Assembly: GCF_003001995.1 (NCBI RefSeq)
Contig: NZ_PVNB01000029.1
Coordinates: forward strand, 1 to 45,788
Source: Orenia metallireducens
GTDB lineage: Bacteria; Bacillota; Halanaerobiia; Halobacteroidales; Halobacteroidaceae
Reading direction: 5' to 3'
Length of the DNA: 45,788 nt
Shown here: in pieces, positions 1-45,788 of the stretch
Layout: every line of letters begins with the position of its first letter
Numbering within the stretch: position 1 is the stretch's first letter
Notes under the pieces: generated by a model
Told to the model about the DNA's origin: nothing
Databases searched by the model: none
Seen by the model: only the letters and a program-made list of their open reading frames with translations
Translations under genes and position numbers: made by a program

Positions 1-2
1 TT

Positions 3-50
3 GACTATATGACTCCTAATGAATATGAAAAACAATTATTAGCTGCTTAA
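3..50 (+). pseudogene. C-terminal tail of an IS3-family transposase (cut by window edge)
   Basis: Read from base 3, the frame gives DYMTPNEYEKQLLAA and a stop. This resembles the usual C-terminus of the IS3-family OrfB/DDE integrase, where a 'TPxEYE' motif lies a few residues before the end. Only 15 codons are visible, so it cannot be told whether the element is intact upstream. The sequence just after the stop (about 60-91) looks like an IS3 right end. The call rests on a short motif and is moderately uncertain. Confidence 0.5.
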
Positions 51-55
51 TTTGT

Positions 56-91
56 TCAATTTTTTGTGTCCAAGATATTGACTTAAGTCCA
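56..91 (+). mobile_element. Probable right end of an IS3-family insertion sequence
   Basis: Directly after the transposase stop lies TTTTTGTGTCCAAGATATTG followed by ACTTAAGTCCA. Clostridial IS3-group elements commonly have a terminal repeat of the type TGGACTTAAGTCAA, which would be the complement of bases 78-91. The left end is outside the window, so the terminal inverted repeat cannot be matched. The next bases (96-120) are one end of the dispersed repeat found elsewhere in this window, which suggests insertion into a copy of that repeat. Confidence 0.4.
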
Positions 92-95
92 ATTC

Positions 96-120
96 AAAAG
101 TGTCGTAATATCTCTATATA
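96..120. repeat. Dispersed ATTGCGACAC-family repeat, copy A (one end only)
   Basis: AAAGTGTCGTAATATCTCTATATA matches the right-hand end found in copies D, E and F of this window. The expected left half is missing; the sequence just upstream is the IS3-like end, so the IS may have interrupted this copy. Confidence 0.6.
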
Positions 121-471
121 ACGTCATATTTCAATTTCATTCTAAAGTTTGGTGGCTATAATTTAAGTTGTTCGAGATTGATGATAATCAGACTATATTT
201 ACAATTAATTCCTTTATTAAAAAATTAAATTAAATTTTACATTATATTAATATGAAGTTAATAGTTGTTGAGTATAATTATCGATATACTTTTAAAGCAG
301 AAGGATAATTTATTGATCTATAATGATTTATTGTATAATATCTTTGTTTGGTGATTTTTTATTCTAATCTATGATAAGTATTTAATTTTATAATAATTAA
401 AGTGGATAAATTTCAGTCGATATGATTTCAAGGAATAAGTATATTTTTTTCCTTAACAAAAGGGAAAAAGC

Positions 472-500
472 TTGAAAGAGAAAGTAGATTTTGTTATAAT
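472..500 (+). promoter_or_regulatory. Sigma-A-type promoter with no gene directly downstream
   Basis: TTGAAA (472-477) and a perfect TATAAT (495-500) are separated by 17 bp. The nearest gene on this strand starts at 1245, so the transcript would first pass through the structured island at 673-760. Confidence 0.5.
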
Positions 501-672
501 ATCCATAAATAGATTTTATTTAGTAAAATAGGCTAGTATATATTACTGGCTTATAATTATATTTTTAAGTACATAACCTATAATGATTATTAGGGAAGGG
601 TATAAGTTAATAAGAGTCTGCTTTATTTAATAAGTTCAATATAGTAATTATATTTATTAGCTTTTATAAGAG

Positions 673-760
673 TTCTATTAGTTTTCTTATACACTAGACC
701 CCTAATAGAGTGTCCTTGATGCACACTAAGAGACTTCTCCGGTGACACCTCCCTCAGGAC
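673..760. other. GC-richer structured island, possible ncRNA or IS remnant
   Basis: This stretch stands out from its AT-rich surroundings. It has paired segments: TCTATTAG (674-681) with CTAATAGA (702-709), GTCCT (712-716) with AGGAC (756-760), and the local palindrome GGTGACACC (741-749). It lies downstream of the promoter at 472-500. On the minus strand it could instead be the degraded 3' end of a transposon such as an IS200/IS605 element. No family is recognised with confidence. Confidence 0.3.
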
Positions 761-960
761 GTAAATTAATCAAAGTTATTACCTATGAACTTTTATTTAA
801 AAGACCAATCTATTAACTCCAAAGAAAAAGATTTTGTATTATTAATTATTTTTAAAATTTTAAAATTATGAACTTGATTTAAGATTTTACATCCTTCATT
901 TTCCAGATGATTAAAAGATTGATATTATTTCTGTTAAGTAAAATTATAATAATTATAATA

Positions 961-992
961 ATAACATCTTATTAATATTAATAAGATGTTAT
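961..992. terminator. Perfect 32-bp palindrome, possible terminator
   Basis: ATAACATCTTATTA and its complement flank a short AT-rich centre; the whole 32 bp is its own reverse complement. It is followed by CGAGAATTTTT, a weak T-run. It could end transcripts from the promoter at 472-500. Confidence 0.4.
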
Positions 993-1244
993 CGAGAATT
1001 TTTGCATAGATTCTTCTGTTTTTGATATTTAAATTACTTGTTTAATAAAATTATCAAGTTAAAGAGTATCGCCAAATTTTTAATTATGAATCAATATGTA
1101 GAAATTCTTTTTGTTGAATCTTATTAGGAAAAATTATCAATTTAAGGATATGATAACCTAAAAGTAATCAAAGAAAGTTAAATTATCATGAGTTTTACTT
1201 TAGAGTTTTTTCTATTATGCTAGCTTAATTAAGGAGGAATTATA

Positions 1245-2699
1245 GTGACAGAAAAATTAAAAGTATTATTCGTATCTTCAGAGGTAGCTCCCTTTGCTAA
1301 AACAGGTGGTCTTGCTGATGTAGTAGGTTCTTTACCACAAGCTATTAAAGAATTAGGGCATGATGTAAGAGTGGTTATGCCTCAATATAGCAAGATAGAT
1401 AGTAAATACCTAAGCCAAATAGAGCCTGTACTCTATTTTAGAACAAGAGTTGTTTGGAGAGATGACTATGTAGGAGTCAATAAATTAGAGAGGGATGGAA
1501 TAATAAATTATTTTATAGACAATAAGAGTTATTTTGATCGAACGACCTTATATGAAAATGATGATAAGCATGTACAGTTTGCTTATTTTTGTCGGGCGGT
1601 TTTAGAGATGCTACCAAAGGTAGACTTTAAACCAGATATTATTCATTGTAATGATTGGCAGACAGGTCCTTTGAGCATTATGTTAAAAGAAGATTATCAG
1701 ATTTATGATTTTTATAAAGATATTAAGACTGTCTATACAATTCATAATCTACGTTATCAAGGTGTCTTTGGTAAAGAGATTCTTGAGGATACTTTAGGAC
1801 TGCCTTATAAATATTGGAATTGGGGAGTAGTCTGCCATGATGATTGTGTTAATTATATGAAGATGGGAATTGAAATGTCAGATATGATCACTACAGTAAG
1901 TAAGACCTATGCTGAGGAGATTAAAACTGCTGAATTTGGTGAGGGATTGGACTATGTAATGAGAATGAATGGTGATGATTTGTATGGTATTGTTAATGGA
2001 ATCAGTTATAAGGACAATGATCCTGAGACTGATGAGAGAATTTATGCTAATTATAATTCAGGAGATTTAACAGGAAAGTCTGAGAATAAAAGAGGCTTAC
2101 AAGAAGAGCTGGGGCTACCCCAAGCTGCTGAGATTCCTATGATTGGTCTGATTTCAAGGCTGGTAGATCAAAAAGGATTAGATTTGATTGCTAGTGTTAT
2201 TGATGAATTGATGGAAGAAGAGGTCCAACTGGTTATATTAGGTACTGGAAATAATCAATATGAAAAACTTTTTAGAGAGATAGCAAGGCGTTATCCTCAG
2301 AAGGTATCTGCTAACATCAAATATGATGCTACTTTAGCCCAGAAGATATATGCAGGTAGTGATATCTTCTTAATGCCATCAAAATATGAGCCTTGTGGCT
2401 TAAGTCAGTTATTTAGCTTAAGGTATGGTACTATACCTATTGTTAGGGAGACTGGTGGCTTAAATGATACTATTCAATCCTATAATGAAGTAACTGGAGA
2501 AGGAAATGGGTTCAGCTTTACATATTATGATGCTCAGGATATGTTATATACAATTAAGAGGACAATTAGCTTTTATCAGCAGAAAGAGATATGGACTAAA
2601 CTGGTCAAAAGAGGAATGGAAAGTGACTTTAGCTGGAAGAGTTCAGCAAAAGAGTATCTTAAATTATATTCTAAATTAGTAGATAAAAAGAGTAATTGA
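1245..2699 (+). CDS. glgA: Glycogen synthase (ADP-glucose, GT5)
   Basis: Transfers glucose from ADP-glucose to the non-reducing end of an alpha-1,4-glucan in the cytoplasm. The protein has 484 aa, normal for bacterial GlgA. The nucleotide-binding motif KTGGLADV is at residues 19-26, and the GT-B C-terminal signature KYEPCGLSQ with its conserved glutamate is at about 380-388. Translation starts at GTG 1245, seven bases after a strong AAGGAGG; no earlier start has a comparable site. Phosphoglucomutase starts 18 nt downstream, so the two are probably cotranscribed. With glgC this supplies glucose-6-P to glucose-1-P to ADP-glucose to glucan. Branching enzyme and glycogen phosphorylase are not in the window. 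Very sure of family and function. Confidence 0.95.
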   Translation: MTEKLKVLFVSSEVAPFAKTGGLADVVGSLPQAIKELGHDVRVVMPQYSKIDSKYLSQIEPVLYFRTRVVWRDDYVGVNKLERDGIINYFIDNKSYFDRTTLYENDDKHVQFAYFCRAVLEMLPKVDFKPDIIHCNDWQTGPLSIMLKEDYQIYDFYKDIKTVYTIHNLRYQGVFGKEILEDTLGLPYKYWNWGVVCHDDCVNYMKMGIEMSDMITTVSKTYAEEIKTAEFGEGLDYVMRMNGDDLYGIVNGISYKDNDPETDERIYANYNSGDLTGKSENKRGLQEELGLPQAAEIPMIGLISRLVDQKGLDLIASVIDELMEEEVQLVILGTGNNQYEKLFREIARRYPQKVSANIKYDATLAQKIYAGSDIFLMPSKYEPCGLSQLFSLRYGTIPIVRETGGLNDTIQSYNEVTGEGNGFSFTYYDAQDMLYTIKRTISFYQQKEIWTKLVKRGMESDFSWKSSAKEYLKLYSKLVDKKSN

Positions 2700-2717
2700 A
2701 ATTAGAGGAGGGTAAAT

Positions 2718-4436
2718 ATGATAAATTATAAGGAAGAATATAATAAATGGTTAGAGAATAATTACTTTGACCAAGAAACCAAAGAAGAATTAAAGGCAAT
2801 AGCTGGTGATGAGAAGGAGATTGAGGAGAGATTTTATACTAGCTTAGATTTTGGGACTGGTGGTTTGAGAGGTATTATTGGAGCAGGTACTAATAGAATC
2901 AATAAGTATACTATTAGAAAGGCTACTCAAGGTCTGGCCAACTATATCGAGAAGAATGGTGACAAATCTAAAGGTGTAGTGATTTCCCATGATTCTAGGC
3001 ACAAATCAAGGGAGTTTTCAGTAGAGGCAGCTTTGGTCTTAGCAGCAAGTGGAATCAAAGCCTATTTATTTGATGATTTAAGACCTACTCCAGAGCTCTC
3101 TTTTGCGGTTAGAGAGTTGGGAGCAACTGCAGGAATTATGGTAACAGCAAGCCATAACCCACCAGAGTATAATGGTTACAAAGTGTATTGGGAAGATGGG
3201 GCCCAAGTTGTTCCGCCCCATGATAAAGGGATTATTGCAGAAGTTAATGCTATTGAAAGCTTTGACAATGTCAAGACTATCTCTGAAGAAGAGGCGCGTG
3301 AACAAGGTCTATTTGAAATTATCGATCCTGAAATGGATGACAAATATATCAAGATTTTAAAGGACTTATCTTTAAATCATGAGGCTATTAAAGAGGTGGC
3401 TGATGACTTACATATCGTTTATACCCCATTACATGGGACAGGAAATATGCCTGTACAGAGAGTTTTAGGTGAATTAGGATTTAAGAATTTACATGTAGTA
3501 GCTAAGCAAGAAAAACCTGATCCTAACTTCTCTACAGTATCTTATCCTAATCCAGAGGAGCCAGCAGTATTTGAGTTAGGGATTGAATTGGCTGAAGAGA
3601 AGGGTGCAGAATTGATTATGGCCAATGATCCTGATGCAGACCGTGTAGGTATTGCTGTTAAGGATACTAAGGGAGAATGGGTATTCTTAAATGGAAATCA
3701 AGTAGGAGTTCTATTAACTGAGTATATTGTTAACTCTTTAGCAGAGGTGCCTAAGAATGGTGTAGTTATTAAGACTGTTGTAACTACAGAGATGATTAAA
3801 CCAATCGCTAAGAAGTATGGTTTTGATGTAATGGATACTTTAACTGGATTTAAGTATATTGGTGAGAAGATTAGAGAATTTGAAGAAGGAAAATATGATA
3901 AGGAGTATATCTTTGGATTTGAAGAGAGCTATGGATACTTATATGGAATCCATGCCCGTGATAAGGATGCAATAGTAGCTACTATGCTAATTGCAGAGAT
4001 GGCAGCTTATTATAAGGCTAAAGAGAGCTCAATCTATGAGGAATTAATGAGAATGTATGAAGAGTATGGTTACTATAAAGCAGATATAGAAGCAATTAAG
4101 ATGCCAGGAAAAGAAGGAAAAGAGAAGATTGCTGCCTTACTTAAATCTTTAAGAGAGGATAGTCCAACAGAGATTAATAAAGAGAAGGTAGTTGTTATCA
4201 AGGATTACTTAGTCAGTAAGGAATATAATGTGGCTAGTGGAGAAGAGCAGTCTATCGATTTACCAGAATCTAATGTGCTACAGTTTTTATTAGAGGATGA
4301 TAGTTTAGTAACAGTAAGACCATCTGGAACAGAGCCAAAGGTTAAGTTTTATTTCTCAGTTACAGCAGAGAGTAATCAAGCAGCAGATGAGAAATTGGTT
4401 AAGTTAAAAGAAGCTGTAATGGAGTTAATTGATTAA
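2718..4436 (+). CDS. pgcA: Phosphoglucomutase / phospho-sugar mutase (PgcA-type)
   Basis: Interconverts glucose-6-phosphate and glucose-1-phosphate, feeding GlgC. The 572-aa length matches the alpha-D-phosphohexomutases of the Bacillus PgcA group. Visible signatures are the catalytic phosphoserine loop TASHNP (Ser145), the metal-binding loop DPDADR (residues 304-309) and the phosphate-binding RPSGTEP (534-540). All are intact. It starts with ATG 2718 after GAGGAGGG and follows glgA by 18 nt. Family members can also act on mannose phosphates, so specificity is inferred from the glycogen context. After it come 180 nt of AT-rich DNA without a clear terminator before glgC. Confidence 0.92.
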   Translation: MINYKEEYNKWLENNYFDQETKEELKAIAGDEKEIEERFYTSLDFGTGGLRGIIGAGTNRINKYTIRKATQGLANYIEKNGDKSKGVVISHDSRHKSREFSVEAALVLAASGIKAYLFDDLRPTPELSFAVRELGATAGIMVTASHNPPEYNGYKVYWEDGAQVVPPHDKGIIAEVNAIESFDNVKTISEEEAREQGLFEIIDPEMDDKYIKILKDLSLNHEAIKEVADDLHIVYTPLHGTGNMPVQRVLGELGFKNLHVVAKQEKPDPNFSTVSYPNPEEPAVFELGIELAEEKGAELIMANDPDADRVGIAVKDTKGEWVFLNGNQVGVLLTEYIVNSLAEVPKNGVVIKTVVTTEMIKPIAKKYGFDVMDTLTGFKYIGEKIREFEEGKYDKEYIFGFEESYGYLYGIHARDKDAIVATMLIAEMAAYYKAKESSIYEELMRMYEEYGYYKADIEAIKMPGKEGKEKIAALLKSLREDSPTEINKEKVVVIKDYLVSKEYNVASGEEQSIDLPESNVLQFLLEDDSLVTVRPSGTEPKVKFYFSVTAESNQAADEKLVKLKEAVMELID

Positions 4437-4619
4437 TATAGTTATTTATAATTATTTTATAATTAAATAATTTGACTGTACTTTAAATTTTATTCTGACG
4501 TTAGATGACTATTGGAAGGTGGTGATTTAGAAGAAATAAAGTTTATTTGTTTAGAGTTAAATTTATAAATAATTATATTAACTTTCAAATTATTAAGATA
4601 AACTAGGGGGGATTATTTG

Positions 4620-5909
4620 ATGAAGACATTAGCATTAGTTTTAGCAGGTGGTAGAGGAACGAGATTGGATATTTTATCGGAGCATAGAGCAAAGCCAAGT
4701 GTTCCTTTTGGAGGAAAGTTTAGACTAATAGATTTTGCTTTAAGTAATTGTGTTAATTCAGGAATTTATAATGTAGGTGTTTTGACCCAGTATTTACCGC
4801 TATCATTAAATGACCATATAGGTATTGGAAAGCCATGGGATTTAGATAGAAGAATAGGTGGTGTAACCATACTGCAGCCTTATACTGGAAAGCAAGGTGG
4901 TTGGTATAAAGGGACTGCTCATGCCGTTTATCAGAATCTCTCTTATATTAAAAGTCATAATCCTAAGTATGTAGTTGTACTTTCTGGAGACCACGTTTAT
5001 AAGATGAATTATGATGAGATGATTTCTCAACATATAGAAAAAGGGGCTGATTTAACTATTGCTACTCAGAGAGTAGCTTGGGAGGATGCTCATCAATTTG
5101 GAATTTTAGAGCCAAATGATAATATGCAGATTGTAGATTTTGTTGAAAAACCTGAAGAACCAAAAAGTAATTTAGCTTCAATGGGGATCTATGTCTTTAC
5201 AGCTGATATTTTAATTGAAAAGCTAAAAGCTTTCTGTAATCAAGAGAACTCTGATTTTGGTCATCATATTATTCCAGAAATGATTGATAATAATAATGTT
5301 TTTGCTTATGAGTACGGCGGTTATTGGAGAGATGTGGGTACTCTTAAGGCTCTTTGGGAAGCGAACTTAGCTTTAACAGAGCCTTTGCCAGAGTTAAATC
5401 TGTATGATTCCAATTGGAATTTACACACTAGAAGTGAAGAGAAGCCACCAGTTAAATTTGGTGCAAAGGGTCAAGCAATAAAGAGTCTAGTTTCCAATGG
5501 TTGTATAATTAATGGTGTAGTAGAGAATTCTGTTCTTTCTCCTGGAGTAGTAATAGAAGAGGGAGCAGTAGTTAGAGATTCAGTTATTTTAAATAATACT
5601 ATAATAAAGAAGGATTCTATAATCTGTAAATGCATAATTGATAAAGATACAGTTATTGGCACTAACTCTCATATTGGCTTTGGTAATGATATGACTCCTA
5701 ATGATGAGAAGCCAGAACTGTTAGAGAATGGATTGAATGTAATCGGAAAAGGAGTTAGAGTACCAGATAATATTCAGATTGGTCGTAATTGTAGGATTCT
5801 GCCTGCTGTTGTAGAAGAGGATTTTGCAGATAAACATATCCCAAGTGGGAGTACTGTTAGATCACAAACAATTAGCTCTGAAGAGTATATAATGGACTTG
5901 GCTAGATAA
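4620..5909 (+). CDS. glgC: Glucose-1-phosphate adenylyltransferase
   Basis: Makes ADP-glucose and pyrophosphate from ATP and glucose-1-phosphate, the committed step of glycogen synthesis. It carries the nucleotidyltransferase motif GGRGTRL (residues 10-16), SGDHVY with the catalytic Asp124, the sugar-phosphate motif FVEKP, and a C-terminal left-handed beta-helix rich in hexapeptide repeats (about 290-400). At 429 aa it is of the long single-subunit type; no GlgD partner is nearby. ATG 4620 is chosen because AGGGGGG lies 8 nt upstream; an in-frame TTG at 4617 would add one residue. It is separated from phosphoglucomutase by 183 nt and may have its own promoter. Allosteric control by glycolytic intermediates is typical of the family but not visible here. 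Confidence 0.95.
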   Translation: MKTLALVLAGGRGTRLDILSEHRAKPSVPFGGKFRLIDFALSNCVNSGIYNVGVLTQYLPLSLNDHIGIGKPWDLDRRIGGVTILQPYTGKQGGWYKGTAHAVYQNLSYIKSHNPKYVVVLSGDHVYKMNYDEMISQHIEKGADLTIATQRVAWEDAHQFGILEPNDNMQIVDFVEKPEEPKSNLASMGIYVFTADILIEKLKAFCNQENSDFGHHIIPEMIDNNNVFAYEYGGYWRDVGTLKALWEANLALTEPLPELNLYDSNWNLHTRSEEKPPVKFGAKGQAIKSLVSNGCIINGVVENSVLSPGVVIEEGAVVRDSVILNNTIIKKDSIICKCIIDKDTVIGTNSHIGFGNDMTPNDEKPELLENGLNVIGKGVRVPDNIQIGRNCRILPAVVEEDFADKHIPSGSTVRSQTISSEEYIMDLAR

Positions 5910-6393
5910 TAGTTAGTAAGCTTAGATATTTTACTGGCACAAAAGCTGAGACAACTGCATTAATAGATAGAATTACTGTTAATTGTGAAAGTTATTACTT
6001 TTGCTCTTCTATTTTAACCAAAAGAGCTTAGGGTAATATTTATAGATCAATGATGGGCTACTAGCTAGTGGAGAATAGTTAGTAGCCTTATTTATATGTG
6101 GGTTTACTATAAAAAGAATAGCAAGAAGAACCACTAAATAGAGGTTATAATCAACTTATAGGTTTAACATTATGGAGTTAATAGCATCTCAGAGATAAAT
6201 TTGACAAAGACTAATCTAACCTATATAATTACTTCCAAAATGTTTATCTGATTTGTAAAGATCTAAATTATAAAGAATTCAGATGGTAATGATTTATAGA
6301 GAATATTTTTTGCTCACTGATCATTGAATTTAGGTAATATCACCATAAATAGGTGGTTAAACTATAAAAATAATATAAAAGAGGTGACTATTT
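5910..6393. other. 484-nt gap between glgC and the sucrose cluster
   Basis: No coding frame is supported. A smaller imperfect hairpin (GCTCTT ... AAGAGC, near 6002-6027) and the terminator at 6056-6087 occupy the first half. The second half, leading to the fructokinase, is AT-rich; I saw no convincing promoter or ScrR-type operator in it. Confidence 0.6.
6056..6087 (+). terminator. Rho-independent terminator after glgC
   Basis: GGCTACTAGCT and AGTTAGTAGCC form an 11-bp stem around a 10-nt loop, followed by TTATTTAT. Confidence 0.55.
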
Positions 6394-7344
6394 ATGAAAG
6401 GAATTATAACATTAGGGGAGGCATTGATTGATTTTATACCCTTGGATCAAAATAATATGAGTTTTAAGAAGAACCCAGGAGGAGCTCCAGCCAATGTGGC
6501 AGTAGGTCTTAGTAATTTAGGGGCAAAAACAACCTTTGTGGGTAAAGTAGGTAATGATCTATTAGGTCATTTCTTAAAAGAGACTCTGGATGAAAAAGGT
6601 GTCAATACAGAAAGTATGATTTTAACTGATGAAGCTAGAACAGGTCTAGTCTTTGTTACTTTAGATGAAAGTGGTGAGAGAAGTTTTAGCTTTTATATCA
6701 ATCCTAGTGCTGATACTTTCTTAAGAAAAGAAGATATTGACAATGAAATATTTAAAGAGCATAAGATTTTACACTTTGGTTCTATCTCTTTAATTAATGA
6801 GCCAGCTTGTAGTGCTACTAAATATGCTGTACAACAGGCCAAAGAGCAGGGAATGCTAATCTCTTATGACCCTAACTTACGTCTGAATTTATGGAAAAGT
6901 AGTGAAGCTGCTAAAGAAGGCATTGTTTCTATGTTAGGTGAAGCAGATATACTTAAGATCTCTGATGAGGAGTTAGAGTTTATTACTGGAAATGATGATG
7001 TAGAATCAGGGGTCAAGCAATTAGAAGAAGAGTATAATATTTCATTAATTTATATTACCTTTGGTAGTAAAGGTTCTTATTATTATTACAAAGGTGAATT
7101 AGAATTTGTACCTGCTATTAAAGTTGAGACCGTTGATACAACAGGAGCAGGTGATGCTTTTGTCTCAGGAATTTTATATAATTTGAATGAAACAGATAAG
7201 CAGATAAATAAATTGGATAAGGAATTTTTAAATACTACTACTAAATTTGCTAGTGTTTCTGGAGCTTTAGCTGCTTCCCAAAAAGGTGCTATGTCTGCCT
7301 TACCTACCTTGGAGCAAGTTAAGGAGCTATTAAAAAATTCTTAG
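6394..7344 (+). CDS. scrK: Fructokinase, PfkB family (first copy)
   Basis: Predicted ATP-dependent fructokinase converting the fructose released by sucrose-6-phosphate hydrolase to fructose-6-phosphate. The 316-aa protein has the N-terminal PfkB signature GGAPANVAVGLS (about 29-40) and the C-terminal anion-hole motif DTTGAGDAF with catalytic Asp254. ATG 6394 follows AAAGAGGTG. The repressor gene starts 85 nt downstream, with its own promoter and operator in the gap. A very similar copy lies at 21273-22217. Specificity is inferred from strong resemblance to sucrose-operon ScrK proteins and from context; other PfkB sugars cannot be fully excluded. Confidence 0.88.
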   Translation: MKGIITLGEALIDFIPLDQNNMSFKKNPGGAPANVAVGLSNLGAKTTFVGKVGNDLLGHFLKETLDEKGVNTESMILTDEARTGLVFVTLDESGERSFSFYINPSADTFLRKEDIDNEIFKEHKILHFGSISLINEPACSATKYAVQQAKEQGMLISYDPNLRLNLWKSSEAAKEGIVSMLGEADILKISDEELEFITGNDDVESGVKQLEEEYNISLIYITFGSKGSYYYYKGELEFVPAIKVETVDTTGAGDAFVSGILYNLNETDKQINKLDKEFLNTTTKFASVSGALAASQKGAMSALPTLEQVKELLKNS

Positions 7345-7351
7345 AAGAGTA

Positions 7352-7380
7352 TTGACTTTCAGATCAATTTGAGGTATAAT
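7352..7380 (+). promoter_or_regulatory. Sigma-A promoter of the LacI-family repressor gene
   Basis: TTGACT (7352-7357) and a perfect TATAAT (7375-7380) are 17 bp apart. The operator at 7394-7411 covers the expected transcription start region, so repressor binding should block this promoter (autoregulation). Confidence 0.75.
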
Positions 7381-7393
7381 TTTTATAAGAAAA

Positions 7394-7411
7394 CTTGGGA
7401 ACGTTCCCAAG
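7394..7411. promoter_or_regulatory. Sucrose-repressor operator 1
   Basis: CTTGGGAACGTTCCCAAG is a perfect 18-bp palindrome with the central CG typical of LacI-family operators. It lies 13 bp after the -10 box and 18 bp before the repressor start codon. The same core recurs at 8465-8484. Confidence 0.8.
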
Positions 7412-7429
7412 AAAAAGGGGTTTAATACT

Positions 7430-8437
7430 ATGGGAATGACAATCAAAGAGATAGCTAAATTGGCTGGTGTTTCTAAATCTACAGTCTCAAGGGTGATCAA
7501 TGATGCTGAACATGTCAGTGATAAAGCTAGAAAGAAGGTTCAGCAGGTGATAGAGGAGACGGGATATATACCCAACTCTATAGCTAAGGATTTAAAGAGA
7601 AATAGTACCAATAGTATTGGGGTGATAGTTCCTAGAATCAATACAAGTACTATCTCCTCAGCAGTAGAGGGTATAAGTAATATTATGTATGATAATGGCT
7701 ACAACCTTCTATTAACAAATACTAGATTGGATATTAAAGAAGAGATTAAGTATTTAGAGCTCTTAAAGGAGAAGAGGGTAAGTGGTATCTTATTCTTTGC
7801 TACTGAACTTACATCAAAACACCTTGAGACCTTAAATAAGATTGATTTACCAGTAGTAGTATTAGGTCAAGATATTAGTGAGATTGTCGATTTCCCATGT
7901 GTAATTCATGATGATTTTAATTCAGCTAAAGATATAGCTAAGTATTTAGTTAAGCAAGGGCATCAGCGGATTGCCTATATTGGTGTCCAAGAGTATGATA
8001 TAGCTGTTGGACAGTTAAGAAAGAAGGGTTATGCAGAAGCTTTAACAGAGAATAACCTTGAAGTTCCAGAAGAATATCTTTATAAAGGTGACTTTTCTAT
8101 TAACTCAGGTTATGAGGGGATGAAAGAGATAATTGAGAGTTCTCGACAGCTACCAACAGCAGTATTTGCAGTAACTGATAGTTTAGCCCTTGGAGCAATT
8201 AAATATCTTAAAGAGCGAGACTATCAGGTACCAGAAGATATATCTGTAGTAGGAATTGGTAACTCTGATATAAGCTCTTGGATTACTCCAGAGTTGACAA
8301 CAGTCGATTATGATCATCTTAAGGCTGGAGAAGAAGCATCTAAGATTCTATTAAAGTATATCACTGGAGATAAATTCAAAGGAAAATTACTGATGGATTA
8401 CCATATAATAGAGAGAGAAAGTGTTAAAAAAATATAG
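7430..8437 (+). CDS. scrR: LacI-family transcriptional repressor of the sucrose genes
   Basis: A 335-aa LacI/GalR regulator. The N-terminal helix-turn-helix and hinge helix (IKEIAKLAGVSKSTVSRVIN and after, residues 4-60) precede a periplasmic-binding-protein-like effector domain (about 62-335). It is placed between fructokinase and the sucrose PTS, with a perfect palindromic operator on each side (7394-7411 and 8465-8484). This fits a sucrose- or fructose-phosphate-responsive repressor that controls itself and the PTS gene. ATG 7430 follows AAGGGG by 9 nt; ATG 7436 is an alternative that would shorten it by two residues. Effector identity is inferred from context only. Confidence 0.88.
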   Translation: MGMTIKEIAKLAGVSKSTVSRVINDAEHVSDKARKKVQQVIEETGYIPNSIAKDLKRNSTNSIGVIVPRINTSTISSAVEGISNIMYDNGYNLLLTNTRLDIKEEIKYLELLKEKRVSGILFFATELTSKHLETLNKIDLPVVVLGQDISEIVDFPCVIHDDFNSAKDIAKYLVKQGHQRIAYIGVQEYDIAVGQLRKKGYAEALTENNLEVPEEYLYKGDFSINSGYEGMKEIIESSRQLPTAVFAVTDSLALGAIKYLKERDYQVPEDISVVGIGNSDISSWITPELTTVDYDHLKAGEEASKILLKYITGDKFKGKLLMDYHIIERESVKKI

Positions 8438-8464
8438 GTATACTATGCTTATATTTTTTAGAAC

Positions 8465-8484
8465 TTTTGGGAACGTTCCCAAAA
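8465..8484. promoter_or_regulatory. Sucrose-repressor operator 2
   Basis: TTTTGGGAACGTTCCCAAAA is a perfect 20-bp palindrome sharing its 14-bp core with operator 1. It lies 28 bp after the repressor stop and 235 bp before the PTS gene. A possible long leader hairpin follows it (GAGGAG near 8598 with CTCCTC near 8653). Confidence 0.8.
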
Positions 8485-8719
8485 TATTTATAAGATAATT
8501 TTAGCTGTGGGGATATTCCTAAAAGCATAAATTAAGATAAGATTATAATTTATATAAGCTTTATTTTGTAATTGTTTGAATGCTTTGATTAAAGAAGAGG
8601 AGATAATAAGAGTAACTTTCTATAAGCTGATATTAATATAAGACTATAAGCTCCTCTTTCCTATTACTTCTGCTGATTTTTAGTATCTTAAAAACAGAAT
8701 TAACTAAGGGGGAGAAAGA

Positions 8720-10084
8720 ATGAATTATAGTGAAATAGCAAAACAGATTTTAGAAGCTATTGGTGGAGAAGAGAACATTGATAGTGCAGCACATTGTGCG
8801 ACAAGATTACGTTTAGTATTAAAAGATAATGATAAGGCTGATAAAGCTAAGGTAGAGAGTATCTCTGCAGTAAAAGGAGCTTTTATCAATTCAGGGCAGT
8901 TTCAGATTATTATTGGGCAAGGGACAGTCAATAAAGTCTATGCAGAGTTGACTAAAGATAGTGGAGTTTCTGAGGTAAGTACTAGTGAAGCTAAAAAAGC
9001 AGCTATGCAGAATCTAAATCCATTACAGCGTTTTGCCAGAATGTTGTCAAATATCTTTGTACCAATTATTCCCGCTATTGTAGCTAGTGGATTATTAATG
9101 GGACTGTTGGGTATGGCTAACAGATTTAACTGGGTTGATTCTAGTAGTTCATTATATACTTTATTAGACATGTTCTCAAATGCAGCTTTTATCTTCTTAC
9201 CGGTAATTATTGCTTTTAGTGCAGCTAAAGAGTTTGGAGCCAATCCTTACTTAGCGGCAGCCTTAGGTGGTATCTTAATTCACCCTGCATTACAGAATGC
9301 TTGGACGATGGCTGGGGGAATAGAGAAGACTTTAGACTTATTTGGGATGAAGGTAGGAATGGTCGGTTATCAAGGTACAGTCTTACCTATCTTAATGGCT
9401 GTCTGGGTAATGGGATACATTGAAAGAGGTTTAAGAAAAGTTGTACCAAATGCTTTAGATATTATTGTAACCCCTTTTATAACTATCTTAGTAACAGGCT
9501 TTGTATCCTTACTTGCTATAGGTCCAGTGATGAGATTTGTAGGAGATGGAATTTCAGCAGCTATCTTATTTACTTATGATACTGCTGGGATAGTGGCTGG
9601 TCTAATCTTTGGTGGATTATACTCTTCAATTGTAATTACTGGGATGCATCATAGTTTCCATGCTATTGAAGCAGGATTGTTATCAAAGTATGGAGCTAAC
9701 TTCTTATTACCAATCTGGTCAATGGCTAACGTTGCTCAGGGTGGCGCTGCTTTAGCAGTATACTTTAAAACTAAGAATACGAAACTTAAGGCAATTGCTT
9801 TACCGGCAGCAACCTCTTGTTTCTTAGGAATTACCGAGGCTGCAATCTTTGGTGTCAACTTAAGATTGGTCAAACCTTTTATTGCTGCAGCTATTGGTGG
9901 TGCCTTAGGTGGAGGGTATATCGTATTGACTAAGGTGAGTATGGTTGGTTTAGGGGTAACAGGTATTCCAGGAATTACTATTGTAAAAGAAGGATCTATG
10001 ATTAATTATATAATTGCTGGTGTAATTGCTTTTGGTGGTGCTTTTGCAGCAACTTTCCTTATTGGTTTTAAGGATGAAAAATAA
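8720..10084 (+). CDS. scrA: Sucrose-type PTS permease, EIIBC
   Basis: Membrane permease that imports and phosphorylates the sugar, probably sucrose to sucrose-6-phosphate. The N-terminal EIIB domain carries the phosphorylation cysteine in HCATRLRL (Cys26), typical of the glucose/sucrose/trehalose superfamily. From about residue 100 a hydrophobic EIIC domain of roughly ten segments follows. There is no EIIA domain (454 aa), so phosphate must come from an EIIA-Glc-like protein encoded elsewhere. ATG 8720 follows AGGGGGAGAAAGA. Adjacent repressor, operators, fructokinase and GH32 hydrolase support sucrose over trehalose or beta-glucosides. Confidence 0.88.
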   Translation: MNYSEIAKQILEAIGGEENIDSAAHCATRLRLVLKDNDKADKAKVESISAVKGAFINSGQFQIIIGQGTVNKVYAELTKDSGVSEVSTSEAKKAAMQNLNPLQRFARMLSNIFVPIIPAIVASGLLMGLLGMANRFNWVDSSSSLYTLLDMFSNAAFIFLPVIIAFSAAKEFGANPYLAAALGGILIHPALQNAWTMAGGIEKTLDLFGMKVGMVGYQGTVLPILMAVWVMGYIERGLRKVVPNALDIIVTPFITILVTGFVSLLAIGPVMRFVGDGISAAILFTYDTAGIVAGLIFGGLYSSIVITGMHHSFHAIEAGLLSKYGANFLLPIWSMANVAQGGAALAVYFKTKNTKLKAIALPAATSCFLGITEAAIFGVNLRLVKPFIAAAIGGALGGGYIVLTKVSMVGLGVTGIPGITIVKEGSMINYIIAGVIAFGGAFAATFLIGFKDEK

Positions 10085-10092
10085 TCTAACTT

Positions 10093-10116
10093 AAAGAAGG
10101 GGAATTCCCCTTCTTT
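10093..10116 (+). terminator. Terminator after the PTS gene
   Basis: AAAGAAGGGGAA and TTCCCCTTCTTT form a perfect 24-bp palindrome 8 nt after the stop codon, followed by TATCATTTAATTT. GH32 downstream therefore probably has its own promoter or depends on read-through. Confidence 0.7.
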
Positions 10117-10119
10117 ATC

Positions 10120-10165
10120 ATTTAATTTAAGAATTTAATTTAAGAATTTAATTTAAGAATTTGAG
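10120..10165. repeat. Short tandem repeat, about 3.5 copies of a 13-bp unit
   Basis: The unit AATTTAATTTAAG is repeated head to tail three times and ends in the variant AATTTGAGTTTAAG. It lies between the PTS terminator and repeat copy B. Confidence 0.75.
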
Positions 10166-10245
10166 TTTAAGGATGGAATTAAGATGATTATTTTAATTTC
10201 AACTTTAAGTTCAAATATAGGTTTCCAAGTCTAAAGTGAAACTTG

Positions 10246-10358
10246 ATGGGGATATTGCGACACTTTTCACTTTGGTAGTTAGGGGTTGGGTGGTTAGGTA
10301 GTTCGATTTTCCTAACCCCTACCCACCTACCGCCTAAATCTCGTTTTTTCTCTATATA
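10246..10358. repeat. Dispersed repeat, copy B (GC-rich interior hairpin)
   Basis: Left end GGGGATATTGCGACACTTTT (about 10248-10267) is canonical. The interior holds inverted arms rich in TTAGG/GGTGG words (10274-10298 against 10311-10331). The right end, CTCGTTTTTTCTCTATATA, is a degraded form of GTCGTAATATCTCTATATA. It sits between the PTS gene and the GH32 gene. Confidence 0.6.
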
Positions 10359-10448
10359 GACACATCTTTAAAGTTCATTATAAATTTGATTGATTACCTG
10401 TTTTACTTATCACTCGTTACTAATTATTGATTATAGAGAGGTGTAATT

Positions 10449-11930
10449 ATGAATAAAGAGAAGGAAGATAAATTATTAGCTAAGGCTAAGCAAATTATTG
10501 AAGATAATAGAGAGAAAGTAGCAAAGGGTTATTATAGATTGAAGTATCATTTAATGGCTCCAGTAGGTTGGTTAAATGATCCCAATGGCTTTATCCAGTT
10601 TGATGGAGAGTATCATCTATGTTATCAATTCAATCCAGTCTATCCAGCAGATAAGCTGCTTTATTGGGGGCATTATAAGAGTAAGGATCTAGTAAGTTGG
10701 GAGGAACTACCGGTAGCTCTTGCTCCAAGTGAGTGGTATGAAACCCATGGCTGTTATTCAGGGAGTGCAGTTGATAATGATGGTACTCTGACCTTTATCT
10801 ATACTGGCAATGTCAAGGATGAATGGGATAATAGAGAGACCTACCAATGTTTAGCAATAACAGAGGATGGGGTCAACTTTCAGAAGCTAGGACCAGTAAT
10901 TGAAAATCAACCTGAAGGCTATACAAGGCACTTTAGAGATCCTAAAGTTTGGCAAAAAGATGGAAGTTGGTATATGGTGATTGGTACTCAGACTACTAAG
11001 TTAGAAGGAAGAGTCCTCTTATATAAATCTATGGACTTAAAAGAGTGGGAGTTAGTGGGAGAGGTAGCTGGGAGTAATTTTAACAATCTTGATGATTTTG
11101 GCTATATGTGGGAATGCCCTGATTTATTTGAGCTAGATGGCAAGGATGTTCTGCTTACTTTACCACAAGGTCTAGAGGCTCAAGGTTATCTCTATAATAA
11201 TATCTACCAAGCAGGATATCTAGTAGGTAAACTGAATTATAAGACTGGCAGGATGGATCATGGTGAATTCAGGGAATTAGATAGAGGCTTTGATTTCTAT
11301 GCTGCTCAGACTACTCTTGATGATAAAGGGCGAAGAATAATGATTGCTTGGATGGGATTACCAGAAGAGGATCAAAACTATGCTGAAAGAGATCAGGGGT
11401 GGATCCACTGTATGACTATTCCTAGAGAATTAAGGTTAAATGCTGAGAATAGATTGATTCAAAATCCAGTTGAAGAGTTAAAGCAATTACGAAGAGATTA
11501 TCTAGAATATAGAGGTATTGAGATTAACAATCAAAAATTAGAGTTAGAGGGGATTTCAGGTGATGTTCTTGAATTGATTGTTGAATTTGAAGTGGGAGAT
11601 GCAGAAGAATTTGGTATTAAGCTAAGGTGTTCTGCTGATGGAAAGGAAGAGACAATAATTAAGTATAAGACAGAAGATAAGATTTTATCTTTTGATAGAA
11701 ACAAGGCTGGATTGGGCGGAGGGGGAGTACGCCATTGTTTAATAGAGAATGATGGTAGGCTCAAATTACACTTCTTTATCGATAAGTCTTCTATAGAGAT
11801 GTTTGTTAATGATGGTCAAGAAGTATTCTCCGCTAGAATCTATCCAGGTCAAGATAGTAAGAGGATTAAATTTTTTGCTCAAGGTTCTAAAGTACTTATT
11901 AATAAAATTCAGAAGTGGAAGCTTAACTGA
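10449..11930 (+). CDS. scrB: Sucrose-6-phosphate hydrolase (GH32)
   Basis: Cytoplasmic beta-fructofuranosidase that splits sucrose-6-phosphate into glucose-6-phosphate and fructose. All three GH32 catalytic motifs are intact: WLNDPNG with nucleophile Asp44, FRDPKV with the transition-state Asp164, and ECPDLF with acid/base Glu222. After the five-bladed propeller a C-terminal beta-sandwich runs from about 355 to 493. There is no signal peptide, consistent with a phosphorylated intracellular substrate delivered by the PTS. ATG 10449 follows AGAGAGGTG. The 364-nt gap upstream holds a terminator, a tandem repeat and repeat copy B; no ScrR-like operator was seen there. Confidence 0.92.
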   Translation: MNKEKEDKLLAKAKQIIEDNREKVAKGYYRLKYHLMAPVGWLNDPNGFIQFDGEYHLCYQFNPVYPADKLLYWGHYKSKDLVSWEELPVALAPSEWYETHGCYSGSAVDNDGTLTFIYTGNVKDEWDNRETYQCLAITEDGVNFQKLGPVIENQPEGYTRHFRDPKVWQKDGSWYMVIGTQTTKLEGRVLLYKSMDLKEWELVGEVAGSNFNNLDDFGYMWECPDLFELDGKDVLLTLPQGLEAQGYLYNNIYQAGYLVGKLNYKTGRMDHGEFRELDRGFDFYAAQTTLDDKGRRIMIAWMGLPEEDQNYAERDQGWIHCMTIPRELRLNAENRLIQNPVEELKQLRRDYLEYRGIEINNQKLELEGISGDVLELIVEFEVGDAEEFGIKLRCSADGKEETIIKYKTEDKILSFDRNKAGLGGGGVRHCLIENDGRLKLHFFIDKSSIEMFVNDGQEVFSARIYPGQDSKRIKFFAQGSKVLINKIQKWKLN

Positions 11931-11956
11931 TAATTTAATAAATTTAGTGATTATTA

Positions 11957-11999
11957 AGCAAAACTCTTCATTATTTAAATAAATATGAAGAGTTTTGCT
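11957..11999 (+). terminator. Terminator after sucrose-6-phosphate hydrolase
   Basis: AGCAAAACTCTTCAT (11957-11971) pairs perfectly with ATGAAGAGTTTTGCT (11985-11999), followed by ATTTTTA. Confidence 0.85.
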
Positions 12000-12274
12000 A
12001 TTTTTAAAAGAAGAGAGTTGATTATTTGAAGTGGCAGATAAAGTTAATCCTGTTTATTGACATTTATTTCATTTTATAATACAATTATTATAAATTACAA
12101 CCCCCTATCCAAAATTTAACAAAGATTGCCCTTAGTTCTATGACTAAGAATTTATTTGAAAATTAACTTCTTATTTATAGGCATTCCTATCATTTAACCC
12201 TTCATAGATTTATTTTATAAATTCAAATGTCAGTTTGTGAGTAGATAATTTAGTTTGGATCTGCTTTTATAGAA

Positions 12275-12385
12275 TGACATTACAACACTTTTTTTGATTA
12301 AAAATTGATATAATTTGTAGGGAACGGTCGTGACCGTTCTCTACTGACCATCTGACACGAAAGTGTCGCAATATACCCATTAAGA
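12275..12385. repeat. Dispersed repeat, copy C
   Basis: Ends are GACATTACAACACTTTTTTT (left, diverged) and AAAGTGTCGCAATATACCCA (right, canonical). The interior contains a strong hairpin, GTAGGGAACGGTC against GACCGTTCTCTAC (12317-12344), unrelated in sequence to the interiors of the other copies. Confidence 0.7.
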
Positions 12386-12451
12386 TTCATTTTAAATTCA
12401 CGGATATATAATATTACACCTATTAAATATAATAAGAGGTGGTGTAGCACA

Positions 12452-14344
12452 GTGAATAGAAGTATTCTTAAGATTAATAATTTATCCTCTAGTAATTCAG
12501 AAGGTTATAGTATCGAAAAGATAAATTTAGATTTAAATTATGGGGAGGTCCATAGTTTAGTAGTGGAAAATGAATCGATCAGTGAGCTCTTCATTAAGAC
12601 CCTTGCTACTTACCTTAGAGGGGAATCTTTAGCAGAGATATTTGCTGAACTCCCATTAGAAGAGGTTGAAGGAGAATTGAATTTTAAAGGTAAGCTAATA
12701 AGTGAGGAGCATAAGCATAAGCTATCTGAAATAGGATTCTTATTAAAGAAATTTCCTCTTACAAACTCCTTTTCTATAGCAGAAAATCTCTTTGACTTAA
12801 ATTATCCAACCACAAGGTGGTTTAACTTTATTGACTGGAAGGAGATCAATAAGCGAGCTAAAGCTATTTTAACAAGCTTCAACTTTGGCTTAGATCATAA
12901 AGCCAAAGTAAGCACCTTATCTACTGAAGAGAAGAAGCTAGTAGCTATTGCTAAGGTCTTCTTAACGGAGCCAGAAGTGCTTATTATAAATGAGATGACA
13001 GATAAGCTAGGTTCTGATTCTACCTCTAAAGTCTATGAAATTATACATAATTATAAAAAGTCTGGTGGAAGCATCCTTTATATCACTAAAAGCTGGGAAG
13101 AGGCTTTAAAGATTTCTGATAGAATCTCAATCCTATCTAATTCTAAAATTAAAGGGACTTTATCGGCTGCAGAAGCTAAAAAATGTCCCCAAAAGCTCTT
13201 GAATATGTTAGTTGATTATAACTACAGAGAGGTTGAGGCTAGTTCAAGCGATGAGCGAGAAGTCTTAGATGCTGTCTTTAAAGCAGCAGAATTTTTGACC
13301 TCTGAGTATGAGTTAAAAGATGTGCTCTTATTATTAGCTAAAGAGGTAAGTAAGGTGATGAATGCCGATGGTTGTATTATAAATTTAATTGATGAGAGTA
13401 CTGGTACAGTAATAGATAGTTTAGAATTTAAAATAAAGAAGGATTTAGAAGCTACATTAAAGAAAAAATCTATTTTAAATATTTCTAAAGAGGATAATTT
13501 TTATTATTCTAATGCTAATGATAAGGAATTTTATTCCCTATTTAAAAAGATCAATCAGGTAAGAACAATTATCTGTATTCCACTTCTGATTAGGTCTCAT
13601 GTTTCAGGAATTATTCAGATCTTTTATGAAGGTTTTTATTTACATTCTGAAGAGGAAGCTAAATATTTATCGGCTTTTGCTCGGCAAGCTGCATTGGCTA
13701 TTGAAGATACTAGATTAATGGGCAGGTCTGCTTTACTACAAGAGAGCCACCACCGGATTAAGAATAATCTCCAAGCTATAGTTAATTTAATATCGTTGCA
13801 GAAGATTTTTATTAGTAAGAACTCAGATAAGTCCATCGATGATATTTTGGATAATATTATCCTACGGATTAAAAGTATAGCTACTGTACATGATATCTTA
13901 TCTAAAGATAAATTCGGTAGAAGTATTACAAATCTTAAGACTTTAATTAAAATTATTGTAAGATTTATTAATTTAGATAAGAAGGTTGAGGTCAATCTAG
14001 AGCTGGATGATATCTTTATTGCTTATAATAAGGCCTCTTCGATTGCTCTAATCGTCAATGAACTGGTCAGTAACTCTATAGAACATGCCTTTGCTAATGG
14101 GGAGGCTTGTACTCTTGATATCAAATGCAAACGTCTAGAAGAAGTAATATTATTAGTAATTAAAGATAATGGAGTAGGGATACCTCAAGACTTTAATTTA
14201 GCTAAACTGAACAGTTTAGGGTTATCGATAGTTGATTCTATAATTAAAAATGAATTTAAAGGAGAGATTAAGTTTTCTAAGTTAGAGCCAGGAACTAAGG
14301 TGATAATAAAGTTACCAATTAAAAGTATCTCATTAGGAAGTTAG
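12452..14344 (+). CDS. Sensor histidine kinase: degenerate RbsA-like ABC domain + GAF + HisKA_2/HATPase
   Basis: A 630-aa soluble protein in three parts. Residues about 1-250 follow the N-terminal ABC cassette of sugar-importer ATPases, closest in style to the RbsA-like protein at 16997. The Walker A GENGAGKS is replaced by VENESISE, the LSGGQ-type signature reads LSTEE, Walker B has Asn for Asp (LIINEM), and the switch histidine is absent (ITKS). It should therefore not hydrolyse ATP. A GAF domain covers about 265-420. The kinase core has the HisKA_2 motif ESHHRIKNNL (His433/434) and an HATPase domain with NELVSNSIEHAF and DNGVGIP. No membrane segments. GTG 12452 follows AGAGGTGG. The ANTAR regulator 109 nt downstream is the likely partner, as in EutW/EutV pairs. 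The pseudo-ABC part may sense transporter state; this is inference. Confidence 0.85.
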   Translation: MNRSILKINNLSSSNSEGYSIEKINLDLNYGEVHSLVVENESISELFIKTLATYLRGESLAEIFAELPLEEVEGELNFKGKLISEEHKHKLSEIGFLLKKFPLTNSFSIAENLFDLNYPTTRWFNFIDWKEINKRAKAILTSFNFGLDHKAKVSTLSTEEKKLVAIAKVFLTEPEVLIINEMTDKLGSDSTSKVYEIIHNYKKSGGSILYITKSWEEALKISDRISILSNSKIKGTLSAAEAKKCPQKLLNMLVDYNYREVEASSSDEREVLDAVFKAAEFLTSEYELKDVLLLLAKEVSKVMNADGCIINLIDESTGTVIDSLEFKIKKDLEATLKKKSILNISKEDNFYYSNANDKEFYSLFKKINQVRTIICIPLLIRSHVSGIIQIFYEGFYLHSEEEAKYLSAFARQAALAIEDTRLMGRSALLQESHHRIKNNLQAIVNLISLQKIFISKNSDKSIDDILDNIILRIKSIATVHDILSKDKFGRSITNLKTLIKIIVRFINLDKKVEVNLELDDIFIAYNKASSIALIVNELVSNSIEHAFANGEACTLDIKCKRLEEVILLVIKDNGVGIPQDFNLAKLNSLGLSIVDSIIKNEFKGEIKFSKLEPGTKVIIKLPIKSISLGS

Positions 14345-14345
14345 C

Positions 14346-14371
14346 GGTTACTGTCTTAATATCTCTATATT
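14346..14371. repeat. Dispersed repeat, copy D (right end only)
   Basis: GGTTACTGTCTTAATATCTC followed by TATAT matches copy F almost exactly and the right ends of copies A and E. It begins right after the kinase stop codon; no left end is visible. Confidence 0.5.
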
Positions 14372-14453
14372 TTATCAAATATTCTAATAACACAAGTTGT
14401 AAAATTATATTAAAGATATATCTTCAATTTATTATTTATTAGGGGGGGATCTT

Positions 14454-15041
14454 ATGCAAAAACCATTAAAGATTTTAGTAGCAGAAGATGAGTATTTATG
14501 TTTGATGGGTTTAAAGGCCAATTTAGAAAGGCTTGGCTATGAAGTAGTTGGAGAGGCAACAGATGGTGAAGAAGCCATCAAATTGGCTCTAGATAAAAAG
14601 CCTGATTTAATAATTATGGATATTAATATGCCCTCTGTAGATGGGATTGAGGCAATTAGAAGGATTAATAATAAGATATTTATTCCTAGTATAATAGTCA
14701 GTGGCTACCATGACCAAGAGTTAATAGAGAAGGCTAGTGGTGAAGATATTTTTGGCTATTTAGTTAAGCCTGTTGATGCTAATGATTTAAGTGCTGCTAT
14801 CAAGGTGGCAATGTCTCGATATAAGGAATTTAAGAGGTTAGAAAGTGAATTAAAGGATACTAAAATCTCTCTAGAAAATCGCAAGTATATCGAGAGGGCA
14901 AAGGGGATTTTAATGGATAGAAAAGGATTGAAAGAAGCAGAGGCGATGAAAGAATTACAGCAGATGAGTAGGAATAATAATAAGAAGATGGTAGACTTAG
15001 CTAAAGATATAATCAAAGCAGATAGTCTGTTTAGTGTATAG
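14454..15041 (+). CDS. ANTAR-domain response regulator (RNA-binding antiterminator)
   Basis: A 195-aa regulator with an N-terminal receiver domain (1-120). The acidic pocket is Glu11/Asp12, the phosphoacceptor Asp56 lies in IIMDINMP, and the conserved lysine is in YLVKPV. A coiled-coil linker leads to a C-terminal ANTAR domain (about 140-191) with the typical IERAKGILMDRKGL and the following helices. Phosphorylated ANTAR proteins such as EutV and AmiR bind paired RNA hairpins and prevent terminator formation. The upstream gene encodes a HisKA_2 kinase, the usual partner type. A leader with two similar hairpins and a terminator lies just downstream, at 15253-15417. ATG 14454 follows AGGGGGGG. 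The operon target is inferred; the domain calls are secure. Confidence 0.92.
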   Translation: MQKPLKILVAEDEYLCLMGLKANLERLGYEVVGEATDGEEAIKLALDKKPDLIIMDINMPSVDGIEAIRRINNKIFIPSIIVSGYHDQELIEKASGEDIFGYLVKPVDANDLSAAIKVAMSRYKEFKRLESELKDTKISLENRKYIERAKGILMDRKGLKEAEAMKELQQMSRNNNKKMVDLAKDIIKADSLFSV

Positions 15042-15193
15042 GAGGATCTGTTGATTTGCTTAGAGTAAATTGTCAGTATAATCCTAGAAAGTTAATTATC
15101 AGTTAGTAAAAACTAAAATTAAGTAAAGATGAGATTTACAGAGGATAATGGAGTTAAAATCATATAATTGTTTGAGGCTGTATTTGATTGAAT

Positions 15194-15222
15194 TTGATTG
15201 TTTCGGCATAAGAGTGTATAAT
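15194..15222 (+). promoter_or_regulatory. Sigma-A promoter of the ABC-transporter leader
   Basis: TTGATT (15194-15199) and a perfect TATAAT (15217-15222) are 17 bp apart. Transcription would start near 15229, about 25 nt before the first hairpin. Confidence 0.65.
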
Positions 15223-15252
15223 AAATTTATCAAGTGAGAGAGTTAGAACTTT

Positions 15253-15349
15253 TTCTTTATGCTCATGGTCGGTGTGGAGAAAATTATTTCAAGAGAATAT
15301 AAATGAACAATTTAAAATATAGAGTCTATGCCTATGGCTGGTGTAGATT
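15253..15349 (+). promoter_or_regulatory. Two-hairpin ANTAR-type antitermination target
   Basis: Hairpin 1: TTCTTTATGCT (15253-15263), loop CATGGTC, GGTGTGGAGAA (15271-15281), an 11-bp stem with several GU pairs. Hairpin 2: TCTATGCC (15325-15332), loop TATGGCT, GGTGTAGA (15340-15347), an 8-bp stem extendable by two pairs. The hairpins share the frame ATGC-x-x-ATGG-x-x-GGTGT. Counted from the loop A, both place A and G at positions 1 and 4, the reported ANTAR-site loop signature. They are 41 nt apart, and the terminator begins 12 nt after the second. The site is predicted by eye; no folding or covariance was run. Confidence 0.6.
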
Positions 15350-15361
15350 ACAGGGGTTATG

Positions 15362-15417
15362 GGTGCCCCATATATGTATACGTTAAATTATGTATGCATG
15401 TATGGGGCACCTGTTTT
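15362..15417 (+). terminator. Leader terminator (attenuator) upstream of the ABC operon
   Basis: GGTGCCCCATA (15362-15372) pairs with TATGGGGCACC (15401-15411), extended by AT pairs inward, and is followed by TGTTTTTATTTG. It lies more than 500 nt before the first gene and between that gene and the only good promoter, so read-through control is the obvious role. Confidence 0.8.
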
Positions 15418-15560
15418 TATTTGTATGAGTTTATAACATATAATTCATAAGTAAAACAATCATATATAATCATATAAGAGAACATAATTAAGAATAAACT
15501 ATAGCTTTTAATACTAAAAAATTTAATAGAGTGGGTATAACCTTTATAATAACTATTGAC

Positions 15561-15618
15561 TATAATAGCCCATTTATATCAAAATCTTTGGTGGCTTTGA
15601 TATAAATGGGCTATTATA
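15561..15618. other. Perfect inverted repeat with 23-bp arms
   Basis: The left arm (15561-15583, starting TATAATAGCCCATTTATATC) and right arm (15596-15618) are exactly complementary around the 12-nt loop ATCTTTGGTGGC. No T-run follows (CTTAAAATAATAAG), so it is not a standard terminator. It could be a second attenuator, an RNA-stability element or a small insertion. Confidence 0.6.
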
Positions 15619-15620
15619 CT

Positions 15621-15710
15621 TAAAATAATAAGTTTTAGGTAATTAGAGTCATAAGTTTAATTACTTTAATAAGGACTCTTATTATAAATTGAGGGCTAAA
15701 GCCCTTTAAA
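15621..15710 (+). repeat. Leader unit 1 of a tandemly duplicated two-hairpin structure
   Basis: It runs from TAAAATAATA to the A-rich tail after GCCCT. It has a stem AGAGTC (15645-15650)/GACTCT (15674-15679) with ATAAG at both ends of its loop, then the segment CTCTTATTATAAA, then the hairpin AGGGCTAAAGCCCT (15692-15705). Unit 2 repeats the same order. Confidence 0.6.
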
Positions 15711-15782
15711 AAGAGATTAAAGGGAAGGGGGATAGTTAATAAGTTAATTTAATAATTATTATAAGCGATTATTTTATTAGAT

Positions 15783-15873
15783 TAAAATAATCATAAGTTG
15801 ATCAGAGCCAATAAGTATGGTTGTTCTATAAGGGCTCTTATTATAAAGATGGGGCAGCAGCCCCATCTAAATA
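15783..15873 (+). repeat. Leader unit 2 of a tandemly duplicated two-hairpin structure
   Basis: It has a stem AGAGCC (15804-15809)/GGCTCT (15833-15838), again with ATAAG words next to both stem strands, the identical segment CTCTTATTATAAA, then the hairpin GATGGGGCAGCAGCCCCATC (15848-15867). Several stem changes relative to unit 1 preserve pairing (T to C with A to G). It ends about 40 nt before the ribosome site of the binding protein gene. Confidence 0.6.
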
Positions 15874-15931
15874 AAATGAGTTAAAAAATCAAAAAATCTA
15901 TTGATTTAATTAAAATTGGGGGGATTTATTA

Positions 15932-16918
15932 ATGTTTAATAAAAAAGGGATGGTATTAATTTTAGCAATGGTTTTAGTTTTTGCTTTAACAGTAAATGCA
16001 GGTGCATGGTGGATCTTTGGTGGAGATGATAAACAGGAGAAGAATACAACTGGTAAACCTCATGAAGGAATCAAGGTTGGAATTACGTTTATGACCACTG
16101 ATAATCCATTCTTTAAAGCTATGGAGGATGCTGTTAGAGAAGAGGTAGAGGGTAATTTAAATGGAACTTTACTTGTTTCAAATGGTCAGCATGATGCTGC
16201 CAAGCAATTGGCTGATGTTGAAGATATGATCGTGCAAGGTATTGAGCTATTATTATTAAATCCTGTTGACTATGAAGCATCAGAAAGTATTGTTGCTGCT
16301 GCTAAAGAGGCTGGAATTCCAGTTGTCTGTGTTGATGGTGATTCTATTGGTGACCGTGATATCTTTATTGCATCTAATAACTATAAAGCTGGTGTGATTA
16401 ATGCTGAATATGTTAATGAACGTTTGAATGGGAAAGGAAAGGTTGTTGTTATTAATGGTAATCCTGTATCTGCTGTAAGAAATAGATATAATGGATTTAT
16501 GGAAACTATTAAGAAATATCCAGGAATTGAAGTTGTTGCAGAACAGAATGGTAATGGTAAGAAAGCTGATTCAATGGAAGTTATGGAGAATATCTTACAA
16601 GCTCAACCAAAAATTGATGCTGTCTTTGCTATCAATGATCCAAGTGCTTTAGGGGTAGTAGCTGCTGCTCAATCTGCTGGTCGTGCTGATGAATTCTTTG
16701 TGATGGGTGTAGATGGTGCTCCAAATGCAGTAGAGGTAATTGCTAATAATGAAACTGGAATGGGTATGGCTGCAACTGCTGCCCAAGAGCCTGCAAAGAT
16801 TGGAAAATTGGGTGTTGAGTATGGATTGATGTTACTAGATGGGAAGGTTGTTCCTGATGAATTACCTGTACCAGTAAAATTAATCACTAGTGAGAATGCT
16901 GCTAGCTTTAGTTGGTAA
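15932..16918 (+). CDS. Sugar ABC transporter substrate-binding protein (RbsB/FrcB-like)
   Basis: Periplasmic binding protein type 1 for a monosaccharide such as ribose, fructose or xylose. The 328-aa precursor has a Sec signal peptide (about 1-24, hydrophobic core then VNAGA). There is no lipobox cysteine, so the mature protein should be free in a periplasm, which fits a diderm cell. The two-lobed fold is evident: TTDNPFFKAMEDAV near the first lobe start, LLLLNPVD, and the second-lobe motifs AINDPSALG and MGVDGAPNAV. ATG 15932 follows a GGGGGG ribosome site. It is the first gene after the long leader. The 78-nt gap to the ATPase contains a hairpin likely to favour binding-protein expression. 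Substrate is not decided by sequence; the kinase at 21273 points to fructose. Confidence 0.88.
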   Translation: MFNKKGMVLILAMVLVFALTVNAGAWWIFGGDDKQEKNTTGKPHEGIKVGITFMTTDNPFFKAMEDAVREEVEGNLNGTLLVSNGQHDAAKQLADVEDMIVQGIELLLLNPVDYEASESIVAAAKEAGIPVVCVDGDSIGDRDIFIASNNYKAGVINAEYVNERLNGKGKVVVINGNPVSAVRNRYNGFMETIKKYPGIEVVAEQNGNGKKADSMEVMENILQAQPKIDAVFAINDPSALGVVAAAQSAGRADEFFVMGVDGAPNAVEVIANNETGMGMAATAAQEPAKIGKLGVEYGLMLLDGKVVPDELPVPVKLITSENAASFSW

Positions 16919-16927
16919 GATACTTTA

Positions 16928-16959
16928 TAGAGTAAGAGTTGAAGACAACTCTTACTCTA
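16928..16959 (+). terminator. Intercistronic hairpin between binding protein and ATPase
   Basis: TAGAGTAAGAGTT (16928-16940) pairs with AACTCTTACTCTA (16947-16959); ATTATTA follows rather than a T-run. Such hairpins often act as partial terminators or 3' stabilisers that raise binding-protein mRNA relative to the downstream genes. Confidence 0.6.
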
Positions 16960-16996
16960 ATTATTAGATTTAAACTCTAATAGAGGGGTGCCTATT

Positions 16997-18487
16997 ATGG
17001 ATAATATTTTAGAGATGAAGAATATCAATAAGTCTTTCTTTGGTGTTAGAGCACTAAAGAGTGTTAGTCTAGAAATTCGTAGAGGAGAAGTCCACTGCTT
17101 GATTGGGGAGAATGGAGCAGGAAAGTCTACGTTAATGAAGATTCTTTCAGGTGCTTATCAAAGAGATTCAGGTGAGATAGTATTTAATGGGAAGCCATTA
17201 GATACAAGTAGTACTTTACAGGTACAGCAAGAAGGGATTAGCATAATTTATCAAGAGTTTAATCTTGCTTCTGTGCTGAGTGTAGCTGAAAATATATTTA
17301 TGGGTAGAGAGCCACTTAATAAATTTGGAATGATTGATAAAGAGAAGATGTATGCTGATACCCAAGAGATATTAGATAAATTAGGGGTAGAGGTTAGTCC
17401 TAAGGCTTTAGTTAATAAGTTGAGTGTTGCTGAGCAACAGTTTGTTGAAATTGCTAAAGCACTCTCCTTTGGAGCTAAATTGATTGTGATGGATGAGCCT
17501 TCAGCAACTTTAACACCTAAAGAGTTAGAACGTTTATTTGCAGTTATTTATGACTTAAAGATGAAAGGTGTTTCTATTATCTATATCTCTCATCATCTAG
17601 ATGAATTGATTGAGATTGGAGATAGGGTAACGGTGCTGCGTGATGGGGAGAATGTGGCTACTGATGATGTAGATAAGATTGATAAAGATCAGATTATTCG
17701 TTGGATGGTTGGCAGGGATTTGACCAATAGTTATCCACCACGAACAGTAACACCAGGCGAGAAGGTATTAGAGGTTAAGAAACTGTCTAGTGAAGGGGTC
17801 TTAAAGGATATCAACTTCTCCTTATACAAAGGTGAAATTTTAGGAGTTGCAGGATTGGTAGGAGCTGGAAGAACAGAGCTGGTTAGAGCATTATATGGTG
17901 CTGATCCTAAGGATACAGGAGAGATCTATCTTAATAAACAATTAATCAATGTAGATTCTCCAAAGGATAGTATTGACCATGGGATTGGTCTGCTGCCAGA
18001 GGATAGAAAGCAGCAGGGGGTTGTCTTAGGTCAGTCGATTAAGAATAATATCACCCTAGCTAAGATAGATAAGATAACTAAAAAGATACTGATCGACAAT
18101 GGGCAAGAGAGAAGAGAAGTACAGCAGTATATTGAGAGTTTAGGGGTTAAGACACCTTCTCAAGAGATGCTAGCTAGAAATTTAAGTGGAGGTAATCAGC
18201 AGAAGGTCGTCTTAGCTAAATGGATGTTTACCAACTCCAATATCCTAATCTTTGATGAGCCAACTAGAGGGATTGATGTTGGGGCTAAGTATGAAATCTA
18301 TGAACTGATGAATAAATTGACTGAGCAAGGAAAATCAATTATTATGATCTCTTCTGAACTGCCAGAGATTATTGGGATGAGTGATAGGGTCTTAGTCATG
18401 CATAAAGGTAGAATTAGTAGTGTTTATGATCGTACAGAACTAAGTCAAGAAAAAATTATGAAGAGTGCTGCTGGGGAGGTAGGTTAA
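16997..18487 (+). CDS. Sugar ABC transporter ATP-binding protein (RbsA/FrcA-like)
   Basis: Double-cassette ATPase of the CUT2 class. Cassette 1 is canonical: GENGAGKST, LSVAEQQ-type signature, VMDEPSATL, and the switch histidine in YISHH. Cassette 2 has the usual RbsA-type altered P-loop (LVGAGRTELVRAL) but a canonical LSGGNQQK signature and IFDEPTRGID. ATG 16997 is preferred: AGAGGGG (16982-16988) sits 8 nt upstream, whereas the longer frame's GTG at 16988 lies inside that ribosome site. The permease gene begins one base after the stop codon. Together with the neighbouring permease and binding protein it forms one importer. Its first cassette is the apparent relative of the dead ABC domain in the kinase at 12452. 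Confidence 0.93.
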   Translation: MDNILEMKNINKSFFGVRALKSVSLEIRRGEVHCLIGENGAGKSTLMKILSGAYQRDSGEIVFNGKPLDTSSTLQVQQEGISIIYQEFNLASVLSVAENIFMGREPLNKFGMIDKEKMYADTQEILDKLGVEVSPKALVNKLSVAEQQFVEIAKALSFGAKLIVMDEPSATLTPKELERLFAVIYDLKMKGVSIIYISHHLDELIEIGDRVTVLRDGENVATDDVDKIDKDQIIRWMVGRDLTNSYPPRTVTPGEKVLEVKKLSSEGVLKDINFSLYKGEILGVAGLVGAGRTELVRALYGADPKDTGEIYLNKQLINVDSPKDSIDHGIGLLPEDRKQQGVVLGQSIKNNITLAKIDKITKKILIDNGQERREVQQYIESLGVKTPSQEMLARNLSGGNQQKVVLAKWMFTNSNILIFDEPTRGIDVGAKYEIYELMNKLTEQGKSIIMISSELPEIIGMSDRVLVMHKGRISSVYDRTELSQEKIMKSAAGEVG

Positions 18488-18488
18488 G

Positions 18489-19487
18489 ATGGATTTAGAA
18501 TTAACTCAAAAAATCAGTTCTTCTGACAAAAAGAATAGCTTTTTTGAAAAAATTAATAATAGTTATTATAAGCCTGAGATATATGCAGTTATCGGTTTAA
18601 TCTTATTATCTATTGCTTTATCAATTGCTAGTCCTTATTTTTTTACATCTAGAAATATGATTAACTTGGCACGCCAAGTCTCTTTGAATGCTATTATTGC
18701 AACTGGTATGACCTTTGTAATCTTAACAGGTGGAATTGATCTATCAGTTGGTTCTATTGTAGCCTTTACAGGAACATTAATTGCAGGATTTATTGTAAAT
18801 TCAGGGATGTCACCAGTATTGGCCAGTATTTTAGGTTTGGCTTTAGGAACCTCTTTTGGTGTCTTTAATGGTTTAGTAATCTCTAATACTAAGATACCAC
18901 CAATTATTGTGACCTTAGGTACCATGTCAATGGCTAGAGGTGCTGCTTTATTATATACTGGTGGGAGTCCAATTGCGGGATTATCAGCTGGCTTTAAGTT
19001 TATCGGTAGAGGCTATTTAGGAGCAATTCCAGTACCAGTTTGGATTATGGTTCTTATTTTAGCTGTGGCTAGTGTAGTATTAAATAAGACCAAATTTGGT
19101 CGCCATGTATGTGCTCTTGGAGATAATGAAGAGACAGTTAGACTTTCGGGAATCAGTGTTAAAGCAATTAAAATGAAGATTTATATGATTACAGGATTTA
19201 TGTCAGCAATTGCTGGTTTGATTTTGGCTGCTCGGTTAGGTTCTGGGCAACCTTTAGCAGGTGAAGGATGGGAATTGGATGCTATTGCTGCCACTGTAGT
19301 TGGAGGAACTGATATTATGGGTGGTAGAGGTACAATTATAGGAACTCTGATTGGAGCTTTTATTATTGGAATAATCAATAATGGATTGAATTTATTGAAT
19401 GTATCTCCATATCTACAGCTAGTAGTAAAAGGGGCAGTTATTGTAGGCGCTGTATTTGTTAGATCAGGAGTTGTAAAGAGAAAATAG
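18489..19487 (+). CDS. Sugar ABC transporter permease (RbsC/FrcC-like)
   Basis: Integral membrane permease of the branched-chain amino acid/ribose family (BPD_transp_2), 332 aa with about eight to ten hydrophobic segments. Family features include TGGIDLSVGS near residue 80 and the coupling region VVGGTDIMGGRGT near 275. It starts at ATG 18489, one nucleotide after the ATPase stop, with a ribosome site inside the ATPase end. A strong terminator (19538-19570) ends this three-gene importer unit. Substrate class is pentose/hexose monosaccharides; the exact sugar is not determined. Confidence 0.92.
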   Translation: MDLELTQKISSSDKKNSFFEKINNSYYKPEIYAVIGLILLSIALSIASPYFFTSRNMINLARQVSLNAIIATGMTFVILTGGIDLSVGSIVAFTGTLIAGFIVNSGMSPVLASILGLALGTSFGVFNGLVISNTKIPPIIVTLGTMSMARGAALLYTGGSPIAGLSAGFKFIGRGYLGAIPVPVWIMVLILAVASVVLNKTKFGRHVCALGDNEETVRLSGISVKAIKMKIYMITGFMSAIAGLILAARLGSGQPLAGEGWELDAIAATVVGGTDIMGGRGTIIGTLIGAFIIGIINNGLNLLNVSPYLQLVVKGAVIVGAVFVRSGVVKRK

Positions 19488-19537
19488 ATTTTTAATATTG
19501 AAATTTATAAATTCTATGCATATTAAATTTTATTCTT

Positions 19538-19570
19538 AAAAACAGTCTGTAAAAACTACAGACTGTTTTT
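19538..19570. terminator. Strong terminator after the ABC importer
   Basis: AAAAACAGTCTGT (19538-19550) pairs perfectly with ACAGACTGTTTTT (19558-19570). The A-run and T-run on the two sides allow function in both directions. Confidence 0.85.
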
Positions 19571-19646
19571 ATAAGCCTTTTATCTCTAATTAATTCCATA
19601 GTATTAAGTTATAGTGTTGATACTTTTTGTAAAGGAGGGGAAAAAT

Positions 19647-21257
19647 ATTATATTTATCTCAAAAGAGAAGCATAGCTCATATTTTAGTAAATTTAAAGAG
19701 CTGTTATCTAGAATAACTATTGCTAAACAAGTACAGTGGGGTTTTTATGGACTATTTATAATTTTATTGATAACTGCAATGATAATCTTAGAGAATACTA
19801 ATCAAATCTTAAATAAGATTGAGAATTTAGATAAAAATATAATTCCGATTGTTCAATCTAATGAAAGAATAACTAGAAATATGTTAAGAAGAGAGAAGAA
19901 TATATATGGTTGGCAGTCAGGTATAGTTGCCTTAAAAGAAACAGGAGATATTATTTCCAAAGATATAAACTCTATTAAAAAGCATAGAATAGAGGTGGAT
20001 ATTTTAAAAGAGTTAGATCAGATTGATGGTCTAGCTGCTGAAATAGATGATAAAATCAATAAGTTATCAAAGTCAGAAGTTGATGGCATAGAGAGAAGGC
20101 TGCTATTTTCAGAGCTAACAGGAATAATATCTAAATTTAATCAGAAAAACTCATCTCTTGTCAGAGAGAATTGGGATGAGTTAAGTAAGAATATGAGTAG
20201 TATTGTAGATAGTGCTCTTAATATCAGAAAGAGGGCTATAATTATAACTACTATAAGCTTATTAGTATCTCTTCTTTTAGTGATCTTATCTAATAAAAGG
20301 ATTACTAATGTTACAGATGATATAAAAGCGAAGACCTTTCAGGCTGCTACTAGAGGTGATAAGATAAATAGTTCTGCTCAAAAGATGAAGGATAGAGCAG
20401 ATAATGTTGATCAGAGAATTAATCATAGCTTTCAAATTATTAAAAATTCAATTAAGGCAGATAAAGAAGTCTTTTTTACAATCTCTCAGATATCAAGTTC
20501 TATTAATGAAGTATCAACAGGAGCTAACTCTTTAAATACTCAAGCTGAAGAGATTTTAGATGCTGCTCAGCTGACATATGAGTCTATTGAAGAAGCTGAT
20601 GATCAAATTACCTTAGCACATAAGATAATTTATGAAACAGTTGATATTATGGAAAAACTTAAATTAAGTCTTGCTAAGATAGATAAAATATCTGATAAGA
20701 TTAGGGGGATTACTGATCAAACCAATTTATTAGCATTAAATGCATCGATAGAGGCAGCTAGATCAGGGGAAAACGGTAAGGGCTTTGCTGTGGTAGCAGA
20801 TGAAATTAAAATTCTAGCAGATGAGAGTTTGCTTGCTACCAACTCTGTTAAAAGTATTATCAAAGAGATTGATGAGGTATCTGAGCAAGCAATTATTAAT
20901 ATGGTAGATAAAGATGATAGTATGAGTATTATTAATATCTTTTCAAAGGTCAATAGCCTCTCAAGAGGGATTGTTACTAAGATGGGCAAGGTAATTGGAT
21001 CTGCTAAAGAGCAACTTCATTCAACTCAGCAGATAAATAGGGTAACCCAAGGGATTGCTGCTAGTAGTAGCAAGGTATCTACCCAAATAGAGTCTACTTT
21101 AGATAGAACTAATCAGTTGGAATATACAATGGAAGAGGTAGTTAATTTAAATAATGATCTGCTTGCGAGTATTGATAGTCAGAGTATTCAATATCAACAG
21201 CAGTTAAAACTGATAAATAATATAATAGTTGCTAATCAAAAATTAAAGAATAGATAA
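19647..21257 (+). CDS. Methyl-accepting chemotaxis protein
   Basis: Transmembrane chemoreceptor. An inner-membrane segment (near [13 protein letters not shown]) and a second ([18 protein letters not shown]) flank a helical, lysine- and isoleucine-rich periplasmic domain of about 145 aa, 4HB-like. The cytoplasmic part is a long coiled coil with the conserved hairpin tip [20 protein letters not shown]. No clear HAMP domain is seen. The start is unusual. The open frame extends to GTG 19614 (547 aa), but the only ribosome site, AAAGGAGGGG (19631-19640), lies inside that extension. The codon at proper spacing is ATT 19647, giving 536 aa. No ATG occurs before residue ~90. Its place between sugar importer and fructokinase suggests taxis toward the same sugar, perhaps through the binding protein. 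Confidence 0.82.
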
Positions 21258-21272
21258 AGAGGTGAAATATAA

Positions 21273-22217
21273 ATGAAAGGAATTATATCTTTGGGAGAAG
21301 CGTTGATTGACTTTACCCCTTTAGACGATAATAATATGAAATTTCAAAAGAGTCCAGGAGGAGCTCCAGCTAATGTGGCAGTAGGCTTAAGTAGACTAGG
21401 AGCAGAGTCTACCTTTGTAGGTAAGGTTGGTGATGATCTATTAGGTAGATTTATGAAAGAGATTTTGGAGATAAATAGTGTTAATACAGATAATATGCTC
21501 TTAACAGATCAGGCTAGAACAGGGTTGACCTTTGTTACTTTAGCTGAAGATGGAGATCGAAGTTTTAGCTTTTATATTAATCCTAGCGCTGATACTTTCT
21601 TGAGTCAAGATGATATTGATACTAAGATATTTAAAGAAAATAAAATCTTACACTTTGGTTCGATCTCTTTAATCCATGAGCCAGCCTGTAGTGCTACTAA
21701 ATATGCTGTACAACAGGCTAAAGAGCAGGAAATGCTAATTTCTTATGACCCTAACTTACGTCTAAATCTTTGGGAGAGTAGTCAAGCAGCTAAAGAAGGA
21801 ATTATCTCTATCTTAGATCAGGTTGATATTCTTAAGATTTCTGAAGAAGAGTTAGAATTTATTACTGGTGAAGTAGATGTAGAAAAGGGTGTTAAAATAT
21901 TAAAACAGGAATATGATATTTCTTTAACTTATGTCACCTATGGTAGTAAAGGTTCTTATTATTACTATAATAATCTACTAACCTTTATAGAAGCAATGGA
22001 GGTAGAGACAGTGGATACTACAGGAGCAGGAGATGCTTTTGTCTCAGGTATCCTATACAACCTAAATAAGACAGACAAGAAGATAAGTGAGTTAGATAAG
22101 AAGTTTTTAGATAATACTATTAAGTTTGCTAGTATCTCTGGAGCCTTAGCAGCCTCCCAAAAAGGTGCTATGTCGGCTTTACCTACTTTGGAGCAAATTC
22201 AAGAGATTATGGGGTGA
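21273..22217 (+). CDS. Fructokinase, PfkB family (second copy)
   Basis: A close paralogue of the kinase at 6394-7344. Most positions are identical and some DNA stretches of more than 40 bp differ by only one or two bases (for example around 21680-21765). It keeps GGAPANVAVGLS and the catalytic DTTGAGDAF (Asp254), 314 aa. ATG 21273 follows AAAGAGGTG and lies 15 nt after the chemoreceptor stop, so the two are cotranscribed. It would phosphorylate fructose brought in unphosphorylated by the ABC importer, an arrangement like the FrcBCA-K fructose systems of other bacteria. The substrate assignment is inferred. Confidence 0.86.
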   Translation: MKGIISLGEALIDFTPLDDNNMKFQKSPGGAPANVAVGLSRLGAESTFVGKVGDDLLGRFMKEILEINSVNTDNMLLTDQARTGLTFVTLAEDGDRSFSFYINPSADTFLSQDDIDTKIFKENKILHFGSISLIHEPACSATKYAVQQAKEQEMLISYDPNLRLNLWESSQAAKEGIISILDQVDILKISEEELEFITGEVDVEKGVKILKQEYDISLTYVTYGSKGSYYYYNNLLTFIEAMEVETVDTTGAGDAFVSGILYNLNKTDKKISELDKKFLDNTIKFASISGALAASQKGAMSALPTLEQIQEIMG

Positions 22218-22276
22218 GGAAATCTTAATCTTGTCTTTGATAATATTATACATTAAAAGTTGTTTACAATAAGTTA

Positions 22277-22320
22277 AATAATAAAGGGATATTGTGATAT
22301 CACAATATCCCTTTATTATT
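22277..22320. terminator. Perfect 44-bp palindrome, bidirectional terminator
   Basis: The 44 bp are their own reverse complement, centred on GATATC, with AATAATAAAGGG at one edge and CCCTTTATTATT at the other. It lies between two convergent genes, 59 nt after the second fructokinase and 16 nt beyond the end of the HD gene, and can serve both. Confidence 0.85.
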
Positions 22321-22336
22321 ATATTTTAAATTGATA

Positions 22337-23026
22337 TTAAATTCTTATCTTCTGATTATCAATAAGTTTATAGAATACCTCTTTAAATCTATCCTCCGAA
22401 TCTAATATTTTTTGGGAATCAATTATGCTACTTTTAATCATCTTCTGACTTTCTTTTAAATAAAACGATCTATAAGCATAGCCATTATAACTGTATTTTT
22501 CCTTTAAATGTTCATAGATATTTTGATAACTCTCTGTAAAGGTCAACTCTGGATTATAGTAAATAGTATGCTCCCAAGCTCTGCTAATCATCTTTTCAAT
22601 CTTCAAACCATCCATTCTATCAGCATCAGCAATAATCTTGCCATAAATAGAAAGGGGCTCTTCTTTTAAAGATGCTCTATGATCATGGCAAGCTTGAGCA
22701 ATTAGCTCAAGCTCTTCTGGTTTAAATAACTTTTTTAACTTTCTATCCTGTTTAACTAGAATTTGTGAATATTTATGATGATCTTTACGGTTTTTAATAG
22801 GATTATCAGGATAATAGCCTAACCCAATATCATGATAAGCTGCTGCAGCATAGGTAATATCCAACCTTACTTTAAGTAAAGAAGCTAAGTGGAGAGACTT
22901 ATTAATTACTATATTGACATGTCTTCTGCTATGGGCTTTGTCAAAGTTGTCATATAGAGGTATTATATTATTTTCAATATGATTTTTTAGATTAATGTTG
23001 ATTTTATTTATTAAATTAGAATACAT
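22337..23026 (-). CDS. HD-domain metal-dependent phosphohydrolase
   Basis: A 229-aa soluble protein of the HD superfamily. Candidate metal ligands are an early histidine (His36, SRRHV), the HD doublet His65-Asp66 in AAYHDIGLG, a later HDHR, and an aspartate in ADADRMDG. The layout (H, HD, H, D) is complete, so it should be active on a phosphate or phosphodiester substrate. Relatives are often annotated simply as HD-domain proteins; the substrate is unknown. Its start codon follows GAAAGGTG on the minus strand and a promoter lies at 23059-23086, so it is probably a single-gene unit. It converges on the fructokinase across a shared palindromic terminator. Confidence 0.8.
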   Translation of the reverse strand: MYSNLINKININLKNHIENNIIPLYDNFDKAHSRRHVNIVINKSLHLASLLKVRLDITYAAAAYHDIGLGYYPDNPIKNRKDHHKYSQILVKQDRKLKKLFKPEELELIAQACHDHRASLKEEPLSIYGKIIADADRMDGLKIEKMISRAWEHTIYYNPELTFTESYQNIYEHLKEKYSYNGYAYRSFYLKESQKMIKSSIIDSQKILDSEDRFKEVFYKLIDNQKIRI

Positions 23027-23058
23027 TAAATCACCTTTCTATAATATGACCTTTATTT

Positions 23059-23086
23059 ATTCTATCATCTATATAAAGGATGTCAA
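23059..23086 (-). promoter_or_regulatory. Sigma-A promoter of the HD-domain gene
   Basis: On the minus strand TTGACA (23086-23081) and TAGAAT (23064-23059) are separated by 16 bp, about 35 nt upstream of the start codon. Confidence 0.6.
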
Positions 23087-23306
23087 CTATTTAGATTATA
23101 TACTCTAAACTTTAGGTTAGGGTCTTAGTTAACCTGAAAGTGCTAATATGATTTTTAAAATTATCCACTCTTTACTAAAGAATATCTTATTTAAGATGTG
23201 AAGGATAAATATGGTTATATCGAAATAAATAATTGTAGATAAGTATTTGATACCTGATCATTATAAAGAACTGGTCAGTTATCTTTATTTCAAGTCATTC
23301 TTAATA

Positions 23307-24041
23307 TTATTTTACTCTACTCTTTTTAATAAAGACTAAGATTCCAATAAAAAGAACTATCAGGGAAGCAATTGCTGTACTGATGATATTGACAGTATTT
23401 AATACTGCTACTTTCAAATATATCCTCTGTTTTTTAGCAGGGATAAAGTTCCAGACTAAGGTTTTTCCTTGATTTTTAACAAGATCGGCATTATGCTCTA
23501 AAATTTTAACTGGCAGAGTCAATTTTATTCCTAAGTCAATCTTGTTTAGCACTGAAGGAGTTATTCCTGGGATTTTATTCTCTTTTCCAGTATAATTACT
23601 CAAATCAAGCTCTTGCTGGTAGGTATAATAAGTATAAACGAAGGATCTCTTAATATCTATATCAGGAGTAGTTAAGTTATCAGGATGAAACTTATCATTA
23701 GCATAATTCTTCTTAAAGGCTTCGATTAAGATAACAGGATTTTTAATCTTAGTTATATCATTAAAGCTCTGTTTTAATCTTATTCCAAGATATTCATTGC
23801 TCTTAAAATCACTGATAGTATAACCAGTCTTTTTGGCAGTTTTCTTAATTTTTATTAATTCCCCTGGATTTTCGGAGATTAGATGATAGATTGATGGAGG
23901 AGTTGCTAGAATATATTCAATATCTCCACTTCCATCTCTATTTAAAGATAGATTTACTCTAAGCTTCATACATCCTGACATAAAGAAGATAATACAAGTT
24001 AAGATAATAGTTAGTAAAATTAAATTAGTAGTCTTTTTCAT
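23307..24041 (-). CDS. LppM-like membrane lipoprotein
   Basis: A 244-aa envelope protein. The N-terminus is a lipoprotein signal with lipobox FMSGC, followed by a beta-rich domain opening with LRVNLSLNRDGSGDIEYIL. This is the pattern of the LppM/DUF3153 family. Near the C-terminus a hydrophobic segment (ISTAIASLIVLFIGILVFI) and a basic KKSRVK tail would anchor it in the membrane. The longer frame begins at TTG 24047 directly against AGAAAGGA; ATG 24041, 6 nt from that site, is the better start. No partner gene is evident. The function of bacterial homologues is not established; the family assignment is by pattern only. Confidence 0.7.
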   Translation of the reverse strand: MKKTTNLILLTIILTCIIFFMSGCMKLRVNLSLNRDGSGDIEYILATPPSIYHLISENPGELIKIKKTAKKTGYTISDFKSNEYLGIRLKQSFNDITKIKNPVILIEAFKKNYANDKFHPDNLTTPDIDIKRSFVYTYYTYQQELDLSNYTGKENKIPGITPSVLNKIDLGIKLTLPVKILEHNADLVKNQGKTLVWNFIPAKKQRIYLKVAVLNTVNIISTAIASLIVLFIGILVFIKKSRVK

Positions 24042-24148
24042 CTGCAATCCTTTCTGTATAGAATTAACTTAATGAAGTTACTTTGTTTATTATATCTAAG
24101 TTGATTAATATTATTCTTTGATTTAAACTAGAGTATATAAAATAGCGG

Positions 24149-24294
24149 ATTATGGGTATATTGCGACACTTTTTGAGTTTAAGTATAAGATTAAGTATAA
24201 GTCTAAGGATAGTTTAAGCAGTGTTTTTATGATTTACTCAAACTTAATCTTAGCCTTATACTTAGTTGCAAAGTATCGTAATATCTCTATATTA
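24149..24294. repeat. Dispersed repeat, copy E (complete)
   Basis: Left end TATGGGTATATTGCGACACT (24151-24170), right end AAAGTATCGTAATATCTCTA (24270-24289). Total about 145 bp. The interior arms are built of TAAGTATAAG/CTTAATCTTAG words and are imperfectly complementary. It lies in the 388-nt gap between the divergent lipoprotein and symporter genes, upstream of the symporter promoter. Confidence 0.75.
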
Positions 24295-24364
24295 TATTAC
24301 TTTCTTTGCTACAACTAGCTATAGCTTTATAACTTTGAAACTTTATGAATAAATATAAAATTAT

Positions 24365-24393
24365 TTGAATAAAAGTAGAAATTATGGTATGAT
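24365..24393 (+). promoter_or_regulatory. Sigma-A promoter of the SSS-family symporter
   Basis: TTGAAT (24365-24370) and TATGAT (24388-24393) are 17 bp apart, 36 nt before the start codon. Confidence 0.6.
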
Positions 24394-24429
24394 GATAAAA
24401 AATAATTTTGTGCTGAGAGGAGTAATTAG

Positions 24430-25899
24430 ATGATAGAGATACAAACGTTAGTGACCTTTATAATTTATTTTATCTTTTTAATGGGAGTAGGTATTTATTT
24501 TTATAAGAAGACTACCAATATTGAGGATTATTTACTCGGTGGAAGAGGAATGGGTAGCTGGGTAACAGCTTTATCTGCTCAAGCTAGTGATATGAGTGGA
24601 TGGTTATTGATGGGATTACCAGGAGCAGTCTACTTAGGAGGGGGTAAGGAGTCTTGGATTGCTATTGGTCTATTTATCGGGACAGTATTAAATTGGAAGT
24701 TTGTAGCACCTAGATTAAGGGTATATACAGGCAAGACCAATTCTATGACTTTAGCCTCTTTTTTTGAAGATAGATTCCAAGATCCAACGGGATTGTTAAG
24801 AATTATTTCTGCGATTATTACTCTGATATTCTTTACAATTTATTCTTCTTCAGGTTTAGTAGCAGCAGGAAAGCTATTTGAGTCTATGTTTAGTATTAAC
24901 TATACAGTAGCTGTAGTAGTTGGTGCTGTAGTGATAGTTCTGTATACGTTCTTAGGAGGATTCTTAGCAGTATGCTGGACAGATCTATTCCAAGGGATAT
25001 TGATGTTTTTAGCTATTACTATAGTACCAATTCTAGCCTATAATCATGTGGGTGGGATGGAAGCGATTAATCAAGCAATGTCAGCTAAGAACATATCTTT
25101 AAGCTTAATTCCTGAACATAGTTTACCGTTGATGGTCATTATTTCTACTATGGCTTGGGGGTTAGGTTACTTTGGTCAGCCACATATTCTAGCTAGATTT
25201 ATGAGTATTAAATCTATTAAGAAATTACCAGAAGCGATGACTATTGCTATTGTTTGGGTACTTATCTCTTTAGGGGGAGCAGTAATTGTAGGATTAATCT
25301 CCATTCCTATGTTCCCTGAGATTGCTGATGCTGAGCGTGTATTTATAGAGATGATTACTGAAATATTCAACCCTTGGATTGGTGGAGTATTATTAGCAGC
25401 TATTTTATCGGCTATTATGTCTACTATCGATTCACAGTTATTAGTGTCATCTTCAACATTGACAGAGGATTTCTATGATAAGATTATTAATAAAGATGCC
25501 AGTGAAGCTGAATTGATGCATGTAGGAAGAATCTGTGTATTAATTATCTCTGTGATAGCTTTATTTTTGGCTTTAAATCCAAATAATACAGTATTAGGCC
25601 TTGTTTCTTATGCTTGGGGAGGCTTTGGTGCAGCCTTTGGACCAGTAGTTTTATTTGCACTATTTTCAAAAAAGACCAGCTGGAAGAGTGCTTTGGCAGG
25701 TATGGTTATAGGAACTATAGTTTTAGTTGTTTGGAAGCAGGTTGGTTTAGGGGCTAAGATGTATGAGATAGTTCCAGGATTTATTGCTAATGCATTGACA
25801 ATTATCGTGATGAACCTATTTTTTGCAGAGGATAATCAAAATATCTTAGATGAGTTTGATCAGGTAGTAGAGGTTGTAAAATCAGGAGATGTTTTGTAG
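24430..25899 (+). CDS. putP: Sodium/proline symporter (SSS family, PutP-like)
   Basis: Sodium-coupled transporter of the solute:sodium symporter family, 489 aa with about 13 membrane segments. Features close to PutP include GGRGMGSWVTALSAQASDMSGW in the first helices, given here only as its key parts GGRGMG and SAQASDMSGW (around 37-60). It also has WTDLFQG and the late SAIMSTIDSQLL motif at which sodium and substrate contacts occur. ATG 24430 follows GAGAGGAG. In a halophile, proline import serves both nutrition and osmoprotection. The AGCS symporter follows after 71 nt with its own ribosome site, possibly in one transcript. Proline is the likeliest substrate but is not proven by sequence. 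Confidence 0.87.
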   Translation: MIEIQTLVTFIIYFIFLMGVGIYFYKKTTNIEDYLLGGRGMGSWVTALSAQASDMSGWLLMGLPGAVYLGGGKESWIAIGLFIGTVLNWKFVAPRLRVYTGKTNSMTLASFFEDRFQDPTGLLRIISAIITLIFFTIYSSSGLVAAGKLFESMFSINYTVAVVVGAVVIVLYTFLGGFLAVCWTDLFQGILMFLAITIVPILAYNHVGGMEAINQAMSAKNISLSLIPEHSLPLMVIISTMAWGLGYFGQPHILARFMSIKSIKKLPEAMTIAIVWVLISLGGAVIVGLISIPMFPEIADAERVFIEMITEIFNPWIGGVLLAAILSAIMSTIDSQLLVSSSTLTEDFYDKIINKDASEAELMHVGRICVLIISVIALFLALNPNNTVLGLVSYAWGGFGAAFGPVVLFALFSKKTSWKSALAGMVIGTIVLVVWKQVGLGAKMYEIVPGFIANALTIIVMNLFFAEDNQNILDEFDQVVEVVKSGDVL

Positions 25900-25970
25900 A
25901 GTGGAATAAAAGTATAAGGTAAATTTAAAGATAATAAAATATAAGAGAGTAGAGAGGAGTGAGTAGGTAA

Positions 25971-27356
25971 ATGGAAGCTTTAGTCCAATTTTTTAATACT
26001 TTAAGTGGTTATGTCTGGGGGCCAGTAGCTATTTGTTTATTGGTGGGTACAGGTGTTTATATTACATTAAGGCTCGGCTTTTTACAACTAACTAAATTTG
26101 CTCATGCAATTAAAATTCTTAAAGGTGATTATGATGACCCAGAGCATGAAGGAGAAATCAATCACTTTGAAGCCTTAAGTGCTGCTTTATCTGCAACTAT
26201 TGGTACTGGTAATATTGCTGGTGTAGGTACTGCTATTGCTATGGGTGGTCCTGGGGCAGTGTTTTGGATGTGGATTACTGCCTTTTTTGGGATGGCTACT
26301 AAATATGCTAGTTGTTTACTAGGGCATAAGTATAGAGAAGTCGATGAGGATGGTCAAGTAAGTGGTGGACCAATGTATTATTTAGAAAAAGGATTGGGAC
26401 AGAGATGGTTAGGTTTGTTATTTGCCTTTTTTGCAATGTTGGCTTCCTTTGGTATTGGAAATATGGCACAGGCAAATTCAGTAGCAGAGCCTGTAGCAGC
26501 TTACTTTGGCATTCCTAAACCAGTAACAGGGGTTGTATTGGCTGTATTGGTATGGCTAGTTATTGTTGGAGGAATTAAAAGAATTGGTCAAGTAGCAAGT
26601 AAGATAGTACCTTTTATGTCTATAATCTATGTTTTAGGGGCGTTGGGTGTTATCTTAGCTAATATTCAAGAGGTTCCAGCAGCCTTTGGAATTATCATTA
26701 ATTCGGCTTTTAATCCAGCATCAGCGGTAGGTGGCTTTACTGGTGCAACAGTAGCCATGGCTTTACGCTTTGGTGTGGCACGAGGGGTGTTTTCTAATGA
26801 AGCAGGCTTAGGTAGTGCACCAATGGCTCATGCTGCTGCGAAAACTAATGAATCGGTTCGAGAAGGTTTAGTAGCAATGGTGGGACCCTTTATTGATACT
26901 TTGATTATCTGTACTATGACAGGATTGGTGATTGTAACTACTGGTGCTTGGCAAATGGTCGATCAAGTCACAGGTAAGGGGTTTATTGGAGCTGAATTGA
27001 CAGCTAAAGGATTTAATTTAGGCTTACCTGGTCCTGGTGGTTTTGTTGTAGCTTTTAGTATTATCTTTTTTGCTTTTTCTACAGCAATTGCTTGGTCCTA
27101 TTATGGTGACCGTTCAGTTAAGTACCTATTTGGTGATAAATATGTTAAGTATTATCATTGGGTTTATGTCTTGATTATTCCTATTGGAGCTAGTATGAAG
27201 ATAAGTCTGGTATGGGCTATATCTGATGTAGCTAATGGTTTAATGGCATTACCTAACCTAATTGGCTTAATAGGATTATCTGGAGTAGTTGCTAAAGCAA
27301 CTAAAGATTATTTTAGTAGGATTAAAAATAGTGTTGATATAGAAGAAGTAGCTTAA
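25971..27356 (+). CDS. Alanine/glycine:cation symporter (AGCS family)
   Basis: A 461-aa sodium-coupled amino-acid symporter. The family signatures are plain: SAALSATIGTGNIAGVGTAI-type first half (near 65-85), GGPMYYLEKGLG, and NEAGLGSAPMAHAAAKT in the middle (near 275-290). About 10-11 membrane segments. ATG 25971 follows GAGAGGAGTGAG. It lies 71 nt after the PutP-like gene with no terminator between, and is closed by a strong hairpin at 27371-27412. The pair therefore forms an amino-acid uptake unit. Glycine and alanine are family substrates; choice between them is open. Confidence 0.9.
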   Translation: MEALVQFFNTLSGYVWGPVAICLLVGTGVYITLRLGFLQLTKFAHAIKILKGDYDDPEHEGEINHFEALSAALSATIGTGNIAGVGTAIAMGGPGAVFWMWITAFFGMATKYASCLLGHKYREVDEDGQVSGGPMYYLEKGLGQRWLGLLFAFFAMLASFGIGNMAQANSVAEPVAAYFGIPKPVTGVVLAVLVWLVIVGGIKRIGQVASKIVPFMSIIYVLGALGVILANIQEVPAAFGIIINSAFNPASAVGGFTGATVAMALRFGVARGVFSNEAGLGSAPMAHAAAKTNESVREGLVAMVGPFIDTLIICTMTGLVIVTTGAWQMVDQVTGKGFIGAELTAKGFNLGLPGPGGFVVAFSIIFFAFSTAIAWSYYGDRSVKYLFGDKYVKYYHWVYVLIIPIGASMKISLVWAISDVANGLMALPNLIGLIGLSGVVAKATKDYFSRIKNSVDIEEVA

Positions 27357-27370
27357 AATCAAATGAATAT

Positions 27371-27412
27371 AAAAGATAAGGAGAGCCTTTACAAAGGCTC
27401 TCCTTATCTTTT
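27371..27412. terminator. Terminator after the AGCS symporter
   Basis: Two perfectly complementary 20-bp arms (AAAAGATAAGGAGAGCCTTT and its complement) are separated by two bases, ending in TTTTAT. Confidence 0.85.
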
Positions 27413-27772
27413 ATAGTGGCTATATCAAATTCTGAAATGATGAGTTAAGCTCTTTAATGTTTATTATTTCTCAATATTTTCAAGTAAAGGTAGATTTAAA
27501 TTATACTTTAGAATTAGAAGTTGGGTTAAATTATTATTTAAAAAGTATAGACTAATTTTATTTTATGTATTTTAATGTTCAAAGGTTGAAATAATATAAT
27601 AAATATAAAAAAACTATTGAATGAAAAAAATATTTATGATAACATATAATTACAGAAGATTAATGCAAACGGTTGCATTATAATTGAATAGTTGATTATA
27701 TAAGTTATATAAGTCTTTGTATAGTAAATCTTCATCTATTTAAGATTTATCTATTTATCAGAGGTGGTAAAT
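27413..27772. other. 360-nt gap upstream of the second LacI regulator
   Basis: No gene is supported. The notable element is the operator-like palindrome at 27661-27680. TATAAT-like and TATGAT-like boxes lie just before it (27635-27650), but no partner -35 at good spacing was found. Confidence 0.55.
27661..27680. promoter_or_regulatory. LacI-type operator upstream of the second regulator
   Basis: TAATGCAAACGGTTGCATTA has perfect 8-bp arms (TAATGCAA/TTGCATTA) around ACGG. The central CG is typical of LacI-family sites. It fails the CcpA cre consensus at two positions, so autoregulation by the neighbouring LacI protein is the simpler reading. Confidence 0.65.
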
Positions 27773-28801
27773 TTGGAAGGAATTACAATGAAGGATGTTG
27801 CCAAGTTAGCAGGTGTTTCAGCCTCCACAGTCTCTAGAGTGATATCCAATGACTCTAGAATCAGTAACAAGACTAAGAAGAAGGTTTTGAAGATAATGGA
27901 AGAACTCAATTATTATCCAAATACAATAGCTAGAAGTCTCGCAAATAATAAGACTGATACTATTGGGGTGATAATGCCTTCTTATAAAGAGGATATATTT
28001 ATCAATCCTTTCTTCCAAAAGGCTTTAAAAGGGATAAGCCTAATAGCATCCCAACATTTTTTTGATATCTTAATAGTTACAAATCACAAAGAAGAAAGTG
28101 ATGTAGATGTTCTTAAAAGAATAATCAAAGGAAAAAGGGTAGATGGATTGATCTTAACCCGCCCTAAGGAAGATGATGGAGGAATCAAGTTTTTAAAAGA
28201 GAATAATGTCCCCTTTGTGTTAATAGGAAGTTGTTTAGAGTATGATGATATACCATCAGTAGATAATGATAATGAACAGGCATCTTATGACTTAACTGCA
28301 CTTCTGATAAAAAAGGGCAGAAATAAGATAACTTTTATAGGTGGGGAGTTAGATTCAGTAGTTATGAAAGATAGATATAAAGGCTATTTAAGAGCATTAA
28401 AGGATTATAATATTCCCTTTGATGAAGATTATTTTATATCTGATAAATTTCTTGAAAAAAGTGGCTATTATCTTACATCTAGATTGATGAGCTTACATAA
28501 TAATCTTGATGCAATAATAGTTGCTGATGATTTAATGTCTTTAGGTGCATTAAAGAGATTAAAAGAGGGTGAGAAGCAAGTACCAGAAGATATAATGTTA
28601 GCCAGCTTTAATAACAGCATGTTAGCTAAATATGCAAATCCTTCTATAACTTCTATTGAGATAAACTCTATAGAATTGGGTAGAAGGGCTTGTCAGAAAT
28701 TATTTGATATCTTTGAGGAAAAAAGTAGAGAGAATAAGGAAATCATAGATTATAAGATTATAGAACGCGAATCTACTTCTTTAAAAAAAGGTGTAAACTA
28801 A
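27773..28801 (+). CDS. LacI-family regulator of the CUT1 sugar transporter
   Basis: LacI/GalR-type regulator of about 342 aa. The DNA-binding domain (TMKDVAKLAGVSASTVSRVI, then the hinge with NTIARSLANNKT) is followed by the usual sugar-binding effector domain. TTG 27773 is preferred, with GAGGTGG (27761-27767) 5 nt upstream. GTG 27764 lies inside that site. ATG 27788 with its own GGAAGGA is a real alternative that drops five residues. An operator precedes it and a related half-conserved site precedes the binding-protein gene (28846-28861). It probably represses itself and the transporter. Effector unknown. Confidence 0.85.
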   Translation: MEGITMKDVAKLAGVSASTVSRVISNDSRISNKTKKKVLKIMEELNYYPNTIARSLANNKTDTIGVIMPSYKEDIFINPFFQKALKGISLIASQHFFDILIVTNHKEESDVDVLKRIIKGKRVDGLILTRPKEDDGGIKFLKENNVPFVLIGSCLEYDDIPSVDNDNEQASYDLTALLIKKGRNKITFIGGELDSVVMKDRYKGYLRALKDYNIPFDEDYFISDKFLEKSGYYLTSRLMSLHNNLDAIIVADDLMSLGALKRLKEGEKQVPEDIMLASFNNSMLAKYANPSITSIEINSIELGRRACQKLFDIFEEKSRENKEIIDYKIIERESTSLKKGVN

Positions 28802-28845
28802 TTAAATTAATTTATGTCTTTTTAAAGTTTTAAATTTTTAGCTTT

Positions 28846-28861
28846 ATACAGCCGTTTGTAT
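28846..28861. promoter_or_regulatory. Putative LacI-type operator before the binding-protein gene
   Basis: ATACAGCCGTTTGTAT has 5-bp perfect arms and a central CG. Read on the other strand its core CAAACGG matches that of the operator at 27661-27680. It sits about 20 nt upstream of the ribosome site. Confidence 0.5.
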
Positions 28862-28893
28862 TCTTCTTATAAAACTATAAAGAGGTGATTTTT

Positions 28894-30201
28894 TTGAAGT
28901 TAAAAGGAAAATTATTATTAATCTTATCATTACTTATTGTATCTGCTTTAATGCTAGTAGGTTGTGGATCTAAGGAAAGCAAACAAGCTGCTGATCAAGT
29001 AACAGTAGATATATTTCAATTTAAAGTTGAAGCTAAAGATGCATTAGAGAGTGCTGTAGCAGAATATATGAAAGAAAATCCTAATGTCAAGATCAATGTT
29101 CAAACTGTTGGTGGTGGAGATGACTATGGTGCTGCTTTAAAATCTAAGTTTGCATCTGGACAAGAGCCAGCAATTATGAATATGGGTGGTATGCAAGATG
29201 TTAAGGATTGGATAGAGAAGTTAGAAGATTTATCAGATCAACCATGGGTTGACAAAGCATTTAATGGTACTTTAGAGGCAGTAACAGCAGATGGAAAGAT
29301 TTATGGTATGCCTTTTGCTCAAGAGGGATATGGATTTATCTACAATAAGTCTATCTTTGAAAAAGCTGGTATAGATGCGGACTCTATTAAGAGCTTTGAT
29401 GCTTTACAAGCTGCTGTGAAGAAATTAGATGCTAAAAAGGATGAATTAGGATTAAAAGCAGTAATCTCATTCCCTGCTAAAGAGACTTGGGTAACTGGAT
29501 TACACTTATCAAATGCTGCTTTTGCAAATGAATTTTCTGATGTAGTTGAAGCTTTCAATGCTAAAACAATTGACTTTAAATATGCTGATGCTTTCAAAAA
29601 ATTAATAGATTTACAAGCTAACTATGGTTATAAACCAGATGGAACTAAAGGTTCCTTAAATGCTGTTGATTATTCAACTCAAGTTGAAGAGTTATTTGCA
29701 TTAGAACAAGTAGCAATTACTCAACAAGGTAACTGGGCATATGGTAGTATTGCAGGAATAGATGAAGAGGTAGCTAAGAATATTGGTTTCTTACCAATAC
29801 CAGTAGTTGGTGCTAAAGAGGATTCTATCCCTGTAGGTATTCCAATGTATTGGGCAGTTAATAACGGTAAAGATGAATCTGTTAAAGATGCAGCTAAAGA
29901 CTTCTTAAACTGGTTATATACTTCTGAAAAAGGTAAACAGATGATTATCCATGACTTCAAATTCATCCCACCATTTAAAGGGTATGAAGGAGAGAATTTA
30001 GAACCAACTGATCCATTGGCAAGAGATATCTTAAAATATTCTAACCAAGATAGAACTATGCCATGGGTATTCATGGGATATCCAACTGGATGGGGAATGG
30101 ACAAATTAGGTGCAGATATTCAAAGCTATTTAGCTGGAGACCTTAGTTGGAATCAGTTAGTAGAAAATGCTAAAACAACTTGGGCAGAGTCTAGAAAATA
30201 A
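28894..30201 (+). CDS. Extracellular sugar-binding lipoprotein (ABC CUT1, family 1 SBP)
   Basis: A binding protein for an oligosaccharide ABC importer, about 435 aa. It has a lipoprotein signal with lipobox MLVGC (cysteine near residue 24), then a family 1 solute-binding fold containing DGKIYGMPFAQEGYGFIYNK and the C-terminal TWAESRK. TTG 28894 is chosen because GAGGTG (28882-28887) is 6 nt upstream; the longer frame's GTG 28885 is part of that site. Unlike the RbsB-like protein in this window it is membrane anchored. Two MalF/MalG-type permeases follow; no ATPase gene is present, so a shared MsmK/UgpC-type ATPase is expected elsewhere. Substrate not determined. Confidence 0.88.
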   Translation: MKLKGKLLLILSLLIVSALMLVGCGSKESKQAADQVTVDIFQFKVEAKDALESAVAEYMKENPNVKINVQTVGGGDDYGAALKSKFASGQEPAIMNMGGMQDVKDWIEKLEDLSDQPWVDKAFNGTLEAVTADGKIYGMPFAQEGYGFIYNKSIFEKAGIDADSIKSFDALQAAVKKLDAKKDELGLKAVISFPAKETWVTGLHLSNAAFANEFSDVVEAFNAKTIDFKYADAFKKLIDLQANYGYKPDGTKGSLNAVDYSTQVEELFALEQVAITQQGNWAYGSIAGIDEEVAKNIGFLPIPVVGAKEDSIPVGIPMYWAVNNGKDESVKDAAKDFLNWLYTSEKGKQMIIHDFKFIPPFKGYEGENLEPTDPLARDILKYSNQDRTMPWVFMGYPTGWGMDKLGADIQSYLAGDLSWNQLVENAKTTWAESRK

Positions 30202-30228
30202 TTTTTAGACTCTTGTCAGGTTGCTTAC

Positions 30229-30263
30229 AATAAGAGAGCTATCAAATTGATAGCTCTCTTATT
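30229..30263 (+). terminator. Intercistronic hairpin after the sugar-binding protein
   Basis: AATAAGAGAGCTATCA (30229-30244) pairs perfectly with TGATAGCTCTCTTATT (30248-30263). It is followed by a run of A, not T, so partial termination or mRNA stabilisation on the plus strand is more likely than full stop. Confidence 0.6.
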
Positions 30264-30330
30264 AAAAAAAACAGAATATAAAACCATAGATTATGGATAA
30301 GTTTATCATCTACTAAAAGGAGAGTTGAAT

Positions 30331-31194
30331 ATGAAAAGAAGTAAATTAGCATTTTGGGGATTTGTTGGACCATCCTTGTTTGCTTTTTCATTGGTAGTTA
30401 TCATCCCATTATTAGTTGGAATTTACTATTCTTTCACTGATTGGAATGGAATTAGATCACAGGTTAACTTTGTCGGTTTGACTAATTACTTAGATATATT
30501 TAAAGATGAAGGTTTTGTACAGGCTTTTATATTTACTACTAAATTTACTATAGCTTCAGTAATAAGTATTAATATTATGGGCTTTTCTTTGGCTTTATTG
30601 GTTACTAGAAAATTAAAGATAAGTAATGCACTAAGAACAATCTTCTTTATGCCTAACTTAATAGGTGGACTAATTCTTGGCTTTATCTGGCAATTTATCT
30701 TTACTAAGGGCTTTGCAACTTTAGGAGAATTAACTGGTCAGCGCTGGTTATTAGGTTGGTTATCTAATCAAGAGACAGGATTTTGGGGTATGGTAATTTT
30801 AATGGCTTGGCAGATGTCTGGATATTTGATGGTTATTTATGTAGCTGCTATTCAGAATATTCCAAAAGAATTGGTTGAAGCTGCTCAAATTGATGGGGCT
30901 AATGCTTGGGAAAGAACTAAGCATATTATCTTTCCACTTGTAAGACCGGCTTTTACAGTAAGTTTATTTCTTACACTTTCTAATTCATTTAAGTTATATG
31001 ACCAGAACTTGTCATTAACAGGTGGTGGACCTGCTAATTCGACTCAAATGATTGCTATGAATATTTATAATACAGCCTTTAAATTTAATGAAATGGGTGT
31101 AGCTCAAGCAAAAGCAGTAGTGTTCTTTTTAGTAATAGGTGTTATAACTATTAGTCAGGTTTATATCACTAAGAAGAGTGAGGTGGAGATGTAA
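30331..31194 (+). CDS. Sugar ABC transporter permease, MalF/UgpA type
   Basis: An inner-membrane permease of 287 aa with six predicted segments. The cytoplasmic coupling loop EAAQIDGANAWERTKHIIFP carries the EAA signature (near 195-215) that contacts the ATPase. ATG 30331 is preferred: AAAGGAGAG ends 6 nt before it, and the in-frame TTG 30325 of the longer frame touches that site. Its stop overlaps the start of the next permease by one base (TAATG), a sign of translational coupling. It forms the permease heterodimer with the following gene. Confidence 0.92.
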   Translation: MKRSKLAFWGFVGPSLFAFSLVVIIPLLVGIYYSFTDWNGIRSQVNFVGLTNYLDIFKDEGFVQAFIFTTKFTIASVISINIMGFSLALLVTRKLKISNALRTIFFMPNLIGGLILGFIWQFIFTKGFATLGELTGQRWLLGWLSNQETGFWGMVILMAWQMSGYLMVIYVAAIQNIPKELVEAAQIDGANAWERTKHIIFPLVRPAFTVSLFLTLSNSFKLYDQNLSLTGGGPANSTQMIAMNIYNTAFKFNEMGVAQAKAVVFFLVIGVITISQVYITKKSEVEM

Positions 31195-32009
31195 TGAATA
31201 AAGGCAATAAGGTTATTTTAAGAATAATAGGTATTTTGACAGGACTTTTATTTCTATCTCCTTTTTATATAGTAGTTATTAATGCATTTAAGACTAAAAA
31301 AGAGTTATTTATGGATACTTTAGGATTGCCTAATTCTTTTAGTTTTGATAACTTTGTAGAGGCTTGGAAGAGATTGGATTTTTTAAGTGTATTCTTTAAT
31401 TCTTTAATTATAACTGTAGGGAGTATAGTCTTTATAATTATCTTTTCTTCTATGGCAGCATGGATGCTACAAAGAACTAAATCTAAATTAAGTAATTTAA
31501 TTTTCTTTGGATATATTGCTGCAATGTTAATACCTTTTCAAGCAGTAATGCTTCCTTTAGTTAGAGTTATGGGTAATTTGAATTTATTAAACATTCCAGG
31601 ATTAATGTTTATGTATGTGGGGTTTGGATCAAGTTTATCAATCTTTTTATATCATGGCTTTGTTAAAGGGATACCAACGGCTTTAGATGAAGCAGCTACT
31701 ATAGACGGCTGTAATAGCTGGCAGACATTTTGGCACATTATCTTTCCAATCTTAAAGCCAATAACAATAACAGTTGCTATTTTGAATACTGTATGGATCT
31801 GGAATGACTTTCTATTACCATCACTTGTTATCAATAGACCAGGAACACGTACGATTCCTTTAGCAACCTTCTTCTTCTTTGGAGAGTATACTAAGCAATG
31901 GCATTTAGCTCTTGCAGGTCTTGGCTTAGCAATAATACCTGTAATAATCTTCTATTTCTTCGCTCAAAAGCATATTATTGAGAGTGTTACAGCAGGTAGT
32001 GTAAAATAA
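31194..32009 (+). CDS. Sugar ABC transporter permease, MalG/UgpE type
   Basis: The second permease subunit, 271 aa with six hydrophobic segments and the EAA loop DEAATIDGCNSWQTFWHIIFP (key residues EAA and the later G). ATG 31194 overlaps the preceding stop. A strong terminator follows 45 nt after the stop, closing the regulator-binding protein-permeases cluster. No kinase, glycosidase or ATPase is included in the operon, which leaves the sugar uncertain. Confidence 0.92.
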   Translation: MNKGNKVILRIIGILTGLLFLSPFYIVVINAFKTKKELFMDTLGLPNSFSFDNFVEAWKRLDFLSVFFNSLIITVGSIVFIIIFSSMAAWMLQRTKSKLSNLIFFGYIAAMLIPFQAVMLPLVRVMGNLNLLNIPGLMFMYVGFGSSLSIFLYHGFVKGIPTALDEAATIDGCNSWQTFWHIIFPILKPITITVAILNTVWIWNDFLLPSLVINRPGTRTIPLATFFFFGEYTKQWHLALAGLGLAIIPVIIFYFFAQKHIIESVTAGSVK

Positions 32010-32053
32010 ATTATTTACTTCGAAATTTTAATAGCTGATAATAATTTAGATAA

Positions 32054-32100
32054 AAAATACTATCAATAGCCTTATCTCTTAAGGCTATTGATAGTATTTT
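32054..32100. terminator. Terminator after the CUT1 permeases
   Basis: Two perfectly complementary 21-nt arms, starting AAAATACTATCAATAGCC, are separated by TCTCT and followed by TATTATTTTG. The inverse orientation also shows T-rich flanks. Confidence 0.85.
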
Positions 32101-32124
32101 TATTATTTTGAATAAAAAGATAGG

Positions 32125-32150
32125 GTTATTGTCTTAATATCTCTATATTA
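32125..32150. repeat. Dispersed repeat, copy F (right end only)
   Basis: GGTTATTGTCTTAATATCTC and following TATATTA match copy D nearly base for base. It lies 25 bp beyond a terminator, as copy D lies beyond a stop codon. Confidence 0.5.
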
Positions 32151-32286
32151 CACTAATTTTGAACCTATATTGATTATTAAGCTAAGAACAAATAAATTTA
32201 TTTTTTAAGCTCTAGGGTATATAATGTAGATAGAGAGGAATAATAATTAATTTTAGAAAAAGTAACTGCTAGGGGGGCAAAGAGAA

Positions 32287-33609
32287 ATGATTACAGAATT
32301 AAGTCACAATCTTGATCTAAAGCAGGAACAGCAGTTGGTAATGACCCCAAAGTTACAGCAGGCAATTGAACTCTTACAGTTATCAACCTTGGAGCTAAAT
32401 GAGTATCTGCAAAAAGAGATGATGGAGAATCCTTTATTAAGCCTTGAAGGAGACTATAGTAATCAATCTGGTAGTTATTTGCCATCAGAGCAGAGTGAAG
32501 GGATAAATTATGAAAATTTTATCAGTAAAGAGCTGACCTTAGAGGAAAAGATGATGGGACAGCTAGGCTTAGTTTTTGATAATGACTTAGACAGGAATAT
32601 AGGTAAGTATATAATTGCTAACCTTGATGAATCTGGGTTTTTTAATGATTTTCAGAGTGTTACGGACAACCTTAATGTTAGTAGAGCTAGTGTGGAAAGA
32701 GTATTAGATAAAATTCAAGGTTTAGAACCGATAGGTGTAGCTACAGCTGGAGTAAGAGAGTTTTTATATCTTCAGTTAGAAGAATTAAAAGGAGTAATTC
32801 AAGATAATAATATTATTTTAGCACAGCAGATTGTCTGTGAATATCTAGATCAGTTAAGTGCTAATAAGTTAAGGTTAATCTCTAAGGGTTTGAAGTTAGA
32901 GATTGCTTATGTACAGAAGTTAGTCGATTTAATTAGAAATTTAAAGACTACTCCTCGAGAAAGTTTTACTAATAATCACAAAAATAATTATTTAGACCCT
33001 GACATTATTATCAAGAAGATTGGCGATAGATTTGAGATTATCATGAATAAAGAGAGCTTTCCAGTCTTGAGAATCAATAAATATTATCAGAAGTTATTAA
33101 AAGAGAAGAATGATTCTAAATATAGATCATATATAGAGAAGAAGTTAAATTCAGCTTTGTGGCTGATAAAAAGTATTGAGCAACGCAGAGAGACTATTTA
33201 TAGTATAGTCAAAGACATCGTAGACTTTCAGTTGGAATTTTTAAATAGTGGGATTAAATATCTAATACCAATGACGATGCAAGAGGTTGCTGATAGAGTT
33301 GAAGTTCATGAGTCGACTGTCAGTAGAGCTACAAAGAATAAGTATATTCAAACCCCTTATGGTCTATTTCCTTTAAAGTTCTTCTTTAATGAAGGTGTCA
33401 AGAGTAAAGATGGAAGAGTTTCAGCAATCGCTGTCAGAGAAGAGATCAAGGAGATAATTGCAGGCGAAGATAAGAATAAACCTTTAAGTGATCAAAAAAT
33501 CAAAGAAATCTTAGAAAAAAAGGGAATTTATATTTCAAGAAGAACGATAGCAAAGTATAGAGCTGAACTTAAAATTCCTGCTTCAAGGATGAGAAAGCGT
33601 TATGATTAA
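32287..33609 (+). CDS. rpoN: RNA polymerase sigma-54 factor
   Basis: Directs RNA polymerase to -24/-12 promoters that need AAA+ activators. All three regions are present in 440 aa: the glutamine/leucine-rich activator-interacting region (MTPKLQQAIELLQLSTLEL, about 18-36), the core-binding region (80-270), and the DNA-binding part with helix-turn-helix (TMQEVADRVEVHESTVSRAT). The RpoN box appears as SRRTIAKYRAEL (417-428; consensus ARRTVAKYRE). ATG 32287 follows AGGGGGGCAAAGAG. It is flanked by terminators and is probably a single-gene unit. I did not find a convincing -24/-12 promoter (TGGCAC-N5-TTGC) in this window, so its targets are likely elsewhere. Confidence 0.95.
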   Translation: MITELSHNLDLKQEQQLVMTPKLQQAIELLQLSTLELNEYLQKEMMENPLLSLEGDYSNQSGSYLPSEQSEGINYENFISKELTLEEKMMGQLGLVFDNDLDRNIGKYIIANLDESGFFNDFQSVTDNLNVSRASVERVLDKIQGLEPIGVATAGVREFLYLQLEELKGVIQDNNIILAQQIVCEYLDQLSANKLRLISKGLKLEIAYVQKLVDLIRNLKTTPRESFTNNHKNNYLDPDIIIKKIGDRFEIIMNKESFPVLRINKYYQKLLKEKNDSKYRSYIEKKLNSALWLIKSIEQRRETIYSIVKDIVDFQLEFLNSGIKYLIPMTMQEVADRVEVHESTVSRATKNKYIQTPYGLFPLKFFFNEGVKSKDGRVSAIAVREEIKEIIAGEDKNKPLSDQKIKEILEKKGIYISRRTIAKYRAELKIPASRMRKRYD

Positions 33610-33640
33610 AGAGATAAAGCAAATTGCTTTATCTCTTTTT
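33608..33640 (+). terminator. Terminator overlapping the rpoN stop codon
   Basis: AAAGAGATAAAGCAA pairs with TTGCTTTATCTCTTT around one base, and TTTT follows. The first two stem bases are the last two bases of the rpoN stop codon. Confidence 0.9.
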
Positions 33641-33733
33641 TTAGAGGAATATAAGGTATAATTGTCTAATCTTAGAATTAGCAGTGCTTAAGACTTGATG
33701 ATAAGTAAAATATAGAAGATTGGGGAGATTAAA

Positions 33734-34768
33734 TTGTTAACTAAGAAAAGCTTCTACATACTTATATCTAATTTGATTATAATGATTGTTTTAACAAGTA
33801 TAGGTGTAGTAAGTGCTAAACCCTTTGTTACCAATCAAGCGGGGATTAAGAGGGTGCAATATAACTTATTGATATTGGGTTATGGTATTGCTCTAACAGG
33901 GGAGGTTGATTCTCAAACCTATAAATCTTTAGTAGACTTCCAACAGAGAAATAAATTAAGGGCATCTGGTGAGATTGATATAGATACCTTCTTTAAGTTG
34001 GAGGACTTTGCAGGCTATATGAGCCATAAAGTAGTAGTAGGTGATACTTTAGAGAGTATAGCTAGAGGCTACGATGTTAGTGTTGATATGATTAAAAGAT
34101 TAAATAAGTTAACCTCTTGGGAGTTGAAGGTAGGTGAGGAATTGATTATCCCCCAAAATGGTTTAGAGGAATTGGCTGAGTATAATTTAAATAAAGTAAT
34201 AACCTATATTTTAAAACCTGAAGATAGTCTAGCTGAAATTGCTAGAAAATTTAACACCACTGTAGAAGTGTTACAGAGGGTCAATAATATAGAAGATATT
34301 AGAGGAATAGAGGCTTTGAGGATACCCATTAGCATAGTAAAGTCACAGTATAAGTCTAAAAATTTAACTAGGGATGAGATTCTTAATAATTTGATTGCTC
34401 CGACAGTAATTAGGGTTTCCTCTAAGTTTGGTTATAGAGAGCATCCTATTAAAAAAAAGAGGATACTCCATAAAGGGGTTGATTTAGCAGTTGTGACAGG
34501 TACTAAGGTTAAGGCAATATATAAGGGGACGGTCTTATATTCAGGATGGATTAGAGGATATGGTAAGACTGTGACTATCGATCATGGTAATGGAATAGTT
34601 AGCTTATATGCTCATAACTCTAAACTCCTAGTTTCAAAGGGGGAGAAGGTAAAAGCAGGAGAGATAATCACCCTCTCTGGTAATACAGGAAGGAGCACTG
34701 GTCCCCATTTGCACCTGGGGCTTTATATAAATAATGAAGCAGTAGATCCGTTAAGATATATAAAATAA
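33734..34768 (+). CDS. Peptidoglycan-binding/LysM M23 metallopeptidase
   Basis: An exported cell-wall endopeptidase of 344 aa. A signal peptide or anchor (about 1-28, ending VVSAK) is followed by a peptidoglycan-binding_1 domain (35-90), two LysM domains (about 95-140 and 152-198), and a C-terminal M23/LytM domain. The zinc site is complete: HKGVD (His246, Asp250) and HLHLG (His325, His327). It is therefore expected to be catalytically active, unlike many LytM regulators. TTG 33734 follows GGGGAG. It stands alone between the rpoN terminator and repeat copy G. Likely role is cell-wall remodelling in growth, division or sporulation; which of these is not visible. Confidence 0.9.
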   Translation: MLTKKSFYILISNLIIMIVLTSIGVVSAKPFVTNQAGIKRVQYNLLILGYGIALTGEVDSQTYKSLVDFQQRNKLRASGEIDIDTFFKLEDFAGYMSHKVVVGDTLESIARGYDVSVDMIKRLNKLTSWELKVGEELIIPQNGLEELAEYNLNKVITYILKPEDSLAEIARKFNTTVEVLQRVNNIEDIRGIEALRIPISIVKSQYKSKNLTRDEILNNLIAPTVIRVSSKFGYREHPIKKKRILHKGVDLAVVTGTKVKAIYKGTVLYSGWIRGYGKTVTIDHGNGIVSLYAHNSKLLVSKGEKVKAGEIITLSGNTGRSTGPHLHLGLYINNEAVDPLRYIK

Positions 34769-34798
34769 AGGTATGGAGATATAGTTAATGAGACAATA

Positions 34799-34957
34799 GA
34801 TAGATATTGCGACACTTTACAAATAACAAATAATAAATAATAGTGAATAAATAAAAATTTATCTTCCTAGAAGGTTTAAGGGTTTTGAACTTAACTATTA
34901 TTTATGCTTTATTAATTATTCATTGGTTTAAAAATTGTCGCAATGTACCCATTATAA
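34799..34957. repeat. Dispersed repeat, copy G (complete, AT-rich interior)
   Basis: Left end ATAGATATTGCGACACTTTA (34799-34818) and right end AAAATTGTCGCAATGTACCC (34930-34949). The interior arms (CAAATAATAAATAATAGTGA against CTATTATTTATGCTTTATTA) are imperfect complements made of TAAATAAT words. It fills most of the gap between the M23 peptidase and the GlpQ-like gene. Confidence 0.75.
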
Positions 34958-35007
34958 GACAAATAAAATTCAATTAGTAAAAAGGATAATGCTATGGAGG
35001 GATAATC

Positions 35008-35724
35008 ATGTTGAAAATAGGTCATCGCGGAGCCTCAGGTGTAGCTCCAGAGAATAGCAAGGCTGCCTTTCTTAAGGCTATAGAGTTTGGACTGGATATG
35101 GTAGAGTTAGATATACAGTTGACTAAAGATAATAACTTAATTGTATTTCATGATTATGATTTAAAGAGAATTACAGGGTTAGATAGAAAGGTAGGTGAGA
35201 TGACCTTAGCTGAGCTTAAGAAGCTTGATATTGGTAGTTGCTTCAGTAAAGAGTTTAGTGATGAGAGGATACTTACTCTAGCAGAGGTGATTGATCTGCT
35301 TAGAGGTAAGTTAAAGATCAATATTGAGATTAAGATTAATCAACAAAAAAGTGATGTTATTATTGAGAGTTTGTTTGATATATTGGAGGAGCAAGAGTAT
35401 GAAGATGATGTGATTATCTCGTCCTTTGACCATAGAATACTTAAGGTAATTAAAAGGAAGAAGCCTTCTTTGAAGACGGCAGTTTTAATTGGTGCTATAG
35501 TAATGGAACCAATTAGATTAATTCAAGAAGCTTCTGCTGATGGAATTCACCCCCATTATTTGACGATAAGTAAAGAATTGGTAGAAGAGTTAAAGGATTA
35601 TGGATATTTTATTAACACATGGACTGTTAATAGTAAAGAAGAGGTAGATAGACTAGTTGAAATAGGGGTTGATGGGATTATGAGTGATTATCCCATGCTG
35701 ATAACAAAAGCAGTGAAGAGATAA
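35008..35724 (+). CDS. Glycerophosphodiester phosphodiesterase
   Basis: A GDPD-family hydrolase of 238 aa releasing glycerol-3-phosphate from glycerophosphodiesters of lipid turnover. Motif GHRGASG with catalytic His6 and Arg7, metal ligands Glu33 and Asp35 in VELDIQL, and second catalytic His48 in FHDYDL are all present. The C-terminal NTWTVNS and DGIMSDYP are typical. There is no signal peptide, so it resembles the short cytoplasmic UgpQ type and not the long periplasmic GlpQ. ATG 35008 follows TGGAGGG. A PfkB kinase follows after 113 nt with its own control site. Confidence 0.92.
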   Translation: MLKIGHRGASGVAPENSKAAFLKAIEFGLDMVELDIQLTKDNNLIVFHDYDLKRITGLDRKVGEMTLAELKKLDIGSCFSKEFSDERILTLAEVIDLLRGKLKINIEIKINQQKSDVIIESLFDILEEQEYEDDVIISSFDHRILKVIKRKKPSLKTAVLIGAIVMEPIRLIQEASADGIHPHYLTISKELVEELKDYGYFINTWTVNSKEEVDRLVEIGVDGIMSDYPMLITKAVKR

Positions 35725-35808
35725 TTGAAGAAGTAGGATAACAGAATTTAATAATCCATAGTAAACTTTATTTGACAGATTATGATATAATATCAATAAA
35801 AGGTGAAA

Positions 35809-35822
35809 TGAAAACGTTATCA
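35809..35822 (+). promoter_or_regulatory. Perfect CcpA-type cre site
   Basis: TGAAAACGTTATCA meets every position of the Gram-positive cre consensus TGWAANCGNTNWCA. It lies 15 nt before the kinase start codon and downstream of a TTGACA (35772-35777), a position suited to roadblock repression by CcpA. Another LacI-family protein could use the same site. Confidence 0.65.
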
Positions 35823-35837
35823 CAAAGGGAGGATCCT

Positions 35838-36749
35838 ATGAACAAAATTTTAGTATCAGGTCTGATCAATATTGAAACAACTTTAAAGGTGGATGGATTT
35901 CCAGTGAAGTATTCTCCAGTCAACTATCCTTTTTGGGGAATCCGTTCTACAGTTTCTGGAGTGGCAATTAATATCTCAAAGGCTTTACATACTTTAGGGG
36001 TTGAGACCAATCTCTTGTCTTTTATTGGCGAGGATGGTGGTGGAAAGGAAGTCCTAGATGAATTAGCTTCTAATAATATTAAGACAGATTATATTGTTAA
36101 GGATATGGAGGAGACACCACAGTCAATCATCCTTTATGAGGAGAGTGGTAGAAGGCAGATTCATCTAGATTTGAAAGATGTGCAGAAAAGAGAATACCCT
36201 ATAGAAGAATTCAAGAAGGCATTAGCAGAGAGCTCTATAGCTGTTTTAGCAAATATCAATTTCTCAAGACCATTTTTAGAGATAGCTAGATCAGCAGGTA
36301 AGTTAGTGGCTACCGATGTACATGTGTTATCTGATATCCATGATGAGTATAATAGGGATTTTATGAGATATTCGAACATTCTCTTTATGAGCGATGAAGG
36401 GATTGAAGGAGCTGTAGAGGATTTTGCTAAGAAGGTAGTTCAGGAATATCAGAATGATATTTTGGTGATTGGTATGGGCAAAGAGGGAGCCTTATTATAT
36501 GTAAAAGAAGATGATTTTCTTGGTAAATTTGAAGCTGTAGATACAAGAGAGATAATCAATACAATTGGTGCAGGGGATGCCCTTTTTTCAAGCTTTATTT
36601 ATTTTTATAATCAAACTCAAGATCCTTATATATCATTGAAAAAGGCCATCTTGTTTGCTTCTTATAAGATTGGAGAGAGAGGTGCAGCAGAAGGCTTCTT
36701 AGATGAGAAGAGTTTAAACGAATTATATTTAAATGTATATGGAGAATAA
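35838..36749 (+). CDS. PfkB-family carbohydrate kinase, substrate unknown
   Basis: A 303-aa ribokinase-fold sugar kinase. The N-terminus has SGLINIETTLKV and a glycine-containing first signature; the C-terminal motif NTIGAGDALFSSF supplies catalytic Asp247. It is clearly distinct from the two fructokinases in the window. ATG 35838 follows AAGGGAGGATCC and fits the family N-terminus. A longer frame from 35772 would run through the promoter-like TTGACA and the cre site and is rejected. Catabolite control through the cre site is likely. Adenosine, ribose or other sugars are possible substrates; no neighbour decides it. Confidence 0.85.
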   Translation: MNKILVSGLINIETTLKVDGFPVKYSPVNYPFWGIRSTVSGVAINISKALHTLGVETNLLSFIGEDGGGKEVLDELASNNIKTDYIVKDMEETPQSIILYEESGRRQIHLDLKDVQKREYPIEEFKKALAESSIAVLANINFSRPFLEIARSAGKLVATDVHVLSDIHDEYNRDFMRYSNILFMSDEGIEGAVEDFAKKVVQEYQNDILVIGMGKEGALLYVKEDDFLGKFEAVDTREIINTIGAGDALFSSFIYFYNQTQDPYISLKKAILFASYKIGERGAAEGFLDEKSLNELYLNVYGE

Positions 36750-36764
36750 TTTATTTAGAAAGAT

Positions 36765-36806
36765 AAAGATAAAGCCTTGAAACTTAAGTTTCAAGGCTTT
36801 ATCTTT
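36765..36806. terminator. Perfect 42-bp palindromic terminator
   Basis: AAAGATAAAGCCTTGAAACT and its complement meet at AACTTAAGTT; TATAG follows the T-containing arm. It is placed 15 nt after the PfkB kinase stop. Confidence 0.85.
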
Positions 36807-37048
36807 TATAGGGTGATTTAATAGCTGAGTTTATTAGATTAATTGTAATAAATCTTAAATAAAAGCAAAATTTATAAAAAGATAATTGAAATTAAAGGTG
36901 TTATAATGTTACTATAACTTATATTAAGGTTTGATGTTAGTAGAAAAATGGTAGAATAAAGAGACAGTTTTTATATTGAAATTGAATTAATACAATACAT
37001 CAATTAACATATTTTTAATACTTATAATCAAATAAGGAGGAGTAGGTA

Positions 37049-38284
37049 ATGGAGCAGATAATATCTTATGTAATGGCTCTAATCTTATTAGTGATATCTC
37101 CAGTTGCAACAGTTGCTCAAAGAGATATAGATAAGCATATTGTTGCTTATTTCCCCAATTGGGCTACTTATAGCTCTCAGTATAAGAACTTTTCAGTAGG
37201 TGATATACCTTGGGATAAGGTAACTGTAATCAATCATGCTTTCTTTAAGATAAGTAATGATTTCCAGTTGGAATCTACTGATAAATTTGTTGATTTTAAA
37301 AAGGAGTTTGAGCACTCTGACTTCTGGAGATTTGATAGGCTTAAGGGTCACTTTGGAGAGTATAAATATTATAAGAGATTATACCCTGATGTAAAGGTGC
37401 TTATCTCTGTTGGTGGCTGGTCAGAGAGTGATAAGTTTCATCAGATGGCTCTAACGGCAGAGAATAGAAAGAAGTTTATAGATAGCTGTATAGAGTTTTT
37501 AAAGAAATATCCCTTTATAGATGGACTCGATCTTGATTGGGAGTATCCAGGTGTCAGTAGAGAGGGGGTAGCAGGAGGCCCTGAGGATAAAAAGAATTTT
37601 ACAAAGTTGCTTAAGGAGATTAGAGTAGCTTATGATAGTAATAGAATGGGCGATAAGCTGTTGACTATAGCTATCCCAGCAGGTGAGGATAAGATTGTAG
37701 GAAGGCAGGAGCCTGACAGGTACCACCAATATTTAGATTTTATCAATTTGATGAGTTATGATATGCATGGTGCTTGGGAGAATAGGACAAATCATCACTC
37801 TCCAATCTACTCAAACCCTTATGATCAGGCAGGAAGTTATTCTAGAAGAATGAACCTTCATGCTGTAGTTAACTTCTATACAAGAAGGTATGGTATACCA
37901 GCAGAGAAGATTATAGTGGGAACTCCTTTCTATTCAAGAGGATGGCGGAATGTAGAAGATACAGGTGATGGGTTATATGCAAGAGCTTCTGGAGGAGCAC
38001 CTAGTATTTTAGGAAATGGTGGAGAGAATCCTTATTGGAAGATGAAGGAATTGGAGGATAGCAGGGACTATATTAAGTACAGAGATAAGTACTCTAGGGT
38101 TCCTTATCTTTATAATAAAGAGTTAGGTTATTTTTATAGTTACGAAGATAAGGTTTCTTTGTCAGAGAGAGTTGATTATGTCAATAAATATAACTTGGGT
38201 GGGATAGTTATCTGGGAGATTACTGGTGATGATTTTGAGGGAACGATGATAAATACAATATATGAGAAGTTCAGTAATGAGTAA
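37049..38284 (+). CDS. Secreted GH18 chitinase
   Basis: An exported glycoside hydrolase family 18 enzyme of 411 aa. A signal peptide (about 1-23, cleaved near TVAQR) leads directly into the TIM barrel. The catalytic motif DGLDLDWE (residues 158-165, acid Glu165) is perfect, SVGGWS forms the preceding strand, and [11 protein letters not shown] supplies the Met-Tyr-Asp of the active site. An inserted alpha+beta subdomain is visible between strands 7 and 8 (GTPFYSRGW onward), as in ChiA-like enzymes. No chitin-binding or LysM module is attached. ATG 37049 follows AAGGAGGAG. It converges on the LysM protein. Chitin or chito-oligosaccharide breakdown is likely; peptidoglycan-related activity is a weaker alternative. 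Confidence 0.92.
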
Positions 38285-38310
38285 TTAGTGAAGAGTAATG
38301 AGTATGAGAA

Positions 38311-38333
38311 ATAGGCAGACATAGCCTGCCTAT
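38311..38333. terminator. Hairpin between convergent chitinase and LysM genes
   Basis: ATAGGCAG pairs with CTGCCTAT around ACATAGC, followed by AATTTTA. It lies in the 103-nt gap between the two stop codons. The preceding bases (GAAGAGTAATGAGTATGAG) are made of the same short words seen inside repeat copy I. Confidence 0.55.
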
Positions 38334-38387
38334 AATTTTAAGATGGTTTTAAACTTATTCCCACCAACTACTCACACTCACACTAAA

Positions 38388-39083
38388 CTAACTTGGAATA
38401 CAGATAGGAGTTCCAGCATCTAGCTTATTTATGTCTTTAATTTGAGGGTTAGCTACCTTTAACTCCTCTATAGGTACACTATACTTTTGAGCAATAGCAT
38501 AGAAGGTATCTCCTGGTTCAACGACATAAATTGATCCTCCTGGGCAAGAAACAGGTCCGGCACCGGGAGCAGGTGGTAAACAGATTTCTTGTCCTGCTCT
38601 AAGTTGTTTAGGGTCTATCCCAGAGTTAACAACAAGCAGAGCATCGAGAGTATAACCAAATTTTTTAGCTATACTAACAAAAGTCTCACCTGCCTTGACT
38701 GTATAGAATTTACCTGGGCATGGCCTTACTGGGGGAGTTTGTGCTGGAATACAGATTTCTTGACCAATCTGCAATTTGCTAGGGTCAACATCTGGATTAG
38801 CTGCAGCCAAAGCTTCAGTAGAGGTGTTGAAACGACGAGCTATAGTAAAGAAAGTATCTCCTAAAACAACAGTGTAAAAAAAGCCACTTGCACAGGGACC
38901 AGAGATATCTTCAACTGGCATACAGATTTGTTGACCCACTTGTAAATTAGCAGGATCGATATTTGGATTGGCAGCTATTATTGAAGCTACAGTTATCTCA
39001 AAACGACCAGCTAAATTATATATTGAATCACCAGGTTGAATAGTATATAGGGTTCCATTAGGACAGTTTAGATTATTAGCCAT
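38388..39083 (-). CDS. Four-LysM-domain protein without signal peptide
   Basis: A 231-aa protein made almost entirely of four LysM domains (about 11-55, 68-112, 125-169, 184-229). Each starts with a YT/YVV-xPGDT-type motif and ends with a GxxICxP motif. A short Pro/Cys-rich linker (such as PVRPCPGK) joins successive domains, so cysteines recur at regular spacing. There is no signal peptide or anchor; the start is fixed by AAAGGAGGT upstream on the minus strand. Proteins of this design in spore-forming Firmicutes are often morphogenetic or spore-coat components made inside the mother cell, which would explain the absent signal. That role is inferred. Confidence 0.85.
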   Translation of the reverse strand: MANNLNCPNGTLYTIQPGDSIYNLAGRFEITVASIIAANPNIDPANLQVGQQICMPVEDISGPCASGFFYTVVLGDTFFTIARRFNTSTEALAAANPDVDPSKLQIGQEICIPAQTPPVRPCPGKFYTVKAGETFVSIAKKFGYTLDALLVVNSGIDPKQLRAGQEICLPPAPGAGPVSCPGGSIYVVEPGDTFYAIAQKYSVPIEELKVANPQIKDINKLDAGTPICIPS

Positions 39084-39160
39084 TATTCAATAACCTCCTT
39101 TCAGATTTATTTTATATATATTATGCAGTATAGGAGGAAAGTGGGATTTTTAAGTTGAGT

Positions 39161-39185
39161 ATAGTGTCGCACTATCTCTAAATTG
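39161..39185. repeat. Dispersed repeat, copy H (right end only, diverged)
   Basis: ATAGTGTCGCACTATCTCTA resembles the right end AAAGTGTCGCAATATCTCTA with two or three changes. It lies upstream of the LysM gene; no left end is recognised. Confidence 0.45.
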
Positions 39186-39216
39186 TATTAATTCTTCTAA
39201 TAGCATAGTTAAGATT

Positions 39217-39266
39217 AAATAATAAAAGAGTTAGGCTTGAATTCAAGCCTAACTCTTTTATTATTT
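39217..39266. terminator. Perfect 50-bp palindromic terminator
   Basis: The arms (starting AAATAATAAAAGAGTTAGGC) are perfectly complementary for 25 bp and meet at GAATTC. On the minus strand it covers the end of the nucleotidase stop codon and provides a T-rich tail, so it ends the nucleotidase transcript. Confidence 0.85.
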
Positions 39267-42200
39267 ATGCAGCAGGTTCTACAACTGTTTCATTTTCTTT
39301 AAGCACTCGATTATCAACTCTTGGATTGATGGTATCTTGAGCACGTAAGTATTCAATTACGATCTCTTTGATCTCTTTATAGCTATTAGTAAATTCAACC
39401 TCTTTGAAGGTAGAGAACTTGTCACCACCAACAGCTAAGAAGTTATTTGTTGCTACTTTATATTTCTTATCCAGTTGAAGTGGGGTACCATCAGCTAGTT
39501 GAACGCTAACTACTCTATTATATTCTCTTTTATTTGAGTCATAGATTACCTTCAATCCTGATAGTTGCATCATCCCTTTATCTAAGTTGAAGCTCTGTTC
39601 TAAGATCTCTATAATCTGCTGACCAGTCATCTTAGCTGTTACAGCAGTATTACCAAAGGGTAATAAGGAATAGATCTGTTCTACTTTGACTTTACCAGCT
39701 GGAATATCAACTCTTAAACCACCAGCATTCTGGAATACAATATCTGCTTGAGTATACTCTTTAACTGCATCAGTAACCAAGGCACCAATATTAGAGATGT
39801 CATTATACTTACGCTTTAAGGCTACCTTGGAAGTAGTTAAAATTTCACTCATAATCGGTTCAATTGCTTTTTGATACTTATCGACAATGGCTTGAGCCTT
39901 CTTATCTAAACTGATATTAAGCTTAGTTTTTCTAACAGCATGAGTAGTAGGTTTAATAGCTACAACCTCATTAGTATCTGTATTTACAAAGTAGCTTAGA
40001 TGTCCAATCCTACGACCATGTTTGTAAGCTTCTACCACAGGAATACCATTGATAGTAGCTGTGACGGTATCATGGCTATGTCCACCAATCATTCCATTGA
40101 TATCTTTAACCTTTTTAGCCACCTCAATTAATTCACCGCTAACTTCACCAGTAGACCAATCTGTATTACCTGGCATATGACTTAGTACGATGATTAAGTT
40201 TGCTCCTGCTGATTTCACTTGTGGAGCAATTTTATTGATGATTGTAGCAGGATCTCTAAATTCTAGATTTGCAATGTGAGTTGGCATGGTAGAAGTTAGA
40301 GTATCTGGGGTTGAAATTCCTATTATTCCAACTTTAACTCCATTTACTTCAGTGATAATATATGGCTTTGCATAATCAACTACTTGATTAGTATTTTTGT
40401 TATACAAGTTAGCAGCTACAAATTTATAATCTGCTTGTTGAGTTATTTCTGCTAAAACATCTTGTCCCCAGTCAAATTCATGGTTGCCGATCGCACTGGC
40501 TGTATAGCCAAGGTAGTTGAACAACTCGATAACTGGTGCTCCATGATTTAAGGTAGAAACTGGAGTGCCTTGGTAGCTATCGCCACCACTTACTAAGATA
40601 GTACCTTTAGGATTCTGTTTTTTATAATAATTTATTACCGCTGCAAATTTAGCAGCTCCTGCTTCATAACCACCTCGTAGATTGCCATGAAAGTCATTAG
40701 TAGAGAGGATATCTATCTTTTTATATTTATTTAAAGTAGCTTGAACCTCTGGATCATTGATATTGATGCTTTTAGCATTCCAAGAACGATTCTTAGCAGG
40801 AATTTCTATAATACCTGCATTGATAAGCTCAATAACCTGATCTCTTTGTGGGTGCGCTAAATCAGCACCGATAATCTTCCAGTTATTATCTACAGCTGGG
40901 TTAATTGTTTTGTTTTCTCTAATATAGTCGATAATATATTGTTGAATTGTCTTTTCAGATTTAAAGCTGGGATCATTGTGGAGAATTCCTGATGCCTTTA
41001 AGCCACCATAACGGTAGTTATTTAAGGCAAGGGTAAAGGTCTGATTATCCTTAACTGGCTTACCTTTGAAGGTTAAGTCAGTAATTCTTTCTCCAGCAGG
41101 CTTAGAGATATTAATCTTGTAGTTAATACCTGCAAACATATCATAGTTATACCCACGAATTTCTGGATCGAAGCTGATCGTTAAATCTCCTTGTCTATAG
41201 GTATTGAAGTAAGCGGCAGTCCACTCCATATAATCCTTCAACTCTTTACCACTAATTTCTACAGTATAGAGAGTGTTGGGATACTTGTAAATTAAAGCAG
41301 TATCTTTAATAGAGACAGGACCAGCTTTAATAGTAGCATTACTATCAAATAATGCAGCTGCAGAGATATCAGCCCCTGTAGCTTCTAATTGTATTCGATT
41401 GATCAAGTCAACTAATGGGGTATCTTGAATCTGTGCTGCTGGTATTCCTTTAATCTCATCTTGAGGTGTAAAGTCTCCAACAGCTTCTCCAATAGGAGTT
41501 CTTACATAATTGACAGTCTCTTGGTGATAATCCTTAGCTAATTCTAATACTTCAGAAGCTGCTTCAACATTTTTGGTCTCTAGGTGAGTTCCTTTTTTAT
41601 TAACGACTGTCCAGTTGCCATCTTTTTTAGCAATTGTTAAGTCAACTCTTGAAACCTGATGCCCCTTATCTTCAGGAGCAATTATCAACACTCCATTGAT
41701 AGTTTGATTTACAAGTTCATGATTGTGACCAGCAAAGATAGCAGTGATCTCTGGGTTCTCTGCGGCTACTTTTCTGACCTTATCTCCACCAGTCTTATGT
41801 CCTTCTCCCTCTAATCCTGCATGGGCAAGGGCGATAATAATATCTGCTCCCTTTTGATTCATTTCTGGAATATATCTTTTAGCAGTAGCAGACATATCTT
41901 CAAATTCAAGAGTAGCCACTTTATCCCCATCCCAACGAGGGATATTAGGGGTGGTCAAGCCTAAGATAGCGACTTTGATTCCATCTATGTCTTTGATTGT
42001 ATATGGCTTTACAAATAACTTATCTTCATTTTTATAATGGATATTAGCTGATAACACAGGAAAATCAGCATCGGCAATGATATTTTCTAAAGTATTCAAT
42101 CCAAAGTTGAACTCATGGTTGCCTAGCACCCAAGCATCATAGCCCATTAGGTTCATTACATTCATCATTGGATGCTTGACATCATCTCTATCTTTGAAGA

Positions 42201-42501
42201 TATTTGTTAAGGTAGTTCCTTGAATCATATCTCCAGAATCGACAAGAAGAGTATTGCCATTGTCTTCTCTGACATCTTTAACAATAGTGTAGACTTTGGC
42301 TAATCCTATATTATCATCTTTTTGATCAGTCTTATAGGCCCACGGATAAATATTACCGTGGATATCACTGGTTTGCAGGATAGTAATTGTCTTACTATTC
42401 TCTTCAACAGGTCTTGATGACATAGCATTAACTCCAATCGCAAATAGAGTCAATACTAACACTAAGATTAAAGCTCTTCCAATCAAACTTTTCTTATACA
42501 T
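39265..42501 (-). CDS. Two-module cyclic-nucleotide phosphodiesterase / 5'-nucleotidase
   Basis: A large exported enzyme of 1078 aa that scavenges extracellular nucleotides. A signal peptide (about 1-26) precedes module 1. Module 1 has a metallophosphoesterase with TSDIHGN (Asp46, His48), GNHEFN and GHNH, plus a 5'-nucleotidase C domain to about 540; it resembles CpdB. Module 2 (about 595-1060) has NDFHGN, GGDSYQG, GNHEFDWG and GGHSHD, then a second C domain with NAGGLRVDIP and the SLLPFGN loop; it resembles UshA/YfkN. Both active sites are complete. Bacillus YfkN is a comparable tandem protein, but longer with a cell-wall anchor, absent here. The start follows AAGGGGGCAAAAG. A ligand-less relative of module 2 lies just upstream. 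Confidence 0.92.
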   Translation of the reverse strand: MYKKSLIGRALILVLVLTLFAIGVNAMSSRPVEENSKTITILQTSDIHGNIYPWAYKTDQKDDNIGLAKVYTIVKDVREDNGNTLLVDSGDMIQGTTLTNIFKDRDDVKHPMMNVMNLMGYDAWVLGNHEFNFGLNTLENIIADADFPVLSANIHYKNEDKLFVKPYTIKDIDGIKVAILGLTTPNIPRWDGDKVATLEFEDMSATAKRYIPEMNQKGADIIIALAHAGLEGEGHKTGGDKVRKVAAENPEITAIFAGHNHELVNQTINGVLIIAPEDKGHQVSRVDLTIAKKDGNWTVVNKKGTHLETKNVEAASEVLELAKDYHQETVNYVRTPIGEAVGDFTPQDEIKGIPAAQIQDTPLVDLINRIQLEATGADISAAALFDSNATIKAGPVSIKDTALIYKYPNTLYTVEISGKELKDYMEWTAAYFNTYRQGDLTISFDPEIRGYNYDMFAGINYKINISKPAGERITDLTFKGKPVKDNQTFTLALNNYRYGGLKASGILHNDPSFKSEKTIQQYIIDYIRENKTINPAVDNNWKIIGADLAHPQRDQVIELINAGIIEIPAKNRSWNAKSININDPEVQATLNKYKKIDILSTNDFHGNLRGGYEAGAAKFAAVINYYKKQNPKGTILVSGGDSYQGTPVSTLNHGAPVIELFNYLGYTASAIGNHEFDWGQDVLAEITQQADYKFVAANLYNKNTNQVVDYAKPYIITEVNGVKVGIIGISTPDTLTSTMPTHIANLEFRDPATIINKIAPQVKSAGANLIIVLSHMPGNTDWSTGEVSGELIEVAKKVKDINGMIGGHSHDTVTATINGIPVVEAYKHGRRIGHLSYFVNTDTNEVVAIKPTTHAVRKTKLNISLDKKAQAIVDKYQKAIEPIMSEILTTSKVALKRKYNDISNIGALVTDAVKEYTQADIVFQNAGGLRVDIPAGKVKVEQIYSLLPFGNTAVTAKMTGQQIIEILEQSFNLDKGMMQLSGLKVIYDSNKREYNRVVSVQLADGTPLQLDKKYKVATNNFLAVGGDKFSTFKEVEFTNSYKEIKEIVIEYLRAQDTINPRVDNRVLKENETVVEPAA

Positions 42502-42702
42502 CTTTTGCCCCCTTATTATTTTTATTTTAACCAGACTATAATGTTGATAGTAATGATAGCCCAGTTAAAAGCAGACTAAAATTAAAGCTCTCTATAATAT
42601 TTTACATAAGAAGTTCTTTAATTTCAATCTTCCTATTAAAATCAAAAAAATTAAGGTTATAATAACAATCTATTAATAAGATAATAACAGCATCTTAAAC
42701 CT

Positions 42703-42747
42703 AAAAAAGCTATATCAATTAGGAATATACCTAGATTGGCTATAGCT
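42703..42747 (-). terminator. Terminator of the nucleotidase-like gene (minus strand)
   Basis: On the minus strand AGCTATAGCCAATCTAGG pairs with CCTAATTGATATAGCT (a few mismatches), followed directly by TTTTTTAGG. It is 44 nt after the stop of the gene at 42791. Confidence 0.7.
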
Positions 42748-42790
42748 ATTTAAAATTATCAAATTTAAAATATTCCTTTAAAGAGTTTAA

Positions 42791-43690
42791 TTAGGAAGAG
42801 GGGTTAGTTATATGATTAATTTCTTGAAGATTAGGAATTATTCTATTAACTTCTCTAGTCTCTGTATTAATTAAAAAACGTAAATGTCCCAAGTGATTAG
42901 TATTTATTACAGGAACGCCGTGTACAGTAGTTGCTAAAGGTTGATCTTTATTGTTACCTATAATACCATCTACATCTTGAATTTGCTTAGTGATCTCGAT
43001 TAATTTTTGATTAGATTGTTCGGTCATGTAATTTTCTTCTTCTAAATTATGTGTAATCAGAATAATTAAATCAGCTCCCTCTGCTCTAATTTGAGAAATA
43101 AGTCTATTGATTATTATCACAGGGTCTTTAATTACTAGCTTATTGGTTTCTCTTATAATAGCAGAAGGAATAAGGGCACCAATTACTCCTATCTTAATTC
43201 CATTAACCTCTTGAATTAGATAAGGCTTTAGATATTCAACGAGTTTGTCTTTATCCTTATTGTAGAGATTAGCAGCCAGGAATTGATGCTCTGTTTTTTC
43301 TACAATATTTTGTACTTTATCACTACTTGAGTAAATCCCATTAGGGATTGTATAGTTTAAATAATTGGTCAAATCTATACTCTGCTTGAAGGAAGGTTTA
43401 AAATTCTCTTGATAATTATCAGTAGTACTTAAGAGAAGGGTTCCTTCAGGATTTTGATTAAGGTAATGGTCAATAAATTTAGTATACTCATTGGGATTAT
43501 CCTCAGGATTAGTATAGAATCCCTTGGTTGATATAATATCGACCTGTTTGTAGTTGGTATTTACTCTAGTAGACTTTGCTGACATGGCATCGATGCTTTT
43601 GTTCTCTTCTGGAATTAAAGAGTTTATCAAAAAGGATAGTAAAATTAGTGAGAGAACAAAAATAAATACTCTAGATTTCTTAACGGACAT
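42791..43690 (-). CDS. 5'-nucleotidase-like protein lacking metal ligands (pseudoenzyme)
   Basis: A 299-aa exported or anchored protein (hydrophobic 9-25) that aligns along its length with the metallophosphoesterase part of module 2 of the neighbouring nucleotidase. The shared frame is clear: VDIISTK..., HQFLAANLYNKDKDKLVEYL, VNGIKIGVIG, INRLISQIRAEGADLIILITH, GVPVI. Yet each metal or catalytic motif is replaced: NDFHGN by TKGFYTN, GGDSYQG by STTDNYQE, GNHEFDWG by a serine-rich NGIYSSSD, GGHSHD by GNNKDQP. The 5'-nucleotidase C domain is absent. The frame is open for 300 codons, with a good GAGGAGG ribosome site and a terminator, so it looks expressed and not simply decaying. Function unknown; a regulatory or binding role is possible. 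Confidence 0.75.
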   Translation of the reverse strand: MSVKKSRVFIFVLSLILLSFLINSLIPEENKSIDAMSAKSTRVNTNYKQVDIISTKGFYTNPEDNPNEYTKFIDHYLNQNPEGTLLLSTTDNYQENFKPSFKQSIDLTNYLNYTIPNGIYSSSDKVQNIVEKTEHQFLAANLYNKDKDKLVEYLKPYLIQEVNGIKIGVIGALIPSAIIRETNKLVIKDPVIIINRLISQIRAEGADLIILITHNLEEENYMTEQSNQKLIEITKQIQDVDGIIGNNKDQPLATTVHGVPVINTNHLGHLRFLINTETREVNRIIPNLQEINHITNPSS

Positions 43691-43756
43691 TGCTTACCTC
43701 CTCAATAGTAATTATAAAATTGTCTTTCTGGTGAATTAATTTAGGTATTATCTTTT

Positions 43757-43855
43757 TATGGGGACATTGTGACAGTTTAGTAATCAGTAACGAGTGGATA
43801 GAAAAAATACCCAAGTGGATTTTTCCTATCCACTCGTTACTGTCGTAATATTATT
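43757..43855. repeat. Dispersed repeat, copy I (complete, perfect interior hairpin)
   Basis: Left end TGGGGACATTGTGACAGTTT (diverged GGGATATTGCGACACTTT), right end TACTGTCGTAATATTATT. The interior arms CAGTAACGAGTGGATAG (43785-43801) and CTATCCACTCGTTACTG (43826-43842) are perfectly complementary, with pairing resuming inward after a one-base offset. It lies between the divergent nucleotidase-like and SDF genes. Confidence 0.7.
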
Positions 43856-44082
43856 TAATTATATTAATTTTCCTCATCTAAATATATAATTTATATATTT
43901 AAATTTATAATCCTCTTGAAAATAAAGTGTATTATTGTAAAAAGATATTAATAATTAATTAATATAGTAAAATTATTGATGGATTCTTAATATAATTATC
44001 TGGTTTTAGAATTAAATATATATTAATCAAATTATTAATAAGAATAACAGAATAAATTAAAAAGATTATGAATATGTTTTTC

Positions 44083-44111
44083 TTGAAATTCATTAAAAGT
44101 ATCTATATAAT
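44083..44111 (+). promoter_or_regulatory. Sigma-A promoter of the SDF symporter gene
   Basis: TTGAAA (44083-44088) and a perfect TATAAT (44106-44111) are 17 bp apart, 49 nt before the chosen start codon. The rest of the 470-nt gap upstream, apart from repeat copy I, is plain AT-rich sequence. Confidence 0.7.
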
Positions 44112-44160
44112 ATACATATGTGTTTAAATGACAGACATAAGTAATGTAGGAGGAGAGAAG

Positions 44161-45330
44161 ATGATAAAAAAATTAGGTTTATTGCCAAAGTTAGTTATCG
44201 GAATTATAGTAGGTTTAATCTTAGGGGCTTTCTGTTTGAAAGCAGGGTTAGAATGGCCAATCTCTTTATTAAAAACATTTAATGGGATTTTCGGTAGTTT
44301 ATTGAGTTATATTATTCCATTTATTATTATTGCTTTTGTAGCTCCAGGGATTGCGGAGCTAGGTAAAGGGGCTAGTAAATTATTAGGAATTGCAACAGCA
44401 ATAGCTTATTTATCCACAATTATTGCAGGAACTTTAGCTTTCATCTTAGGAAAGGCATTATTACCAGTCTTATTAAATGGAAATACAGACTTAAATACAA
44501 TTGATAATACTGTTAAGGCTTTCTTTAATATCGATATTCCACCGATGATGGGGGTAATGACAGCCTTGGTAACTGCATTTATGGTCGGTTTAGGGATGGC
44601 TAATATTAAAGGAAAGAGCCTTTATAATGTAATTAAAGACTTTCAAAATATAGTCCAACAGGTTATTAAAGTAGTGATCATCCCATTATTGCCTATTCAT
44701 ATTGCGGGTATTATAGCTAATATGAGCTATGCTGGCAAGGTTGCTTCTATCATGTCTTCTTTTGGTAAGGTATTTATACTTATCATTGGATTACAGACTA
44801 CTTATGTAGTTATCCAGTACTTAATTGCTTGTCAAATAGCCAAGAGAAATCCAATTACATCTATTAAAAATATGCTACCAGCATACTTTACTGCAATAGG
44901 AACTCAATCTTCAGCAGCTACTATTCCAGTAACAGTGCGCTCAGTATTAAGTAATGATGTAGAAGAGGATATTGCTGATTTTGTAGTTCCTTTAGGTGCA
45001 ACCATCCACTTAGCAGGTGATACTATCACTCTAACTTTAGCTTCAATGGCTGTAATGATGTTAAGTGGTCAAGCAGTAAGCTTTGCAGCAATGTTTCCAT
45101 TTATTTTGATGTTAGGGGTGACGATGGTAGCAGCCCCTGGAATTCCTGGAGGGGGGGTAATGGCCTCTTTAGGACTTTTAGAAGGAATGCTAGGTTTTGG
45201 AGGAATGCAGAAATCTTTAATGATTGCCTTACATTTAGCCCAAGATAGCTTCGGTACAGCATCTAATGTAATGGGTGATGGTGCTATTGCTATTATTATG
45301 AACAGTTTATCTAGGAGTGAGAAATTATAA
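44161..45330 (+). CDS. Sodium:dicarboxylate symporter family (SDF/DAACS) protein
   Basis: A membrane transporter of 389 aa with about eight segments and two re-entrant loops, the elevator-type fold of GltPh. Family landmarks are the serine-rich hairpin region (GTQSSAATIPVTVRSV near 265-280), the segment DFVVPLGATIHLAGDTITLT in place of the usual NMDGT region, and the final hairpin with ASNVMGDGAIAII. The asparagine/aspartate pattern differs from classic glutamate carriers, so the substrate is uncertain (dicarboxylate, serine/threonine or another amino acid). ATG 44161 follows TAGGAGGAG by a few bases; the longer frame from 44128 would run through that site. Confidence 0.85.
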   Translation: MIKKLGLLPKLVIGIIVGLILGAFCLKAGLEWPISLLKTFNGIFGSLLSYIIPFIIIAFVAPGIAELGKGASKLLGIATAIAYLSTIIAGTLAFILGKALLPVLLNGNTDLNTIDNTVKAFFNIDIPPMMGVMTALVTAFMVGLGMANIKGKSLYNVIKDFQNIVQQVIKVVIIPLLPIHIAGIIANMSYAGKVASIMSSFGKVFILIIGLQTTYVVIQYLIACQIAKRNPITSIKNMLPAYFTAIGTQSSAATIPVTVRSVLSNDVEEDIADFVVPLGATIHLAGDTITLTLASMAVMMLSGQAVSFAAMFPFILMLGVTMVAAPGIPGGGVMASLGLLEGMLGFGGMQKSLMIALHLAQDSFGTASNVMGDGAIAIIMNSLSRSEKL

Positions 45331-45378
45331 TAGAATTAAGATAGATTCTATTAATAAAAATCATATAAATTCCAATAA

Positions 45379-45408
45379 AGAAGCTCAGCTGTTAACAGCT
45401 GAGCTTCT
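45379..45408. terminator. Perfect 30-bp palindromic terminator after the SDF gene
   Basis: AGAAGCTCAGCTGTT and its exact complement, 48 nt after the stop codon, followed by CTATTAC. No long T-run, but the stem is very stable. Confidence 0.7.
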
Positions 45409-45788
45409 CTATTACTAAGGATAGATTTATGATTTTATAGTGAAAATTAAGTGGCTCTTTATAGAGATAATGCGACACTTTTGTTTGAGTTTATAGTATA
45501 CGGTGTACAGTTGAGAGTTAAGGTTTTTAAAGGTGAAAAGAATTATTGTTTGAACGGAGCAAAAATTGAGATAGAATTTAAAGTGCAATTAGGTTTTAAT
45601 TAGAGAGATAATAATTGATAATATTTATTATTTTGATTGCGTAGTAAGTTTTAATTCTTTTCTAGACCTTTTGGTTACTTTTAGGGCAATGCTAAAAGTC
45701 AACTATCTAAAAGTTTTATTTAAAAAGCTTAAAATAGAGTGAATTAATTCACAAATCAATATACTTTAATTTGCTTTTTGATTAGTCT
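45409..45788. other. 380-nt gene-free window end
   Basis: It contains repeat copy J (45457-45482) and the hairpin GTTACTTTTAG ... CTAAAAGTCAAC (about 45673-45702). No coding frame reaching the window edge is supported on either strand. Confidence 0.55.
45457..45482. repeat. Dispersed repeat, copy J (left end visible)
   Basis: TATAGAGATAATGCGACACT followed by TTT is the mirror of the right ends in copies A, D, E and F. The sequence after it (TTTGAGTTTATAGTATACGG) has no recognised matching right arm inside the window. Confidence 0.55.

Follow-up and report, generated by a model that had tools for sequence, protein, structure and literature searches.

A histidine kinase with a degenerate importer-ATPase domain, encoded beside an ANTAR regulator and a sugar importer in Orenia metallireducens

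Introduction

What could a histidine kinase sense through a domain that looks like half of a sugar-importer ATPase, and to which output would it be wired? The question is raised by a gene in a 45,788-nt stretch of Orenia metallireducens DNA (hereafter the window), which lies upstream of genes for a response regulator and an RbsABC-type importer. An earlier note on this DNA had proposed that a duplicated ATPase half became a module that reads the state of the cognate importer and passes it to the kinase.

To our knowledge, few cases of a kinase reading the state of an ABC importer are known; the kinases BceS and PhoR sit in the membrane, and the XylFII-LytS system is linked to a CUT2-type importer. 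In BceS-BceAB and PhoR-PhoU-PstSCAB the kinase relays the state of an ABC transporter, which it contacts directly or via PhoU (PMC6978683). Xylose sensing by XylFII-LytS, in the account cited in PMC6321045, passes its signal via a binding protein and a ligand-binding domain of the kinase, and 5TMR kinases share the S-component fold of ECF transporters (PMC11109136). EutW-EutV and other ANTAR systems combine a kinase with a receiver-ANTAR regulator and tandem hairpins P1 and P2, the second of which overlaps an intrinsic terminator (PMC3369931).

Results

A soluble kinase with a degenerate ABC ATPase domain

The reading frame starts with GTG and encodes a soluble product of 630 residues (Table 1). 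No hydrophobic segment of transmembrane strength was found in the kinase by 19-residue hydropathy, the highest value being 1.78 within the GAF domain as compared with 2.67 for the RbsC protein of the same window; in this respect the protein is no BceS-type transmembrane sensor. Pfam searches returned ABC_tran (E=1.4e-9, above the cut-off), GAF_3 (3.8e-9), HisKA_2 (PF07568; 2.9e-12) and HATPase_c (PF02518; 4.8e-12), which agrees with the earlier reading of GAF and HisKA_2/HATPase domains behind the ABC part. The phosphoacceptor box shows no variation across 23 aligned members, as in HisKA_2 kinases of the PdtaS/EutW type, and the N and G boxes of the HATPase_c domain are invariant (N536, E537, N541; D572, G574, G576; G590).

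Table 1. Features of the kinase, regulator, leader and importer region of the window.
Feature	Position	Strand	Details
Histidine kinase, pseudo-ABC + GAF + HisKA_2 + HATPase	12452..14344	+	630 aa
N-terminal ABC ATPase-fold domain, catalytic motifs degenerate	12452..13219	+	residues 1-256
Lost Walker A position	12563..12589	+	residues 38-46
Walker B, Asp changed to Asn180, catalytic Glu181 retained	12989..12994	+
GAF domain	13304..13711	+	residues about 285-420; Pfam
HisKA_2 domain, phosphoacceptor box HHRIKNNLQ	13742..13933	+	Pfam and alignment
HATPase_c domain	14036..14323	+	Pfam
Response regulator, receiver + ANTAR RNA-binding domain	14454..15041	+	PF00072 2.8e-26, PF03861 1.6e-18
Extra upstream P1-like hairpin	15251..15283	+	7-nt loop CAUGGUC
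Leader hairpin P1	15323..15349	+	10 bp, loop UAUGGCU
Leader hairpin P2	15353..15369	+	loop UAUGGGU; 3' arm within the 5' arm of the terminator
Intrinsic terminator	about 15359..15420	+	-40.6 kcal/mol, z -8.2, followed by a U run
Sugar-binding protein, RbsB-like (Peripla_BP_4)	15932..16918	+
CUT2 importer ATPase, RbsA/XylG-like	16988..18487	+	two halves
CUT2 importer permease, RbsC-like	18489..19487	+
MCP signalling-domain protein, probable operon member	19614..21257	+	between permease and PfkB sugar kinase
PfkB-family sugar kinase, probable operon member	21273..22217	+

Among the ABC ATPases, the N-terminal domain is closest to those of CUT2 importers. In NCBIfam, residues about 4-280 matched best the N-terminal profile half of the YtfR/XylG/AlsA/RbsA ATPases (top 7.5e-26), which accords with the assignment of residues 1-250 to an RbsA-type cassette; the cited likeness of GEVHSLVVEN in the kinase to GEVHCLIGEN in the transporter ATPase is also present as claimed. 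Structure prediction from 23 homologues gave a model with a mean pLDDT of 76 and a pTM of 0.46, values at which the arrangement of the domains is unreliable. Within it, the predicted N-terminal domain has an ABC fold and no unrelated one (Foldseek E about 1e-13, single-domain matches having a target-normalised TM-score of 0.76-0.81; VIA Z about 22-24 with rmsd mostly 2.3-3.8 across ~235 residues), and the kinase portion resembles the EL346 histidine kinase. A search of solved structures gave no RbsA at E <= 1e-30.

The fold of an active CUT2/RbsA ATPase is thus retained, and its catalytic motifs are not. The Walker A position reads VVENESISEL, in which every G, K and S/T is gone; the Q-loop Gln is replaced by Lys and the H-loop (switch) His by Lys213. 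Of these losses, those of the Walker A Lys and glycines and of the switch His, together with that of the Walker B Asp, match the changes listed in the earlier note. That note had also counted the signature motif, which is indeed altered (LSTEEKK); the change carries little weight, because the first nucleotide-binding domain (NBD1) of the RbsA from the same operon is already non-canonical (LSVAEQQ). The status of the domain as a predicted pseudo-ATPase is well supported.

Family distribution and stepwise loss of the motifs

Near full-length homologues with the same domain order, at 44-95% identity, were found in 13 of 59 Halanaerobiia genomes (window counted), a few of whose reading frames contain an internal stop, and full-length homologues also occur in other Bacillota and in Bacillaceae (Halalkalibacter, Evansella, Mesobacillus and Gracilibacillus). 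This distribution is a lower bound, since the wider contig scan relied on one peptide pattern. Pfam recovered the ABC, GAF, HisKA_2 and HATPase domains in six of six distant members, with one HATPase match barely below the cut-off. A fusion or frameshift artefact is ruled out by the uninterrupted full-length homologues across many genera. One truncated homologue (L051:8184-9485, G025) ends after the HisKA_2 box at 434 aa with Walker A intact; it adjoins RbsABC-type genes and an FGGY kinase, has no ANTAR regulator nearby and is possibly a decaying copy.

The catalytic motifs differ in how far they have gone among the 31 kinase ABC domains. The Walker A Lys is kept in 15 and gone in 16, and among the latter are the window kinase and every Bacillaceae member; the Walker B Asp remains in 4 and is absent from 27, the H-loop His remains in 1 and is absent from 30, and the entire motif set is intact in a single, outlying member. 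The catalytic Glu, E181 in the window kinase, is present in 31 of 31. In the RbsA first halves encoded in these operons, all scored motifs are intact (26/26; H-loop His 25/25). In a kinase tree built from the GAF and kinase parts with the ABC domain left out, Walker A and the Walker B Asp are both intact in outlying members, the Asp is missing from the main clade, the Walker A Ser/Thr is lost in a sub-clade, and the Lys is lost in one group comprising the window and Bacillaceae; the tree requires one change for the Walker B Asp, one for the Walker A Lys and two for the complete Walker A. The distribution on this tree indicates that the motifs were lost stepwise.

These losses bear on what the domain could sense. 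The earlier note had taken homologues with an intact P-loop as evidence against its reading, and a complete Walker A does occur in 9 of the 31 domains, but on outlying or intermediate branches, with the losses placed later on the tree; a protein-binding role therefore fits better than nucleotide sensing, although nucleotide binding may matter in some branches because of these nine. It is very unlikely that the domain is a cytosolic ATP/ADP sensor gating importer expression according to energy state. The invariant catalytic Glu would suit such a sensor, as would the outlying members with their retained Walker A and Walker B Asp, one of which also has the H-loop, yet the operon context is unchanged in the 16 members without the Walker A Lys, so that energy sensing would at best be an ancestral mode.

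In the ABC-domain tree, the kinase domains cluster together next to the RbsA first halves and not within them, although the joining branch has a weak support of 35; this points to a single, old origin next to an RbsA-type first half. The proposed origin from an RbsA-like half thus stands, and the idea of a recent duplicate of the neighbouring ATPase falls: a copy of the adjacent RbsA would be too recent, and is ruled out by the grouping of the kinase domains apart from all RbsA halves.

The kinase family is encoded beside ANTAR regulators and CUT2 importers

The regulator gene that follows the window kinase is the sole ANTAR match in this genome assembly, which contains nine BPD_transp_2 permeases. 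An ANTAR regulator lies beside or divergent from nearly every family kinase, with none at the truncated L051 homologue or at L081, where the contig ends. An RbsC-type permease was found at 28 of 28 family loci with enough flanking sequence, in tandem or divergent order, and RbsA and a binding protein at nearly all of the 28; the contigs of L046 and L073 stop before any ATPase gene. Five ANTAR systems with kinases that have no ABC domain served as controls and showed no RbsA or RbsC within 14-19.5 kb (0/5). The claim that the kinase neighbours its cognate importer therefore extends to the family, and the counter-case that the earlier note had named, homologues that never lie beside an ABC sugar importer, is contradicted. 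That note had seen the kinase and the importer and overlooked the output, namely the ANTAR regulator and a putative antitermination leader. On these gene orders, the predicted wiring of kinase, regulator and importer is well supported.

Enzymes encoded near the family kinases vary by locus and include a glycyl-radical enzyme, an FGGY kinase and a URO-D-like protein; the constant of the family loci is therefore the type of importer and not one sugar. One family operon (L046:3823-10255) encodes a glycyl-radical enzyme with its likely activase and two RbsC-type permeases, which suggests a different substrate. In the window, the MCP protein raises the separate possibility that chemotaxis may draw on the importer's signal.

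Selection on the ABC domain

Despite its lost motifs, the ABC domain shows a dN/dS of 0.08 with the nearest relative and of 0.23 with the next, more distant one, for which dS is near saturation. The former H-loop of the kinases carries family-specific conserved residues (TKxWEEAL); this segment and the one after the Q-loop (residues 107-131, SVAEN...W) equal their RbsA NBD1 counterparts in conservation, whereas the Walker A and Q-loop segments are conserved below the RbsA level. These values indicate a domain that is still under selection and more than a product of decay. In ABC importers, the segment after the Q-loop sits near the coupling helix of the permease; the conservation of a putative docking surface on the ABC domain is no more than suggestive.

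With the kinase, GAF and regulator distances removed, ABC-domain distances correlated with those of RbsA and RbsC (partial r 0.29 and 0.23; p=0.0045 and 0.012, respectively). The ABC domain evolves fast, and these correlations, though significant, are modest. Kinase-domain distances, given the ABC domain, had no link to RbsA or RbsC, and GAF distances had none to RbsC once the others were removed (partial r 0.00). The latter result weighs on the alternative in which the ABC domain serves purely for scaffolding or dimerisation and the kinase is driven by a GAF domain that detects an intracellular sugar or metabolite. We regard this as unlikely: every member scanned has a GAF domain, a type that commonly binds ligands, and a family that covers operons for different sugars would be compatible with it, but the ABC domain tracks CUT2 importers in the locus comparison above, and a plain scaffold would not need an origin in the importer's own type of ATPase. 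The GAF domain could still sense a ligand on its own.

A leader RNA with tandem hairpins and an exclusive terminator

The leader region, from the end of the regulator gene to the binding-protein gene (15042-15931), contains two hairpins and a terminator that share sequence: the 3' arm of P2 is common to both structures, so that P2 and the terminator are mutually exclusive. By a strict pattern, which was derived from the same loci, tandem hairpins were detected at 16 of 28 loci and in none of the dinucleotide shuffles; most of the remaining loci have them in variant form, as judged by eye. Across 22 aligned leaders, 91.9% of the pairs form, with 37 double-change cells as compared with 8.3 in shuffles, and the signal vanishes when the partner is slid; P1 is 98% paired, with both sides changed in six of eight pairs. 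Strong matches to a covariance model (>30 bits) are sited between regulator and importer at family loci, with one in this genome, and none was found in eight relatives without the kinase; the search also gave three weak matches of about 25-26 bits. One further match, in G020, was absent from the training set and lies at a contig end between a regulator tail and SBP-RbsA-RbsC genes.

With an adjoining receiver-ANTAR regulator, tandem P1/P2 and a P2 that overlaps the terminator, the layout matches the published ANTAR mechanism of EutW-EutV. It differs in its loops: those of the published system are hexaloops with A1 and G4, and most of those in the family have 7 nt, with A at the second and G at the fourth position, some members having 6 nt. 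A scan for hexaloops of the published style gave no conserved pair and only two scattered matches, both outside the leader, and Rfam gave no credible match on the leader (microRNA models only, far below gathering scores).

Several further structures were observed. At 35530-35611 the leader model gives a weak match of 21 bits, whose P1 loop carries a 36-nt insert and which may be due to chance. Inside the leader region, a long hairpin at 15548-15625 (-33.1 kcal/mol, z -9.6) is a candidate for a second terminator or for a processing site. Two similar tandem structures (15640-15715 and 15795-15880; z -2.5 and -4.7) lie between the terminator of the leader and the binding-protein gene, each consisting of an AGAGYC...GRCTCTTATTATAAA stem and, after it, a GGGC/GCCC hairpin; they occur once in each of three genomes of the genus and have no Rfam match.

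Retention of this output bears on a reading in which the ABC domain throttles transport by binding to RbsA or RbsC and signalling is secondary. By pairing with an active ATPase, a dead half could poison it, and the evidence from gene order applies equally to such a brake; the fused kinase domains, however, retain every catalytic box, and regulator and leader are kept nearly everywhere. Signalling is therefore the conserved output, and a brake on the importer seems highly improbable.

Discussion

We favour an importer-coupled two-component antitermination switch in which the pseudo-ABC domain docks on the importer, and assign this reading a probability of roughly 0.6. The ABC fold, the lost motifs, the gene order, the compensatory changes in the leader and the exclusive terminator are all visible in the sequences; the docking, the signal and its sign, the phosphotransfer and the antitermination are inferred. 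The pseudo-ABC domain would tether the soluble kinase to the neighbouring RbsABC-type importer at the site of the importer ATPase, either on the coupling loops of RbsC or alongside RbsA. A sugar-driven change in the importer would alter the activity of the HisKA_2 kinase, which would phosphorylate the ANTAR regulator; the phosphorylated regulator would stabilise P1/P2 in the leader before the binding-protein gene, and P2, once held, would block the terminator and allow the importer genes to be transcribed. Such a circuit suggests that the cell senses sugar through its own importer. In a bolder and rather doubtful version, a kinase dimer bearing two pseudo-ATPase domains would replace the importer ATPase on the RbsC dimer, making the permease itself the receptor; if so, a loaded binding protein would signal via permease and kinase to an RNA antiterminator without transport.

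The proposed switch combines features of several known systems. As with BceS and PhoR, the kinase would read out an ABC importer, and its gene is linked to that of the transporter, but it is soluble and would bring its own ATPase-derived adaptor. Two-component control by sugar is shared with XylFII-LytS, the input of the window kinase being ATPase-like instead. Its input domain has the fold of a transporter component, as in the 5TMR kinases; that component is a membrane substrate-binding one in 5TMR kinases and a cytoplasmic ATPase here. With respect to EutW-EutV, the input is an ABC pseudo-ATPase and the target a CUT2 sugar importer. The open-access literature searched held no account of an ABC-domain kinase, a pseudo-ATPase kinase or an ABC-ANTAR combination. 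ANTAR systems and transporter-coupled kinases are known kinds, and what is new is their predicted union through a pseudo-ATPase input domain.

In this reading, the adaptor would be an importer ATPase that can still be recognised as such and whose chemistry was lost in steps that are visible in living relatives. The family would present a compact case, open to testing, of a transport motor that became a sensor, joined to a kinase and a defined RNA output, and it offers a way of predicting the inputs of ANTAR systems in Bacillota.
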